Positions 1 to 64,000 of a stretch of DNA of 64,000 bases are shown here, piece after piece. The notes beneath the pieces are model-generated. The model was not told where the DNA came from, searched no databases, and worked only from the letters and a program-made list of their open reading frames with translations. Both the position numbers and the translations under genes were made by a program. The DNA is from Aquibium microcysteis (GTDB lineage: Bacteria > Pseudomonadota > Alphaproteobacteria > Rhizobiales > Rhizobiaceae). The stretch covers positions 1,663,001-1,727,000 of the forward strand of contig NZ_CP061080.1 of NCBI RefSeq assembly GCF_014495845.1. The letters are read 5' to 3'. Numbering within the stretch: position 1 is the stretch's first letter; every line of letters starts with the position of its first letter.

Positions 1-1133
1 AACAGGTCGTTCCAGAACACGAACCCCATAAAGGCAAGCACCAGAAGCACCCCGGCGCGGTAGACCAGGTCCATGACTCGCTCGGACACCGGTCGGCCAC
101 TCGCCGCTTCAATGGCATAGAAGAGAAGATGCCCGCCGTCCAGCGGTGGCACCGGCAGAAGGTTGAGGACGCCGATGCCGACCGACAGCATGGCGACGAG
201 CTGGATCAGCCATTCGAAGCCCTTTGCGGCCGCCTTTCCGGCCATGTCCGCGATCTTCACCGGTCCCCCGAGCTGACACTTGTCTTCACGACCTGCGACA
301 AAACGTTTCAAGAATTGACCGGTTCGGAGGATGACGTCGCCTGTCTCTGCGACCGCCTGACCCAGCGCCTCGAGCGGCCCGTATTCGACGACTCGCGGCT
401 GCCCGACCTCCTGATTGTTCACCACCCCGATCACGCCCACGCGGATCGTGTTGCCGAGCGCATCGGTCTGCTCGCTCAGTTCGGGCGTCGCGACGAGTTC
501 GATCTCCCGATCGCCGCGCAGCATCACGAAGGTCAGGGAATCGCCGGCGCGACCGGTGACGTGGCGCTGGACGTCGGAGAAGGTCTCGACCCGGTTGCCG
601 TCGACCATCAGGAACCGGTCCCCGGGCTGGAAGCCGGCCGCCTCGGCGGGACTCCCCGGACGCACCTCCGCCACCATCGGATCGGAGACGAAGCGGCCGT
701 AGAGGCCGAACATCACGGCGAAGACGGCGATCGTGAGCAGGAAGTTGAAGAGCGGGCCGGCGACGACGGTCGCCGCGCGCTTCCAGACCGGCTGGACGTG
801 GAAGGCGCGTCTTCGGTCGGCCTCGGAGAGCCCGGCCATCTCCTCCGCCCCGGGCGGCGTGCTCGTCGCGTTCATGTCGCCGACGAACTTGACGTAGCCG
901 CCGAGCGGGATCAGCGACAGCTTCCAGCGCGTGCCGTGGCGGTCGTCGAAGCCGAAGAGTTCCGGCCCGAAGCCGATCGAGAAGGCCTGCACGCCGATGC
1001 CGCACAGGCGGCCGACGAGGTAGTGGCCCATCTCGTGCACGAAGACGACGATCGTGAGCACGAACAGGAAAGGCACGATCGTGCCGATGAGCAGTCCGTC
1101 CGTCCCGAAGATGGATAGTGCGATCTCGCCCAA
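1..1133 (-). CDS. rseP: RIP metalloprotease RseP (site-2 protease), 3' end cut by window
   Basis: Inner-membrane zinc protease that cuts anti-sigma factors and signal-peptide remnants inside the membrane. The zinc motif HEMGH lies at about residues 33-37 in the first hydrophobic segment; one PDZ domain follows (around VRPGSPAEAAGFQPGDRF), and the C-terminal NLLPVPPLDGGHLLF motif of the M50 family is present. The start is placed at a TTG with an AGAGGCGAGA ribosome site just upstream; no ATG gives a complete N-terminus. About 377 codons are visible without a stop, so only a few residues are missing. It follows cdsA on the same strand, as in other alphaproteobacteria, but no dxr lies between them. 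Confidence 0.93.
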   Translation of the reverse strand, partial: MGEIALSIFGTDGLLIGTIVPFLFVLTIVVFVHEMGHYLVGRLCGIGVQAFSIGFGPELFGFDDRHGTRWKLSLIPLGGYVKFVGDMNATSTPPGAEEMAGLSEADRRRAFHVQPVWKRAATVVAGPLFNFLLTIAVFAVMFGLYGRFVSDPMVAEVRPGSPAEAAGFQPGDRFLMVDGNRVETFSDVQRHVTGRAGDSLTFVMLRGDREIELVATPELSEQTDALGNTIRVGVIGVVNNQEVGQPRVVEYGPLEALGQAVAETGDVILRTGQFLKRFVAGREDKCQLGGPVKIADMAGKAAAKGFEWLIQLVAMLSVGIGVLNLLPVPPLDGGHLLFYAIEAASGRPVSERVMDLVYRAGVLLVLAFMGFVFWNDL

Positions 1134-1221
1134 GCTCGATTCTCGCCTCTTGTTTGGCCCCGTGTCGCGGGAAGATGGATGGACAATCCGGGCGACAGGA
1201 TGACGGCGCCGCCCGGGCGGA

Positions 1222-2037
1222 TCAGAAAGCGAACAGACCGGCCGCCGGTCTCGCCGCGCCCGACATGAGCCACCCGACGACGTACAGGGCCGTTGCGGCA
1301 GCGACAAGCCCGTCGACCCGGTCCATGACGCCGCCATGGCCGGGGATGAGGCGCGAGGAGTCCTTGGCGCCGAAGCGCCGCTTGATCCAGGATTCGAACA
1401 GGTCGCCGATCTGGGAGGCGACCGACAGGAACAGCGCGGCGACCGCGAGCACCTGCCAGTGAGCCGCTCCCAGGGCGATCGCGAGGGCGAGGCCGGCAGC
1501 CACCCCGAAGACCGCGCCGCCCACCGCTCCGCTCCAGGTCTTGCCCGGCGATATCGCGGGAGCGAGCTTGGGACCGCCGATCGAGCGGCCGACGAAATAG
1601 GCGAACACGTCGGTCGCCCAGACCACGGCGAAGAGAAAGCCGATCGCCGCCAGCCCCGCCGCACCCGTGCCGCGCAGGGCCGCGAAGGCGATGCAGGGAA
1701 TTGCCGCATAGGCGATGCCCGACGCGCCCCATGCCCCGTGCCCGGCGAAGGAGCCGACCGCCAGGGCGGCGAGCAGGACCGGCAGGGTCGCCACCAGCGC
1801 AACGTCCGCCGGCACGCCGGCTGCGGTCATTCCGAGGGGCACGGCCAGCAGCAGCACATAGGCCGCCCATGCCAGCCGCCGCCGCCCGAGACCGGCCATG
1901 CGTGCCCATTCGTAGAAGATCGCGAAACCCGCGACCGTCACCAGCAGACGGAACGGCAGGCCGCCGAGCCACGTCAGCACCAGGACCACGGGCGCCATCA
2001 CGAGCGCGGACAGGATGCGCAGGCGCAGATTGCTCAT
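1222..2037 (-). CDS. cdsA: Phosphatidate cytidylyltransferase
   Basis: Makes CDP-diacylglycerol from phosphatidic acid and CTP, the branch point of phospholipid synthesis, in the inner membrane. The 271-residue protein is a chain of hydrophobic helices ending in the family signature near the C-terminus (FESWIKRRFGAKDSS followed by PGHGGVMDR). It sits 31 bp downstream of uppS and about 90 bp upstream of rseP, all on one strand, so it is probably co-transcribed with the frr-uppS genes. Length and motif are normal for the family. Confidence 0.95.
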   Translation of the reverse strand: MSNLRLRILSALVMAPVVLVLTWLGGLPFRLLVTVAGFAIFYEWARMAGLGRRRLAWAAYVLLLAVPLGMTAAGVPADVALVATLPVLLAALAVGSFAGHGAWGASGIAYAAIPCIAFAALRGTGAAGLAAIGFLFAVVWATDVFAYFVGRSIGGPKLAPAISPGKTWSGAVGGAVFGVAAGLALAIALGAAHWQVLAVAALFLSVASQIGDLFESWIKRRFGAKDSSRLIPGHGGVMDRVDGLVAAATALYVVGWLMSGAARPAAGLFAF

Positions 2038-2068
2038 CGCGGGACGAACGCTCTGGCGATGCCGGCGC

Positions 2069-2788
2069 TCACGAAGCGACGTCCCTGGCCGTCACGCCGC
2101 CGAAACGTCGGTCGCGGCCCTCGAAGGCGGCGATGGCCCCGTCGAGGTGGTCTTCGCCGAAATCCGGCCAGAAACAGTCGAGGAAGAAGAACTCCGCATA
2201 GGCGGCCTGCCACAGCAGGAAGTTCGACAGGCGCTGGTCGCCGCCCGTGCGAACGATCAGGTCCGGATCGGGCATGCCCGCGGTGTCGAGGAACGCGCCG
2301 AAGGTCTCGGCCGTCACCTGTCCCGACGAGATCTCGCCGGCCGCGGCCATGCGCGCGATCTTGGCTGCCGCGCGGGCGATCTCGTCGCGGGCGCCGTAGT
2401 TGAAGGCGATCACCAGGTTCATCGACACGTTGTCGGCCGTCAGCGCCTCTGCCTCCTCGAGCAGGAGCCTGATGTCCGGCTTGAGGCCCTTGCGCTCGCC
2501 GATCACGCGCACGCGCACGCCGTTCTGGTGCAGTTCCGCGAGGTCGCGGCGGATGAAGAGCTTCAGAAGGCCCATCAGGTCGCTGACTTCCGACGGCGGA
2601 CGCGACCAGTTCTCGGAGGAGAAGGCATAGACCGTCATCCAGCGGATGCCGCGGTCACCCACGGCCCTGACGGTGCGTCGCAGCGTTTCCACCCCCGACC
2701 GATGGCCGACGGCGCGGGGCATGCCGCGCGCCGTCGCCCAGCGACCGTTACCGTCCATGATGAAGGCGATGTGCTCGGGCTTCGGCAT
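2069..2788 (-). CDS. uppS: Isoprenyl transferase (undecaprenyl diphosphate synthase)
   Basis: Cytosolic cis-prenyltransferase that extends farnesyl diphosphate to the C55 lipid carrier for cell-wall synthesis. The 239-residue protein has the N-terminal [13 protein letters not shown] catalytic motif, the FSSENW loop, and the C-terminal PDLIVRTGG...RLSNFLLWQ and AYAE motifs, the last holding the metal-binding Glu. One small oddity is GGDQRLS where most homologues have GGE(H/Q)R. It lies between frr and cdsA with short gaps (32 and 31 bp), as expected for this conserved cluster. Confidence 0.95.
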
Positions 2789-2820
2789 GCTGTTCCTCGT
2801 GCGCGGCAGCGGACGGCCGC

Positions 2821-3381
2821 TCAGACCTGCATGATCTCCGCCTCTTTCTCGGCGAGCGCGGCGTCGATCGCCGAGATGGTCTCATCGGTCATCTTCTGGA
2901 CCTTGTCGGAGCGGCTGCGCACGTCGTCCTGCGCGAGGTCGCCGTCCTTTTCCGCCTTTTTCAGCGCGTCCATGCCGTCGCGCCGGACGTGGCGGGCGGC
3001 CACCCGCGCCTGCTCGGCATACTGGTGCGCGATCTTGACGAGTTCCTTGCGCCGCTGCTCGTTCAGTTCCGGCAGGGGGATGCGCAGCGTCGTGCCGTCC
3101 ATGATCGGGTTGAAGCCGAGGTTCGATTCGCGGATCGCCCGGTCGACGGCCCCCACCATCTGCTTGTCCCAGACCGAGACCGAAATCATGCGCGGCTCAG
3201 GCACCGAGACGTTGGCCACCTGGTTGATCGGCATCGTCGTCCCGTAGGCGTTGACCATCACCGTATCGAGCAGGTTGGACGAGGCGCGTCCGGTCCGCAG
3301 CGAGGCGAGATCGTGCTTGAAGGCGCTGACGGCGCCGTCCATGCGGCGCTGCAGATCTTTCTGGTCGTAGGCAGTACTCAT
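2821..3381 (-). CDS. frr: Ribosome recycling factor
   Basis: Splits post-termination ribosomes together with EF-G. The 186-residue length, the N-terminal long helix, the segment [16 protein letters not shown], the [14 protein letters not shown] stretch and the helical C-terminus ([10 protein letters not shown]) are typical of RRF. It lies 39 bp downstream of pyrH and directly upstream of uppS, the standard bacterial order. Confidence 0.97.
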
Positions 3382-3420
3382 CGTCTGGCTCCATGCTCGG
3401 GCCGGCAGCGGGCGAACGCG

Positions 3421-4143
3421 TCACGCATCCGCCACGGTCGTGCAGCGGCCTTGTCCTTTCAGAATCGCGCCGAATCCGCCTTGTTCGTGGATCGAATAGA
3501 CGATTATCGGAATGTTGTTTTCGCGCGCAAGCGCTATCGCCGCGGTGTCCATGATGGCCAGCCCGCGCTCGATCACCTCGGTGTGGGTCAGGCGCTCGAA
3601 GCGCACGGCGGAGGGATCCTTCTTCGGATCGGCCGAGTAGACGCCGTCGACCTGCGTGCCCTTGAACAGCGCGTCGGCACCGATCTCGGCGGCGCGCAGC
3701 GCGGCGGCCGAATCGGTGGTGAAGAACGGATTGCCCGTGCCGCCCGCGAAGATCACGACCTTGCCGGCGTTCATGTAGGCGGTGGCCTGGCGCTGCGAAA
3801 AGCTCTCGCAGAGTTCGGGCATGGCGATGGCCGACAGGACGATCGCCTCGACGCCGAGCTTGGAGAGCGAGGTCCGCAGGGCCAGCGAATTGATGACGGT
3901 GGCGAGCATCCCCATGTGATCGCCGGTGACCCGGTCGCCGCCCTTGGAGGCCACCGCCACGCCGCGGAAGATGTTGCCGCCGCCGATCACCACGCCCACC
4001 TCGACGCCCAGCGAGCGGGCTTCGGCAATGTCGGAGGCGATGCGGTCCACCACCGAGACGTCGATACCGAACCCCTGCCTGCCCATCAGCGCTTCGCCGG
4101 AAGCTTTCAGGACCACGCGGCGATACTGTGGCTTGGCGGGCAT
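3421..4143 (-). CDS. pyrH: UMP kinase
   Basis: Phosphorylates UMP to UDP; hexameric amino-acid-kinase-fold enzyme of pyrimidine synthesis. Motifs are the N-terminal VVLKASGEAL, the nucleotide loop VVIGGGNIFRG, FAGGTGNPFFTTD and the DGVYSADPKKDP segment. The start chosen is the ATG preceded by GAGGTGAAG, giving 240 residues starting MPAKPQYRR; an upstream in-frame start would add 14 residues not typical of the family. A strong hairpin lies between tsf and this gene. Confidence 0.96.
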   Translation of the reverse strand: MPAKPQYRRVVLKASGEALMGRQGFGIDVSVVDRIASDIAEARSLGVEVGVVIGGGNIFRGVAVASKGGDRVTGDHMGMLATVINSLALRTSLSKLGVEAIVLSAIAMPELCESFSQRQATAYMNAGKVVIFAGGTGNPFFTTDSAAALRAAEIGADALFKGTQVDGVYSADPKKDPSAVRFERLTHTEVIERGLAIMDTAAIALARENNIPIIVYSIHEQGGFGAILKGQGRCTTVADA

Positions 4144-4188
4144 CTTCACCTCGATCGTTCCGGCTGGGGCGGGTCTGCGATACACGAA

Positions 4189-4214
4189 GGGCGCCGCGAT
4201 GTCACGCGGCGCCC
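4189..4214 (-). terminator. Hairpin between tsf and pyrH (attenuator-like)
   Basis: A perfect 10-bp inverted repeat (GGGCGCCGCG / CGCGGCGCCC) with a 6-nt loop lies between the tsf stop and the pyrH start. It lacks a clear run of U on either side, so it may be a partial terminator or RNA-processing site that uncouples tsf from pyrH levels. Confidence 0.5.
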
Positions 4215-4241
4215 TCGCCTGCAGGCCGATGTCTTCGGGTC

Positions 4242-5165
4242 TTACTTCTTGACGGCCGCCGCCACCTCGGCAGCGAAATCCGTCTCTTCCTTCTCGATGC
4301 CTTCGCCGAGCGCGAAACGCACGAAGCCGGTGATCTTTGCCGGGGCGCCGATGTCCTTCTCCGCAGCCTTCAGCGCCGCCTCGACCGTCAGATCGGGGTT
4401 GATCACGAAGGCCTGCTTCAGGAGGACGACCTCCTCGTAGAACTTGCGCAGGCGGCCTTCGACCATCTTCTCGATGATGGCGTCGGGCTTGCCGGAGCCG
4501 CGGGCCTGTTCGGTGAAGATCGCCTTCTCGCGCGCCACCGCGGCGGCGTCGACCTGCTCGGCCGTCAGTGCCATCGGATTGGTCGCGGCGACGTGCATGG
4601 CGACCTGCCGGCCGAAAGCGCGCGCCGCTTCCGCGTCGCCGGTCGTCTCCACCGCGACGAGCACGCCGAGCTTGCCCAGGCCGTCATTGACCGCGTTGTG
4701 GATGTAGGTCGCGACGGCGCCCGCCTCCACCGTCAGCATGGCCGAGCGGCGCAGGTTCATGTTCTCGCCGATCGTGCCGATCGCGTCCTTGATGGTGTCC
4801 GACACGGTCTTGGCCGATCCCGGATAGGTGCTGGCGGCCAGCGCCTCGACCGAACCGTCGGTCGCCAGCGCGACCTGCGCGATGTTGCGGACGATGTCCT
4901 GGAAGGCGTCGTTGCGGGCCACGAAGTCCGTCTCGGAGTTCACCTCGACGACCACGCCCTTGCCGGCTTCCGAGTTGACGCCGATCAGGCCCTCGGCGGC
5001 GGTGCGGCCGGCCTTCTTGTCGGCCTTGGCGATGCCCTTGGCGCGCAGCCAGTCGATCGCCGCCTCCATGTCGCCATTGGTCTCGTTCAGCGCCGTCTTG
5101 CAGTCCATCATGCCCGCGCCGGTCTTGTCGCGGAGTTCCTTGACCTGTGCAGCCGAAATGCTCAT
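4242..5165 (-). CDS. tsf: Elongation factor Ts
   Basis: Guanine nucleotide exchange factor for EF-Tu. The 307-residue protein starts with the UBA-like domain ([19 protein letters not shown]), followed by the family stretch [14 protein letters not shown] at about residue 75, and two core subdomains ([10 protein letters not shown]). It is downstream of rpsB on the same strand with a 158-bp spacer holding two hairpins. Confidence 0.97.
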
Positions 5166-5251
5166 CTCAACCTCTCGTCCATTTCCGGGGGAGCCTTCGC
5201 GCGCGCTCGATCGGCGACGCCGGCCGGTCCGGCAGAATTTCCTAGCGAATC

Positions 5252-5302
5252 GGGCGCGGTGCGGGACCGCGCCCCACCGCGTCGCAGATCATTGCGACGC
5301 GG
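5252..5302 (-). promoter_or_regulatory. Two tandem perfect hairpins in the rpsB-tsf spacer
   Basis: Two stem-loops lie back to back: GGGCGCGGT/ACCGCGCCC (9-bp stem, 5-nt loop, 5252-5274) and CCGCGTCGCA/TGCGACGCGG (10-bp stem, 6-nt loop, 5277-5302). Neither has a clear U tract. In Escherichia coli a hairpin between rpsB and tsf gives partial termination and different S2/EF-Ts levels; a similar role is inferred here. Confidence 0.5.
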
Positions 5303-5323
5303 ATGTTACCGAAGGCGGGCGCC

Positions 5324-6085
5324 TCAGGCATTCCCTTCCAGCACCGGCTCGACGGGAGCCTCCTCGGAGGCGCCGATGTCCATGCCGAGCGAGCCCTGCT
5401 GACGGGCGATGCCGTCGATCGCCGCCTTCGCGATCAGCTCGCAGTAGAGCGAGATGGCGCGCGCGGCGTCGTCGTTGCCCGGGATCGGGTAGTCGATCTT
5501 GTCCGGGTCGCAGTTGGAATCGATGATCGCGACGACCGGGATGCCCAGACGCTTGGCTTCCTGGATCGCGATCGCTTCCTTGTTGGTGTCGATCACGAAC
5601 ATCAGGTCCGGGGTCGAGCCCATGTCCTTGATGCCGCCGAGGGCCTTGTCGAGCTTCTCGCGCTCGCGCTCGAGGTTCAGGCGCTCCTTCTTGGTGAAGC
5701 CCTGGGCCTCGCCGGCCAGCAGCTCGTCGAGCTTGCGCAGGCGCTGGATCGAATGCGAGATCGTCTTCCAGTTGGTCAGCATGCCGCCGAGCCAGCGCGA
5801 GTTGACGTAGTACTGCGCCGAGCGCTGCGCGGCATCGGCCACGATCTCGGACGCCGCCCGCTTGGTGCCGACGAAGAGCACGCGGCCGCCACCGGCCACG
5901 GTGTCGGACACCACCTTGAGCGCCTGGCCGAGCAGCGGAACCGTCTGCGACAGGTCGATGATGTGGATGTTGTTACGGGCGCCGAAGATGTAGGGCGCCA
6001 TCTTCGGGTTCCAGCGGTGCGTCTGGTGGCCGAAGTGGACGCCAGCCTCGAGGAGCTGGCGCATGCTGTAATCGGGCAATGCCAT
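5324..6085 (-). CDS. rpsB: 30S ribosomal protein S2
   Basis: Small-subunit protein needed for S1 binding. The 253-residue sequence has the S2 signatures ([20 protein letters not shown] at the N-terminus, [27 protein letters not shown], and [11 protein letters not shown]), and a short acidic C-terminal tail. It is the first gene of the minus-strand translation cluster. Confidence 0.98.
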
Positions 6086-6471
6086 CGTCTTTTCCTTTCC
6101 GGTTCATGCCTCCACGGACCCTCGACGTCCCGAGGTTTCGGGAACGCCACCGGAGGTCTCAGCCGGATTTCTCCCGGACAGACACCAAGGCCCGTGTGTG
6201 GAATGGGCGCGCCTTACGGGATTTCGGCGGCGGATGCAAGCTGCAACCCGAATCTCGCGGTCGCCGTCGCGCGCTCTCTGCTGCGGGCCGCGATGCCCGG
6301 GCGTGCGGCGCAGGAAATGGCGCGACATCGGCCTGCACGACATGGTAGCAACAGACGGGGCACATAACGCAGTCGGCGGCTGGCTTGGGGGAGCGGCATG
6401 ACGGATGCAGTGAACGTCTTGCGGCTGCGTCCGCCGGAGAGCCGCAGGCCGCGCGACACGGGTTCGCGCCC
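6086..6471. other. 386-bp divergent spacer between rpsB and glf
   Basis: No convincing gene was seen. It must carry the rpsB promoter (minus) and the glf promoter (plus); I could not assign clear -35/-10 boxes to either. Confidence 0.5.
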
Positions 6472-7629
6472 GTGACGGCGAAGCGGATCCTCGTCATCGG
6501 CGCAGGGCTGTCCGGTGCCGTCATCGCCCGCGCGCTGGCGCAGGACGGTCATGCGGTCACCGTCGTCGACCAGCGGTCCCACGTGGCGGGAAACTGTCAT
6601 ACCGAACGCGATGCGGACACCGGCATCATGGTGCACGTCTACGGTCCCCACATCTTCCACACCGACGATGCCGAGGTCTGGGACTACGTGAACGCGTTCG
6701 CGCAGATGATGCCTTACCGCCATCGCGTCAAGGCGACCGTTCGCGGCGAGGTCTATTCCCTCCCGATCAATCTGCACACGATCAACCAGTTCTTCCGCAC
6801 CGCCCATGGCCCCGACGAGGCCAAGCGCTTCGTCGGCGCGCGGGTCGAAGGGGCCACGTCCGAGCCCGTCACCTTCGAGGATCAGGCACTGCGCTTCGTC
6901 GGACGGGAGCTCTACGAAGCGTTCCTGAAAGGCTACACCATCAAGCAGTGGGGCTGCCACCCGCGCGACCTGCCGGCCTCGATCCTCAAGCGCCTTCCGC
7001 TGCGCTTCACCTACGAGGACGTCTACTTCGACCATCGCTTCCAGGGCATTCCGGCCGAAGGCTATACGGCCATGGTGCGGGCCATTCTGGATCATCCGTC
7101 CATTGATCTGAGGCTCGGCACCCGGGTCCGCCGCGGCGAGACGAACGGCTACGATCACGTCTTCAACTCCGGGCCGCTCGACGAATGGTTCGGCCATCGG
7201 CTCGGTCGCCTCGGCTACCGCACCCTCGACTTCAGGACGTTTACCTGCAGGGGCGATCACCAGGGCTGCGCGCAGATGAACTACGGCGACGAGGACGTGC
7301 CCTTCACGCGCGTGACCGAGCACAAGCATTTCGCGCCATGGGAAAGCCATTCCCACTCCGTCGTCACCGAGGAGCGGTCGCGGCCCGGCGGCCCGGGCGA
7401 CATCCCCTTCTATCCCATCCGGCTCGTGACGGAGAAGCGCATGCTGTCCGCCTACGTCGAGCTTGCCGGAGAGGAAGAGCGGATGACCTTCGTCGGGCGC
7501 CTCGGCACCTACCGCTACATCGACATGGACGTGACGATCCGCGAGGCACTCGACGCCGCCCGGGCGTTCGGTGCCGTCGTGCGGCAAGGCGGGCGCATGC
7601 CGGTCTTCCAAAGGAATCCGCTGGTCTGA
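6472..7629 (+). CDS. glf: UDP-galactopyranose mutase
   Basis: FAD enzyme that converts UDP-galactopyranose to UDP-galactofuranose for cell-surface polysaccharides. The N-terminal dinucleotide motif VIGAGLSGAVIA, the family segment VYGPHIFHTDD and the SLPINLHTINQFF and WGCHPRDLPASILKR stretches are all present. I chose the GTG start just before AKRILVIG, giving 385 residues, the usual length; a TTG 87 bp upstream is possible but adds sequence outside the fold. No galactofuranosyltransferase or other polysaccharide gene is adjacent, so the product's destination is unknown. Confidence 0.92.
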   Translation: MTAKRILVIGAGLSGAVIARALAQDGHAVTVVDQRSHVAGNCHTERDADTGIMVHVYGPHIFHTDDAEVWDYVNAFAQMMPYRHRVKATVRGEVYSLPINLHTINQFFRTAHGPDEAKRFVGARVEGATSEPVTFEDQALRFVGRELYEAFLKGYTIKQWGCHPRDLPASILKRLPLRFTYEDVYFDHRFQGIPAEGYTAMVRAILDHPSIDLRLGTRVRRGETNGYDHVFNSGPLDEWFGHRLGRLGYRTLDFRTFTCRGDHQGCAQMNYGDEDVPFTRVTEHKHFAPWESHSHSVVTEERSRPGGPGDIPFYPIRLVTEKRMLSAYVELAGEEERMTFVGRLGTYRYIDMDVTIREALDAARAFGAVVRQGGRMPVFQRNPLV

Positions 7630-7726
7630 GCCCGCGATGCCGGACACGGCTCCGCTCGATCGACCGCGACGCGGTCCGCGCGCTCCGGCCGGGAGCTTTC
7701 GTCTTGCGCATCCCGCCGGTCGCGGT

Positions 7727-8011
7727 TCAGCCGGCCTTCGGCCGCTTGCCGCCCTTAACCCGCACCCTTCGGAAAACGGCCACGATCTCCTGGCGCGTCG
7801 CGCTCACCGCCCCGAGGCGAAGTGCGCGGTCGCGCTCGAAGCCGGTGATGTCGTAGTGCGGCGCGGAGGTGCGCGGAGGCCCCTGGTAGAGATGCCGCGT
7901 CAGGCCGAGCCGCGCCGCGAAGCGGTGCAGTTCGGCTTCGTCGTCGGCCATCAGATGGCACCATTTCCGACCGGCCCAGTACCAGATCGGGCTGTCGACG
8001 TAGACGGCCAT
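7727..8011 (-). CDS. DUF4031 domain-containing protein
   Basis: A 94-residue protein matching the DUF4031 pattern: MAVYVDSPIW at the start, WCHLMAD, then ELHRFAARLGL and HYDI. Function is unknown. Members are small soluble proteins with conserved Asp and His residues. It is on the minus strand 4 bp beyond the end of the EipB gene, so the two are probably co-transcribed. Confidence 0.8.
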   Translation of the reverse strand: MAVYVDSPIWYWAGRKWCHLMADDEAELHRFAARLGLTRHLYQGPPRTSAPHYDITGFERDRALRLGAVSATRQEIVAVFRRVRVKGGKRPKAG

Positions 8012-8015
8012 GCGC

Positions 8016-8843
8016 TCAGTTGGAGCAGGTCGCCGGCCTGTCGAAGATCGTCAGGTCGACGAGCTTCCCGTTCATCGAGAATTCGCCATAGTCCATCACG
8101 AGGTCGCGCGTGATGCCGTTCTCGTGCAGCTTGAAGTCGATGCGGTAGTCGGGAACCTCCTCGCCCTCGACGTCGGACAGGTCGAAATAGGCGATGGAGA
8201 CAGGCCAGTAGGCCTGCGTGGCGATGGCCTCGGCGGCAGGGAACTCCTCGGCGGGCATCCGCGCCGTTTCCTTTTTCCCGATGATGACGGTGGTCGTCAT
8301 GATGCGGTCGGCATCTTCCGAGCCGTCGAACAGGCTGGTCTCGTAGAAGCTCTCGCCGGCCTTCGCCTTCTCGATCAGTTCGACGAGGTGCTGGGTCGGA
8401 AAATGCGTCTCAGCCAGTTCGATCTCGGCCGGCACGGGCTGGTCCACGTCGACGATGGTCGTCCCCTGCTCGCGGCGGGCCGACCCCTTCACCTCCCGGT
8501 CGAGCTGCTGGTCGACATAGGACTTCGTGACGAAGTCGAAGGTATCGCCGCGCGGGCCCTCGTAGGTGGTGGTCTGCTGGTCGGTGATCCGCGACGCCTC
8601 GGAGGTGTCGATCTGCGACACGAACCGGAAGGTGACCGTGTAGCCGTCACAGGCCGAACCATCGAACTCGTAGACCATGCGGCCGCTGATCGAGGTGATT
8701 CCCGACCGGTCCGAAGCCTTGCCGAGGACGACGTCGTAGACCGCGCGGTGCGGGGTCAGGATCGGCTGGGCCCGCGCCGGAAAAACGGCGGCGGAACTGC
8801 CGCCCACGACGGCGACGGCGGCGATGAAGCGCTTGAGGCGCAT
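8016..8843 (-). CDS. EipB-family (DUF1849) periplasmic envelope-integrity protein
   Basis: 275 residues with an N-terminal signal peptide (hydrophobic stretch ending PARAQP at about residue 27) and the mature DUF1849 domain, starting LTPHRAVYDVVL. Two mature Cys, one in SACDGYTV and one in the final residues PATCSN, match the conserved disulfide known in Brucella EipB, a beta-spiral periplasmic protein needed for cell-envelope integrity. The assignment of role is by family only. It is divergent from ridA. Confidence 0.87.
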   Translation of the reverse strand: MRLKRFIAAVAVVGGSSAAVFPARAQPILTPHRAVYDVVLGKASDRSGITSISGRMVYEFDGSACDGYTVTFRFVSQIDTSEASRITDQQTTTYEGPRGDTFDFVTKSYVDQQLDREVKGSARREQGTTIVDVDQPVPAEIELAETHFPTQHLVELIEKAKAGESFYETSLFDGSEDADRIMTTTVIIGKKETARMPAEEFPAAEAIATQAYWPVSIAYFDLSDVEGEEVPDYRIDFKLHENGITRDLVMDYGEFSMNGKLVDLTIFDRPATCSN

Positions 8844-8988
8844 GGCGAGACTCCCTCGGGGATCCGGTGCCGACGCGGCGCACGCGATCCGTCCCGTCTA
8901 CGATAGAGAAAAATCCGTGGCGTTTGCGAGGCGAAAATTGCAGATTGCGCCGCCAACCCACCGTATCATTGCCGAACGGAGCCAGCCG

Positions 8989-9453
8989 ATGACCGGAACC
9001 GTCGAGTCCCGCCTTGCCGCACTGGGCGTCACGCTGCCGGCAGCGGCCGCCCCCGCCGCGAACTACGTGCCCTTCGTCCTCTCGGGCAAGCTGCTCTACA
9101 CCGCCGGCCAGCTTCCGCTCGAAGGCGGCCGGCTCGCCGCGACCGGGCTGCTCGGCCGCGACCTCGACACGGCGGCCGGCAAGGCCTCGGCCAGGCTCTG
9201 CGCCATCAACGTGCTCGCCCAGGCCAAGGCCGCGACCGGAGACCTCGAGGCCATCGCGCGGCTGGTCAAGATCACCGTCTTCGTCGCCTCCACGGCCGAC
9301 TTCACCGAACAGCACCTCGTCGCCAACGGCGCCTCCGACCTTCTGGCCGAAGCGCTGGGCGACAAGGGGCGGCATGCGCGCTCCGCCGTCGGCGTGGCCT
9401 CGCTGCCGCTCAACGCGCCGGTGGAAGTCGAAGCCGTCTTCGAAATCGCCTGA
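8989..9453 (+). CDS. RidA family protein (YjgF/YER057c/UK114)
   Basis: 154-residue RidA-fold protein; relatives are enamine/imine deaminases or uncharacterised paralogues. The N-terminal segment with FVLSGKLLYTAGQLPLEGG and the later VKITVFVASTADFTEQHLVA and HARSAVGVASLPLNAPVEVE match the long RidA subgroup common in alphaproteobacteria. The start is an ATG with GGAG upstream. The stop codon is the first trinucleotide of a ~93-bp palindromic element. Confidence 0.9.
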   Translation: MTGTVESRLAALGVTLPAAAAPAANYVPFVLSGKLLYTAGQLPLEGGRLAATGLLGRDLDTAAGKASARLCAINVLAQAKAATGDLEAIARLVKITVFVASTADFTEQHLVANGASDLLAEALGDKGRHARSAVGVASLPLNAPVEVEAVFEIA

Positions 9454-9543
9454 GAGGATGTGAAGGAATGCCCGCTTCCGCGCAGCTCAAGTCAAAAATC
9501 TGAAGGATTTCAGTGGGTATTCTTTCGCGTCCTCGATTGATTC
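9451..9543. repeat. ~93-bp palindromic element, copy 1
   Basis: An imperfect palindrome with outer arms at about 9454-9475 and 9513-9534 and a small inner stem (AAATC/GATTT). It matches, in reverse orientation, 63830-63922 over its whole length with scattered changes. In both copies the shared sequence begins at a TGA stop codon of a gene (TGAGAGGATGTGAA) and ends TCCTCGATTGATTC. It resembles a miniature inverted-repeat or REP-like element; no transposase is encoded. Confidence 0.8.
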
Positions 9544-9571
9544 ACACGCTTTGACCCATACGGATCCCTCC

Positions 9572-10288
9572 ATGACGGACCTTTCCTGGCTGACCGCGCG
9601 GCCGATCGCTCATCGCGGCTATCACGACATGAACCGGACGCGCTGGGAGAACACGCTCCCGGCCTTCGACGCGGCGATGGCGCGGCACTTCGCCATCGAA
9701 TGCGACGTGCACCTCACCGCCGACGGCGTGCCGGTCGTCTTCCACGACGACGACCTTCTGCGCCTCGCCGGGCGCGACGGCTACGTCTGGCAGCGCACCG
9801 CGGCCGAGATGGCGGCGCTGTCGATCGGCGGCACCGGCGATCACGCGCCGACCCTGTCCGAAATGCTGGGCAGGGTCGCCGGCCGCGTGCCGCTGGTCAT
9901 CGAGCTCAAGGGCATTCCGGGCCATGACGACGGGCTGGTGGCGAAGGTCGCCGAACTGCTTCGCGCCTATCGCGGGCCGGCCGCCATCATGTCCTTCGAC
10001 CACTGGCTGATCCGCCGATTTCCGACCGAGGCCGCCGGCATCCCGGCGGGGCTGACCGCCTGCGGCCAGAAGCCGAGCGAGATCGAGGCGCATTTCTCGA
10101 TGCTCGGCAACGGCATCTCCTTCGTCTCCTACGGCGTCTTCGACCTGCCCAACCCCTTCATCCGCTTCGTGCGGGACAAGCTCTCCATGCCCGTCATCAC
10201 CTGGACCGTGCGCAAGCCCGCGGAGGTGGCCCAGACCCGGGCGGAAGCCGACCAGATGACCTTCGAGGGCTTCGATCCCGACGCGTGA
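9572..10288 (+). CDS. Glycerophosphodiester phosphodiesterase family protein
   Basis: 238-residue GDPD-fold hydrolase that would cut glycerophosphodiesters to glycerol-3-phosphate and an alcohol. Catalytic signatures are IAHRGYHDMNRTRWENT near the N-terminus (His-Arg and the Glu of EN), then ECDVHLTADGVPVVFHDDDL, with the second catalytic His. No signal peptide is seen, so a cytosolic UgpQ-like enzyme is likely. ATG at 9572 preferred over an upstream in-frame TTG. Confidence 0.9.
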   Translation: MTDLSWLTARPIAHRGYHDMNRTRWENTLPAFDAAMARHFAIECDVHLTADGVPVVFHDDDLLRLAGRDGYVWQRTAAEMAALSIGGTGDHAPTLSEMLGRVAGRVPLVIELKGIPGHDDGLVAKVAELLRAYRGPAAIMSFDHWLIRRFPTEAAGIPAGLTACGQKPSEIEAHFSMLGNGISFVSYGVFDLPNPFIRFVRDKLSMPVITWTVRKPAEVAQTRAEADQMTFEGFDPDA

Positions 10289-10381
10289 GCGCCGATAGGC
10301 TGCATCGCGAAGGCCGTGCCTTGCAAGACGGCGCGCCGGCCATATCTTGGACGGCATGAAGGCGGAAGGAACGGCGGCGCG

Positions 10382-11578
10382 GTGAGCAGGGACGAGTTCG
10401 TCATCAAGGTCGTGCCGTCGCTGACCGGCTTTTCGCGCGACGAATGGAGCCGCCTGTCCGGCACTTCGCGCATCGAGTGCGAAACGCCTTACAACCCTTT
10501 CGTGTCGTGGGATTTTCTGGCATCCGTCGAGGAGGCCGGCTGCGCCACCGCGCGCACCGGCTGGCAAGGCCAGCACCTGCGGTTGGAGGCGCCGGACGGC
10601 ACGCTGCTGGGGGCTGCCCCCTGCTATCTCAAGTCGCACAGCCAGGGCGAATACGTCTTCGACCATGGCTGGGCCGACGCCTTCCAGCGCGCCGGCGGCG
10701 ACTATTATCCAAAGCTCCAGACCGCCGTCCCGTTCACGCCCGCCACCGGGCCGCGCCTGCTGGTGGCGCGCGGTCAGGACGGTCCGGCGGTGCGCCGGGC
10801 GCTCGCCGCCGGGCTGAAGATGCTGGCCGACCGGCTGGGCGTCTCCTCCGCACACGTCACCTTCGCACCGGAGGCGGAAGTCGAGGTGCTGGTGGCGGCG
10901 GGGTTCCTGCACCGCAACGACCAGCAGTTCCATTTCTTCAACGAGGGCTACGGCAGCTACGAGGACTTCCTCGACACGCTCGCCTCGCGCAAGCGCAAGG
11001 CGCTCAGGAAGGAACGCCGTGCGGCGCTCGACAACGACATCGCGATCGACCGGCTGACCGGCAGGGATCTGACGGAAGCGGTGTGGGACGATTTCCACCG
11101 CTTCTACATGGACACCGGCAGCCGCAAATGGGGCCGGCCCTATCTCAACCGGCGCTTCTTCTCGCTGATCGGCGAGCGCATGGCCGACGACATTCTCCTG
11201 GTGATGGCGCGCCGCGGCGGCCGCTACGTCGCGGGCGCGATCAACTTCATCGGCGCCGACACGCTGTTCGGCCGCAACTGGGGCTGTGTCGAGGACCACC
11301 CCTTCCTGCATTTCGAGGTCTGCTACCACCAGGCGATCGACTTCGCCATCGAGCGTGGTCTCAAGGTCGTGGAAGCCGGCGCGCAGGGCGAGCACAAGCT
11401 CGCGCGCGGCTACCTGCCCGTCACCACCCATTCCGCCCACTATCTCTCGCATCCCGGCCTGCGCCGCGCGGTCGCCGACTACCTCGTGCGAGAACGCGCC
11501 GAGGTGGCGGCCGTCGGCGAGTATCTCGGGGAGCGCGGACCGTACCGGAAAGGCGCCCGGCCGGACGAGGAGGAATGA
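10382..11578 (+). CDS. FemAB-like GNAT N-acyltransferase (PF04339 type)
   Basis: About 398 residues from a GTG start; the sequence fits the predicted N-acyltransferase group COG3146 often named peptidoglycan biosynthesis/recognition protein. Diagnostic stretches are ECETPYNPFVSWDFL, YVFDHGWADAFQRAGG, FASRKRKALRKERR-like SRKRKALRKER and the C-terminal VVEAGAQGEHKLARGYLP. The acyl donor and acceptor are not known. It overlaps the following DUF2256 gene by 4 bp, so the two are co-translated. Confidence 0.85.
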   Translation: MSRDEFVIKVVPSLTGFSRDEWSRLSGTSRIECETPYNPFVSWDFLASVEEAGCATARTGWQGQHLRLEAPDGTLLGAAPCYLKSHSQGEYVFDHGWADAFQRAGGDYYPKLQTAVPFTPATGPRLLVARGQDGPAVRRALAAGLKMLADRLGVSSAHVTFAPEAEVEVLVAAGFLHRNDQQFHFFNEGYGSYEDFLDTLASRKRKALRKERRAALDNDIAIDRLTGRDLTEAVWDDFHRFYMDTGSRKWGRPYLNRRFFSLIGERMADDILLVMARRGGRYVAGAINFIGADTLFGRNWGCVEDHPFLHFEVCYHQAIDFAIERGLKVVEAGAQGEHKLARGYLPVTTHSAHYLSHPGLRRAVADYLVRERAEVAAVGEYLGERGPYRKGARPDEEE

Positions 11579-11784
11579 CAGACCCCGCCATTCGCCCGCC
11601 TGTGCCGCGCGGGAAGGATTCGGAGCCGCAGGTGCCGGGCGTGAAGACGAAGAAGACCGCCAAAGCCGACCTTCCCGCCAAAACCTGCGCCGCCTGCGGG
11701 CGCCCCTTCGTGTGGCGCAAGAAGTGGCGCAAGGACTGGGATCAGGTGAAGTACTGTTCGGACGCGTGCCGGCGGAAGCGGTAG
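11575..11784 (+). CDS. DUF2256 zinc-ribbon peptide
   Basis: 69 residues; the C-terminal half carries the DUF2256 signature with four Cys (CAACGRPF, then WRKKWRKDW, then YCSDACRRK), a likely zinc-binding knuckle. The start ATG overlaps the stop of the acyltransferase gene (ATGA). The family is widespread in bacteria, often near cryptochrome/photolyase genes, and has no known function; no such gene is adjacent here. Confidence 0.82.
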   Translation: MTDPAIRPPVPRGKDSEPQVPGVKTKKTAKADLPAKTCAACGRPFVWRKKWRKDWDQVKYCSDACRRKR

Positions 11785-11789
11785 TTGAA

Positions 11790-11830
11790 CACAAAAAAAT
11801 CGGGGCCACGTGGACCCCGAATTTTTTGTG
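11790..11830. terminator. Long bidirectional intrinsic terminator
   Basis: A nearly perfect 41-nt inverted repeat with the stem ends CACAAAAAAATCGGGG and CCCCGAATTTTTTGTG. A-rich and T-rich tracts flank a GC stem, so it can terminate in both directions. It lies 6 bp after the DUF2256 stop codon. Confidence 0.9.
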
Positions 11831-12011
11831 GGAGGACGTACCGGCAGGAAAGCCCTATGGTGAAAAGGGTGACTTCTAACCAGACACACTCCATAGGCGG
11901 ATGATTCTGGCTACCCACCACGCAACCCGCAAGGCGGCAGCTTTCGTATAGTCCCACGCCTCTCGGCGTGCGATTCTGGTGGCAGCATGTCGACCACCAG
12001 TCTTTAGGGCC

Positions 12012-12018
12012 CTCAAAT
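12012..12018. repeat. 7-bp target-site duplication, left (CTCAAAT)
   Basis: Identical to the 7 bp immediately right of the IS21-type element (14510-14516), marking the insertion site. Confidence 0.88.
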
Positions 12019-12135
12019 TGTGAATCGGCATGCAATTTTGACCCCCTAGACGGGAGGATCGGCGTCCAATTTTGACCCCCCTCGTGAAGTCGATCTGCGA
12101 CCATCCGTTCGTTTTGGCGAGCGGGTGGAGAGGGG

Positions 12136-13635
12136 ATGAAGACAGTGGACACGATTGCCCGGGTTCGGCGTGCCTTTCATGTGCAGGGGTGGTCGCTCAA
12201 GCGGATCTGCCGCGAGCTGCACGTGTCGCGCAACACGGTCCGCAAGATCCTCAGGTCCGACGAGACCTCGTTCTCCTACGAGCGCGAGCTGCAACCGAAG
12301 CCGAAGATCGGACCGTGGAAGGATCAGCTCGACGGGCTCCTGAACGGCAATCTCGGCAAGGCGGCGCGCGAGCAACTGACGCTGATCCGGATCTATGAGG
12401 AACTGCGCGCGCTTGGTTATGAGGGCGGCTACGACGCGGTGCGCCGGTATGCGAAGAGCTGGGCGAAGACGAGAGGATCGGCGACGGCCGAGGCCTACGT
12501 GCCGCTGCTCTTCGCGCCGGGCGAAGCCTACCAGTTCGACTGGAGCCACGAGATCGTCCTGCTCGCCGGCGTGACGGTGACCGTGAAGGTCGCCCACGTC
12601 CGGCTCTGCCACAGCCGCATGATGTTCGTGCGGGCCTATCCGCGCGAGACGCAGGAGATGGTGTTCGACGCCCACGACCGGGCCTTCGCCTTCTTCGGCG
12701 GCGCCTGCACGCGCGGCATCTACGACAACATGAAGACGGCGGTGGAGACGGTCTTCGTCGGCAAGGAGCGGCAGTACAACCGTCGCTTCCTGCAGATGTG
12801 CAGCCACTATCTGGTCCAGCCGGTTGCCTGCACGCCGGCCTCGGGCTGGGAGAAGGGGCAGGTCGAGAACCAAGTTGGCCTGGTGAGGGAGCGCTTCTTC
12901 ACGCCTCGGCTGCGCTTCAGGAGCTACGAGGAGCTGAACGCCTGGTTGCTCGACAAGTGCGTGGCCTACGCCAAGGCCCATCGCCATGTCGACCAGCCGG
13001 AGCGCACCATCTGGGACGTGTTCGAGGAGGAGCGCGGCAAGCTGGTCGAGTATCGCGGCCGTTTCGACGGCTTCCACACGGTTCCCGCCTCGGTCACGAA
13101 GACCTGCACCGTGCGGTTCGACAACAACAAATACTCGGTGCTCTCGACCGCAGTCGGCCGCCCAGTCGAGATCCAGGCCTATGCCGATCGCATCGTCGTG
13201 CGCCAGGACGGCACGATCGTGGGCGAGCATGCCCGTTCGTTCGGTCGCAACCAGACGGTCTACGATCCGTGGCACTACGTCCCTGTGCTGGCGCGCAAGC
13301 CCGGCGCGCTGCGCAACGGTGCGCCGTTCCAGGGCTGGGAACTGCCATCGGCGATGGAGCGGGTCAGGCGCCGGCTGAAGGCTGCCGACGACGGCGACCG
13401 GCAGATGGTGTCGATCCTGACGGCGGTGCTGTCGGATGGGCTCGATGCCGTCGAGATCGCCTGCCAGCAGGCGCTTGCCGAGAACGTCTGCTCGTCCGCC
13501 GTCATTCTCAACATCCTGGCCCGCCGGCGCGATCCGGCGCCGGCCGTGACCATCCTCACACCCGACGCGCTGCGCTTGGCGATCGAGCCGCAGGCCGACT
13601 GCGCCCGTTACGACAGCCTCAGGAGGGCAAGCTGA
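12136..13635 (+). CDS. istA: IS21 family transposase IstA
   Basis: 499-residue DDE transposase. An N-terminal helix-turn-helix ([20 protein letters not shown], about residues 20-40) binds the ends; the integrase core has the acidic residues in [16 protein letters not shown] and GQVENQVG. A beta-barrel-like C-terminal region ([12 protein letters not shown]) follows. The gene is intact, and its stop overlaps the istB start (TGATG), giving coupled translation. Confidence 0.96.
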
Positions 13636-14369
13636 TGGAACGCACCCAGGTTCTGGACCTGATGGGAACGCTGAAGCTCTACGGCATGCGCAGCGCCTAC
13701 GATGAGATCATGACGACCGCCATCAAGCGTCAGCACGAGCCGCCGAGGGTCGTCGGCGATCTGCTGTCGGTCGAGATCGCCGAGAAGCAGGCGCGCTCCA
13801 TCAAGTACCAGCTCACCGTCGCCAAGCTGCCGCTGGCCAAGGACATCGACGACTTCGACTTCGCCGGCACGCCCGTCAACGAGACGCTCGTGCGCGACCT
13901 CGCCACCGGCGCCTTCGTCGCCGACCAGCGCAACGCCGTGCTCATCGGCGGCACCGGCACGGGCAAGTCGCATCTGGCCATCGCGATCGCCCGCGCCCTC
14001 ATACGCAGTGGCGCCCGCGGCCGCTTCTTCAACGTCGTCGATCTGGTCAACCGGCTGGAGACCGAGCACCGCTCCGGCAAGCAGGGACGCATCGCCGACT
14101 ACCTCACCCGGCTCGACTTCGTTGTGCTCGACGAACTCGGCTATCTCCCCTTCGCCCAGGCGGGCGGCCAGCTCCTCTTCCACCTGATCAGCCGGCTCTA
14201 CGAGCGGACCTCCATCATCGTGACCACCAACCTCGCCTTCGGGGAATGGCCTGCCGTCTTTGGCGACGCCAAGATGACCACCGCTCTGCTCGACCGCCTC
14301 ACCCACCACTGCGAGATCATCGAGACCGGCAACGAATCCTGGCGCTTCAAGAACCGCACTCAAAGCTAA
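13635..14369 (+). CDS. istB: IS21 helper ATPase IstB
   Basis: 244-residue DnaC-like AAA+ ATPase that assists IstA in target choice and strand transfer. Walker A is [15 protein letters not shown] (about residues 100-114) and Walker B is [12 protein letters not shown]; sensor 1 follows in [10 protein letters not shown]. Full length, starting inside the istA stop codon. Confidence 0.96.
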
Positions 14370-14509
14370 AGCCGGAAAGCCTCTCCGACACGCCCGACCG
14401 GGCTGCGCAACCCAGACCAGCTCCACCCGGTCGGGCGCTCACCGTCGCGCACTACGAGGGGGTCAATATTGGACGCCGATCCGGGGTCAACTTTGCGCGC
14501 CGATTGACA

Positions 14510-14516
14510 CTCAAAT
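14510..14516. repeat. 7-bp target-site duplication, right (CTCAAAT)
   Basis: Direct copy of 12012-12018; joins the right end of the IS21-type element to the original spacer. Confidence 0.88.
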
Positions 14517-14587
14517 ACTGCCGATGCAGCGATACACGCCATTCCGCGCAGTCTTCTGACGGCCATGTTGCCACGTAGAGTGGCATT

Positions 14588-15010
14588 CTAACCCACCACG
14601 GGAGCGGGGTACCCTTTCGCGCCATGGAACTGTCCTTCCATTTGCGCGTCAGATCCAGCCTTTGAGTAACTGGCGTCCCCACCTTCGTGCAACGCCCTCT
14701 TGCCTGACGCTGTCAGAGCATAGTGCTTGTGGGGGCGCCCTCTCCGACTGTCGGAGGGCGTATTCGGTGTTCTTGCGTGCGGATCTCGCTCAGCTATGAA
14801 GCCACGAGCGAGAAGCCGCCGTAGCGCGATGTAAGTCTGAGCGTCGCTGACTTCGTCTCCGCAACGTTCACGAAGACGCTGTGCGATACCCGCACCATAT
14901 GCTGAACCAGGGTTATCGCGGATGATCCGGAGGACTTCCGCTTGGACTGGTCCAACTTTGTTCGGTGCCTCGGCGCTCGGCCTACCGAGGCCAAAAACAG
15001 AAAAAGGCAT
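14588..15010 (-). CDS. PadR-like winged-helix transcriptional regulator
   Basis: 140 residues. The core shows the PadR/MarR-type winged helix: VQAEVLRIIRDNPGSAYGAG, then SDAQTYIALRRLLARGFIAE (recognition helix) and the wing RRGRPHKHYALTASGKRAL. It lacks the long C-terminal dimerisation helices of full PadR proteins, so it belongs to the short PadR-like group. A strong GAGGAAAGGG precedes the ATG. It is preceded on the same strand by a 51-codon gene and a promoter region with two palindromes, which suggests autoregulation. Its 3' end is about 70 bp from the IS21 insertion. Confidence 0.82.
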   Translation of the reverse strand: MPFSVFGLGRPSAEAPNKVGPVQAEVLRIIRDNPGSAYGAGIAQRLRERCGDEVSDAQTYIALRRLLARGFIAERDPHARTPNTPSDSRRGRPHKHYALTASGKRALHEGGDASYSKAGSDAQMEGQFHGAKGYPAPVVG

Positions 15011-15017
15011 GTCACGA

Positions 15018-15173
15018 TCATCCCTTTCCTCGTTCGGCGGAGTCGGCGGAGTCGAAGGGAAGATCGCCTTGGCCCGTCTCGCCGATGCGCCAGTGCTCGA
15101 TCGTGAAGACGGCCGACTTGGGAGCGGCGCGCGGCGTCAGTCGCAACTCCTCTGCAACATGAAGGATTCCCAT
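15018..15173 (-). CDS. Small hypothetical protein (51 aa) upstream of padR-like gene
   Basis: Starts MGILHVAEELRLTPRAA and ends DSADSAERGKG. The ATG has a clear GGAAAGGA ribosome site 7 nt upstream, and the stop lies 7 bp before the PadR-like start, so the two form a micro-operon. No family recognised; no membrane segment. It could be a small DNA- or ligand-responsive partner, or only a leader peptide. Real coding status is moderate, based on the ribosome site and spacing. Confidence 0.5.
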   Translation of the reverse strand: MGILHVAEELRLTPRAAPKSAVFTIEHWRIGETGQGDLPFDSADSAERGKG

Positions 15174-15200
15174 TTTCGTGTCCTTTCCAGGTTGGTTTGA

Positions 15201-15297
15201 TCGATGATGGGTGTCGGGGAACGCTCATCATCGATTCCTCTCTCTGCGGACCATTTGTCCGCAGGCACACACTATTAAATGGTAGGATAATCGTCAA
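15201..15297 (-). promoter_or_regulatory. Promoter and two operator-like palindromes of the padR micro-operon
   Basis: On the minus strand a TTGACG (-35-like, 15297-15292) is followed by an AT-rich stretch (about 15270-15290) that could hold the -10. Downstream is a perfect palindrome CTGCGGAC-CATTT-GTCCGCAG (15244-15264), then a second one TCGATGATG...CATCATCGA (15201-15209 with 15226-15234). Placement of the first at the likely transcript start suggests a repressor operator. Confidence 0.5.
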
Positions 15298-15532
15298 GGG
15301 AAAAGTGGTAGGAAATTCCGCCTGCCTTCCATGATGGCTTATCAACGACGTCGCGCAGAGCGCCGTTGCCGCCTAGCCTCTCGTGGACGTAACGGAAAAG
15401 GTGGAGCGACATCATATTGCAGCGTAGCCTCCCAGGGTTCTCGCTAAGAACCCCTGTTATTGTGCAGTGCAGCAACCATATCTCCGGGAGAGCGTTCGAC
15501 CCGCTGCACGCCCCTCCGGCGGCACAACGAGG
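15298..15532. other. Spacer upstream of the esterase gene with one hairpin
   Basis: No gene seen. It contains a perfect hairpin GGGTTCT-CGCTA-AGAACCC at 15435-15453, about 80 bp before the esterase start. Its role is unknown. Confidence 0.45.
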
Positions 15533-16684
15533 ATGAATCCCTTGCGCAAGATTTCCGACACCATCGCCCGGCTCGCGGCGCTGAAGACGCTGCACGGACG
15601 CCACTCCACCACCGAAAGCGCACCCGACAGCCTTCCGCGTCTTACCGGCTTCGGCACCAACCCGGGCGCCCTTGAGGCCCGCTACCGCCTCCCGACCGGC
15701 CATCGGTCCGGATCGCCCCTCGTGGTGGTGCTGCACGGCTGTACGCAGACGGCCGCCGGCTACGACCGTCATTCGGGCTGGTCGCAGCTTGCCGACGAAG
15801 CCGGCTTCGCGCTGCTCTATGCCGAGCAGCAGCGCGCCAACAATCCGAACCTCTGCTTCAACTGGTTCCTGCCCGGCGACACGCGGCGCGACGCCGGCGA
15901 GACGCTGTCGATCCGGCAGATGATCGACGCCATGGTGGCACGGCACGGCATCGACCGCGACCGCATCTTCGTCACCGGCCTGTCGGCCGGCGGGGCCATG
16001 GCCGCCACCATGCTCGCGACCCATCCGGAAATCTTTTCCGGCGGCGCCATCATCGCCGGTCTCGCCCACGGCATGGCGCGGACGGTGCCGGAAGCCTTCG
16101 ACCGGATGCGCGGCCACGGGCTGCCCTCGGAGGCGGGCCTCCAGCGTCTGCTGCGCGAGGCCTCCGACCACCGGGGCCCATGGCCGAGAATCACCATCTG
16201 GCAGGGTACCGCCGACCAGACCGTCGCCGCCACCAACGCCCAGGCCCTCGCCGTCCAGTGGCGGGGCGTTCACGGGCTCGACGAAGAGCCGGCCTTCTCC
16301 CGCACGTCGGGCGCGCTGGCCAGGGATGTCTGGAGCGATCCGGCGGGCGACGCGGTGCTCGAGATCAACATGATCGCCGGCATGGGCCATGGCACGCCGC
16401 TCGCGCCGGGCCTCGGCGCGCCGGGCCCCTACATGCTCGACGTCGGCATCTCGTCGACCCGGGCGATCGCCGGCTTCTTCGGCATCGCGGAGGCGCAGGC
16501 GGCCGCGGAATCGCCGCGCCGGTTCGTCGGATCACAGGCGGTCGGGGCGGGCGAAATCGCGCGGACGACGGACGCGCCGCCGCGGCATGGCGCCGACCAG
16601 ACGTCTTCCTCGTCGTCACCGGGAACGTCCGGCATCCAGAAGACCATCGAGGACGCGCTGCGGGCCGCCGGCCTGATGCGCTGA
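15533..16684 (+). CDS. PHB-depolymerase-like esterase (Esterase_PHB family)
   Basis: 383-residue alpha/beta hydrolase. The oxyanion segment is VVVLHGCTQTAAGYD, and the nucleophile elbow is GLSAGGAM (Ser at about residue 150). The catalytic Asp is probably the one in IWQGTADQTV and the His the one in GMGHGTPLAPG. This matches short-chain polyhydroxybutyrate depolymerases / carbohydrate-ester feruloyl-like esterases of the family. No convincing signal peptide, so an intracellular role in PHB or ester turnover is possible; a phasin gene occurs 6 kb away. The C-terminal 60 residues are Ser/Thr/Pro-rich. Confidence 0.87.
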   Translation: MNPLRKISDTIARLAALKTLHGRHSTTESAPDSLPRLTGFGTNPGALEARYRLPTGHRSGSPLVVVLHGCTQTAAGYDRHSGWSQLADEAGFALLYAEQQRANNPNLCFNWFLPGDTRRDAGETLSIRQMIDAMVARHGIDRDRIFVTGLSAGGAMAATMLATHPEIFSGGAIIAGLAHGMARTVPEAFDRMRGHGLPSEAGLQRLLREASDHRGPWPRITIWQGTADQTVAATNAQALAVQWRGVHGLDEEPAFSRTSGALARDVWSDPAGDAVLEINMIAGMGHGTPLAPGLGAPGPYMLDVGISSTRAIAGFFGIAEAQAAAESPRRFVGSQAVGAGEIARTTDAPPRHGADQTSSSSSPGTSGIQKTIEDALRAAGLMR

Positions 16685-16776
16685 GCCTTCGGGCGGTCTC
16701 CCGGCCCGCGGCGGTTGACGCCGCCGCCGGGAGGGACGAAACATCGCCGCCAACGATCCACCGCACGAGGCCCCCG

Positions 16777-17205
16777 ATGACCGAGACCTATGACGACCAG
16801 AACGTGTTCGCCAAGATCCTGCGCGGCGAGATGCCGTGCTTCCGGCTCTACGAGGACGACGAGACGCTGGCCTTCATGGACATCATGCCCCGCGCCGACG
16901 GCCACTGCCTGGTGATTCCGAAGACGCCGGCCCGCAACATCCTCGACGTCGATGCCGACAGCCTTGCGGCGGTGATGCGCACGGTGCAGAAGCTGTCGCA
17001 CGCCGTGATGAAGGCCTTCGCCGCCGACGGCGTGACGATCCAGCAGTTCAACGAGAGCGCCGGCGGCCAGGTGGTCTTCCACCTCCACGTCCACGTCCTG
17101 CCCCGCCATGCGGGCGTGGCGCTGAAGCCGCACACCGGCCAGATGGCCGACAAGGCGGTGCTGGAGGCGAACGCGCAGAAGATCAGGGCTGTTCTGGCGG
17201 GTTGA
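16777..17205 (+). CDS. HIT family nucleotide hydrolase
   Basis: 142 residues. The histidine triad is VVFHLHVHVLPRH near residue 107. The N-terminus (NVFAKILRGEMPCFRLYEDDETLAFMD) is that of the HINT/Hit-like branch that hydrolyses adenosine phosphoramidates or related nucleotides. It stands alone between the esterase gene and the convergent azlD. Confidence 0.94.
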   Translation: MTETYDDQNVFAKILRGEMPCFRLYEDDETLAFMDIMPRADGHCLVIPKTPARNILDVDADSLAAVMRTVQKLSHAVMKAFAADGVTIQQFNESAGGQVVFHLHVHVLPRHAGVALKPHTGQMADKAVLEANAQKIRAVLAG

Positions 17206-17233
17206 GGCTGGCGGCGCTGCCGACGGCGCGCCC

Positions 17234-17584
17234 TCAGCCCAGCGCGAACCACCCGCCGACGAAGACGGCTTCCGCAACCGCAATCCCCACCAGTACGCGC
17301 TTGCCGAACAGGATATAGGCGCCGAAGCCGGCGATGGCTGCGCCGAGCCTCAGCGCCAGCGGCGAAGCAGCGAGCGCGCCGCCGGGGAAGAATATCAGGT
17401 TGGCGATGACGGCCGCCACCAGCGCGGTCGCCACCGCGCGCACCAGCACCAGCAGGTCGGACTCCTCCGACAGCCGCCCGCCGAGATAGACGCCGAGGAA
17501 GCGCCAGCTGTCGGTGGCGAGCCAGCCCGCCACCAGGATGAACAGGAACGGCCACCACCAGGCGTCGATCGCGTCGAAACTCAA
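17234..17584 (-). CDS. azlD: AzlD family branched-chain amino acid exporter subunit
   Basis: 116 residues with about four hydrophobic helices (LFILVAGWLATDSWRFLGVY; LVRAVATALVAAVIANLIFF; and further ones). The TTG start overlaps the azlC stop (TTGA), so it is translationally coupled, as expected for the small partner of the AzlCD exporter. Confidence 0.88.
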   Translation of the reverse strand: MSFDAIDAWWWPFLFILVAGWLATDSWRFLGVYLGGRLSEESDLLVLVRAVATALVAAVIANLIFFPGGALAASPLALRLGAAIAGFGAYILFGKRVLVGIAVAEAVFVGGWFALG

Positions 17585-18330
17585 GCGCCCGCCCTCCGCT
17601 TCCCGACCCTGTGCCAGCCATAGGCCGCAGCGCCGCCGATCAGCCCGGCCGCCAGGAGGTCGAAGCCCGGCAGCAGGATGTGGAACACCGGCCCCAGGCA
17701 CAGGCCCAGCACCATCGCCACGTGGGCGGCGCGCTCCCGGGCCGAACCCCAAAGCGAGGTCAGAAAGTACATCGGCGTCAGCAGGAACAGCGCCGCCGAC
17801 GCCACCGGCGGCAACTGCTCGGCCAGCATGTAGACGACGGCCACGACGACCATGTTGTTGGCGACCAGCGTGCCGCCGAGCCCGGCATAGAAGGTGGTGC
17901 GCATCTGCGGCGGCACGTGGCGGAAGCGCTCCAGCGCCAGCACCCAGCTCGTCACCGCCACGAAATGCGACAGCAGGTAGAGCACCCACGGCCGCGTCTT
18001 CTCGGTGCGCATCTCCGGCACCAGCGCCACCACCATCGGCATCAGCCGGATCGACGACAGCGCCACCGCGAAGGCGGCGGCGAAGATCGAGGCCTTCGAC
18101 AGGATCGCGCCGATCAGCACCACCTTGGCCGGCAGCGCCCAGACCACGGCCACCATGAACACGGTCTCGACCATGGTGAGGCCGGTCTCCTTGGCGAGAC
18201 CGGCAAAGCCGACGAAGGCGGAGACGAGGATCAGTCCTGGGATGGAATAGGCGGTCGCGACGCCGCGCAGGAACCACCGCCGCGCGGAACCTGGATCACC
18301 CGGGGCGGTCTGCGGATGCTGCTCGTCCAT
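17581..18330 (-). CDS. azlC: AzlC family branched-chain amino acid exporter, large subunit
   Basis: 249-residue inner-membrane protein with about seven hydrophobic segments. AzlC features are seen early (IPGLILVSAFVGFAGLAKE) and in the pore region (VVWALPAKVVLIGAILS, LSSIRLMPMVVAL). With AzlD it would export branched-chain amino acids or analogues. No adjacent Lrp regulator. Confidence 0.9.
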   Translation of the reverse strand: MDEQHPQTAPGDPGSARRWFLRGVATAYSIPGLILVSAFVGFAGLAKETGLTMVETVFMVAVVWALPAKVVLIGAILSKASIFAAAFAVALSSIRLMPMVVALVPEMRTEKTRPWVLYLLSHFVAVTSWVLALERFRHVPPQMRTTFYAGLGGTLVANNMVVVAVVYMLAEQLPPVASAALFLLTPMYFLTSLWGSARERAAHVAMVLGLCLGPVFHILLPGFDLLAAGLIGGAAAYGWHRVGKRRAGA

Positions 18331-18428
18331 TCCGCGCGCTTAGCACAGGCGCACGGCGCTGACGACGCCAATCGGACGAAAGCCGTTGCGCCAGGGGCGC
18401 CTGCCGCTGTCGGCAGCCCCATGCGAGA

Positions 18429-18480
18429 GGCCCGGAACCTTGCGGTCCCGGGCCCCTGATCCCGCGAAGCGAAGTCGCGG
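18429..18480 (-). terminator. Two hairpins just after clpA
   Basis: CCGCGA/TCGCGG (18462-18480) and a longer stem with one mismatch built on GGCCCGG...CCGGGCC (18429-18454). Neither is followed by a U tract, so efficiency is uncertain, but they sit right after the clpA stop. Confidence 0.5.
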
Positions 18481-18485
18481 AAGCG

Positions 18486-20960
<2,475 letters not shown>

Positions 20961-20968
20961 TCAGTACC

Positions 20969-21319
20969 TCACTTTTTCTCCATCACGCATTGCAGGGGAT
21001 GCTGATGCTGACGGGCAAAATCCATGACTTGCGACACTTTCGTCTCGGCGACCTCGAAGGTGTAGACGCCGCACTCGCCCACGCCGTGATTGTGGACGTG
21101 AAGCATGATCCGGGTCGCCGCCTCTCTGTCCTTCTGGAAGAACCGTTCCAGGATGTGGACGACGAACTCCATGGGTGTGTAGTCGTCGTTGAGGATCAGG
21201 ACGCGATAGAGGCTGGGCTTCTTGGTCTTCGGCTTGGTCCGCGTGATGACGGCGGTGCCGCGTCCGGGTGTGTTGGACCTTTCGTCGTTGCCCTGCATCC
21301 GCCCTGGCTGGTTTCCCAT
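20969..21319 (-). CDS. clpS: ATP-dependent Clp protease adaptor ClpS
   Basis: 116 residues from the ATG (a TTG seven codons upstream, with GGAAGGCAGG before it, is also possible). The ClpS fold is clear: [40 protein letters not shown] and [14 protein letters not shown]. It presents N-degron substrates to ClpAP. It lies directly upstream of clpA, the normal order. Confidence 0.96.
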
Positions 21320-21500
21320 GGCATGCCCACCCGTCTTCAAGTCCTGCCTTCCCGCGTTCCGGTCACTCGGAGAGTCTTCTCAATGTAGGCGATCATCGGA
21401 GGATTTTAAGGCCTTCTTTCGTGCTGACAATATGGTGAGCCGGCGGCACCCTGGAAATTTCGGCGACGACGCGCCACGCTTCCCCCGACCAACGAAGATA

Positions 21501-21524
21501 CCCGGCTGCAGTTGCGCAGCCGGG
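21501..21524. terminator. Terminator-like hairpin between phasin and clpS
   Basis: Perfect 9-bp inverted repeat CCCGGCTGC/GCAGCCGGG with a 6-nt loop, about 50 bp after the phasin stop. T-rich sequence is weak on both sides. Confidence 0.6.
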
Positions 21525-21575
21525 CCTTCTAGCGCGCGGCGGCGCGCCTGTCCCGTCAATTCCGGCCGCCGGGCC

Positions 21576-21905
21576 TCACCTGGCCCTGTACAGGACTGAT
21601 TCGAAGGGTTTGAGGGCATCGCGCGACATGTCCGCCAGAAGCTCGTTCATGCGGGCCCCTTCGGCCACGAGGGATTCGTAGGCGGTGCGCGCGTACTCCG
21701 CCTGCAGCGCGATCACCTTGTCGAGAGAATTCGACGCGATGAGCTTTTCGAAGGTCGCGGTACCGGTCTCGGCCGTCCTGCGGCCATAGTCGGTCGCCTC
21801 CGCGGCGATCGCCTGCGCCCCTGCGGACACCGCCACGGCGCTGCGGAGGCCGGAGTCGACCAGTTCCCGGCCGAGCCTGTTCATGTCGGCGATCGAGTTC
21901 ACCAT
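21576..21905 (-). CDS. Phasin family protein
   Basis: 109 residues, all helical, with the phasin_2 pattern: GAQAIAAEATDYGRRTAET, then FEKLIASNSLDKVIALQAEYARTAYESLVAE. Phasins coat polyhydroxybutyrate granules. The ATG (MVNSIADMNRL) has GAAAGGCG upstream. A palindrome 40 bp upstream may be an operator. Confidence 0.82.
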   Translation of the reverse strand: MVNSIADMNRLGRELVDSGLRSAVAVSAGAQAIAAEATDYGRRTAETGTATFEKLIASNSLDKVIALQAEYARTAYESLVAEGARMNELLADMSRDALKPFESVLYRAR

Positions 21906-21944
21906 GCACTGCGCCTTTCGGGTGGACGACTGCACGGCCACGCG

Positions 21945-21957
21945 GCCGCACTGCGGC
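21945..21957 (-). promoter_or_regulatory. Palindrome upstream of phasin gene
   Basis: GCCGCA-C-TGCGGC, a perfect 13-bp palindrome 40 bp before the phasin start. It could be an operator (for example for a PHB-responsive repressor); this is inference only. Confidence 0.3.
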
Positions 21958-22035
21958 AAAAGCTAGGATGCGCTGCACAAGGCGTCAAGTTCGCCGCCGG
22001 GTCCGCGGCTTGCGGGCGCCGTACCGCCTCGCTAC

Positions 22036-22599
22036 ATGGGCGCCATGAAGATCAAGGACGCCGACATACTGATCATCCCGGGCTACACCAATTCGGGGCC
22101 GGACCACTGGCAGAGCCGGTGGGAGAAGAAGCTGTCGACCGCGCGGCGGGTCGAACAGGCCGAGTGGTCCAAGCCGGTGCGCGAGGACTGGACGGCGGCG
22201 GTGGCGAAGGCTGCCAATGCGGCCGAGAAGCCGCTGGTGCTGGTTGCCCACTCGCTGGGCATCCCCACGGCCATCCATGCGCTGCCCGCCATCGAGCGGA
22301 CGATCGCCGGCGCCTTCCTCGTCGCGCCGCCGGACGTCGCCAATCCGAAGATCAGGCCTCGGCATCTCATGACCTTCGGCCCCTACCCGCGCGATCCACT
22401 GCCCTTCCCTTCGATCCTCGTGGCCAGCCGCAACGACGAGTTCTGCGACTTCGCCGTGGCCGAGGACATCGCCGCGGCCTGGGGCTCGGTGCTTCTGGAC
22501 GCCGGCGAGGCGGGCCACCTCAACGCCGAAGCCGGCTACGGCCCGTGGCCCGAAGGAACCATGGTGTTCGCGCAGTTCCTGACGCGTCTGCCGGGCTGA
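22036..22599 (+). CDS. RBBP9/YdeN-type alpha/beta hydrolase
   Basis: 187 residues. The family pattern is present: ILIIPGYTNSGPDHWQSRWE, then the nucleophile LVAHSLGIPTAIH, Asp in ASRNDEFCD and His in EAGHLNAEAGYGPWPEG. The family (PF06821) are small serine hydrolases of unclear substrate. Start at 22036 or at the second ATG three codons later. Convergent with fpr. Confidence 0.9.
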   Translation: MGAMKIKDADILIIPGYTNSGPDHWQSRWEKKLSTARRVEQAEWSKPVREDWTAAVAKAANAAEKPLVLVAHSLGIPTAIHALPAIERTIAGAFLVAPPDVANPKIRPRHLMTFGPYPRDPLPFPSILVASRNDEFCDFAVAEDIAAAWGSVLLDAGEAGHLNAEAGYGPWPEGTMVFAQFLTRLPG

Positions 22600-22629
22600 A
22601 CTTCGCGCGACTGCCGCGACCGAAAGAAA

Positions 22630-22652
22630 GCGGCGGCCGGTCCGGCCGCCGC
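22630..22652. terminator. Hairpin terminator between convergent RBBP9-like gene and fpr
   Basis: Perfect 10-bp stem GCGGCGGCCG/CGGCCGCCGC with a 3-nt loop, placed between the two convergent stops. Confidence 0.6.
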
Positions 22653-22662
22653 CCCTGCATGA

Positions 22663-22701
22663 CGGACGATACGTCCGGGTGTATGGCGGACGATATGTCC
22701 G
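22663..22701. repeat. Two tandem copies of a short palindrome (CGGACGATAYGTCCG)
   Basis: CGGACG-ATA-CGTCCG at 22663-22677 and CGGACG-ATA-TGTCCG at 22687-22701, 24 bp apart, right after the fpr stop codon. Could add terminator hairpins for fpr. Confidence 0.6.
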
Positions 22702-22708
22702 GGGCCGA

Positions 22709-23530
22709 TCAGCCGACGAAGGCGCGCTCCACCACGAAGTCCGCCGGCGCGGCGTTCGAGCCTTCCACGAGACCCGCCTCCTCGACCAGCTTCGACACGT
22801 CGCGGATCATGTCGATCGAGCCGCAGATCATCACCCGGTCGGTGGCGGGATCGAAGGCCTCGAAGCCGAGGTCGGAAAACAGCCTGCCCGACGCGATCAG
22901 GTCGGTGATGCGGCCCATCCGGGGCGACGCGTCGCGCGTCGTGGTGGCGTAGTAGGTCAGCCGGCCGGTGGTGAGTTCGCCGATCAGCGGATCCTCGGAT
23001 ACGGCCGCCACCAGCTGGTCGCCGTACTGCAATTCTGCCACGCCGCGGCAGGTGTTGGTCAGCACCACCTGCTCGAACTTGTCGTAGGTCTCGGGATCGC
23101 GGATCAGGCTGGCGAAGGGCGCGATGCCGGTGCCGGTGGCGATCATCCACAGCCGCCGGCCGGGCTTCAGCGCGTCGAGCACCAGCGTCCCGGTCGACTT
23201 CTGGCGCAGGAGGATCGTGTCGCCCGGCACGATCTTCTGCAGTTCCGAGGTCAGCGGGCCGTCCGGCACCTTGATCGAGTAGAACTCCAGTTCCTCGTCC
23301 CAGGCCGGGCTGGCGATCGAATAGGCACGGAAGACCGGCTTCTCGGCGTTGGGCAGGCCGATCATCACGAACTCGCCGGAGCGGAAGCGGAAGCTCTGCG
23401 GCCGGGTGATGCGGAAGGAAAACAGCCGGTCGGTGTAGTGCGTCACCGACACGACGGTCTGCACATGCACGTTGGCCGGGATCGGGAAGCGAAGCGGCGC
23501 TGCGTTTTCGGTGGCGGGAACCGCGGTCAT
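22709..23530 (-). CDS. fpr: Ferredoxin--NADP reductase
   Basis: 273-residue FAD enzyme exchanging electrons between NADPH and ferredoxin/flavodoxin. The FAD-binding motif is FRAYSIASPAWDEELEFYS, the NADP side starts MIATGTGIAPFASLIRDP, and the C-terminus VMICGSIDMIRDVSKLVE plus ADFVVERAFVG is that of the bacterial Fpr subclass. ATG start chosen after AAAGAG; upstream codons are not typical. Divergent from hyuA. Confidence 0.94.
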   Translation of the reverse strand: MTAVPATENAAPLRFPIPANVHVQTVVSVTHYTDRLFSFRITRPQSFRFRSGEFVMIGLPNAEKPVFRAYSIASPAWDEELEFYSIKVPDGPLTSELQKIVPGDTILLRQKSTGTLVLDALKPGRRLWMIATGTGIAPFASLIRDPETYDKFEQVVLTNTCRGVAELQYGDQLVAAVSEDPLIGELTTGRLTYYATTTRDASPRMGRITDLIASGRLFSDLGFEAFDPATDRVMICGSIDMIRDVSKLVEEAGLVEGSNAAPADFVVERAFVG

Positions 23531-23645
23531 CGGCTCAACTCTTTCGGGCTTGTGTTGCGCGCGGGGCTCCATAGCACGAAGCGGCGCTGGATGCCCATGG
23601 GTGGCAAAAACCGGCTCAGAACCGCGCTCTTGAACCTCCGAATTA

Positions 23646-23657
23646 TTAGTATACAAA
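23646..23657. promoter_or_regulatory. GntR/FCD-type operator-like site TAGTATACAA in fpr-hyuA spacer
   Basis: An AT-rich patch in a GC-rich spacer contains GTATAC (23649-23654) within TTAGTATACAAA, which fits the TNGTATACNA consensus of many FCD-type GntR repressors. It is about 85 bp upstream of hyuA. No gntR gene is adjacent. Confidence 0.35.
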
Positions 23658-23738
23658 TGATTTTCGGGTCAAGGCGCACGGGTAGTCTCCCGTTCCAAAC
23701 TGCGCCCGCCCCTGAGGTCGTGGTTGCGGGATTCGGGC

Positions 23739-25817
23739 ATGGACGAGAAAAACGGCGCAGCCATCGACGGCGTCGTCGCCGGTGTCGACGTCGGCGGAAC
23801 CTTCACCGACCTGATCCTGATCGACGGCCGCGGCGGCGGCAAGGTCCGCCTCGCCAAGACGCCGACGACGCTCGACAACCAGGCCTTCGGCGTCATCGCC
23901 GCACTCGAAGCGACCGGCTTTCCGATCCCCGACATCGACCTCCTCGTCCACGGCACGACCACCACCACCAATGCGGTGCTCGAACGGCGGCTTGCCCGCA
24001 CCGGCATGATCACCACCGCCGGCTTCCGCGACGTGATCGAGCTCGGGCGGCGCACGCGCCCGCAAGCCTATGGCATGACCGGCACCTTCGTGCCCTTGAT
24101 CCAGCGCAATCTCAGGCTGGAGGTCGCCGAGCGGCTGGAAGCCTCGGGCGCGGTCCGCGTCCCGCTCGACGAGGACGGCGTGCGCGCCGCCGTCCGGCAG
24201 CTCCTCGAGGCCGGCTGCGAATCGCTGGTCATCCACTTCCTGCACGCCTATGCCAACCCGGCGCACGAGATCCGCGCCGCCGAGATCGCCGCCGAGCTCT
24301 GGCCGAACGACCATGTCACCACGGGCCATGCGCTCCTGTCGGAGGCGCGCGAGTTCGAGCGTGGCGTCACCGCCGCCGTCAACGCCTCGGTGCAGCCGAT
24401 CCTGAAGCGCTATGTCGAGCGCCTGCGTCACGAACTGCAGTCGCGCGGCTACCGGCGCGAGTTCCTGATCATGAACGGCAATGGCGGCATGATCTCGGCG
24501 GCGCTGGTCAGCCGCGAGGCCGCCAAGACGGTGATGTCGGGCCCGGCCTCGGGCGTCATGGCCGCCGCCTATACCGGTCGCCGCGCGGGTTTCGACGACC
24601 TCGTCACCTACGACATGGGGGGCACCTCCACCGACGTCGCGCTGATCCGCGGCGCGCGGCCGGCGGTCTCCAACGAGATCGAGATCGAGTATGCCATGCC
24701 GATCCACGTGCCGATGGTCGACGTCCACACGGTCGGCGCCGGCGGCGGCTCGATCGCCCGCGTCGACGATGCCGGCCTGCTGCAGGTCGGCCCGGAGAGC
24801 GCGGGAGCTTCGCCCGGCCCGATCTGCTACGGCCGCGGCGGCACCGAACCCACCATCTCCGACGCCAACCTTCTGCTCGGGCGGCTGAACCCGAAGAAGC
24901 TCCTGTCGGTGGCGAATGCCGCCAGCATCGAGACGATCGGCGCGATCTTCGCCGAGAAGCTGGGTCGGCGTCTCGGCGTCGGCGCGGTCGACGCGGCGGG
25001 CGCGGTGCTCACCATCGCCAACATGAAGATGGCGGGCGCCATCCGCATGGTCTCGATCGCCAGGGGCAACGACCCGCGCGACGTCGCCCTCTTCGCCTTC
25101 GGCGGCGCCGGGCCGCTGCATGCCGCGGCGCTCGCCCGCGAGCTCGGCATCCCCCGGGTGATCATCCCGGCGCGGCCGGGCATCACCAACGCCCTCGGCT
25201 GCGTGGTGGCCGACCTGCGGCACGATTTCGTCCGCACCGTCAACCAGCCGGTCGCCGGCCTCGACGAGAGCGCCATGCAGGCAATCCTCGCCGCGCAGGC
25301 GGACGACGGCCGGGCGCTGATCGACGCCGAGGTGGTGAAGCCGCAGCGTGTGCAGATCCTGCATTCGGCCGACATGCAGTTCGTCGGCCAGACGCATCTC
25401 CTCAACGTTCCCCTGCCCTCCGCCGCGGTCGACCGTGCGGCGCTGCAATCCTTGTTCGAGACCGCCTATTTCGCCCGCTTCAAGGTCGAGCTGCCCGAGA
25501 TCCGCGCCAATCTCGTCAACCTCAACACCTCGGTCATCGGCCTGCGCGCGCCGCTCGACCTGTCGACCCTGATCGACCCCGCCGGACGCGCCGCGACCCT
25601 CGACGGCGCCCTGAACGAGGTCCGCCCGGTCTGGTTCGACGGCCGCTGGATCGACACGCCGGTCTATGCCCGCGAGCGGCTGCCGCTCGACGCCGCGCTC
25701 GACGGCCCGGCGATCCTCGAGCAGATGGACGCCACCACGGTGCTGCCGCCCGGCGACACCCTCGCCGGCGACCCGGACGGCAATCTGATCATCACGATCG
25801 CAGGCGCAGCCGAATGA
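23739..25817 (+). CDS. hyuA: Hydantoinase/oxoprolinase A subunit (HyuA)
   Basis: 692 residues of the ATP-dependent hydantoinase/oxoprolinase/acetone carboxylase family. Actin-like ATPase motifs: VAGVDVGGTFTDLILID at the N-terminus, then HGTTTTTNAVLERR, and in the centre YDMGGTSTDVALI and GAGGGSIARVD. The substrate (hydantoins, 5-oxoproline or a related lactam) cannot be read from sequence. ATG chosen at MDEKNG. Overlaps hyuB by 4 bp. Confidence 0.92.
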   Translation: MDEKNGAAIDGVVAGVDVGGTFTDLILIDGRGGGKVRLAKTPTTLDNQAFGVIAALEATGFPIPDIDLLVHGTTTTTNAVLERRLARTGMITTAGFRDVIELGRRTRPQAYGMTGTFVPLIQRNLRLEVAERLEASGAVRVPLDEDGVRAAVRQLLEAGCESLVIHFLHAYANPAHEIRAAEIAAELWPNDHVTTGHALLSEAREFERGVTAAVNASVQPILKRYVERLRHELQSRGYRREFLIMNGNGGMISAALVSREAAKTVMSGPASGVMAAAYTGRRAGFDDLVTYDMGGTSTDVALIRGARPAVSNEIEIEYAMPIHVPMVDVHTVGAGGGSIARVDDAGLLQVGPESAGASPGPICYGRGGTEPTISDANLLLGRLNPKKLLSVANAASIETIGAIFAEKLGRRLGVGAVDAAGAVLTIANMKMAGAIRMVSIARGNDPRDVALFAFGGAGPLHAAALARELGIPRVIIPARPGITNALGCVVADLRHDFVRTVNQPVAGLDESAMQAILAAQADDGRALIDAEVVKPQRVQILHSADMQFVGQTHLLNVPLPSAAVDRAALQSLFETAYFARFKVELPEIRANLVNLNTSVIGLRAPLDLSTLIDPAGRAATLDGALNEVRPVWFDGRWIDTPVYARERLPLDAALDGPAILEQMDATTVLPPGDTLAGDPDGNLIITIAGAAE

Positions 25818-27505
25818 CCAAGCCCCTCGACGCCATCACGCTCTCCGTCATCCAGGCCTCGCTCGCCCAGGTCTGCGACGAGATGGACCTGACCTTCTCG
25901 CGCGCCGCCTTCTCGCCCGTCATCGCCGAGGCCAACGACCGCTCCGACGGCATCTATTCGGCCCAGGACGGCTCGCTGATCGCGCAAGGGATCGGCGGCC
26001 TGCCGGTCTTCGTCGGCGTCATGCAGTATTCCACGAAGACCATCACCGAGATGATCGCCGACGGCCGCTGCCAGCCACCGGAGGAAGGCGACATCTACAT
26101 CGTCAACGACCCCTATCTCGGCGGCACCCACCTGATGGACGTGCGCTTCGCCATGCCGGTCTGGCGGGCGGGAAAGATCTTCTGCTGGCTCTCCAACACC
26201 GGCCACTGGCCCGACATCGGCGGCTCGGTGCCGGGCGGCTTCTCGGCCTCCGCCACCGCCGTCGAGCAGGAGGGGCTGCGCCTGCCGCCGGTCAAGCTGT
26301 TCAAGCGCGGAAGACTCGATCCCGAGATTCACGCCATCATCGCGTCGAACATCCGCGTCGCCGACCAGCGGATCGGCGATATCAAGGCGCAGGCCGCCGC
26401 CCTGATGGTCGGCGCCGAGCGCCTCGCCGGCATCCTCGACCGCTACGGCGACGACACGATCACCCAAGCGATCGCCGAACTGCGCCGCCGCGCCGCCGAC
26501 CAGATGCGCGCCCGCATCGCCGAAATCCCGGACGGCACCTGGCGCTCGACCGCCTTCGTCGATTCCGACGGCGTCGTGAACGAGCCTCTCACCATCGCGC
26601 TCGCCATCGAGAAGGCGGGCGACACGCTCACCTTCGATTTTTCCGGCTCCAGCGCGCCCTGCACGGGGCCGATGAACTCGGTTCTCGCCACGACGCTGTC
26701 GTCGGTCTATCTGGCGATCCGCCACATCTTCCCCGACGTGCCGATCAGCGCCGGCGCCTTCGAGCCGCTGATCGTGAAGCGGCCGGAGGGCACCTTCCTC
26801 GATGCCCGTTACCCGCGTCCGGTCTCGGGCTGCGCGGCGGAAGTCTCCCAGCGCATCGCCGAGGCCGTCTTCGCCGCCATGGTGCAGGCGGTCCCCGACA
26901 AGGTCACGGCCGCACCCGCCGGCTCGTCGGGCAATTTCGCGCTCGGCGGCTTCGACCCGGCGCGCGGCCGCGGCTTCGTGCTCTACCAGCTCTCCGGCGG
27001 CGGCTATGGCGGCAATGCGCGGCACGACGGCCTGACCAACGGCTGCTCCACCATCGGCATCTCCAAGTCGCCGCCGATCGAGGTGATGGAACAGGCCTAT
27101 CCGATCCTCTACCGCCATTACGCCCTGCGCGAGGGCTCGGGCGGGGCGGGCGAGCACCGCGGCGGCTTCGGCCTCTCCTACGAGATCGAGCTTCTGCGCG
27201 GCGAGGCGCGGGCGTCCTTCGTCATGGACCATGGCCGCTTCGGCCCGCAGGGCGCGCTCGGCGGCCAGGACGGTGCGGTCAACACCGTCACCGTCTGGCG
27301 CAGCGGCATCGCGCACGTGCCCGAGCACCTGTCCAAGGAACAGGACATCCCGATGAAACCCGGCGACCGCGTCAGCGTCGGCACGCCCGGCGGCGGCGGC
27401 TACGGCAATCCCGCAAAGCGCGACCCGGCGCTGGTGAGGCGCGACGTGGAAATGGGGTACTACTCCGCCGAGGAAGCAGCGGAAAAGTTCGGCGCCCGCG
27501 GCTGA
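25814..27505 (+). CDS. hyuB: Hydantoinase/oxoprolinase B subunit (HyuB)
   Basis: 563 residues; starts inside the hyuA stop (ATGA). Family stretches are DLTFSRAAFSPVIAEANDRSD, IVNDPYLGGTHLMDV, the NTGHWPDIGG segment, and the C-terminal PGDRVSVGTPGGGGYGNP. It forms the second subunit of the ATP-driven ring-opening enzyme. Complete; followed by the repeat mosaic and convergent to nuoD. Confidence 0.92.
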   Translation: MTKPLDAITLSVIQASLAQVCDEMDLTFSRAAFSPVIAEANDRSDGIYSAQDGSLIAQGIGGLPVFVGVMQYSTKTITEMIADGRCQPPEEGDIYIVNDPYLGGTHLMDVRFAMPVWRAGKIFCWLSNTGHWPDIGGSVPGGFSASATAVEQEGLRLPPVKLFKRGRLDPEIHAIIASNIRVADQRIGDIKAQAAALMVGAERLAGILDRYGDDTITQAIAELRRRAADQMRARIAEIPDGTWRSTAFVDSDGVVNEPLTIALAIEKAGDTLTFDFSGSSAPCTGPMNSVLATTLSSVYLAIRHIFPDVPISAGAFEPLIVKRPEGTFLDARYPRPVSGCAAEVSQRIAEAVFAAMVQAVPDKVTAAPAGSSGNFALGGFDPARGRGFVLYQLSGGGYGGNARHDGLTNGCSTIGISKSPPIEVMEQAYPILYRHYALREGSGGAGEHRGGFGLSYEIELLRGEARASFVMDHGRFGPQGALGGQDGAVNTVTVWRSGIAHVPEHLSKEQDIPMKPGDRVSVGTPGGGGYGNPAKRDPALVRRDVEMGYYSAEEAAEKFGARG

Positions 27506-27732
27506 CGCCCCCACGGCCACGCTTTCGTCATCCCGGGTCTGCGCCTCCGGCTTCGCCCGGGATGACGAAGGTGAAGGAGGGCCGCGGCAAAGGCGAGGCA
27601 GGGGGACGCAACGGCGGCGCAGGCAGATGCAACGCCCCTCCAGGTGCGCGCCCCACCTTCGTCATCGACTCAGCTGCACTTGAGCACCTGCAGGCGGCAT
27701 CGAAACCCACCCGCGCGGCCTCCCTCAGCGGC

Positions 27733-27864
27733 GTCATTCCGGGGCCGCGCAGCGGAACCCGGAATCCAGGGTGGTGACCGAGGCGGAAAGGCGCGGCGCT
27801 CGTGCCCCTGTCCGGGGCGCCGGCGCTCTCGATTCCGGGTTCCGCTGCGCGGCCCCGGAATGAC
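27733..27864. repeat. Palindromic repeat A, copy 1 (132 bp)
   Basis: Long inverted arms begin GTCATTCCGGGGCCGCGC and end with its complement GGCCCCGGAATGAC. The same 132-bp length occurs at 54471-54602, with the core in the opposite orientation. Confidence 0.85.
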
Positions 27865-27933
27865 GTGCCAAGCGGGCTGCCGCATCGGGACGGACGCCGA
27901 GAACGAGGGGCTGGAAGCCTGCCCCCCCGCCTT

Positions 27934-28126
27934 CGTCATCCCGGAACGACGTCCGAGCGCAGCGGAGGACGACGTTCCGGGATCCATGCCTCGGCGCAGG
28001 TCATCGAGCGGGCCGATGGAGAAGGTCCGGTGCGTCGTCTGCACCGGCCCGCCTTTCGACGACCGCCGAGGCATGGATCCCGGGTCTGCGCCTCCGCTCC
28101 GCTCCGGCTTCGCCCGGGATGACGAC
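27934..28126. repeat. Palindromic repeat B, copy 1
   Basis: Outer ends CGTCATCCCGG / CCGGGATGACG and an inner inverted pair GGGATCCATGCCTCGG / CCGAGGCATGGATCCC enclose a core of about 75 bp. This end-and-core pattern is common in alphaproteobacterial spacers. Confidence 0.85.
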
Positions 28127-28293
28127 GGTGAGAGGGGCGCCGCCCCTCCGCTTCGTCATCGACTCAGCTGCATATGAGCACCTGCAGGCGGCATCGAAGG
28201 CCGCCCGCGCGGCCTCGGAATGACGCGTCACGCGGGCTGGCCGCATCGGGACGGACGCCGAGAACAAGGGGCTGGAGGCCTGCCCCCCGCCTT

Positions 28294-28483
28294 CGTCATC
28301 CCGGAACGACGTCCGAGCGCAGCGAAGGACGACGTATCCGGGATCCATGCCTCGGCGCAGGTCATCGAGCGGGCCGATGGAGAAGGTCCGGTGCGTCGTC
28401 TGCACCGGCCCGCCTTTCGACGACCGCCGAGGCATGGATCCCGGGTCTGCGCCTCCGCTCCGGCTTCGCCCGGGATGACGACG
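28294..28483. repeat. Palindromic repeat B, copy 2
   Basis: Nearly identical to copy 1, including the core, so it derives from the local tandem duplication rather than an independent insertion. Confidence 0.85.
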
Positions 28484-28605
28484 GTGAGAGGGGCGCCGCC
28501 CCTCCGCTTCGTCATCCAGGAACGCGACGCTGCCGCGTGTCGTCGCCGCCGCGCCGATCCCGGTCCCGCCCCTGCGTCGGGTGGAGGATGAAACTCCCGC
28601 GTCGA

Positions 28606-29796
28606 CTACCGGTCGACCTCGCCGAAGACGATGTCGAGCGAGCCCAGCACGGCCGAGACGTCGGCCAGCATGTGGCCGCGGCACATGAAGTCCATGGCCT
28701 GGAGATGCGCGAAGCCCGGCGCGCGCAGTTTGCAGCGATAGGGCTTGTTGGTGCCGTCGGAGACGAGATAGACGCCGAATTCGCCCTTCGGTGCCTCGAC
28801 GGCGGCATAGACCTCGCCGGCCGGCACGCGGTAGCCTTCGGTGTAGAGCTTGAAATGATGGATCAGCGATTCCATCGAGCGCTTCATGGCGCCGCGCTTC
28901 GGCGGCACGACCTTGCCGTCGGTGTTCGACACCGGGCCGGTTCGTTCCGTCGAAAGCAGCCGGTTCACGCACTGCCGCATGATCGCCGCCGACTGCCGCA
29001 TCTCCTCCATGCGGATCAGATAGCGGTCGTAGCAGTCGCCATTCTTTCCGATCGGGATCTGGAAGTCCATTTCGGAATAGCATTCGTAGGGCTGCGACTT
29101 GCGCAGGTCCCAGCGCGCGCCGGAGCCGCGCACCATCACGCCCGAGAACCCCCAGGCCCAGGCGTCCTCCAGGCTGACGACGCCGATGTCGACGTTGCGC
29201 TGCTTGAAGATGCGGTTCTCGGTCAGAAGATCGTCGAGGTCCTTCACCGTCTGCAGGAACGGGTCGATCCACTTGCCGATGTCCTCGACCAGGCTGTCGG
29301 GAATGTCCTGGTGCACCCCGCCCGGACGGAAATAGGCCGCATGCATGCGCGCACCCGACGCCCGCTCGTAGAACACCATCAGCTTCTCGCGTTCCTCGAA
29401 GCCCCACAGCGGCGGCGTCAGCGCGCCGATGTCGAGCGCCTGCGTGGTCACGTTGAGCAGATGCGACAGGATGCGGCCGATCTCGGAATAGAGCACCCGG
29501 ATCAGCTGGCCGCGGATCGGCACATCGATGCCGAGCAGCCGCTCGGTGGCCAGCGCGAAGGCGTGCTCCTGGTTCATCGGCGCGACATAGTCCAGCCGGT
29601 CGAAATAAGGCACCGCCTGCAGGAAGGTCTTCTGTTCGATCAGCTTCTCCGTGCCGCGGTGAAGCAGCCCGATATGCGGATCGACGCGCGTCACCACCTC
29701 GCCGTCGAGCTCCAGCACCAGACGCAGCACGCCGTGTGCGGCCGGATGCTGCGGGCCGAAGTTGATGTTGAAGTTGCGTACGTTGTGCTCGGTCAT
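28606..29796 (-). CDS. nuoD: NADH-quinone oxidoreductase subunit D
   Basis: 396-residue 49-kDa-type subunit of complex I in the peripheral arm next to the quinone site. Key stretches: [50 protein letters not shown], and the C-terminal [13 protein letters not shown]. Length is normal. It is the last gene of the visible nuo cluster: nuoE, expected next, is absent and the repeat mosaic begins within 25 bp. Confidence 0.97.
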
Positions 29797-29872
29797 TGTC
29801 CTGCTTCCCGAACCCGCTCCGGCGCCACGGCGCCGATGAAGAATTACGACGCCGCGGCGTCCCCCGTCCCGA

Positions 29873-30055
29873 TCATCCCGACAGCAGCGCCCCGCCGCCG
29901 AACAGCCAGAAGGCCAGCGCGGCGATGATCAGCGCCACCAGCACCTTGCCCGTCGTGTCGCTGGCGAAGGGCCGGCCGCCGAGCCTCGACACCACGAACC
30001 AGATCGCCGCCACGGCCAGCGCGGCCGCCAGGACGAAGAAGACGAACCGCACCAC
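29873..30055 (-). CDS. Small membrane protein between nuoC and nuoD
   Basis: 60 residues from a GTG start with two hydrophobic helices ([19 protein letters not shown] and [18 protein letters not shown]). No named family. It sits 15 bp after nuoC and 76 bp before nuoD, on the same strand, so it is co-transcribed with complex I genes. Could be a small accessory or assembly peptide, or a neutral passenger. Confidence 0.6.
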
Positions 30056-30070
30056 GCGCCGACGGCCGGC

Positions 30071-30670
30071 TCACTTCGCCTTCTCGTCCCCCGGCAGCAC
30101 GTAGTCCGTGCCTTCCCAGGGGCTGAGGAAGTCGAAGTTGCGAAATTCCTGCTTCAGTTCCACCGGCTCGTAGACGACGCGCTTGACCTCGTCGTCGTAG
30201 CGCAGTTCCACGAAGCCGGTCACCGGGAAATCCTTGCGCAGCGGATGCCCCTCGAAACCGTAATCGGTAAGGATGCGGCGCAGCTCCGGATGGCCGGTGA
30301 ACAGGATGCCGTAGAGATCGTAGGCCTCGCGCTCGAACCAGTCGGCGCCCGGGAACACCGCCGTCGCCGACGGCACCGGCGTGTCCTCGTCGGTCGAAAC
30401 CTTGACGCGGATGCGCATGTTCTGGCGCGGCGACAGGAGGTGGTACACCACCTCGAAGCGCTTCTCGCGCATCGGATAGTCGGCGCCGCAGATGTCGATG
30501 AAGGAGATGAACTGGCACTGCACGTCCCGCTTCAGGAACGACAGCACCTCGAGGATGTCGCCCGCCGCCACGGTCAGCGTCAGCTCGCCATGCGCCACGA
30601 CGGCCGTCCCGATCCGGCCGTCGAGCCGCTCTTCGATGTAGCCGGCGAGATCTCTCAGCGCTTCGCTCAT
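30071..30670 (-). CDS. nuoC: NADH-quinone oxidoreductase subunit C
   Basis: 199-residue 30-kDa-type subunit. The signature ERE(A/S)YDLYGI is seen as [20 protein letters not shown], and the end has the segment [19 protein letters not shown]. Separate from nuoD, as in alphaproteobacteria. Its ATG overlaps the stop of the upstream coiled-coil gene by 4 bp. Confidence 0.96.
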
Positions 30671-30918
30671 TTTTGCTCTTCCAGTTCTCGGAGCCTCTGT
30701 TCGATGGCTTCGATCCGTTCCTCGAATTCGCCGGCAAGGAGCTTGCTCATCAGGCTGTCGCCCGCGAGAGCCTGGCGAAACGAGACCCGCGCTTCCTCAA
30801 GTTTTCGTATCCGCTGCTCAATCCGGTCGAGCCGGCCCTCGACGCCGTCGAACCGACCGCCGATCTCCGCCCGCATCTCCTTGAGCAAGGGAATGATCAT
30901 GTCGGCCGGCTCCGCCAT
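30667..30918 (-). CDS. Small coiled-coil protein inside the nuo cluster
   Basis: 83 residues, highly charged, with heptad-like repeats ([19 protein letters not shown] and [19 protein letters not shown]). No Cys, no membrane segment, no recognised family. Its stop overlaps the nuoC start (ATGA) and it starts 4 bp after nuoB, so it is translationally linked to complex I subunits. Could be an assembly or scaffold factor; function unknown. Confidence 0.7.
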
Positions 30919-30922
30919 CGTC

Positions 30923-31504
30923 CTACCTCTCGATCGTGCCCGTGCGCCTGATCTTCTTCTGCAGCAGCAGGATGCCGTAGAGCAGCGCCTCGGCGGTCGG
31001 CGGGCAGCCTGGCACGTAGATGTCCACCGGCACCACCCGGTCGCAGCCGCGCACCACCGAATAGGAATAATGATAGTAGCCGCCGCCGTTGGCGCAGGAG
31101 CCCATCGAGATGACGTAGCGCGGCTCTGGCATCTGGTCGTAGACCTTGCGCAGCGCCGGCGCCATCTTGTTGGTCAGCGTGCCGGCGACGATCATCACGT
31201 CGGACTGGCGCGGCGAGGCGCGCGGCGCGATGCCGAAGCGCTCGGCGTCGTAGCGCGGCATCGAGATGTGCATCATCTCCACCGCGCAGCAGGCCAGCCC
31301 GAAGGTCATCCACATCAGCGAGCCGGTGCGCGCCCAGGTGATCAACGCCTCCGACGACGTGACGAGAAAACCCTTGTCGGCCAGTTCCGAATTGATCTCG
31401 CCATAGAAGCGGTCATCCGCCCCGATCGGCTTGCCGGTCGCGGGATCGATGATCCCCTTCGGCTTCGGCGCGATCAGGGTCTGCGAACCATCGTTCAGTC
31501 CCAT
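30923..31504 (-). CDS. nuoB: NADH-quinone oxidoreductase subunit B
   Basis: 193-residue PSST-type subunit with the N2 iron-sulfur cluster. Ligands: [11 protein letters not shown] (two Cys), [11 protein letters not shown] and [17 protein letters not shown] chosen so the protein starts MGLNDG; it overlaps the end of nuoA by 10 bp, giving coupled translation. Confidence 0.97.
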
Positions 31505-31860
31505 TCCAGCGCTCCCTTCTTCCACTCATATATGAAGCCGATCGTCAGGACGCCAAGGAAGACCATCATCGACCAGAAGCCCAGCATGCCGATCTCGCCG
31601 AACGACACCGCCCAGGGGAACAGGAACGCCACTTCCAGGTCGAAGATGATGAACAGGATCGAGACCAGGTAGAAGCGGATGTCGAACTTCATGCGCGCGT
31701 CGTCGAAGGCGTTGAAGCCGCACTCGTAGGCCGACAGCTTTTCCGGATCCGGGTTCTTGTAGGCGATCAGGAAGGGTGCCGCGATCAGCGCGATACCGAC
31801 AACCAGCGCCACGCCGATGAAGATCACGATGGGTAGATACGAAACGAGGAGTTCGTCCAT
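31495..31860 (-). CDS. nuoA: NADH-quinone oxidoreductase subunit A
   Basis: 121-residue membrane subunit with three helices. The loop [20 protein letters not shown] with the conserved Cys and the KGALEW end are typical. First gene of the nuo cluster. Confidence 0.97.
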
Positions 31861-32450
31861 GCCTGAGCCTTCCGTGACGTGCCGCCCGATCCGCGCCCGG
31901 TGCGCCCCGGACCGGGACCGAAGCGTCAGGGCGGGGAATGCGTGCGGCCTGCCCGTGTTGCAATGCGGCGAGGGTTAGCGCAGCCCACCGGTCTGTGCAA
32001 GCCAAAGCTTGGGGAATTGCCACCCTCGGCCCAGCCCGCGTGCCGGCAGGCCCACGCATGCTCCGGCACCCGAACGGACGCACAGGATTCCCGCCGCCAG
32101 GACCGCGCCATCGTGGATCCCGCGCCGGGGTGGGCGGACGATCGCCGAATGCCACCGTCGTTCCCCGGCCTGCCGCGCTCGGAGTGGCACGCGGTTGCGT
32201 CGGGGGACCGGCCGATCGTTCTCGCCGGACTGCCGCCACGCGGGTTTCGGCGATCGGCCGGGGGCCGGCGCGGTCACGTCAGGATTCATCCACAAGGCGC
32301 TCACAGGGCCCGCGGACGACACAGCCGCCCCGCTGCAGCCGGCACCGCTCGATCACCGCCTCGTTCCCGCCCCGGGCGGATATGCTGCGTCGACCGGCCG
32401 CCCATGATGGCGATGCGTCGGCCAGCCGCTGCCGCCGCCCTCGACCTCGC
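31861..32450. other. 590-bp spacer between ssb and nuoA
   Basis: Very GC-rich; every reading frame looks non-coding or shadow-like. It must hold the nuo promoter and probably the ssb terminator; neither could be assigned from sequence. A TCATCCACA near 32286 resembles a DnaA box with a mismatch. Confidence 0.45.
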
Positions 32451-32969
32451 TCAGAACGGAATCTCGTCGTCGAGATCGCGCGAGAAGCCGCCTCCGCCGC
32501 CACGGCTGCCGCGATCCCGGTCGCCGCGATCGTCCATCGGACCCGACGAGCCGAAATCGGAACCGCCGCGGCCGGAGGATTGGCCGCCCGAATAGCCGAT
32601 CGAGGAGCCCTCGCGGTCGCCGCGGCCGTCCAGCATCTGCAGTTCGCCGCGGAAGCGCTGCAGGACGATCTCGGTCGAATAGCGCTCGACGCCGTCCTTC
32701 TCCCACTTCCGGGTCTGCAACTGGCCCTCGATATAGACCTTCATGCCCTTCTTCAGGTACTGCTCGGCGACCTTGGCGAGCTGTTCGTTGAAGATCACCA
32801 CCTGGTGCCACTCGGTCTTCTCGCGCCGTTCGCCCGACTGCTTGTCGCGCCAGGTCTCGGAGGTCGCGATGCGCATGTTGACGACCGGCTCGCCCGAGCC
32901 GAGACGACGGATCTCGGGATCGGCCCCCAGGTTTCCGATCAGAATGACCTTGTTCACGCTGCCTGCCAT
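32451..32969 (-). CDS. ssb: Single-stranded DNA-binding protein
   Basis: 172-residue SSB. N-terminal OB fold ([20 protein letters not shown], then [21 protein letters not shown]), a Gly/Arg/Ser-rich linker, and the acidic tip DDEIPF that binds partner proteins. An SOS box lies about 125 bp upstream. In many bacteria ssb is divergent from uvrA; here uvrA is 11 kb away in the matching orientation. Confidence 0.96.
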
Positions 32970-33093
32970 CTCGAAATCTCCACGCTTCCCGACAAATCCT
33001 CCGCCGAAGCGAAGCCTGCGCCCCCTATACAGCAAACCCCGCGCGCCCGCAGGACCACGGACGACGAATGCAGACCCTGTCCACATCAAGTTC

Positions 33094-33108
33094 GTTCCCG
33101 GAATGTTC
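33094..33108. promoter_or_regulatory. LexA/SOS box upstream of ssb (GTTC-N7-GTTC)
   Basis: GTTC-CCGGAAT-GTTC is a perfect match to the alphaproteobacterial SOS box, 125 bp upstream of the ssb start. It suggests DNA-damage induction of ssb. Confidence 0.75.
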
Positions 33109-33214
33109 TACACCGAAGCACCGGCCGACGCAAGATGTGCCGCCGAATCGGGCGGAACCGCCAGCGGGCTCGCCGCGCAGGCCACTTGAACGGCGCCCGG
33201 CACGCGCCGACGGC

Positions 33215-34363
33215 TCAGTCCGAGGAAGAGTCGCCGGACCGCGCGATGCCGATCAAATGCGCGACGGCGGCCGGATTGGCCTCCAGATGCTGCTCCAGCG
33301 TCTGGCTCGTCGTCTCGGTCCCGCCGAGCAGATCCGCGGCCGCGCCCCGCAAGAGGCTTTCTGCCCGCACTGCCCGGCCGGCGGAATTGACCGTCAGCGT
33401 CAGCGTTCCGGCCTTCAGCTCCAGCCGCCCGGCCACCTCCCGGCCGTCGCCGGCATAGGCGGCGTAGACCATCTGCTCCGTCTGGGGCACGGCACCCGCC
33501 GGCAGCGTCCAGAGCCAGCGATCCGGGCCGTCCCGCATCAGCCCGTCGACGTCGTCGAGCCTCGCCCGCAGCCGCTGAATGGCAGACCGCTGGGTCAGCG
33601 GCAGGGACAGGGTATGGAAGAGGACCGGCTCGCCGTCGAGGTTGATCGCGACCGCCGTCTCGTCGTCCGCCTGCTCCGACAGAACGCTGCCCAGCCAGGC
33701 ACCGCCGAAGAAGGCCGGAGCGAACTCCCGCATGAAAGACCGATCAATGGCTTCGTCGTCGATGGCGCCGGGGGCGTCCGCGGCGCTCAGCAGCTCTTCG
33801 CGGTAGCGCTCCTTCAGCGCGGCCAGGGTGCCGATGATGAGGCCTGGCATCGGCTCGGGGAACACGAGCATGGCGCCGGTCACGCGCATTCTGCCCGAGA
33901 TCTCGACGAGGCGTGCGGCGAGGCGGTCGCCGGGGCGAAGCACGTCGGCCACGGCCGGATCCTCGATGACGATCGGCGGGCGCGCCGAAAGCAGATCGAC
34001 GAGCGTCACCGACCGGCGCGTCGCGATCCCGTCGACGGCGTAGAGGCCGACGACGGAGGCCTTGAGCGCCTCGAGATGGCGCCGTCGGGTCGTGCTCTCC
34101 TTCCATCCGCGCCGCTTGAGATAGTCGTCGACGACGGTCACCCCGTCGGTCTCGCGCGGCACCGTGGCGAAGTCCTCGAAGCACCAGGCCCAGAGCATGT
34201 CGGCCGCGTCGGCGCCGATGAGATCGTCCAGCGCATCGAAATCGAGATCGTGCTCGTCGAGAACGTCGCCGAAATGCCGGTCGAACACCTCGTCGAGCAG
34301 ATCCGTCCAGTCGTCCCGGTTCGCCCACCGTGCGAGCCCGTCGAGCCCCTGTCGCCTGCTCAT
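33215..34363 (-). CDS. Hypothetical protein, 382 aa
   Basis: Soluble protein, no signal peptide or membrane helix, no family recognised. The N-terminal 60 residues are Asp-rich (EVFDRHFGDVLDEHDLDFDA) and helical. A middle part contains ARPPIVIEDPAVADVLRPGD followed by GAMLVFPEPMPGLIIG, and the end is TLEQHLEANPAAVAHLIGIA. Starts MSRRQGLDGL. It could be an unassigned regulator or binding protein. Coding status is supported by length, GC-rich third positions and a normal stop. Confidence 0.75.
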   Translation of the reverse strand: MSRRQGLDGLARWANRDDWTDLLDEVFDRHFGDVLDEHDLDFDALDDLIGADAADMLWAWCFEDFATVPRETDGVTVVDDYLKRRGWKESTTRRRHLEALKASVVGLYAVDGIATRRSVTLVDLLSARPPIVIEDPAVADVLRPGDRLAARLVEISGRMRVTGAMLVFPEPMPGLIIGTLAALKERYREELLSAADAPGAIDDEAIDRSFMREFAPAFFGGAWLGSVLSEQADDETAVAINLDGEPVLFHTLSLPLTQRSAIQRLRARLDDVDGLMRDGPDRWLWTLPAGAVPQTEQMVYAAYAGDGREVAGRLELKAGTLTLTVNSAGRAVRAESLLRGAAADLLGGTETTSQTLEQHLEANPAAVAHLIGIARSGDSSSD

Positions 34364-34474
34364 GCCGTCCTGCCTCGTTCCGTCGATGCCGGTGGCTTCC
34401 GGCTAGGCTTTTCCGATGCCCGGCGCAAGGGTTCGGAGGGACCGTCGCGCCTGCAGCAGCCGCGCCCGCACAGG

Positions 34475-34801
34475 TCAGGCGACGAGCGCCCGCCAGAGCC
34501 CTTCGGGCGAACCCGTCACGATCAGCCCGACGGTCAGGGCCACCAGGACGAGACACTGGATCAGGACGATCACGAGCAGCTGCGTGCGGAACGGTTCCTT
34601 GCGCGTCTTGTGACGGATCGTCCCCTGTGCTGCGATGGTTCCGATGCTTCCGCCGGCGATGGCGAGGTTCAGAAGCGTTGCCTCGGAGATTCGCCGCGAC
34701 CCCGCCTCGGCCTTCGCCTTGTCGAGAACCATCGCCGCATAGGCCAGGAGGTTCACCGCCAGCGCATAGCCGGCCACCCCGATCATCATCTGCCCCGACA
34801 T
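34475..34801 (-). CDS. DUF1294 membrane protein
   Basis: 108 residues from the inner ATG (an upstream ATG adds eight residues). Three or more hydrophobic helices; the DUF1294 hallmark is LDKAKAEAGSRRISEATLL followed by GGSIGTIAAQGTIRHKTRK. Function unknown. Between the hypothetical protein and the frameshifted MFS gene, same strand. Confidence 0.82.
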   Translation of the reverse strand: MSGQMMIGVAGYALAVNLLAYAAMVLDKAKAEAGSRRISEATLLNLAIAGGSIGTIAAQGTIRHKTRKEPFRTQLLVIVLIQCLVLVALTVGLIVTGSPEGLWRALVA

Positions 34802-34966
34802 GCCGCCTCCATCCGGCGCAAGCATGATGGACGGCGGTTAAGCCAATGCGAACGGACCCCGTATTCCGGCCGCCGATCACCTTGAATGTCCGGATGAACG
34901 GCGGCCGCCATCCGCCGTGACGGAGCCGACCGCCGCCCTTCGGACGAAGCTCTCCGCCTGCGGCAG

Positions 34967-36437
34967 CTATTGCCCGGACAGGCGTTTGCGATCGCTCACC
35001 ATCCGCCGCATGGCGATCAGCCCGATCACCGCGAAGGGCAGGCACGACGCGAAGACCCACCGGGGCGACCGTCTCGGCGTCTGCGGCCGTCTCGATTCCC
35101 AGCAGACCCGAGCCGTTCGCCACGATCCCGACATAGGCCGCGCCGAGCGCGTAGCCGAGCCGCTGAACCGTGGGGATAGCTCCGGAAACGCGCCGGGCCT
35201 CGTCCGCACCGGCGAGTTGCATCGTTCGCCGGAGCACGAATGTCCACGCCATCCCGAAGCCGCCGCCCTCCAGGGCCGCGAAGACGGCGATCAGCCAGAC
35301 GGGACCATTGGGAACCGCGTGGAGAAAACCCAGGATGCTGAGGGTGACGACCGTCATCCCGAGGGCGATCATCGGCCGATCGAACCGCTCCGGCAAACCG
35401 CTGACCATGACGGCCATGACCGTCCAGCCGATGGACGAACAGGCGGCGATGTATCCGGCGGTCAGCGCGGAAACGCCGTGGATGGCCGTCACCAGGAGAG
35501 GCCCGAATGCCGTGACGGCGATGGTCGCCATGCACATCGACAGGATCATGAGCATCGCGGCGCCGGCGGGCCGCCGCGGATCGAACGGGCGGCGCGGGAG
35601 AAGCCGGGCGTCGCCGGCGTGCCCGTCCAGCCGCAGAAAGGCGATCAGACAGAACAAGCCGGCTGCGAGCGACGGAACCGTTCGCGGGATCGACACCTCG
35701 ACGCCACCGAAGGCGATCAGAACGACGCCGAGACACAGCAGCGCCAGACGCCCGACGGGGAACACGGGAGCCTTGGCCGTGGATGGTGCCATGCTCGCGC
35801 CGCGTCGCAGGACGATCCAGAGGGCCAGCGCGAACGCCTGGCAGGCGAAGAAGGCGAAGCCCCAGCGCCAGGTCGCGGCCTGCACGAAGAACCCGCCGAC
35901 GAGCGGCCCGGCGAAGGCAGAGACGCCCCAGACGGTCGAAACGGCCGCCATCGCACGTGCGGTATAGCGGCGCGGGAAGATCAACCCGACCGCGACGAAG
36001 CACATCGCCACCAGACCACCTCCGCCGACACCCTGCAGGGCGCGACCAGCCAGGAGCAGGACCATGCTCGGGCTGACGGCACTGAGGAGACAGCCGATCC
36101 CGAACAGGCAGGCGGCCGCGCCCATCGACCGGCCCAGGCCGAACCGCATGGTCAGCAAGGCGGCGGCCGCTCCCGCGACGATCGAGCCGATCTCGTAGAG
36201 CGAGACGGACCAACCCACCAGGGCGGCCCCGCCGATCTCCGCCACGATGGATGGGAGCATGGTGGCGACGATCAGGCTGTCGGCCGCGTGCAGCCAGACC
36301 GCCAGGCAGACCAGGGTCAGCGATCCGGCGTAGGGACTTGCCAGAAACTCCCTCCATGACACGAAACGCTCCGTGTCCTCGCCCGTACCGGCGCCCTCAT
36401 CTGCCACGCTGTTCTCCGCCACGTCCTTGTCCGACAA
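34967..36437 (-). pseudogene. MFS drug-efflux-type transporter, frameshifted near its C-terminus
   Basis: A 14-helix-like major facilitator starting WLHAADSLIVATMLPSIVAE and with the motif RALQGVGGGGLVAMCF, like DHA2/multidrug pumps. The frame is intact from a TTG (36437) to about residue 458, ending ...GSGLLGIETAADAETVAP; then the true C-terminus (WVFASCLPFAVIGLIAMRRM...SGQ, stop at 34967) is in another frame. One base change at about 35055-35065 (GCCCCGGTGGG on the coding strand) explains it. The promoter overlaps a SoxR box. Either a recent mutation or a sequence error; without repair the last helix is lost and a long wrong tail is added. Confidence 0.8.
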
Positions 36438-36473
36438 GTCCCGTCACGCCTCTTGACGGACAGGCTGCTAGGC

Positions 36474-36491
36474 CCTCAACATTGGTTGAGG
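36474..36491. promoter_or_regulatory. SoxR box between soxR and the MFS gene
   Basis: CCTCAAC-ATTG-GTTGAGG, an 18-bp palindrome matching the known SoxR operator pattern. For the MFS gene it lies in a 19-bp spacer between TTGACC (36495-36490) and a poor -10 TAGCAG (36470-36465), the elongated spacing expected for a MerR-family activator. Confidence 0.85.
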
Positions 36492-36506
36492 TCAAGGAGT
36501 TTCGCG

Positions 36507-36938
36507 ATGGCGAAGAAGGAATTGTCCGTCGGCGAAGTCTCGCGCCGCAGTGGTCTGCCCGTCTCCACGCTGCATTTCTACGAACGCAGGGGGCTGATCG
36601 CCTCCGAGAGGACGTCGGCCAATCATCGGGTCTATCGGCGCGAGATCCTGAGACGCGTCACCGTCATCAGGATCGCCCAGAGCGCCGGCATTCCGCTGGC
36701 CGAGATAGCCACGGCCCTCTCGCGCCTGCCGCGCGACACCGCTCCCGACACGCATGACTGGGAGCGCATCGCAGAAGACTGGCATGGCGATCTCACGCGG
36801 CGGATCGAGCTCCTCACGGCGCTGCGCGACAAGATGGCCGTATGCATCGGCTGCGGCTGCCTGAGCGTCCAGCGCTGCCCGCTGGTCAATGCAGATGATG
36901 CCTTGGCGAAAGACGGCCCCGGCGCGCGACTGCTCTAG
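36507..36938 (+). CDS. soxR: Redox-sensitive transcriptional activator SoxR
   Basis: 143-residue MerR-family regulator with a [2Fe-2S] cluster. N-terminal helix-turn-helix (LSVGEVSRRSGLPVSTLHFY), the central dimer helix, and the cluster motif CIGCGCLSVQRCPLVNADD at the end, with all four Cys in place. Divergent from the MFS pump and adjacent to the SoxR box; outside enterics SoxR often controls efflux pumps in response to redox-cycling compounds. Confidence 0.97.
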   Translation: MAKKELSVGEVSRRSGLPVSTLHFYERRGLIASERTSANHRVYRREILRRVTVIRIAQSAGIPLAEIATALSRLPRDTAPDTHDWERIAEDWHGDLTRRIELLTALRDKMAVCIGCGCLSVQRCPLVNADDALAKDGPGARLL

Positions 36939-37030
36939 GCATGCAGGCATGCCCCCCTGCCCTCGGGATCGGTGGCGGTCGGCCGGCTGTTCGGGATGAC
37001 GCGTATCACGCGCGGCACCCCTTTCACCGT

Positions 37031-37222
37031 CGTCATCCCGGGCGAAGCCGGAGCGCAGCGGAGGCGCAGAGCCGGGATCCATGCCTCGGAAGTCGTCGAA
37101 AGGCGGGACGGTGCAGACGACGCACCGGTTTCTCCATCATCCCGCCCGGCGGCAGACGTCGAGGCATGGATCGGGGATGCGTCGTTCTGTGCTGCGCTCG
37201 GCCGTGGTTCCGGGATGACGGC
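37031..37222. repeat. Palindromic repeat B, copy 3 (inverted core)
   Basis: Ends CGTCATCCCGG / CCGGGATGACG and inner pair GGGATCCATGCCTCGG / CGAGGCATGGATC. The core is the reverse complement of that in copies 1 and 2, with many differences, so this is an older, independent copy. It lies after soxR. Confidence 0.8.
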
Positions 37223-37801
37223 ACGCCTGTCACGGCCGGCCGTCCGCCATCGGCTGGAACGGTCGCGCTTTCCCTCGGCCGACCGCCGAGAGTGCCCTCG
37301 CCTCCTCCGCTCCCCCCGAAAAAAGCCCTGCCGCGTCTCGCGGTCAGGGCTCTGTCGGGTCCGGACACTTCCGGCCTGGCGGAGAATGCTCTCCGTTGTT
37401 CTTCGGGCGCAACGCGGTTCGACCGACGGCCCGACCACAGTCTCTGATTGTCAGGGTGTACGGCAGCGTCACGGACGGCGGTGGCGCCGCGCCTGCCGCG
37501 GTCCCGTCAGGAGCGGGACCCTGGGGAACAGTCCGGTGGAGTCATGCCTCCCTCCTCTGCCTGTTTCGCCGCGTCGGCAGCATCCATGCCGGTCGCCCTC
37601 TCGCGACGTTCGCTCGGGCACCGGCACATCCGTTTCGCAGCCGACGAAAGAAGTCTGCGCCCCCTCCTCCGGATGGTCAAGGCCGGATCGGCCCGCGTCA
37701 CCAAACGTGATCGTCAAACCATCTCGCGGTTCCGCGACGCGAGCCCTTGACTTTTTTTCCAACCGCCGGGATGAAATGCCGCCGGGCGCCGTATATGCGG
37801 T
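37223..37801. other. 579-bp spacer upstream of the ECF sigma gene
   Basis: No convincing gene. It contains a minus-strand intrinsic terminator (37317-37352) and, close to the sigma gene, TTGACT followed by a T-run at 37747-37760 that could be its -35 region. Confidence 0.45.
37317..37352 (-). terminator. Orphan intrinsic terminator on the minus strand
   Basis: Stem AGCCCTG.CGCG / CGCG.CAGGGCT followed, on the minus strand, by TTTTTT. No minus-strand gene is recognised upstream of it, so it may end an unannotated small RNA or leader. Confidence 0.7.
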
Positions 37802-38332
37802 ATGAACCCTCGAACGACCCGTTTCGACGTGCTTGGACAGCTCGGTGCGCTGCGACGCTACGCGCGGTCGCTCAGCCGCGATGCGAGCGAGGCGGAAGAC
37901 CTCGTGCACGACGCGCTGGTGCGGGCCTACGAGCGCCGCTCGAGCTTCCGGTCGGGCGGCAATATGCGTGCCTGGCTGCTGTCGATCCTGCACAACGCCT
38001 TCGTCGACCGCGTCCGCAGCCGCAGCGCCGAGGCTGCCCGCGCCGCCGAGAGCGTGCGCCTGGGCGAGACGGCGCTTCCCGCGCCGCAGGAGCATTCTGT
38101 GCGCCTGGCGCAGGTCCGCGATGCCTTCATGGCCCTGCCGGAAGAGCAGCGCGCCGCCCTCCACCTCGTCGCCATCGAGGGCCTGTCCTACCAGGAAGCG
38201 GCCGACGCGCTCGCCATCCCGCTCGGCACGCTGATGTCGCGCATCGGTCGCGCGCGCGCCGCCCTGCGCGCGATGGAGGACGGAGTACCCGCCCGGGGGA
38301 GCCACCTGAAGATCGTCGGAGGCCCGCAATGA
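37802..38332 (+). CDS. ECF-type RNA polymerase sigma factor
   Basis: 176 residues with sigma region 2 (LRRYARSLSRDASEAEDLVHDALVRAYE) and region 4 (ALHLVAIEGLSYQEAADALAIPLGTLMSRI). It is translationally coupled to the membrane anti-sigma gene (ATGA overlap). The group is the common alphaproteobacterial ECF/anti-sigma pair; it is not the EcfG/NepR general stress system because nepR and phyR are not adjacent. Signal unknown. Confidence 0.92.
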   Translation: MNPRTTRFDVLGQLGALRRYARSLSRDASEAEDLVHDALVRAYERRSSFRSGGNMRAWLLSILHNAFVDRVRSRSAEAARAAESVRLGETALPAPQEHSVRLAQVRDAFMALPEEQRAALHLVAIEGLSYQEAADALAIPLGTLMSRIGRARAALRAMEDGVPARGSHLKIVGGPQ

Positions 38333-39102
38333 ACGCTATCGCCGATCCCGTCACCGACACCGATCTCGACGCCTATGTCGACGACCAGCTCGACGTCGCC
38401 CGCCGGATCGAGGTCGAGTCCTATCTCGCGGCGCGACCGGAGACGGCCGCCCGCGTGATGGCCGATCTGCGAAATCGCGACGAGCTGCGCCTGGCCATGG
38501 CCGGCGCCGCGGGCGCCCCGCGCCCCGCCACCGCCGACGCCGCCCGCAGGCTCGAACGCGGCCTCGTGCGCGGCCGGGTGTTCGGGATGCTGCAGCGGGC
38601 GGCGGCCGTGACGGTCTTCGTCGCCGCCGGCTGGTTCGCCAACGACGCGCTCGGGCCGTTCCGGATCACCGAAGTCGTCGCCTCCACGCCGCCGCCGGCC
38701 TATGTCGAGGACGCCATGCGCGCCCACGGGACCTCCATGCTGCGCGCCTCCATGGCCTCGCAGCCCGAGGTGCCGGTCTACAGCGCCGAGGAGATCCGCG
38801 CCGCGACGGCGATCGTGATGCCCGCGCTGCCGTCGGACTGGGGCGTCCGCGACGTCCAGATCTATCCCTCGCGCTTCGGCCCCAGCGTGGAGATGACCCT
38901 CGACGCCGGCGATCTCGGATACGTCTCGCTCTTTGCGGTGCGCCCCGGGACCTTCGACGTCGTGCAGCCGACGCTGGCACCCGCCGGCGACGTCGCCTCG
39001 GCCTATTTCCAGATCGGCGAGGTCGCCTATGCCCTCGTCGCTTCCGCCGACGTCGAGCAGCTCGACCGCGCCGCCGGAAAGCTGTCCGCCACCCTCTACT
39101 GA
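38329..39102 (+). CDS. Membrane anti-sigma factor
   Basis: 257 residues. N-terminal cytosolic helical domain (DTDLDAYVDDQLDVARRIEVE, RPETAARVMADLRNRDELR) that would bind the sigma factor, one transmembrane helix (about residues 86-104, AAAVTVFVAAGWFAND), then a periplasmic domain ending with GDVASAYFQIGEVAYALVAS. The start overlaps the sigma stop. A stress signal in the periplasm would release the sigma factor. Confidence 0.87.
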   Translation: MNAIADPVTDTDLDAYVDDQLDVARRIEVESYLAARPETAARVMADLRNRDELRLAMAGAAGAPRPATADAARRLERGLVRGRVFGMLQRAAAVTVFVAAGWFANDALGPFRITEVVASTPPPAYVEDAMRAHGTSMLRASMASQPEVPVYSAEEIRAATAIVMPALPSDWGVRDVQIYPSRFGPSVEMTLDAGDLGYVSLFAVRPGTFDVVQPTLAPAGDVASAYFQIGEVAYALVASADVEQLDRAAGKLSATLY

Positions 39103-39137
39103 TCCGCAACCATCCGCTTCAAGCAGGAGAAACCGGG

Positions 39138-39854
39138 ATGAACACCCCCAACTACCAGTCCAGCGCCGGCTTCGACCAGCGCAGCGCCGCGCTCTTCGAC
39201 GAGGGCCTGCGCCAGCACATGCTGTCCGTCTACAACTACATGGCGCTCGGCCTCGTGGTGACGGGCCTCGTCGCCTTCACCGTCTCCTCGGTGCCGGCGC
39301 TCTACGTGCCGATCTTCTCCACGCCGCTCAAGTGGGTGGTGATGCTGGCGCCGCTCGCCTTCGTCTTCCTGTTCTCCTTCCGCATCCAGACCATGTCGGC
39401 GTCTGGCGCGCAGGGCATGTTCTGGGCCTTCTGCGCCGTCATGGGCCTCTCGCTTGCCTCGGTGTTCCTCGTCTTCACCGGCACCTCGATCGCGCGCACC
39501 TTCTTCATCGCCGCCACCATGTTCGGCGCCACCAGCCTCTACGGCTACACGACCAAGAGCGACCTGACCAAGTTCTCGTCCTTCCTGATCATGGGCCTGA
39601 TCGGCGTGGTCGTCGCCAGCATCGTCAACATCTTCCTCGGCTCGTCGGCGCTGCAGTTCGCCATCTCGGTCATCGGCATCGTCGTCTTCCTCGGCCTGAC
39701 CGCCTGGGACACGCAGACCATCAAGGAGCAGTATGCCGAGAACATCGACCAGGAGTCGCGGCAGAAGATGGCGGTCTGGGGCGCGTTCTCGCTCTACCTG
39801 AACTTCGTCAACATCTTCCAGCTGCTGCTCCACTTCACGGGCGAACGCGAGTAG
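39138..39854 (+). CDS. Bax inhibitor-1/YccA family membrane protein
   Basis: 238 residues, seven hydrophobic helices. BI-1 stretches: LRQHMLSVYNYMALGLVVTG, then TMFGATSLYGYTTK and LTAWDTQTIKEQYAE. Bacterial members act as pH-sensitive calcium-leak channels or FtsH-associated proteins; the exact role here is unknown. It starts 36 bp after the anti-sigma gene and may share its operon. Confidence 0.92.
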   Translation: MNTPNYQSSAGFDQRSAALFDEGLRQHMLSVYNYMALGLVVTGLVAFTVSSVPALYVPIFSTPLKWVVMLAPLAFVFLFSFRIQTMSASGAQGMFWAFCAVMGLSLASVFLVFTGTSIARTFFIAATMFGATSLYGYTTKSDLTKFSSFLIMGLIGVVVASIVNIFLGSSALQFAISVIGIVVFLGLTAWDTQTIKEQYAENIDQESRQKMAVWGAFSLYLNFVNIFQLLLHFTGERE

Positions 39855-39905
39855 CTCAGGCGGGCCCGGCCTGCCCGGCACGACCGGGCCGCCTTTCGGG
39901 AACGA

Positions 39906-39932
39906 GGCCGCGCCGCAGGGCGCGGCCTTTTT
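39906..39932 (+). terminator. Intrinsic terminator after the BI-1 gene
   Basis: Stem GGCCGCGCC/GGCGCGGCC with a short loop, followed by TTTTT. Confidence 0.9.
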
Positions 39933-40037
39933 CGTGCGCGGCGCCGCCTCCGGCGCGGTCCGGCTGCCGGTTTGGCGCGATCGTTCAAGACCCCGGCCGC
40001 CCCGCCGCCCATTCTGCGGGGACGAACGGAGGTCCCC

Positions 40038-40505
40038 ATGCGCTTCACTCTCAACCGCCGGCCGGTCGACGTCCCCGACGAGCTTGCCGATGAACCCCTG
40101 CTCTTCCTGCTCCGCGACCATCTCGGTCTGAACGGGCCGCGCTTCGGCTGCGGCGTCGGCTCGTGCGGCGCCTGCACCGTCGTCGTCGACGGGCAGCCCG
40201 AGCGATCCTGCGTCCAGCCCGCCGCCGCTGCAGAGGGACGCGACGTGCTGACGCTGGAAGGCCTCGCCGAGGCGGACGGGCTGCATCCGCTGCAGCGGGC
40301 CTGGATCGAGGAGAGCGTGCCGCAATGCGGCTACTGCCAGAACGGCCAGATCATGACCGCCTTCGCGCTGCTCGCCGCGCGACCCGACGCGGGAGCCTCC
40401 GAGATCGAGGCGGCGATGGACGGCGTCCTCTGCCGCTGCGGCACCCAGCCGCGCATCCGGCGGGCCATCACGCGGGCACGCGCGCTGATGGCGGGAGGCG
40501 CGTGA
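40038..40505 (+). CDS. [2Fe-2S] subunit of isoquinoline 1-oxidoreductase-type molybdoenzyme
   Basis: 155 residues. First cluster [16 protein letters not shown] with a further Cys in RSCVQP; second cluster [14 protein letters not shown] and [14 protein letters not shown]. Small electron-transfer subunit of the xanthine oxidase family. A strong GGAGG precedes the ATG; the stop overlaps the next start (TGATG). Confidence 0.93.
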
Positions 40506-42655
40506 TGCCGCGCCTGTCGCGACGCCGCCTCCTCGCCGCCCTCGGCTGGGGCGCGGCCGCCATCACCGCCGCGGCCGGCGGCGCCTTCGCGCTGCTGCCG
40601 ACGCTGCCGCCGCGCCGCGCACCGACGCCCGCCGACGCCGCCGCCTGGCTCAGCCTGCGGCCGGACGGCGTCTTCGAACTCCTCTCCAGCCGCGCCGAAA
40701 TGGGCCAGGGCATCTCCACCGGCCTGCGCCAGATCGCCGCCGACGAGCTCGGCGTCGGCATCGGCCGCATCCGCCTCGTCCACGCCGACACGAGCCGGAT
40801 TCCCGTCGCGCGCTCCACCGTCGGGTCCGACGCCATGCGCGAGACCGGCCCGCTGGTGGCGCGCGCGGCCGCCGCGCTCGAAGCCGCGATCCGGCGCGAG
40901 GCGGCGCGGCGGCTCGATCTCCCGGCGGGCGACCTGCGGCTCGGACCTGACGGGGTCGAGGCCGGCGGCAAGACCGTCCTCTCCTTCGCCGATCTGGGCG
41001 CCGGCGCACCGCTGCTCGTCACGCAGGCCGAGGTCGCGGCCGCGACGCCCCGGCTCGTCGCCGACCCGTCCGCCCGGCGCGAGGTCGGCCGTGCCCGTCC
41101 GGCGCACGACGTCGAGGCGATCGTTACCGGCAGCCATGCGCTCTACACCGACGACATCCGCCTGCCCGGCATGGTCTTCGGCGCCGTCGTCCGGCCGCGG
41201 ACGCTCGGCGGGACGATCCGCGACATCGACGCCTCCGCCTGCACCGCCGTCCCGGGCTTCCTCGGCCTCCATCGCGACGGCGCCTTCGCCGGGCTGGTCG
41301 CGTCGCGGCGCGGGGCGCTCGCCAGGGCGATGGAGCTCCTGGCCGTCGACGAGGAGGACGGTCCGGCAGTCGATACCGCCGGCCTCGCCGCGCGGGTCGA
41401 CGTCGGTGCCGCTGCCGGCGCTTTGGAACATGGTCTCCTCGACGAAGGCGACCTCGGCGCCGAGCCCTTCGACGTCGACCTCACCCTCGCCGTGCCGCTC
41501 GCCGCGCATGCCTCGATCGAACCGCGCACCGCGGTCGCCCGCTTCGGCGACGACGGCGGCCTCGAGGTCTGGACCGGCACCCAGGACCCCTTCTTCGTCC
41601 GCGACAGCCTGGCCGACGCCTTCGGCCTGCCCCGCACGGCGGTCGTCGTCCACGCCATGCGCATCGGCGGCGCCTTCGGCGCCCGCACCATCGTCGCCGC
41701 CGAACTGGAAGCGGCGCGACTGGCTAAGCTCTCCGGACGGCCGGTCAAGGTGCAATGGAGCCGCGGCGACGAGTTCCGGGCCGGCTTCCACCGCCCGCCC
41801 TCCTCCCACCGCATCCGCGTCTCGGCGGACGCGGACGGCCGCATCGTCCGCTGGCACCACGCCTTCCGGTCCGGCCACGTCATCTTCACCTCGGCGGCGA
41901 TGGGTCCCGGCCTGCAGTTCGCGACCGGCTTCGTCGCCGATCCGGGCGTGGCGCGCGGCGCGGTTCCCGCCTATGCGGCGCCGGCCGTGCGGGTCGAGTT
42001 CGAGGACGTCCGGCTGCCGGTCATGACCGGTCCCTGGCGCGGGCTCGGCGCGGCGGCGAACTCCTGGGCGGTCGAGACCGCCGTCGACGCGCTCGCCCGG
42101 GCGAAGGGCCTCGATCCCCTCGACCTGCGCCTGCGCTCGATCGCGCCGCAGCATGCGCGCCTGCGCGGCGTGCTCGAAGCGGCGGCCGGCATGGCCGGCT
42201 GGAAAGCACGCCCCAAGGACCGGGCGGACGAAGGCTGGGGCATCGCCTGCGGCATCTACAAGGACATGGCCTACGCGGCCGCCGTCGCACGCGTGACAAG
42301 GGCGGCCGCCGGGTACAAGGTGACGGGTCTGTGGTGCGCCCATGATTGCGGCCTCGTCGTGAACCCCGATCAGGTGCGCGCGCAGGTCGAAGGCAATCTC
42401 GTCTGGGGGATCGGCATGGCGCTGAAGGAGGAACTCGCGGTCGCCGGCGGCCGGATCGTGCCGGAGAGCTTCTTCGACTATCCGCTGCCGGCATTTTCCG
42501 ACGTGCCTGCCATCGAGGTGCGCCTGATCGAGGGCGCTCCGCAGCCGGCCGGTGCCGGCGAGACCGCCATCGTCTGCGGCACCGCCGCCGTCACCAACGC
42601 CATCGCGGCGATGACGAGCCGCACGGTCGCCGCCCTGCCGGTCGGGCGGTCCTGA
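40505..42655 (+). CDS. Molybdopterin subunit of isoquinoline 1-oxidoreductase-type enzyme
   Basis: 716 residues. An N-terminal twin-arginine signal (RLSRRRLLAALGWGAAA) implies export to the periplasm with folded cofactor. The xanthine-oxidase-family segments EMGQGISTGLRQIAADELG, GGAFGAR and, at the end, GAGETAIVCGTAAVTNAI (active-site Glu region) are present. Substrate is probably an aldehyde or N-heterocycle; the name isoquinoline oxidoreductase is by family only. A downstream AraC regulator is in the same operon. Confidence 0.9.
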   Translation: MPRLSRRRLLAALGWGAAAITAAAGGAFALLPTLPPRRAPTPADAAAWLSLRPDGVFELLSSRAEMGQGISTGLRQIAADELGVGIGRIRLVHADTSRIPVARSTVGSDAMRETGPLVARAAAALEAAIRREAARRLDLPAGDLRLGPDGVEAGGKTVLSFADLGAGAPLLVTQAEVAAATPRLVADPSARREVGRARPAHDVEAIVTGSHALYTDDIRLPGMVFGAVVRPRTLGGTIRDIDASACTAVPGFLGLHRDGAFAGLVASRRGALARAMELLAVDEEDGPAVDTAGLAARVDVGAAAGALEHGLLDEGDLGAEPFDVDLTLAVPLAAHASIEPRTAVARFGDDGGLEVWTGTQDPFFVRDSLADAFGLPRTAVVVHAMRIGGAFGARTIVAAELEAARLAKLSGRPVKVQWSRGDEFRAGFHRPPSSHRIRVSADADGRIVRWHHAFRSGHVIFTSAAMGPGLQFATGFVADPGVARGAVPAYAAPAVRVEFEDVRLPVMTGPWRGLGAAANSWAVETAVDALARAKGLDPLDLRLRSIAPQHARLRGVLEAAAGMAGWKARPKDRADEGWGIACGIYKDMAYAAAVARVTRAAAGYKVTGLWCAHDCGLVVNPDQVRAQVEGNLVWGIGMALKEELAVAGGRIVPESFFDYPLPAFSDVPAIEVRLIEGAPQPAGAGETAIVCGTAAVTNAIAAMTSRTVAALPVGRS

Positions 42656-42656
42656 G

Positions 42657-43574
42657 ATGGAGGATTTCGCGGGCGCGCTCGTCCTGACGATGCTGCGCCG
42701 TTCACTCGAACGCCAGTCGATCGGGCTCGACCTCCCGCCGCCGCCGCGCGGGCGCACCGTCGGCCTGGCCGACAAGCGGGCCCTCCTCGATGCCGCGCTC
42801 TCGGCCCACGGCCCGGAGGCGATCCTGCGCGTCGCGGACGTGGTTCCGGACTTCGCCGCCCACCCCGTCGCCGGCGTCTTCGCCGGGGGCCGCACTCCCG
42901 GCGACGTCCTGGCGAGCTGGTTCGCCGTCGAGCGCTACTTCCACTCGCGCCATCGCACCCGTCTCGTCGCCGACGCGGCCGGCTCCGTCGAGATGGAGCA
43001 CTACGACCTGCGCGGGTCGCCCGTCGCGGCCGGCGACAGCCTCGCCGTGGCCGGAATCCTCCTCGGCATCCTGCGCTGGCGGGGCGCCCGGGATGCTTCG
43101 CTCGTCTTCGGCGACGGGCATGCGTCCGCCGGGCATGGACCGCCGTCCGGGCCCGCGCAGCGCTGGAGGTTCTCGTGGAGCCGGTTCGATCCCCCGGCCT
43201 CACCCGCAGACGATCCGCCGCCCGCTTTCGACGTCGCGGGCCGGTCGCTGTCCGATCCCCTCGTGGCGCGGCTCTTCGCGGCGCGGGTCGCCGTGCCGCA
43301 TGCGCGCCGGCCGGCTGCGGCGGTCGCCCGGGCCTGCGGCCTCAGCCTGCGCACACTGCAGCGGCGGCTCGCCGAGACGGGCTGGACCCTCGGCGAGGTC
43401 GTCGCTTCCGCCCGGGTCCACCACGCCACGCGCCTCCTCGCCGCCACCGACACGCCGCTCGCGCTCGTCGGTCTCTTCGCCGGCTACAGCGACCAGCCGC
43501 ATTTCCAGCGCGCCTTTCGCGCCGCTGTCGGCCCGACGCCCGCCGAATACCGCCGCCTGGCGAGGCCCGCCTGA
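42657..43574 (+). CDS. AraC family transcriptional regulator
   Basis: 305 residues; the C-terminal double helix-turn-helix is clear (ARACGLSLRTLQRRLAETGW and VGLFAGYSDQPHFQRAFRAA, ending VGPTPAEYRR). The N-terminal domain resembles AraC-type proteins with an OruR/DUF-like ligand domain. It starts 1 bp after the molybdoenzyme stop, so it probably regulates that operon. Confidence 0.88.
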   Translation: MEDFAGALVLTMLRRSLERQSIGLDLPPPPRGRTVGLADKRALLDAALSAHGPEAILRVADVVPDFAAHPVAGVFAGGRTPGDVLASWFAVERYFHSRHRTRLVADAAGSVEMEHYDLRGSPVAAGDSLAVAGILLGILRWRGARDASLVFGDGHASAGHGPPSGPAQRWRFSWSRFDPPASPADDPPPAFDVAGRSLSDPLVARLFAARVAVPHARRPAAAVARACGLSLRTLQRRLAETGWTLGEVVASARVHHATRLLAATDTPLALVGLFAGYSDQPHFQRAFRAAVGPTPAEYRRLARPA

Positions 43575-43638
43575 CGACGGGCCATCCGGTTGAGACGGCC
43601 GTCACCGCCCTTCTCCCGGCGCAGCCCTCCGCCGCCAC

Positions 43639-43647
43639 TTATCCACA
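43639..43647 (+). promoter_or_regulatory. Perfect DnaA-box sequence TTATCCACA upstream of uvrA
   Basis: Single 9-mer matching the consensus, about 190 bp before uvrA. A lone box may be chance or may give DnaA-linked control. Confidence 0.35.
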
Positions 43648-43666
43648 GCCCGGCTGTCAGGAACCC

Positions 43667-43681
43667 GTTTCCTCTTTGTTC
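43667..43681 (+). promoter_or_regulatory. Degenerate SOS box upstream of uvrA (GTTT-N7-GTTC)
   Basis: GTTT-CCTCTTT-GTTC, one mismatch from GTTC-N7-GTTC, 152 bp upstream of the uvrA start; uvrA is commonly LexA-controlled. Confidence 0.5.
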
Positions 43682-43832
43682 TTTGTGCTTGCTCCGCCCG
43701 GCCATTGGCGTCTAACTCGATGCCGCATCGCATGCGCGCCCCTCGACGCGGCGGCGATCGATCCTACATGTGGACGGCGCGGACAGTTGTCCCAGCGCCC
43801 TCCCCCATCGAGCACGAGGCGGCGAACCGGCC

Positions 43833-46757
<2,925 letters not shown>

Positions 46758-46758
46758 G

Positions 46759-47082
46759 ATGGACGACCTCGCCGACCGGATACGCGCGCGTATCGAGGCC
46801 GGCAGGGTCAGGGTTTCCGATCATGCACAGGGACGGTTGAGCGAACGAGGCATCCTGTTTTCGGACGTTCTGGCGAGCGTTCCGGCATGGACCGTCGTCG
46901 AAATCTATGTGACGGGACGCATGGGACCGTCATTTCTCGCCCGGCACGTCCTGTCGGCTGGCACCATCCATGCCGTTTGGGGTATGATGGACGACACTGC
47001 GGTCCATGCCGTCCTCGTGACGGTGTACCTGCCCGACAAGGACAAGTGGGATGAGCACTCCACGAGCCGACGCGAGGCGTGA
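46759..47082 (+). CDS. DUF4258 domain protein, possible RelE-like toxin
   Basis: 107 residues starting 1 bp after uvrA stops. The DUF4258 pattern is visible: VSDHAQGRLSERGILFSDVL then the short strands. DUF4258 proteins are small and RelE-like in fold and often pair with an antitoxin-like gene. Here an 80-codon gene overlaps its 3' end by 32 bp. A toxin function is not shown. Confidence 0.72.
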   Translation: MDDLADRIRARIEAGRVRVSDHAQGRLSERGILFSDVLASVPAWTVVEIYVTGRMGPSFLARHVLSAGTIHAVWGMMDDTAVHAVLVTVYLPDKDKWDEHSTSRREA

Positions 47083-47293
47083 ACGGGTGACGAGACTCGT
47101 CGAGGAAGACGGCCTCGTCGCCAGGGTTCCGGTCGAACTCATCTACGAGCCCGACGACCGGACCGGCTGGGGTCCGTACCTCTCGGCCGCGGACGCGCTC
47201 AAGCTCGACGAGGTCCGACAGGCCCTGCGCCGACGCGACATCGTGGGCGCGGCGCAGCACGGGGACGTGTTCGAGATGACCAGGGTGTCTTGA
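47051..47293 (+). CDS. Small hypothetical protein paired with DUF4258 gene
   Basis: 80 residues, charged and soluble (VPVELIYEPDDRTGWGPYLS, ADALKLDEVRQALRRRDIVG). No helix-turn-helix recognised. It overlaps the DUF4258 gene by 32 bp in another frame, so the two are made together. Could be an antitoxin or partner; unassigned. Confidence 0.68.
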   Translation: MSTPRADARRERVTRLVEEDGLVARVPVELIYEPDDRTGWGPYLSAADALKLDEVRQALRRRDIVGAAQHGDVFEMTRVS

Positions 47294-47463
47294 CGGGCAA
47301 CCCGCCCGGCCCCTGCGGGGACGGTGAGCTCATACGACTGGCCTCGCTTTCGACCGTCGCGCAGCCGAAGGTCGATCGAGAAGACCGCTGATCACCCCGC
47401 CGCCGCGCACCATGTCGTGCCAGGCGTCGGGGGACGAGCAGACGAACCCCTGCTGTCGTCTCC

Positions 47464-50187
47464 CTACTTCTCCGCCGCCACCAGCCCCGCGCAGCGCTGC
47501 GCGAAGGCGCGGGTCGAGCCGTCTTCGCCCGGGGAGCCGGCCGCTGCGGCCGGGTCGAGCCACAGCCGCGCCGTCGGCGCGTCGGCCAGCAGCGCCGAGG
47601 CGCGGAGGCGGCGGTCGTAGGCGCGCACCGCCTCCGCGCCCTCAGCCAGCAGCGCGATCCGGTCGAGGGCGTGGCCGATCTCGGGAAAGACGTCGCGCCC
47701 GCCCTGCCAGCGATAGCTCGCCCGCTCCTCGGCAGGCAGGTCCTCCAGCCTCTCCACGACCGTCCCGTCGCGCCGCGCATAGACGGGACGGTTGGTGCCG
47801 ATCGCATGCAGCCGCGCCCAGGTCGCCGGCGCCACGGCGCTGTCGGCCAGCCACCCTGCCGCCGCCGCGGCCCCGTCGCGAAAGCGCATCTCGCCGGTCG
47901 TCAGATGGAGGTCGATCAGCGTGTTGACCGCAAACGCCGTCTCCAGCGTCGAATAGGCCGCGGGTTCGAAGCGGCGCGCCGCGGTCGGCAGCCCGTCGCG
48001 ATACTGCTGCGCGAAGGCCGGCTGGCGCGCATCGCCCTGCACCGCGAGCAGGAAATCGCCGCCGCGCATCGCCGCCGCGCGGTAGCGCTCCCCGCCCCGC
48101 CGTTCATGGCCGACGAGCAGGATGCGGACCAGGCCGGTCATGGCGTCGTCGTTGAGCGTCGCATGGCCGTGGTAGCGCCCCGCTTCGAGCGACTGCGGCC
48201 AGCTTCCGTCCGGGCGCTGCGTGCCGAGGACGAAGCCGAGCGCGCGGTCGACCATCATCGTCAGCCAGCGCGGCGGCGCGACGCCCCGCTCGGCGAGCAG
48301 GTCTTCGAGCGCGAAGGCGAAGAGCAGCGCCGAGGGAACGGTTCCGTCGTCGAACGTGGCATGCGCGTCGTCTGGCCGCCGGAAGTCGGCGCTGTCGCAG
48401 AGCGCTGTGCCGCCCGTCGCCTCCTGCCAGCCGCCGCCTTGGGTCTGCGCACAGGCGAGCGCCCGCCCGACGCCGAGCGCCTCGGCGGCGAGCGTCGCGC
48501 TGTCGGCCGCGCGTGCCGCGGCGACGAGACAGGCGCCGAGTTCCTGGGCCGAGCCGGGCGGCCGGGCGACGATCGCGCCCGGCGGCAGCCTGTGGTCGGA
48601 GGACGGCCGCGACACGCGTCCGCCGCCCGGGCCATCGAGCCCGCCGATCCCGTCGGCCATCAGCATGGGCAGCCCCGGCAGGATCGCCTGCTCGAGCGGC
48701 CCCACCGCGTGCACGGACTGGAAATAGTGGAACGAGGACGACGACAGGCGGTCGCTCGCCGTCGTCACCGGCGGCACGAGGGCACCGATCCGCCGCAAGA
48801 AGTCCGGTGAATGGGCGAAGCGGCGCAGCAACACCGCCGCGCCGGGATGGGCGGCGATCGCGGCGATCACGTCGTCGTCGGTCACAGCGCCCGTCTGCAG
48901 GCGCTTCAGCGACCAGACCGCCAGCTCCGGCGGTACCGACAGCCCGTGCCGGTAGGCGTCGATCGGCCGGTCGGTCACCAGCGTCCGCGTCGTGCCGGCG
49001 AGCAGCCCCAGCCTCTCGCGCGCCATCTGCTCGCCGAGCGTCGGCGCCGGGTCGAGATAGCGCTGCGCCGCGGCGAGATCCCGCGCCACCTCGACCGCGA
49101 GCACCGCCCCGCCGGCCAGGAGCAGCGCCGCCGACGCGGCCACGATGCGTCGGTCGCGATTGCCGAGCATGAAATCGCCGAGCGGCAGCCGTTCGCCCGG
49201 ACGAAACAGGCTCTTGAAGCCGATGCCGCCGAGCCAGCAGAGCGGCACGATCAGGATGAGCACCTGGTGATCGCGCAGCGGGTTGTGGGTGGACAGGAGC
49301 AGCGCCGCCGAGGCGATCCAGATCACCGGCAGCAGCAGCGACGAGCCGGGGCGCATCCGGAACGCGCCGAGCCCGAACAGGAGCGCGAAGGCGAGAGGCG
49401 CCGGTGCCAGTTTCCATGCCAGCGAGACCAGCCGCGACGGACCGCCCTGGTGCCGCAGCGCTTCAAGACCCCGCGCGTCGACATGCGTTCCGAGAAGCTG
49501 GTCGGCCGCGAACCCGCCCATGCCGGCAAGCATCGCAGCCGACACCAGGGCGCTGCCGCCGATCGCATGGGCCCACGGCGCCGGCGCATCGGCGCCGTCG
49601 CGCCGCCGGGCCTGCCAGAGCGCCGCCACCAGCGCCGGCAGCGCGATCATCGCGAAGGCCTTGGTGAACACCGCCGCCGCGAAGGCCGCCCCGGCCAGGA
49701 AGGCGAGCAACCGACGCCGCCGTCCGCCTGCCGTCGCGAGGTCGATGGAGAGCATCGCCAGCGCGATGGCCGGCAGCCCGATCAGGACCGAAACGCCGAG
49801 CTGGAGGAAGAAGCCGCAGCTCGTGAGCAGCAGCGCTGCCGTCCAGGCCGCGAAGCGGCCCTCCGCGCGCAGCACGACCCGGAACAGGCTCGTCACCAGC
49901 ACCAGCGAAAAGAGCAGCACGACGATGCGCGCGGCCGCGACCGAATGCGGGACAAGCCGGTGGACCGCGCTCAGGACGTAGGTCAGGAGCGGCGGCTGGT
50001 CGTTCCAGACCTCCCGGTAGAGGGCATGGCCTTCCGCTACCGCCGCCGCCTTGGCGAGGTTGAAGCCTTCGTCGACATGCAGGTCGTAGACCGCCCACCA
50101 GGGGCCGAGCAGCGCCAGCACGCCCGCCAGCAGCGCGGCGAGGACGACCTGCTGGAGCATCGGGCTGCTGAACATGGATGCGGGCAT
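47464..50187 (-). CDS. Fusion: GT39-like membrane glycosyltransferase + PL10-like pectate-lyase-fold domain
   Basis: 907 residues in one intact frame. Residues 1-375 are a polytopic glycosyltransferase of the PMT/ArnT type: catalytic DE at residues 39-40 in YDLHVDEGFNLAKAA, then YREVWNDQPPLLTY, followed by about ten helices. Residues ~380-530 form an extracytoplasmic region. From about residue 540 the sequence resembles family-10 pectate lyases: QTQGGGWQEATGG, RPDGSWPQSLEAG with HATLNDDAM (about 660-685), and WARLHAIGTNRPVYARRDG (about 789). This is an alpha/alpha-toroid lyase-like domain. I do not know whether it is active; the catalytic residues were not checked by alignment. The combination is unusual. 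Confidence 0.78.
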   Translation of the reverse strand: MPASMFSSPMLQQVVLAALLAGVLALLGPWWAVYDLHVDEGFNLAKAAAVAEGHALYREVWNDQPPLLTYVLSAVHRLVPHSVAAARIVVLLFSLVLVTSLFRVVLRAEGRFAAWTAALLLTSCGFFLQLGVSVLIGLPAIALAMLSIDLATAGGRRRRLLAFLAGAAFAAAVFTKAFAMIALPALVAALWQARRRDGADAPAPWAHAIGGSALVSAAMLAGMGGFAADQLLGTHVDARGLEALRHQGGPSRLVSLAWKLAPAPLAFALLFGLGAFRMRPGSSLLLPVIWIASAALLLSTHNPLRDHQVLILIVPLCWLGGIGFKSLFRPGERLPLGDFMLGNRDRRIVAASAALLLAGGAVLAVEVARDLAAAQRYLDPAPTLGEQMARERLGLLAGTTRTLVTDRPIDAYRHGLSVPPELAVWSLKRLQTGAVTDDDVIAAIAAHPGAAVLLRRFAHSPDFLRRIGALVPPVTTASDRLSSSSFHYFQSVHAVGPLEQAILPGLPMLMADGIGGLDGPGGGRVSRPSSDHRLPPGAIVARPPGSAQELGACLVAAARAADSATLAAEALGVGRALACAQTQGGGWQEATGGTALCDSADFRRPDDAHATFDDGTVPSALLFAFALEDLLAERGVAPPRWLTMMVDRALGFVLGTQRPDGSWPQSLEAGRYHGHATLNDDAMTGLVRILLVGHERRGGERYRAAAMRGGDFLLAVQGDARQPAFAQQYRDGLPTAARRFEPAAYSTLETAFAVNTLIDLHLTTGEMRFRDGAAAAAGWLADSAVAPATWARLHAIGTNRPVYARRDGTVVERLEDLPAEERASYRWQGGRDVFPEIGHALDRIALLAEGAEAVRAYDRRLRASALLADAPTARLWLDPAAAAGSPGEDGSTRAFAQRCAGLVAAEK

Positions 50188-50477
50188 GCGTCGGGCGGCT
50201 CCGGGCGGTCATCCGCGACGTGCCGACCGCGGCCGATCCGCCCCGCTCCGCCTCGCGCCCCAGCTCGTTACCGCAGGGACCCGTGGCTTGCAAACACGCG
50301 CTCCGAACCTCTATCCGCCCGCGACGGAACCCTCTGCGCCCGCGCCTGGCGGCTCGCCCGGCGCCGGCGCGGGCGAACCGCCGCAACCTCTCGTCAACCA
50401 TTCCGGTCACCCGCCCGTTGCAGCCCCGGCGACCAGCGCGCAGCATGGTCCGAGCCCGAATCGGGACGGAGGAAGAC

Positions 50478-50924
50478 ATGCGAAAACTCACGACCGCGCT
50501 CGGCGTCCTCGCCGCAGCCGCGCTTGCCTGCGGCCCGGCCCGCGCCCTCGACGACGCGGCCCGTCCGCCGGTCGTCGTCACGCCGCTCGCCAGCACGAAC
50601 GTCACGGCGGCCGGCCAGCCGATCGTGCTGCCGCGCACGGACGCGCGCGTCGTCGCTTCGCTGTTCGAGATCGCGCCCGGGGCGACGCTGCCCGTCCACA
50701 AGCATCCGTCCGCGCGCTACGCCTACGTGCTCGCGGGCGAACTCCTCGTCACCAATGTCGAGACCGGCGCCGCCACCACCTACCGTGCCGGCGACTTCAT
50801 CGTCGAGATGATCGACACCTGGCACCAGGGCAGCGCCGTCGGCACCGGGCCGGTGCGGCTCGTGGTGATCGACCAGGTCGAGGGCGACGTCCAGAACACG
50901 CTGTTGCGCGCCAAGGCGCCCTGA
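50478..50924 (+). CDS. Secreted cupin-domain protein
   Basis: 148 residues from an ATG preceded by GGACGGAGGAAG. Signal peptide (MRKLTTALGVLAAAALACG, cut near ARALDD) and one cupin barrel with metal-type ligands in LPVHKHPSARYAYVLAGEL and a later DTWHQG. Substrate unknown; possibly a periplasmic sugar- or metal-binding protein. Convergent with the flavin reductase gene. Confidence 0.87.
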   Translation: MRKLTTALGVLAAAALACGPARALDDAARPPVVVTPLASTNVTAAGQPIVLPRTDARVVASLFEIAPGATLPVHKHPSARYAYVLAGELLVTNVETGAATTYRAGDFIVEMIDTWHQGSAVGTGPVRLVVIDQVEGDVQNTLLRAKAP

Positions 50925-51098
50925 TCCGCCGCCGCGCCGGTCCGCCGAGCCTCCCGGCCTTCCATCCGGGGTAGCCCGATCCTCGTCGCCGGGCACCCGC
51001 GTTGCTCATCCCGAGGCGCGAGCCCGCACGACGTTCGACGACGGACCGTCGACCTCGGCGGGTCTGCCTCGAAGGTCGCGCCACCGTCCCCCGCCTCG

Positions 51099-51656
51099 TC
51101 AGATCGCCCACGCATCCGCCGGATAGGCCGCCACTTCGACGGGCCGGATCTCCGCGCCCAGCCCGTGGCGAAAGCGGCTGGCATGGAAGGCGAGCGGTGC
51201 TCCGTCGCTGTGTCGGCACCAGGCCACCTCGGCCACGAACAGCGCGTGGTCGGCCACCTCGATCATCCGCACCACCTCGCAGGCGAACTGCGCCAGCGCC
51301 TGCGGCAGCACGAAGAACCCGTCGCGCTCCACGAGGTCGGTCGCCCCAGGCGCTTTCAGCGCCTCGCTCGCCTGCGGCCCGCGCCCGGCCATCGCCCGTC
51401 CGGCGAAGTGGCTGCACACGGCCAGGTCCTGCGCCGCCAGCACGCTGACGGCGTAGCGCCCGGTCTCCTTCACGGCCTGGAAGGTCCGGCCGGGCATCAG
51501 CGAAACGAGCACGGTCGGCGGGCGGGTCGAGACGGTGGTGAAGCTGTTGGCCGTCATCGCCACCGGCGCCGCGTCCGGACCCAGGCTCGCCACCACGGTC
51601 ACGCCGGTGGCGAAGCGCGCCGCCGCCGCCCGGAAGGCTGCCGGGTCCGCCCGCAT
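51099..51656 (-). CDS. Flavin reductase family protein (StyB/HpaC-like)
   Basis: 185 residues. The flavin-reductase-like fold starts FATGVTVVASLGPDAAPVAMTAN; FTTVSTRPPTVLVSLMPG and CSHFAGR follow. It would supply reduced FAD/FMN to the StyA-like monooxygenase of the same operon. The start overlaps the upstream EthD stop (TGATG). Confidence 0.9.
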   Translation of the reverse strand: MRADPAAFRAAAARFATGVTVVASLGPDAAPVAMTANSFTTVSTRPPTVLVSLMPGRTFQAVKETGRYAVSVLAAQDLAVCSHFAGRAMAGRGPQASEALKAPGATDLVERDGFFVLPQALAQFACEVVRMIEVADHALFVAEVAWCRHSDGAPLAFHASRFRHGLGAEIRPVEVAAYPADAWAI

Positions 51657-51958
51657 CAGCCGGCGTCCACCGCGAAATGGCAGAGCGTGGCGCCGCGCGG
51701 CGAATAGTTCGGCACGTCCGCCGCCACCTTCGCCCCGAGCTCGGAGCCGAGCGCGGCGCCCATCGCGGCTTCATCGGCGAAATAGGCCTGGAAGATGCAG
51801 AACGGCGCCTCGCCCGGCCCCATCTGCTCGGGAAAGGCGTGGTGGCTGCGCAGCAGGCCGGGCAGCCCGGCGGCCAGCGGCAGGTGCGTTCCCTCGTAAT
51901 AGGCCTTGAAGGCCTGCGGGTCGGCGGGAGCGGGATAGAGGACGGTCAGGCAGTGCAT
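51656..51958 (-). CDS. EthD family protein
   Basis: 100 residues, dimeric alpha-beta barrel of the EthD type: MHCLTVLYPAPADPQAFKAY, THLPLAAGLPGLLRS, and AIF-like FQAYFADEAAMGAAL. EthD proteins often accompany oxygenases or degrade/shape reactive products. Between the monooxygenase and flavin reductase genes, coupled to the latter. Confidence 0.85.
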   Translation of the reverse strand: MHCLTVLYPAPADPQAFKAYYEGTHLPLAAGLPGLLRSHHAFPEQMGPGEAPFCIFQAYFADEAAMGAALGSELGAKVAADVPNYSPRGATLCHFAVDAG

Positions 51959-52033
51959 GGTCTTTTCCTTTGAGGCTCTGCGGGGTCGTGCCGCCTCCCC
52001 GCCGCCGTGGCGGCGGCGGGAGACGGTGCCCGG

Positions 52034-53284
52034 TCAGGCGGCGATGCGGCTGCGCTCGTCGATCCAGGCATGGATGCGCCGGTCGCTCGCCAGCCGGTCC
52101 CACTGCCGTTCCGGATAGTTGAAATTGTCGGTGAATTCGTCGCACAGCGCCCGGTCCTGCGCCATGGAAAAGATCAGCCGGCCCATCGCCTCCGAGGGCG
52201 GCCGCAGCATCAGATTGGTCCAGGACGAGGCCGCCAGCACCCGGTTCTCGCGCGCCCGGTCCACCGCCTCCACGAAGCGCGCGTCGAAGGCCACCGCCTC
52301 GACGATCGCCTTGCCGAGTTCGAAGGCGGCGAAGGAGGCCATGTTGGCGCCCTGCCCCATCAGCGGGTCCACCACGGCGTGCACGTCGCCGAGCGCGATC
52401 GCGAACCGGTCGCCGTCGAAGGCCACCGCGCTCCTGCGCACCGTCGGCACCACCGCGCCCTGCAGCAGGTCGAGCGGCTGCGCCAGGCCGAAGCGGTGCG
52501 TGTCGATCCGGTCGTAGGTGTGCGGATGGTGCTTCTCCAGCGTGTCGAGGATCGTCTGGCGGAACGCCGCCGGGTCGGCGTCGTGGTTCAACGAGGCGAG
52601 CCCCGCCATCTCGCCGCCGGGCACGTTCTCCATCAGGAGCGCGGTCTTCATGCCGCCGAAGGAGAGCGTCGGGATCACGATCATCTCGCCATGGCCCGGC
52701 GAGACCGACAGCGTCACGCCGCGCGGGTCGGCGCCGTCGGGGCTGCCATGGTCGACACCGTCGTAGAGCCCCACGCAGAGCAGCCGCTGCGGCTGGCTGT
52801 AGGGCGACAGTTCCGGCCGGTGCTCGAACATCCGCCCGAGCGCGCCCTTGCCGGTCGAGACCACCAGGAGGTCGAAACGCGACACCAGCGCCGGCACGTC
52901 GTCGTCCTGGATGCTGACATATTCGATGCGCCCGCCGCGATCCACGAAATCCTTCATCAGCGCCGGCAGGTAGAGCCGGTAGTCGACCGCCCGGCTCGGC
53001 CGCTCGAAGGTGCCGCGAAACAGAAGCCCGCCATCCGGAAAATTGAAGAAATGGTCGTGGTGGTGGTAGATCACCGCCGGGTCGTCCCAGTGGTTGACGC
53101 CGAGTTCGTCCTCCCGTGCGATGGTCACCGCGTGATGCGCCACCGTGTTCATCAGCCGCGACGACGCATACTGTTCCGGCGCGCGGTCGGTCAGCACCGT
53201 GGCGTCGATGCCGTTCTTCTGCAGATACAGGGCCAGGTGCAGGCCGCCGATGCCGGCGCCCACGATGCCGATAGACTTCTCCAT
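52034..53284 (-). CDS. StyA-like FAD monooxygenase (styrene/indole monooxygenase type)
   Basis: 416 residues. N-terminal Rossmann motif SIGIVGAGIGGLHLALYLQ; GDVHAVVDPLMGQGANMASF is the FAD segment of group E monooxygenases. No NAD(P)H-binding domain is seen, so it would depend on the nearby flavin reductase. Likely epoxidises styrene, indole or related aromatics, but the substrate is not known. Divergent from a LysR gene. Confidence 0.85.
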   Translation of the reverse strand: MEKSIGIVGAGIGGLHLALYLQKNGIDATVLTDRAPEQYASSRLMNTVAHHAVTIAREDELGVNHWDDPAVIYHHHDHFFNFPDGGLLFRGTFERPSRAVDYRLYLPALMKDFVDRGGRIEYVSIQDDDVPALVSRFDLLVVSTGKGALGRMFEHRPELSPYSQPQRLLCVGLYDGVDHGSPDGADPRGVTLSVSPGHGEMIVIPTLSFGGMKTALLMENVPGGEMAGLASLNHDADPAAFRQTILDTLEKHHPHTYDRIDTHRFGLAQPLDLLQGAVVPTVRRSAVAFDGDRFAIALGDVHAVVDPLMGQGANMASFAAFELGKAIVEAVAFDARFVEAVDRARENRVLAASSWTNLMLRPPSEAMGRLIFSMAQDRALCDEFTDNFNYPERQWDRLASDRRIHAWIDERSRIAA

Positions 53285-53350
53285 GTCCGTTCCTCCTCCC
53301 AGAGCATGCGCAGGCTAGACCGGCCGCGGCAGCTCGTATACGGAATGAAC

Positions 53351-53367
53351 GGAATATGACCCATTCC
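53351..53367. promoter_or_regulatory. LysR operator-like site between monooxygenase and LysR genes
   Basis: GGAAT-ATGACCC-ATTCC, a short palindrome in the 91-bp divergent spacer, close to the LysR start; compatible with T-N11-A LysR sites. Confidence 0.35.
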
Positions 53368-53375
53368 AGCGAGGA

Positions 53376-54272
53376 ATGATGGACCGCATCGACGCGCTGC
53401 AGACCTTCATCCGCGTCATGGAGGCGGGCTCCTTCACCCAGGCCGCTGACGACATGGGCCTCGGCCAGCCGGCCATCTCGAAGCGCATCGCGCTGCTGGA
53501 GGCTGAGTTCGGCTGCCGCCTCTTCGTGCGCACCACCCGCAGGGTCCGCCCGACACCGGAGGCCGACCGCGTGCTGAAGCTCGCTCGCGAGGTCGTCGCC
53601 CTCTACCAGAGCGCCGGCGCGGGTCCCGACCGCGTCGGCAAGCCCTCCGGCACGCTGCGCATGTCGGTGCCCACCTCCTTCGGCCGCCATTTCTTCGCGC
53701 CGATATTCGCCGAATATGTCCGCCGCTATCCGGACGTGCGGCTGGACGTGAACTATTCGGAGCAGTTCGCCGATCTGGTCGAGACCGGCATGGAACTCGC
53801 CATCCGCATCGGCGTGCTGAGCCCGAGCTCGCTGGTGGCGCGCCGCGTCGGCACCACGCGGCGGCTGCTCGTCGCCGCGCCGTCGCTGCTTGCCCGCCAC
53901 GCCGCGCCCATGCTGCCCGACGACCTGCGCCGCCTGCCCTGCATCACCTATTCGCGGCTGTCGCAGAAGAACCAGTGGACCTTCGAGGCCGAGACCGGCC
54001 GCCACGTCGTCGACCTCGTGCCCGCCATGACCTGCGACGATGCCGACGTCATGACGCTCGCGGCGCTGGAGGGTCTGGGCATCGCCGTCCTGCCCGACTG
54101 GTGCGCCGCCGCGCCTCTCGCCGAGGGCCGCCTCGTGCGCCTTCTGCCCGACCACCCGGTGCCGTCGCTGCCCATCCACGTCGTCTACCCCGACGCCCGC
54201 TGGCTCTCCCGCCGCGCCCAGCTCTTCCGCGACCTCCTCGTCGAGCGCGCGGACGTCTTCGCCCTGTCCTGA
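53376..54272 (+). CDS. LysR family transcriptional regulator
   Basis: 298 residues. Helix-turn-helix at residues ~18-40 (GSFTQAADDMGLGQPAISKR), then the effector domain (LRMSVPTSFGRHFFAPIFAEY, DLVETGMELAIRIG). Divergent from the StyA-like operon, which it probably controls. Ends just before the second repeat mosaic. Confidence 0.92.
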   Translation: MMDRIDALQTFIRVMEAGSFTQAADDMGLGQPAISKRIALLEAEFGCRLFVRTTRRVRPTPEADRVLKLAREVVALYQSAGAGPDRVGKPSGTLRMSVPTSFGRHFFAPIFAEYVRRYPDVRLDVNYSEQFADLVETGMELAIRIGVLSPSSLVARRVGTTRRLLVAAPSLLARHAAPMLPDDLRRLPCITYSRLSQKNQWTFEAETGRHVVDLVPAMTCDDADVMTLAALEGLGIAVLPDWCAAAPLAEGRLVRLLPDHPVPSLPIHVVYPDARWLSRRAQLFRDLLVERADVFALS

Positions 54273-54290
54273 GCCGCCCGAGCGCTAATC

Positions 54291-54371
54291 CTCGCCCCCC
54301 GGCGCGGGGACAGGTGGCCCGGGCGTGTCCGCGACGGTGAGGGGGTGGGCGCGAACCGCTGCGACGGCGCC
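54291..54371. repeat. Repeat D, copy 1
   Basis: Shares with copy 2 (54934-55015) the segment GTGGCCCGGGCG, then GTGAGGGGGT.GGCGCGAACC and ACGGCGCC. This is a spacer repeat common in rhizobial genomes (cctctccccc...gggggagatg type). Confidence 0.7.
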
Positions 54372-54403
54372 CGAGGGTCCTCGTCTCCGCCGGCACCCCT
54401 CGC

Positions 54404-54873
54404 CTTCGTCAACAACTCCGTTGGGTTCGGGCGACTGCAGGCTGGCAAGCGCGCGAACTCCCTCATCGGCGTCATTCCGGGGCCGCGCGGCGGAACCCGG
54501 ATTCCAGCGCGCCGACGCCCGATGGCGGGGCACGAGCCACGCGCGTTTCCGCCTCGGTCACCACTCTGGATTCCGGGTTCCGCTGCGCGGCCCCGGAATG
54601 ACGTGTCACGCGGGCTGGCCGAATCGGGACGGGCGCTGATTACGAGGGGCTGGAGGCCGTTCCCCTCGCCTTCGTCATCCCGGAACGCGCCGTCGAGCGA
54701 AGCGAGGCGACGCGTATCCGGGATCCATGCCTCGCCGGTCGCCGAAAGACGGGACGACGCAGACGACCCGGTCGTTTCCTTCTCCATCGTCTCGCTCGAC
54801 GACCGGCGCCGAGGCATGGATCCCGGATACGTCGTCCTGCGCTGCGCGCGGACGCCGTTCCGGGATGACGACG
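54404..54873. repeat. Second repeat mosaic C-A-B between LysR and DUF72 genes
   Basis: Order C3 (54404-54470), A2 (54471-54602), a spacer (TGACGTGTCACGCGGGCTGG...), B4 (54673-54873): the same order as at 27656-28126. A2 is 132 bp, the same length as A1, with its core inverted relative to A1. B4 core is in the orientation of copy 3. Confidence 0.8.
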
Positions 54874-54933
54874 GGAGGGGGCGGCGGCGCATGCAGCTTC
54901 AATCGGCCCGGATGACGCCCCCCGAGCGTGTTT

Positions 54934-55015
54934 CCTCTCCCCCATCGGGGGGGAGATGTGGCCCGGGCGAAGCCCGAGATAGTGAGGGGGTCGGCGCGAA
55001 CCTCCGCCACGGCGC
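54934..55015. repeat. Repeat D, copy 2
   Basis: CCTCTCCCCCATCGGGGGGG hairpin followed by AGATGTGGCCCGGGCG and the tail shared with copy 1. Between B4 and the DUF72 gene. Confidence 0.7.
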
Positions 55016-55155
55016 CGTCGCCACGCATCGCCCGGATCCCGTCCGCCGGCGGTCGCATCCGCATGCCCTTGCGCCTGTCAGCAGCCCGCCGCGATCGGGT
55101 GGACAAGCGCCGGCCGGCCGCGCAGGCTGGCCCGGTTCAACCAGGAGACGACCCC

Positions 55156-55959
55156 ATGCAGTCCGGAACCATCCGCGCCGGCTTCGGCGGCTGGACCTTC
55201 GAGCCCTGGGAGGGCAGCTTCTATCCGGCCGACCTGCCGAAGAAGAAGCAGCTCGAATTCGCTTCGCGCCAGGTGCCGACCATCGAGGTCAACGGCACCT
55301 ACTACCGCGGCCAGACGCCGGAAACCTTCGCCAAATGGGCGGCAGAGGCGCCCGACGGCTTCGTCTTTTCCCTCAAGGGCAACCGCTTCGTCACCAACAA
55401 GAAGGTTCTCGCCTCGGCGGGCGAGTCGATGGAAAAGTTCTTCGCCCAGGGCATCGAGGAGCTGGGGCCGAAGCTCGGGCCGATCGTCTGGCAGTTCGCC
55501 CCGACGAAAAAGTTCGAGCCGGAGGATTTCGAAGCCTTTCTCGCCCTCCTGCCGCAGACCCATGCCGGCCTCGAGCTGCGCCACGTGCTGGAGGTGCGCC
55601 ACGCAAGTTTCGTCGACCCGGCCTTCGTCGCGCTGGCCCGAAAGCACGGTGCCGCGATCTGCTACGCGCATCATTTCGACTATCCCGAGATCGCCGACGT
55701 CACCGCCGGTTTCGTCTATGCGCGGCTGCAGCGCGGCGATGACGACGTGCCCACCGCCTACCCGCCGGACGAACTCGAGGCCTGGGCGCGCCGCGCCCGC
55801 ATCTGGGCCAAGGGCGGCGTGCCCGACGACCTGCCGCTCGCCGATCCGGCGGCACGGGTGGAAAAGCGGCCGCGCGACGTCTTCGTCTACGTCATCCACG
55901 AGGGCAAGATCCGCGCGCCTCACGGCGCCATCGCACTGCAGCGGCTCGCCGATGGCTGA
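55156..55959 (+). CDS. DUF72 family protein
   Basis: 267 residues, TIM-barrel-like DUF72. FGGWTFEPWEGSFYP at the start, VNGTYYRGQTPETFAKWA, and VLEVRHASFVDPAF in the middle match the family. Biochemical role unknown. The ATG is preceded by AGGAGACG. Stands alone before maeB. Confidence 0.92.
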   Translation: MQSGTIRAGFGGWTFEPWEGSFYPADLPKKKQLEFASRQVPTIEVNGTYYRGQTPETFAKWAAEAPDGFVFSLKGNRFVTNKKVLASAGESMEKFFAQGIEELGPKLGPIVWQFAPTKKFEPEDFEAFLALLPQTHAGLELRHVLEVRHASFVDPAFVALARKHGAAICYAHHFDYPEIADVTAGFVYARLQRGDDDVPTAYPPDELEAWARRARIWAKGGVPDDLPLADPAARVEKRPRDVFVYVIHEGKIRAPHGAIALQRLADG

Positions 55960-56072
55960 CCGGCCGCGGATGCGCGCGCGGGCGAAACAGTTTCCGCCGT
56001 CACGGCCTCGAAATCCGCGGCCGCCATGCTAAACCGGTCCACTCGCCAGGCCAGGATGCGGAACCGTTCACC

Positions 56073-58409
<2,337 letters not shown>

Positions 58410-58446
58410 AGTACGGAGCGCTTCGGGACGGACGGGATCGGCGAGG

Positions 58447-59700
58447 ATGGCGATGGCAGCGACGGCACGGAGGGCGTTGCGCGGCACGATGCTCGCCGTC
58501 GTCCTTGCGGCCTTAGGCCCTCTTGCCGTCTCGGACGCCGCCGCATCGTCGCGCCTCTGCCGCGACCTCGAGGGCCAGCTCGCCCGCGCCGGAAGCACCG
58601 GCGGTTCGCCCGCCCGGGCGCGCCAGTACGAGAAGGCGATCGGCGACCAGCTGCGCCAGATCGACCGCGTCGAGACACAGCTGCGCCGTGCGGGCTGCTC
58701 GGGCTTCTTCGGCAATGGGTCCGGCCAGGCCTGCCCGTCGCTCCGCTCCACCCTGCAGCGCATGAACGCCAACCTGGCCAGCCTGCAGCGCAAGTCCCGC
58801 CAGGTTTCCGGCGGCGGCCGTGACGGCTCCGCCGCGCGGGCGCGCATCATGGCCTCGCTCGACGCCAATGGCTGCCGCGACACGAGGGCAGACGTCCGCG
58901 ACGGCGCCGCGCGGGCGCGGGGCGGCCCCTCCTTCCTCGACCGCCTGTTCGGCGGCGGTATCGAGCAGCGGCGGCCCGACGACTTCGTCCGCGCACCCGC
59001 CGACGAGGATCGCGAGCGCCAGCGCATCGTCATCCAGAACGGCAGCCGCATCGAGATCCGGCCGCGCTTTGCGGGAACGTTCAGGACGCTCTGCGTGCGC
59101 ACCTGCGACGGCTATTTCTTCCCGGTCGCCTATTCCAGCTCGGCCGACGAACTCGGCCGCGACGCGGCGGCCTGCCAGGCGCAGTGCCCGGGAACGGAGG
59201 TCGAACTCTACGTCCACCGGACTCCGGACGAGGAGGCGGACCGGATGGTCTCGCTGTCGGGCGTTCCTTACACCGCCCTGCCGACCGCCTTCCGCTACCG
59301 CCAGGCCGGCTACGTCCGTCCCGAAACCTGCGGCTGCGGCGCGCCGCGCAACTTCGCCGTCATCGCCGGCGACCATTCGGCCCCGGCCGATCCCGCCGGC
59401 GAGACCCCGCCGGAGACGGCGATGGTCCCGCTGCCGCGGCCTCGCCCCGACCCGGCCATGGATCCGGAGAGCCTCGCCAACAGCGACGGCGGCCTCGACC
59501 GCGCCGCCATTCTCGCCATCGTCGCGGCATCGACGCCCGACCCCGCGCCGGCGGCGTCGACCGAAGATCGGTCGACGGCGTCGACCGGTGCGGCCGCGCC
59601 CGCCGGCGAGCGGCGCATCAGGGTCGTCGGGCCAGCGTTCCTTCCCGACCAAGAAGCGGAAGCAGGTCTGCAAGCTCCGGCCCCTGGTCTCGTCCGGTGA
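58447..59700 (+). CDS. DUF2865 domain-containing secreted protein
   Basis: 417 residues. Signal peptide ([20 protein letters not shown], cut near AAA), a coiled-coil-like part ([20 protein letters not shown]), then the DUF2865 core ([34 protein letters not shown]) with paired Cys, and a Pro-rich tail. Found in Rhizobiales; function unknown. Its last 83 bp overlap the 3' end of gltX on the other strand. Confidence 0.87.
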
Positions 59701-60991
59701 GCGCCAGGCGCAGCGGCATGAACAGCGCCTTGCCCTTGCGTCCCGTCTTCTCGCGCACGGCCGTCGTCCAGGCCTTGAACGTGCCCCCGTCCCAAGGCTC
59801 CTCGGGCAGGAGGTCGAAGGCCTCGCGCAGGAAGGCGACGTCCTCCGCGCCGAACCCGGGGCCGGGTTCCGGCTTCACCGTCACGATCTTCCACCACGCC
59901 GTCACGTCCTGCAGCCGGTCGAGATTGCCCCGGATCGCCGTCCAGAAGGCCTCGGCCTTCTCGCCCATGACGCCATAGGCGACGAGCCGGTTGCTGACCT
60001 TTTCGAACGTCATCGCCTGCAGGAGGGCGCGGTTGAGGCCCGTCAGGTCGTCCGGATCGAACTTGGCCGCCGAGCGCGACGTCGCCGTCGGCTCGAAGCG
60101 CTCGGCGAGCTTCATCATGTCGCCCTCCGGAACCACGTTCTCCGAAGTCCCCGTCAGTACGGCCAGCGACGCGATCGACATCGGTTCCAGCCCGCTCTCG
60201 CGCAGGCTGCGGATCGACAGCGCGCCCGTCCGCTTCGACAGCCCCTCGCCGCTCGCCGTCGTCAGGAGGTTGTGGTGCCCGAAGTCCGGCACGGTGGCGC
60301 CGAGCGCCTGGAACAGGGCGATCTGCACGCCGGTGTTGGTCACATGGTCGTCGCCGCGGATCACGTGGGTGACGCCGAGTTCGATGTCGTCGACGACGGA
60401 GGGCAGCGTGTAGAGATAGGTCCCGTCCTCGCGCACCAGGATCGGGTCGGACAGCGAACCGATGTCCACCGTCTCCGGTCCCCGCACCACGTCGGTCCAG
60501 CTCACCAGGGTGCGCACCGGATCGAAGGGGTCGCGGCGGAAGTTCGGCAGCCGGAACCGCCAGTGCGCCCGCCGGCCCTCCGCCTCGAAGGCGGCCCTGT
60601 CCTTCGCCGAGTAGGCGAGCCCCTCCCGGCCGTAGATCGGCGGAAGCTTCCGCGACAGGCGGATCTTGCGCTTGAGGTCGAGTTCCTCGGGCGTCTCGTA
60701 GCAGGGATAGAGCACCCCGCTCTGCTTCAACCGCTCCACCGCCCGCGCGTGTGAAGCGCCGCGCCGCGACTGGTACTCCACCGCGTCGGGAAAGATGTTG
60801 AGCCAGTGGAGATCATAGAGCGTCTGATCGGCATATTCCTGCCTGGACCGCTCCACGTCCGTGTCGTCGAAGCGCAGGATGAAACGCCCGCGATTCTTCA
60901 GCGCGAACAGCCAGTTGAACAGTGCCGTTCGGGCGTTGCCGATGTGGATCTGGCCGGTCGGCGAAGGGGCGAAGCGGACGGTGACTGTCAT
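59618..60991 (-). CDS. gltX: Glutamate--tRNA ligase
   Basis: 457 residues. Class I motifs: HIGH variant in [23 protein letters not shown] variant in GEGLSKRTG. Length and layout fit alphaproteobacterial GltX; a second gltX is likely elsewhere, as is common in the order. Ends convergently inside the DUF2865 gene. Its start overlaps the stop of the upstream MFS gene by 4 bp. Confidence 0.96.
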
Positions 60992-62232
60992 GGGCGCGAG
61001 GTATCCGAAGCATGATTCCCTTGCAAGCTACGCCGATGCAGCCTGCGCGTCACGAGGCTCATCACCACAACCATTGCGAGGCAGTAGAGGCCCATGGCGA
61101 CGACCTGCGCCGGCAGCGCGATGCCGGCGTCGATCAGGTATCCGGTCAGGCCCGGACCCATGGCCGTCGCGAAGACGAGAATGGCCACCATCACCGCCCG
61201 GATCGATCCGAGATGCTTCAGCCCGTAGATCTCCGGCCACAGCGAACCGAACAGCGTCGAGGAGAAACCGTAGGAGACGCCGAGCAGAGCCATGAAGACG
61301 AAGACGCTCCACTGCGCATCCATCAGGCCGAGCACCAGGCAGGACAGCCCGAGCGGCACGAGGAAGCTCGGCAGCAGCGAAACCGCCGAGAAGCGGTCGA
61401 TCAGCTGCCCGGCGATCAGCGCGAAGGTGATGGTCATCGCCGCCATGAAGGTGAAGGACCCGGCGAAGAACTCGATCGACCAGCCGCGCAGCTCCACGAG
61501 GTAGACCTGGTGGAAGAAGATCGTGGTTCCGATGAAGCCGGGCGCCATCACCCCCATCAGCAGCAGGTAGAACAGAGGGTCGCCGAGCACTTCAGCCCGC
61601 GTCCAGTCCCGCGCGGCAGGTCTGGTCGACGTCGGGTCGGAGGCGCGCGGCGCCCGCTCGACCGCGATCAGCCCCGCGACGGCCGGCAGCGCCACGAGCA
61701 TGAGCACGGCCGCAGCCGCCAGCCACGAGTTCCGCCAGCCGACGAGGCCCGCGACGAGAACGAACAGCAGCGGAAAGATCGCCTCGCCGGCATTGTGGCC
61801 GAGGGTCGTGACCGACACGGCGCGGCCGCGCTGCGCCGCGAACCACCGCGCCATCGCCGTCATCGCGTTGTGCGTCATCATGCCCTGCCCGAACAGCCGC
61901 AGCATGTAGATGCTGAGTGCCAGAAGGACGACGTGGTGCGAGAGGGACATCATCACCGAGGCCAAGGCCAGCATCGGCATGACGAAGAGCGCAACCGTCC
62001 GGGCCGAGTGCCGATCCACCACCTGCCCGAGCTTCGGCAGCGTCAGCGCACTGCCGAGCGTCGCCAGCATGTAGATCAGGCCGAAATCCCCGTGCGACAG
62101 CCCGTACTCGCGCCGGACCTCGCCGGCCGAGAGCGAGATGAAGAAGGTCTGGCCGAAGGAGGAGAAGAAGGTGAGCAGGAAGCCGCCGGCGAGCCAGCGC
62201 ATATTGTCGCGTAGAAAGACGAGGAAGGACAT
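60988..62232 (-). CDS. MFS transporter
   Basis: 414 residues, 12 helices in the usual two halves ([19 protein letters not shown] in loop 2-3, [19 protein letters not shown] in loop 8-9). Substrate unknown; some features resemble monocarboxylate/oxalate-type or nitrate-group MFS. Coupled to gltX by a 4-bp overlap. Divergent from rimO. Confidence 0.9.
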
Positions 62233-62486
62233 CGGCTCACGATCGATGGAGAAGCGGTATTTCCGGCCCCGGCATGGCGAGGTGTTCTTGCACGGCGGAC
62301 GTCGTGTCCCCAGCTTCTATGCCCGGCGCGCCGCGATGAACAGGCCAACCCGGGCTTGGACCACCGCCTTCCCGACCTTGCCGCAAGGCCAGGCCGGGCC
62401 ATGGCTGACAAACGGCGGGATGACCGCGGCCCGCAAACTGTGCTATGGGCGCCGCAACCTCCCGTTCCGCTATCGAAAGTTCCGCA

Positions 62487-63800
62487 ATGACCGCTCCGCG
62501 CGTCTCCTTCGTCAGTCTCGGTTGCCCCAAGGCGCTGGTCGATTCCGAGCGCATCCTCACCCGCCTGCGCGCCGAGGGCTACGAGATCGCGCGCAAGCAT
62601 GACGGCGCCGACCTCGTCGTGGTCAACACCTGCGGATTTCTGGACTCCGCGCGCGACGAATCGCTCGCCGCCATCGGCGAGGCGATGGCCGAGAACGGCA
62701 AGGTCATCGTCACGGGCTGCATGGGCGCGACGCCGGAACTGATCCGCGAGAAGCATCCCAACGTGCTGGCGATCACCGGGCCGCAGGCCTATGAAAGCGT
62801 GATGGCGGCCGTGCACGAGGCGGCCCCGCCCGCCCACGAGCCCTTCGTCGACCTGATCCCGCCGCAGGGCGTCAAGCTGACCCCGCGCCACTACGCCTAT
62901 CTGAAGATTTCGGAGGGCTGCAACAACCGCTGCTCCTTCTGCATCATCCCGGCCCTGCGCGGCGACCTCGCCTCGCGCCCGGTCGGCGACGTGCTGCGCG
63001 AGGCCGAGCGCCTGGTCGCCGCCGGCGTCAAGGAACTCCTCGTCATCTCGCAGGACACCAGCGCCTATGGCGTCGACCTGAAATATGCGCCGAGCCTGTG
63101 GCGCGACCGCGAGGTGCGCACGCGCTTCCTCGACCTGTCTCGGGAACTCGGCGAGCTCGGCGCCTGGGTGCGGATGCACTACGTCTACCCCTACCCGCAT
63201 GTCGACGAGGTCATTCCGCTGATGGCCGAGCACAAGGTGCTGCCCTATCTCGACATCCCCTTCCAGCACGCCTCGCCGCGCGTGCTGAAGGCCATGCGGC
63301 GTCCGGCGCATCAGGAAAAGACGCTCGAGCGCATCGGCCGCTGGCGCGAGACCTGCCCTGACCTCGCGCTGCGCTCGACCTTCATCGTCGGCTTCCCCGG
63401 CGAGACGGAGGAGGATTTCGAGATGCTGCTCGACTGGCTGGACGAGGCGAAGATCGAACGCGCCGGCTGCTTCAAGTACGAGCCGGTCGGGGGCGCGAAG
63501 GCGAACGACCTCGGGCTGGAGCCGGTGCCGGAGGAGGTGAAGGACGTCCGCTGGAACCGCTTCATGGCGCGCCAGCAGAAGATTTCGGCGGGTCTCCTGA
63601 AGAAGAAGGTCGGCAAGCGCCTGCCCGTCATCATCGACGAGGCGAACGGCCTCGCCGCCAAGGGCCGCACCAAGTACGACGCGCCGGAGATCGACGGCGC
63701 CGTCCACGTCCAGTCGCGCCGGCCGCTGCGCGTCGGCGATATCGTCACCGTCAAGATCGACGAGGCGGACGCCTATGATCTCTACGGCCAGGCCGTCTGA
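62487..63800 (+). CDS. rimO: Ribosomal protein S12 methylthiotransferase RimO
   Basis: 437 residues. N-terminal MTTase domain ([31 protein letters not shown]), radical-SAM centre [16 protein letters not shown]-terminal TRAM domain ending [11 protein letters not shown]. Adds a methylthio group to Asp of S12. The start [12 protein letters not shown] fits the family; an upstream start adds 14 residues. Confidence 0.96.
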
Positions 63801-63829
63801 CCGGGCTGACGCGGCCGCTCAGAGGGTCT

Positions 63830-63922
63830 GAATCAATCGAGGATGCGAAGGAATGCGCACTGGGATCCTTGAGATTCCTGCCCTCGGCTGAGCGGAAACG
63901 GGCGTTCTTTCACATCCTCTCA
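63830..63922. repeat. ~93-bp palindromic element, copy 2 (reverse orientation)
   Basis: Reverse complement of 9451-9543 with scattered changes, including paired changes in the inner stem. On the minus strand it starts at the TGA stop codon of the right-edge gene, the same position as in copy 1 relative to ridA. Confidence 0.8.
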
Positions 63923-64000
63923 GGCCGCCCTGGCCAGAGCGCCCTGGATGCGCCGCACCAGCCCGAGCACGTGCTGGCGCTTGTCGAGATTGTAGGTCTC
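63920..64000 (-). CDS. Unidentified gene, C-terminal 26 residues, cut by window
   Basis: Only the end is visible: ETYNLDKRQHVLGLVRRIQG then ALARAA and TGA. GC-rich third positions support coding. No family recognised from so short a piece. Its stop codon is the first trinucleotide of the palindromic element. Confidence 0.6.
   Translation of the reverse strand, partial: ETYNLDKRQHVLGLVRRIQGALARAA

Follow-up and report, generated by a model that had tools for sequence, protein, structure and literature searches.

The window, a stretch of 64,000 nucleotides from Aquibium microcysteis, contains a gene whose product appears to join a membrane glycosyltransferase to a polysaccharide lyase. Two questions arise: whether the halves truly belong to one protein and, if so, what they would do together. 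The first-pass annotation had proposed a PMT/ArnT-type transferase and a PL10-like lyase in one chain, modifying and trimming, or binding, a surface glycan at the same site. The fused reading is confirmed below; the common action on one glycan is what we infer from it.

Two halves of one chain

The gene sits on a single 6.1-Mb contig. Its 907-codon frame is intact, as previously described; it starts with ATG, has zero internal stops and runs on the minus strand, an orientation that had been left out. The motifs quoted earlier (DE at residues 39-40, WNDQPPLL at 61-68, DGSWPQ, HATLNDDAM and GTNRPVYARRDG) are all found in the translation. The features are listed in Table 1.

Table 1. Features of the fusion gene (window positions)
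Feature	Position	Strand	Basis
Whole fusion gene, 907 aa	47464..50187	minus	ORF and domain matches; alignment with 22 other fused chains
GT-C transferase half, residues 1-492 (membrane and small periplasmic domains)	48712..50187	minus	
D39-E40 acidic motif, putative first periplasmic loop	50068..50073	minus	D and E in 23/23 fused chains
Junction of the two parts, about residues 493-494	48706..48711	minus	single-domain relatives aligned
PL10-like lyase part, residues 495-907	47467..48705	minus	
D613, equivalent of the Asp replaced in the 1gxo chain	48349..48351	minus	sequence alignment, fused-chain alignment
R792, equivalent of (presumably) Arg596	47812..47814	minus	sequence alignment, fused-chain alignment
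R806, equivalent of (presumably) Arg610	47770..47772	minus	alignments, including stand-alone comparison
D680, equivalent of Ca-binding Asp451 of Pel10A	48148..48150	minus	alignments; accessible text of review PMC10992409
R738, equivalent of Arg524, the proposed catalytic base	47974..47976	minus	alignments; accessible text of review PMC10992409
E749, equivalent of Glu535	47941..47943	minus	alignments; accessible text of review PMC10992409

The N-terminal half matches the Pfam family PMT_2 at residues 63-216 (E 5.4e-10, 40.2 bits against a gathering cut-off of 26.1), and its predicted fold is the GT-C membrane fold. No solved chain matches this half by sequence at E <=1. The ArnT/PMT-type GT-C glycosyltransferases of PMT_2, which we take to correspond to CAZy families GT83/GT39, share with the fusion protein the predicted membrane fold, the acidic motif after the first helix and the small domain after the last one. 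However, the fusion protein has a lyase added at the C-terminus and scores far below the ArnT equivalog (NCBIfam NF009784, 10.8 bits against a cut-off of 567). Enzymes of this GT-C type take their sugars from polyprenyl-phosphate donors and act on the periplasmic side of the membrane. By likeness to ArnT, D39-E40 is assumed to belong to the first periplasmic loop. Loop charges alone do not support this topology, with 7 lysines and arginines in the assumed inside loops and 11 in the assumed outside ones.

The C-terminal half of the same chain matches Pec_lyase (PF09492) with E 7.2e-16, scoring 58.7 bits in the whole protein and 64 as the half alone (cut-off 22). Solved PL10 lyases match it by sequence (1r76, E 3.7e-12; 1gxm, E 3.6e-6), and its predicted fold is closest to solved PL10 enzymes, above other alpha/alpha toroids; relatives in this fold include epimerases and hydrolases. 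Both profile matches and both predicted folds are those expected from the first-pass annotation. Its lyase domain stands, but the start at residue 540 does not, as alignment of single-domain proteins places it nearer residue 495. The known PL10 pectate lyases, Pel10A of Cellvibrio (1gxm) and PelA of Azospirillum irakense (1r76), have no fused membrane transferase. The lyase half differs from them also in its low identity to the solved enzymes (20-22%) and in falling under the cut-off of the pectate lyase equivalog TIGR02474 (61.5 bits for the whole protein and 66.1 for the half, against 189.8). By profile, both halves are family members at the Pfam level, and the ArnT and TIGR02474 equivalog names do not apply.

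Equivalents of the PL10 active-site residues are present: D613, D680, R738, E749, R792 and R806 are identical in 23/23 aligned fused chains. The same is true of D39, E40, D63, H301 and H307 in the transferase half. These 23 chains are 21 proteins and the products of loci L008 and L009, and they include several near-copies, e.g. P0025, P0026, P0027 and L008. We take the equivalent of D613 to be numbered Asp389; Arg596 and Arg610, as equivalents of R792 and R806, are likewise assumed in both number and role. One of eight fused or fragment rows has D at position 749; it is a fragment, because all 23 fused chains have E. According to the accessible text of a review (PMC10992409), PL10 pectate lyases cleave alpha-1,4-galacturonate, and in Pel10A Asp451 binds calcium and Arg524 is the proposed catalytic base, with Glu535 named beside them.

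The 24 stand-alone lyase rows all retain D613, D680, R738 and R792; 23 of them have E749 and 12 have R806. The equivalent of R806 is also absent from all six stand-alone lyases L011-L016. Since this residue is missing (6/6; 12/24), the chemistry of such stand-alone proteins may differ.

Conservation and origin of the fusion

Protein searches yielded 21 chains of 850-1000 amino acids, including the window's own, each with both Pfam domains. P0007, P0013, P0015, P0044, P0053, P0064, P0065 and P0067 were left out of this count as partial or broken. Eleven other fused proteins have 41-92% identity to the window's protein and span 98-100% of its length. The fusion was confirmed at loci of three named genomes, Aquibium sp. 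ELW1220, Hoeflea marina and a marine alphaproteobacterial MAG, and a further, more distant fused gene (L009) was found in G369 of the same order. Thus the halves are not separate genes in all relatives, the outcome under which the earlier claim would have fallen. The database names of the relatives mislead, as 'pectate lyase' and 'glycosyltransferase family 39 protein' describe one half each.

That assembly or gene calling joined two separate genes can be practically discounted. Split and partial cases do exist, such as P0007 and P0065 on equal-sized contigs (102694) and the lyase-only P0044 and P0053. However, 21 fused proteins were found, stop-free fused genes occur in the window's genome, Aquibium (L002/L006), Hoeflea (L007), the MAG (L008) and G369 (L009), and the fused clade takes in five lyase-only fragments, as expected of broken or cut copies. 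The joining artefact was rejected, as the fusion is present in independent genomes. P0007 and P0065 together resemble one fusion gene in two frames, and the transferase part of P0015 contains a run of unrelated residues, as though read out of frame. All three may reflect either real decay or sequencing error.

In the lyase tree, the fused domains and the five fragments are separated from 34 stand-alone lyases at an SH-aLRT of 100; L009 is on a long branch and its placement is unsure. In the transferase tree, the fused halves group with the transferase-only L010 and P0017 (0.994), and L009 branches beside this group. Both transferase-only proteins terminate near residue 490 of the window's protein, and the stand-alone lyases, which have a signal-like N-terminus (by eye), align to it from near residue 495. 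Thus, on these alignments, the fusion is a whole transferase and a mature lyase joined end to end.

Comparison of the window with Aquibium (NG86) gave dN 0.151 and dS 0.543 for residues 1-380, and dN 0.112 and dS 0.402 for residues 541-907. As dN is below dS in both halves, both are constrained, in this one pair. Judged from the sequences, the fusion is old and kept. On the other hand, three lyase-only proteins (P0044 on a 124-kb contig, P0053 on one of 21 kb and P0067 on one of 22 kb) nest within the fused clade, so the pairing is missing or incomplete in some descendants.

Distribution and gene surroundings

The genome samples searched overlap. Full-length matches were observed in 3/394 genomes of the family sample (G000, G004, G816), 2/397 of the order sample (G000, G369) and 1/385 of the class sample (the window's own). 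Matches to any part were observed in 10/394 (the remaining seven to the lyase part only), 10/397 (G071 with the transferase only, seven with the lyase only) and 4/385, respectively. A smaller sample of relatives gave 3/61, two of them full-length. In G004, of the same genus, the sequence is identical (100%) to the Aquibium contig (loci L002 and L006).

The gene order around the window's fusion matches that in Aquibium sp. ELW1220, where the fusion likewise lies between a uvrA-like gene (by eye) and a cupin gene; in Hoeflea and the marine MAG, the fusion occupies another place. No neighbourhood common to the fusion genes was found beyond close kin among these four, and thus the context names no acceptor. 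The genes flanking the fusion in the window, L006, L007, L008 and L019, mostly judged by eye, likewise included none recognised as serving polysaccharide polymerisation or export. In Aquibium sp. ELW1220, a GT2 gene lies directly upstream of the fusion on the same strand (L006, 2734-3759); none was found at the equivalent place in the window's gene list. A conserved amine-catabolism-like cluster adjoins the fusion in Hoeflea marina (L007, 1783-14057) and the MAG (L008, 1338-9877); it encodes an ABC transporter, class III aminotransferase, BKACE, histone-deacetylase-like and DAO proteins (Pfam, on the Hoeflea genes). In the window, genes for a styrene-monooxygenase-A-like protein (Smoa_sbd), an EthD-domain protein and a flavin reductase stand in a row (51102-53284, minus strand) beside a divergent LysR regulator gene (53376-54272, plus strand). 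This set resembles a two-component styrene/indole monooxygenase unit.

In G071, the gene run around the transferase-only relative contains a GT2 gene and a GT2+GtrA gene of the polyprenyl-phosphate sugar synthase type. For the lyase-only genomes of the order sample, six loci (L020-L025) of seven were viewed, L024 and L025 by eye only. The neighbours identified by Pfam are, in L023, Polysacc_synt_2, UDP-glucose dehydrogenase, sulfotransferase and FkbM methyltransferase; in L022, Polysacc_synt_2; in L021, carbamoyltransferase; and in L020, GDSL genes. The stand-alone PL10-like proteins of these loci (L011-L016, in the same order) have signal-like N-termini and are encoded near surface-polysaccharide genes. 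In G524, two PL10-like domains (L028, L031) are followed by RTX-like calcium-binding repeats (by eye), and these lyases are probably exported by a type I system.

Possible roles of the joined halves

As transferase and lyase are tied and both intact, most simply one acidic glycan is made and trimmed. We regard as evenly poised the reading in which the two active sites of one inner-membrane protein would both be working and would face the periplasm, a placing that follows the likeness to ArnT. The GT-C half would transfer a single sugar, most probably galacturonic acid or some other uronic acid, from its polyprenyl-phosphate carrier to a glycan that is lipid-linked or on the surface. The PL10-like half would extend from the last membrane helix into the periplasm and cut alpha-1,4-linked galacturonate-type bonds of the same glycan by calcium-assisted beta-elimination. 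Such cleavage would limit, trim or clear the acidic chain during synthesis. Donor specificity itself is unreadable from sequence.

The Rhizobium LPS galacturonic acid transferases, presumably RgtA-D, are a possible counterpart; we know of no lyase in them. The likeness would be one of working and concerns the polyprenyl-linked galacturonate donor: in R. leguminosarum, a polyprenyl-linked carrier is required for galacturonic acid to be attached to LPS, according to the accessible text of PMC2229476. A more specific version, which we offer tentatively, is a self-editing glycosyltransferase that would add polyprenyl-carried galacturonic acid and cut its own or a partner's oligogalacturonate, setting the chain length of a homogalacturonan-like decoration of LPS or EPS intramolecularly. 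If true, it would to our knowledge be the first case of a GT-C transferase paired in this way with a lyase acting on polysaccharides.

The lyase half might instead only clear acidic polymer stranded in the periplasm, as a safety valve like AlgL, which we take to belong to PL5, and be fused for co-production and joint placing. In favour of this, both active sites are kept in the fused chains, and stand-alone relatives reside in polysaccharide loci. There is also a precedent in a uronate lyase serving the cell's own polymer synthesis: AlgL, an (alpha/alpha)5 toroid lyase, clears periplasmic alginate during synthesis, according to the accessible text of PMC8829089. However, AlgL is of another family, acts on another polymer and is a separate, operon-encoded protein (same text), whereas the fusion is kept down to 41% identity, which hints at work on one chain. 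Together with the lack of a recognised polymerase or export gene at the five fusion loci viewed, this makes clearance alone doubtful.

That the lyase half is a glycan-binding module which holds the acceptor and has lost cutting is unlikely. Its TIGR02474 score is indeed low and no activity is known for it, but the PL10 fold is closely kept, the six active-site positions are invariant in the fused chains, and R806 is present in all of them, yet in only half of the stand-alone rows. We consider it more improbable still that the protein is a membrane-tethered lyase degrading environmental pectin, with the transferase half incidental. Several relatives are named pectate lyase in source records, and KduI is over the Pfam cut-off in 4/4 fusion genomes, strongly in G816 (378 bits) and G369 (344), weakly in G000 (116) and G004 (113). 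However, in this survey of GH28, GH88 and KduI, GH28 was found in 0/4 fusion genomes and GH88 over the cut-off in 0/4, with one sub-cut-off match in G369. Thus pectin feeding is unlikely in the window's genome, less so in G816 and G369. Moreover, the window's genome has a single PL10 gene, and the transferase motif is kept and, in one pair, under selection.

Thus the reading of one glycan both built and trimmed is preferred. The parts are known families, and their conserved joined architecture with two kept active sites appears to be undescribed: no description of a transferase-lyase fusion was found among the matches listed, which cover open-licence literature by title and start of the abstract. 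The length and acidity of surface glycans in bacteria are mostly attributed to polymerases, regulators and periplasmic lyases that are separate from one another. With the fusion protein, a single molecule may both assemble a surface coat and trim it. One conserved chain with a transferase site and a lyase site would be a compact test case for the control of glycan length and acidity.
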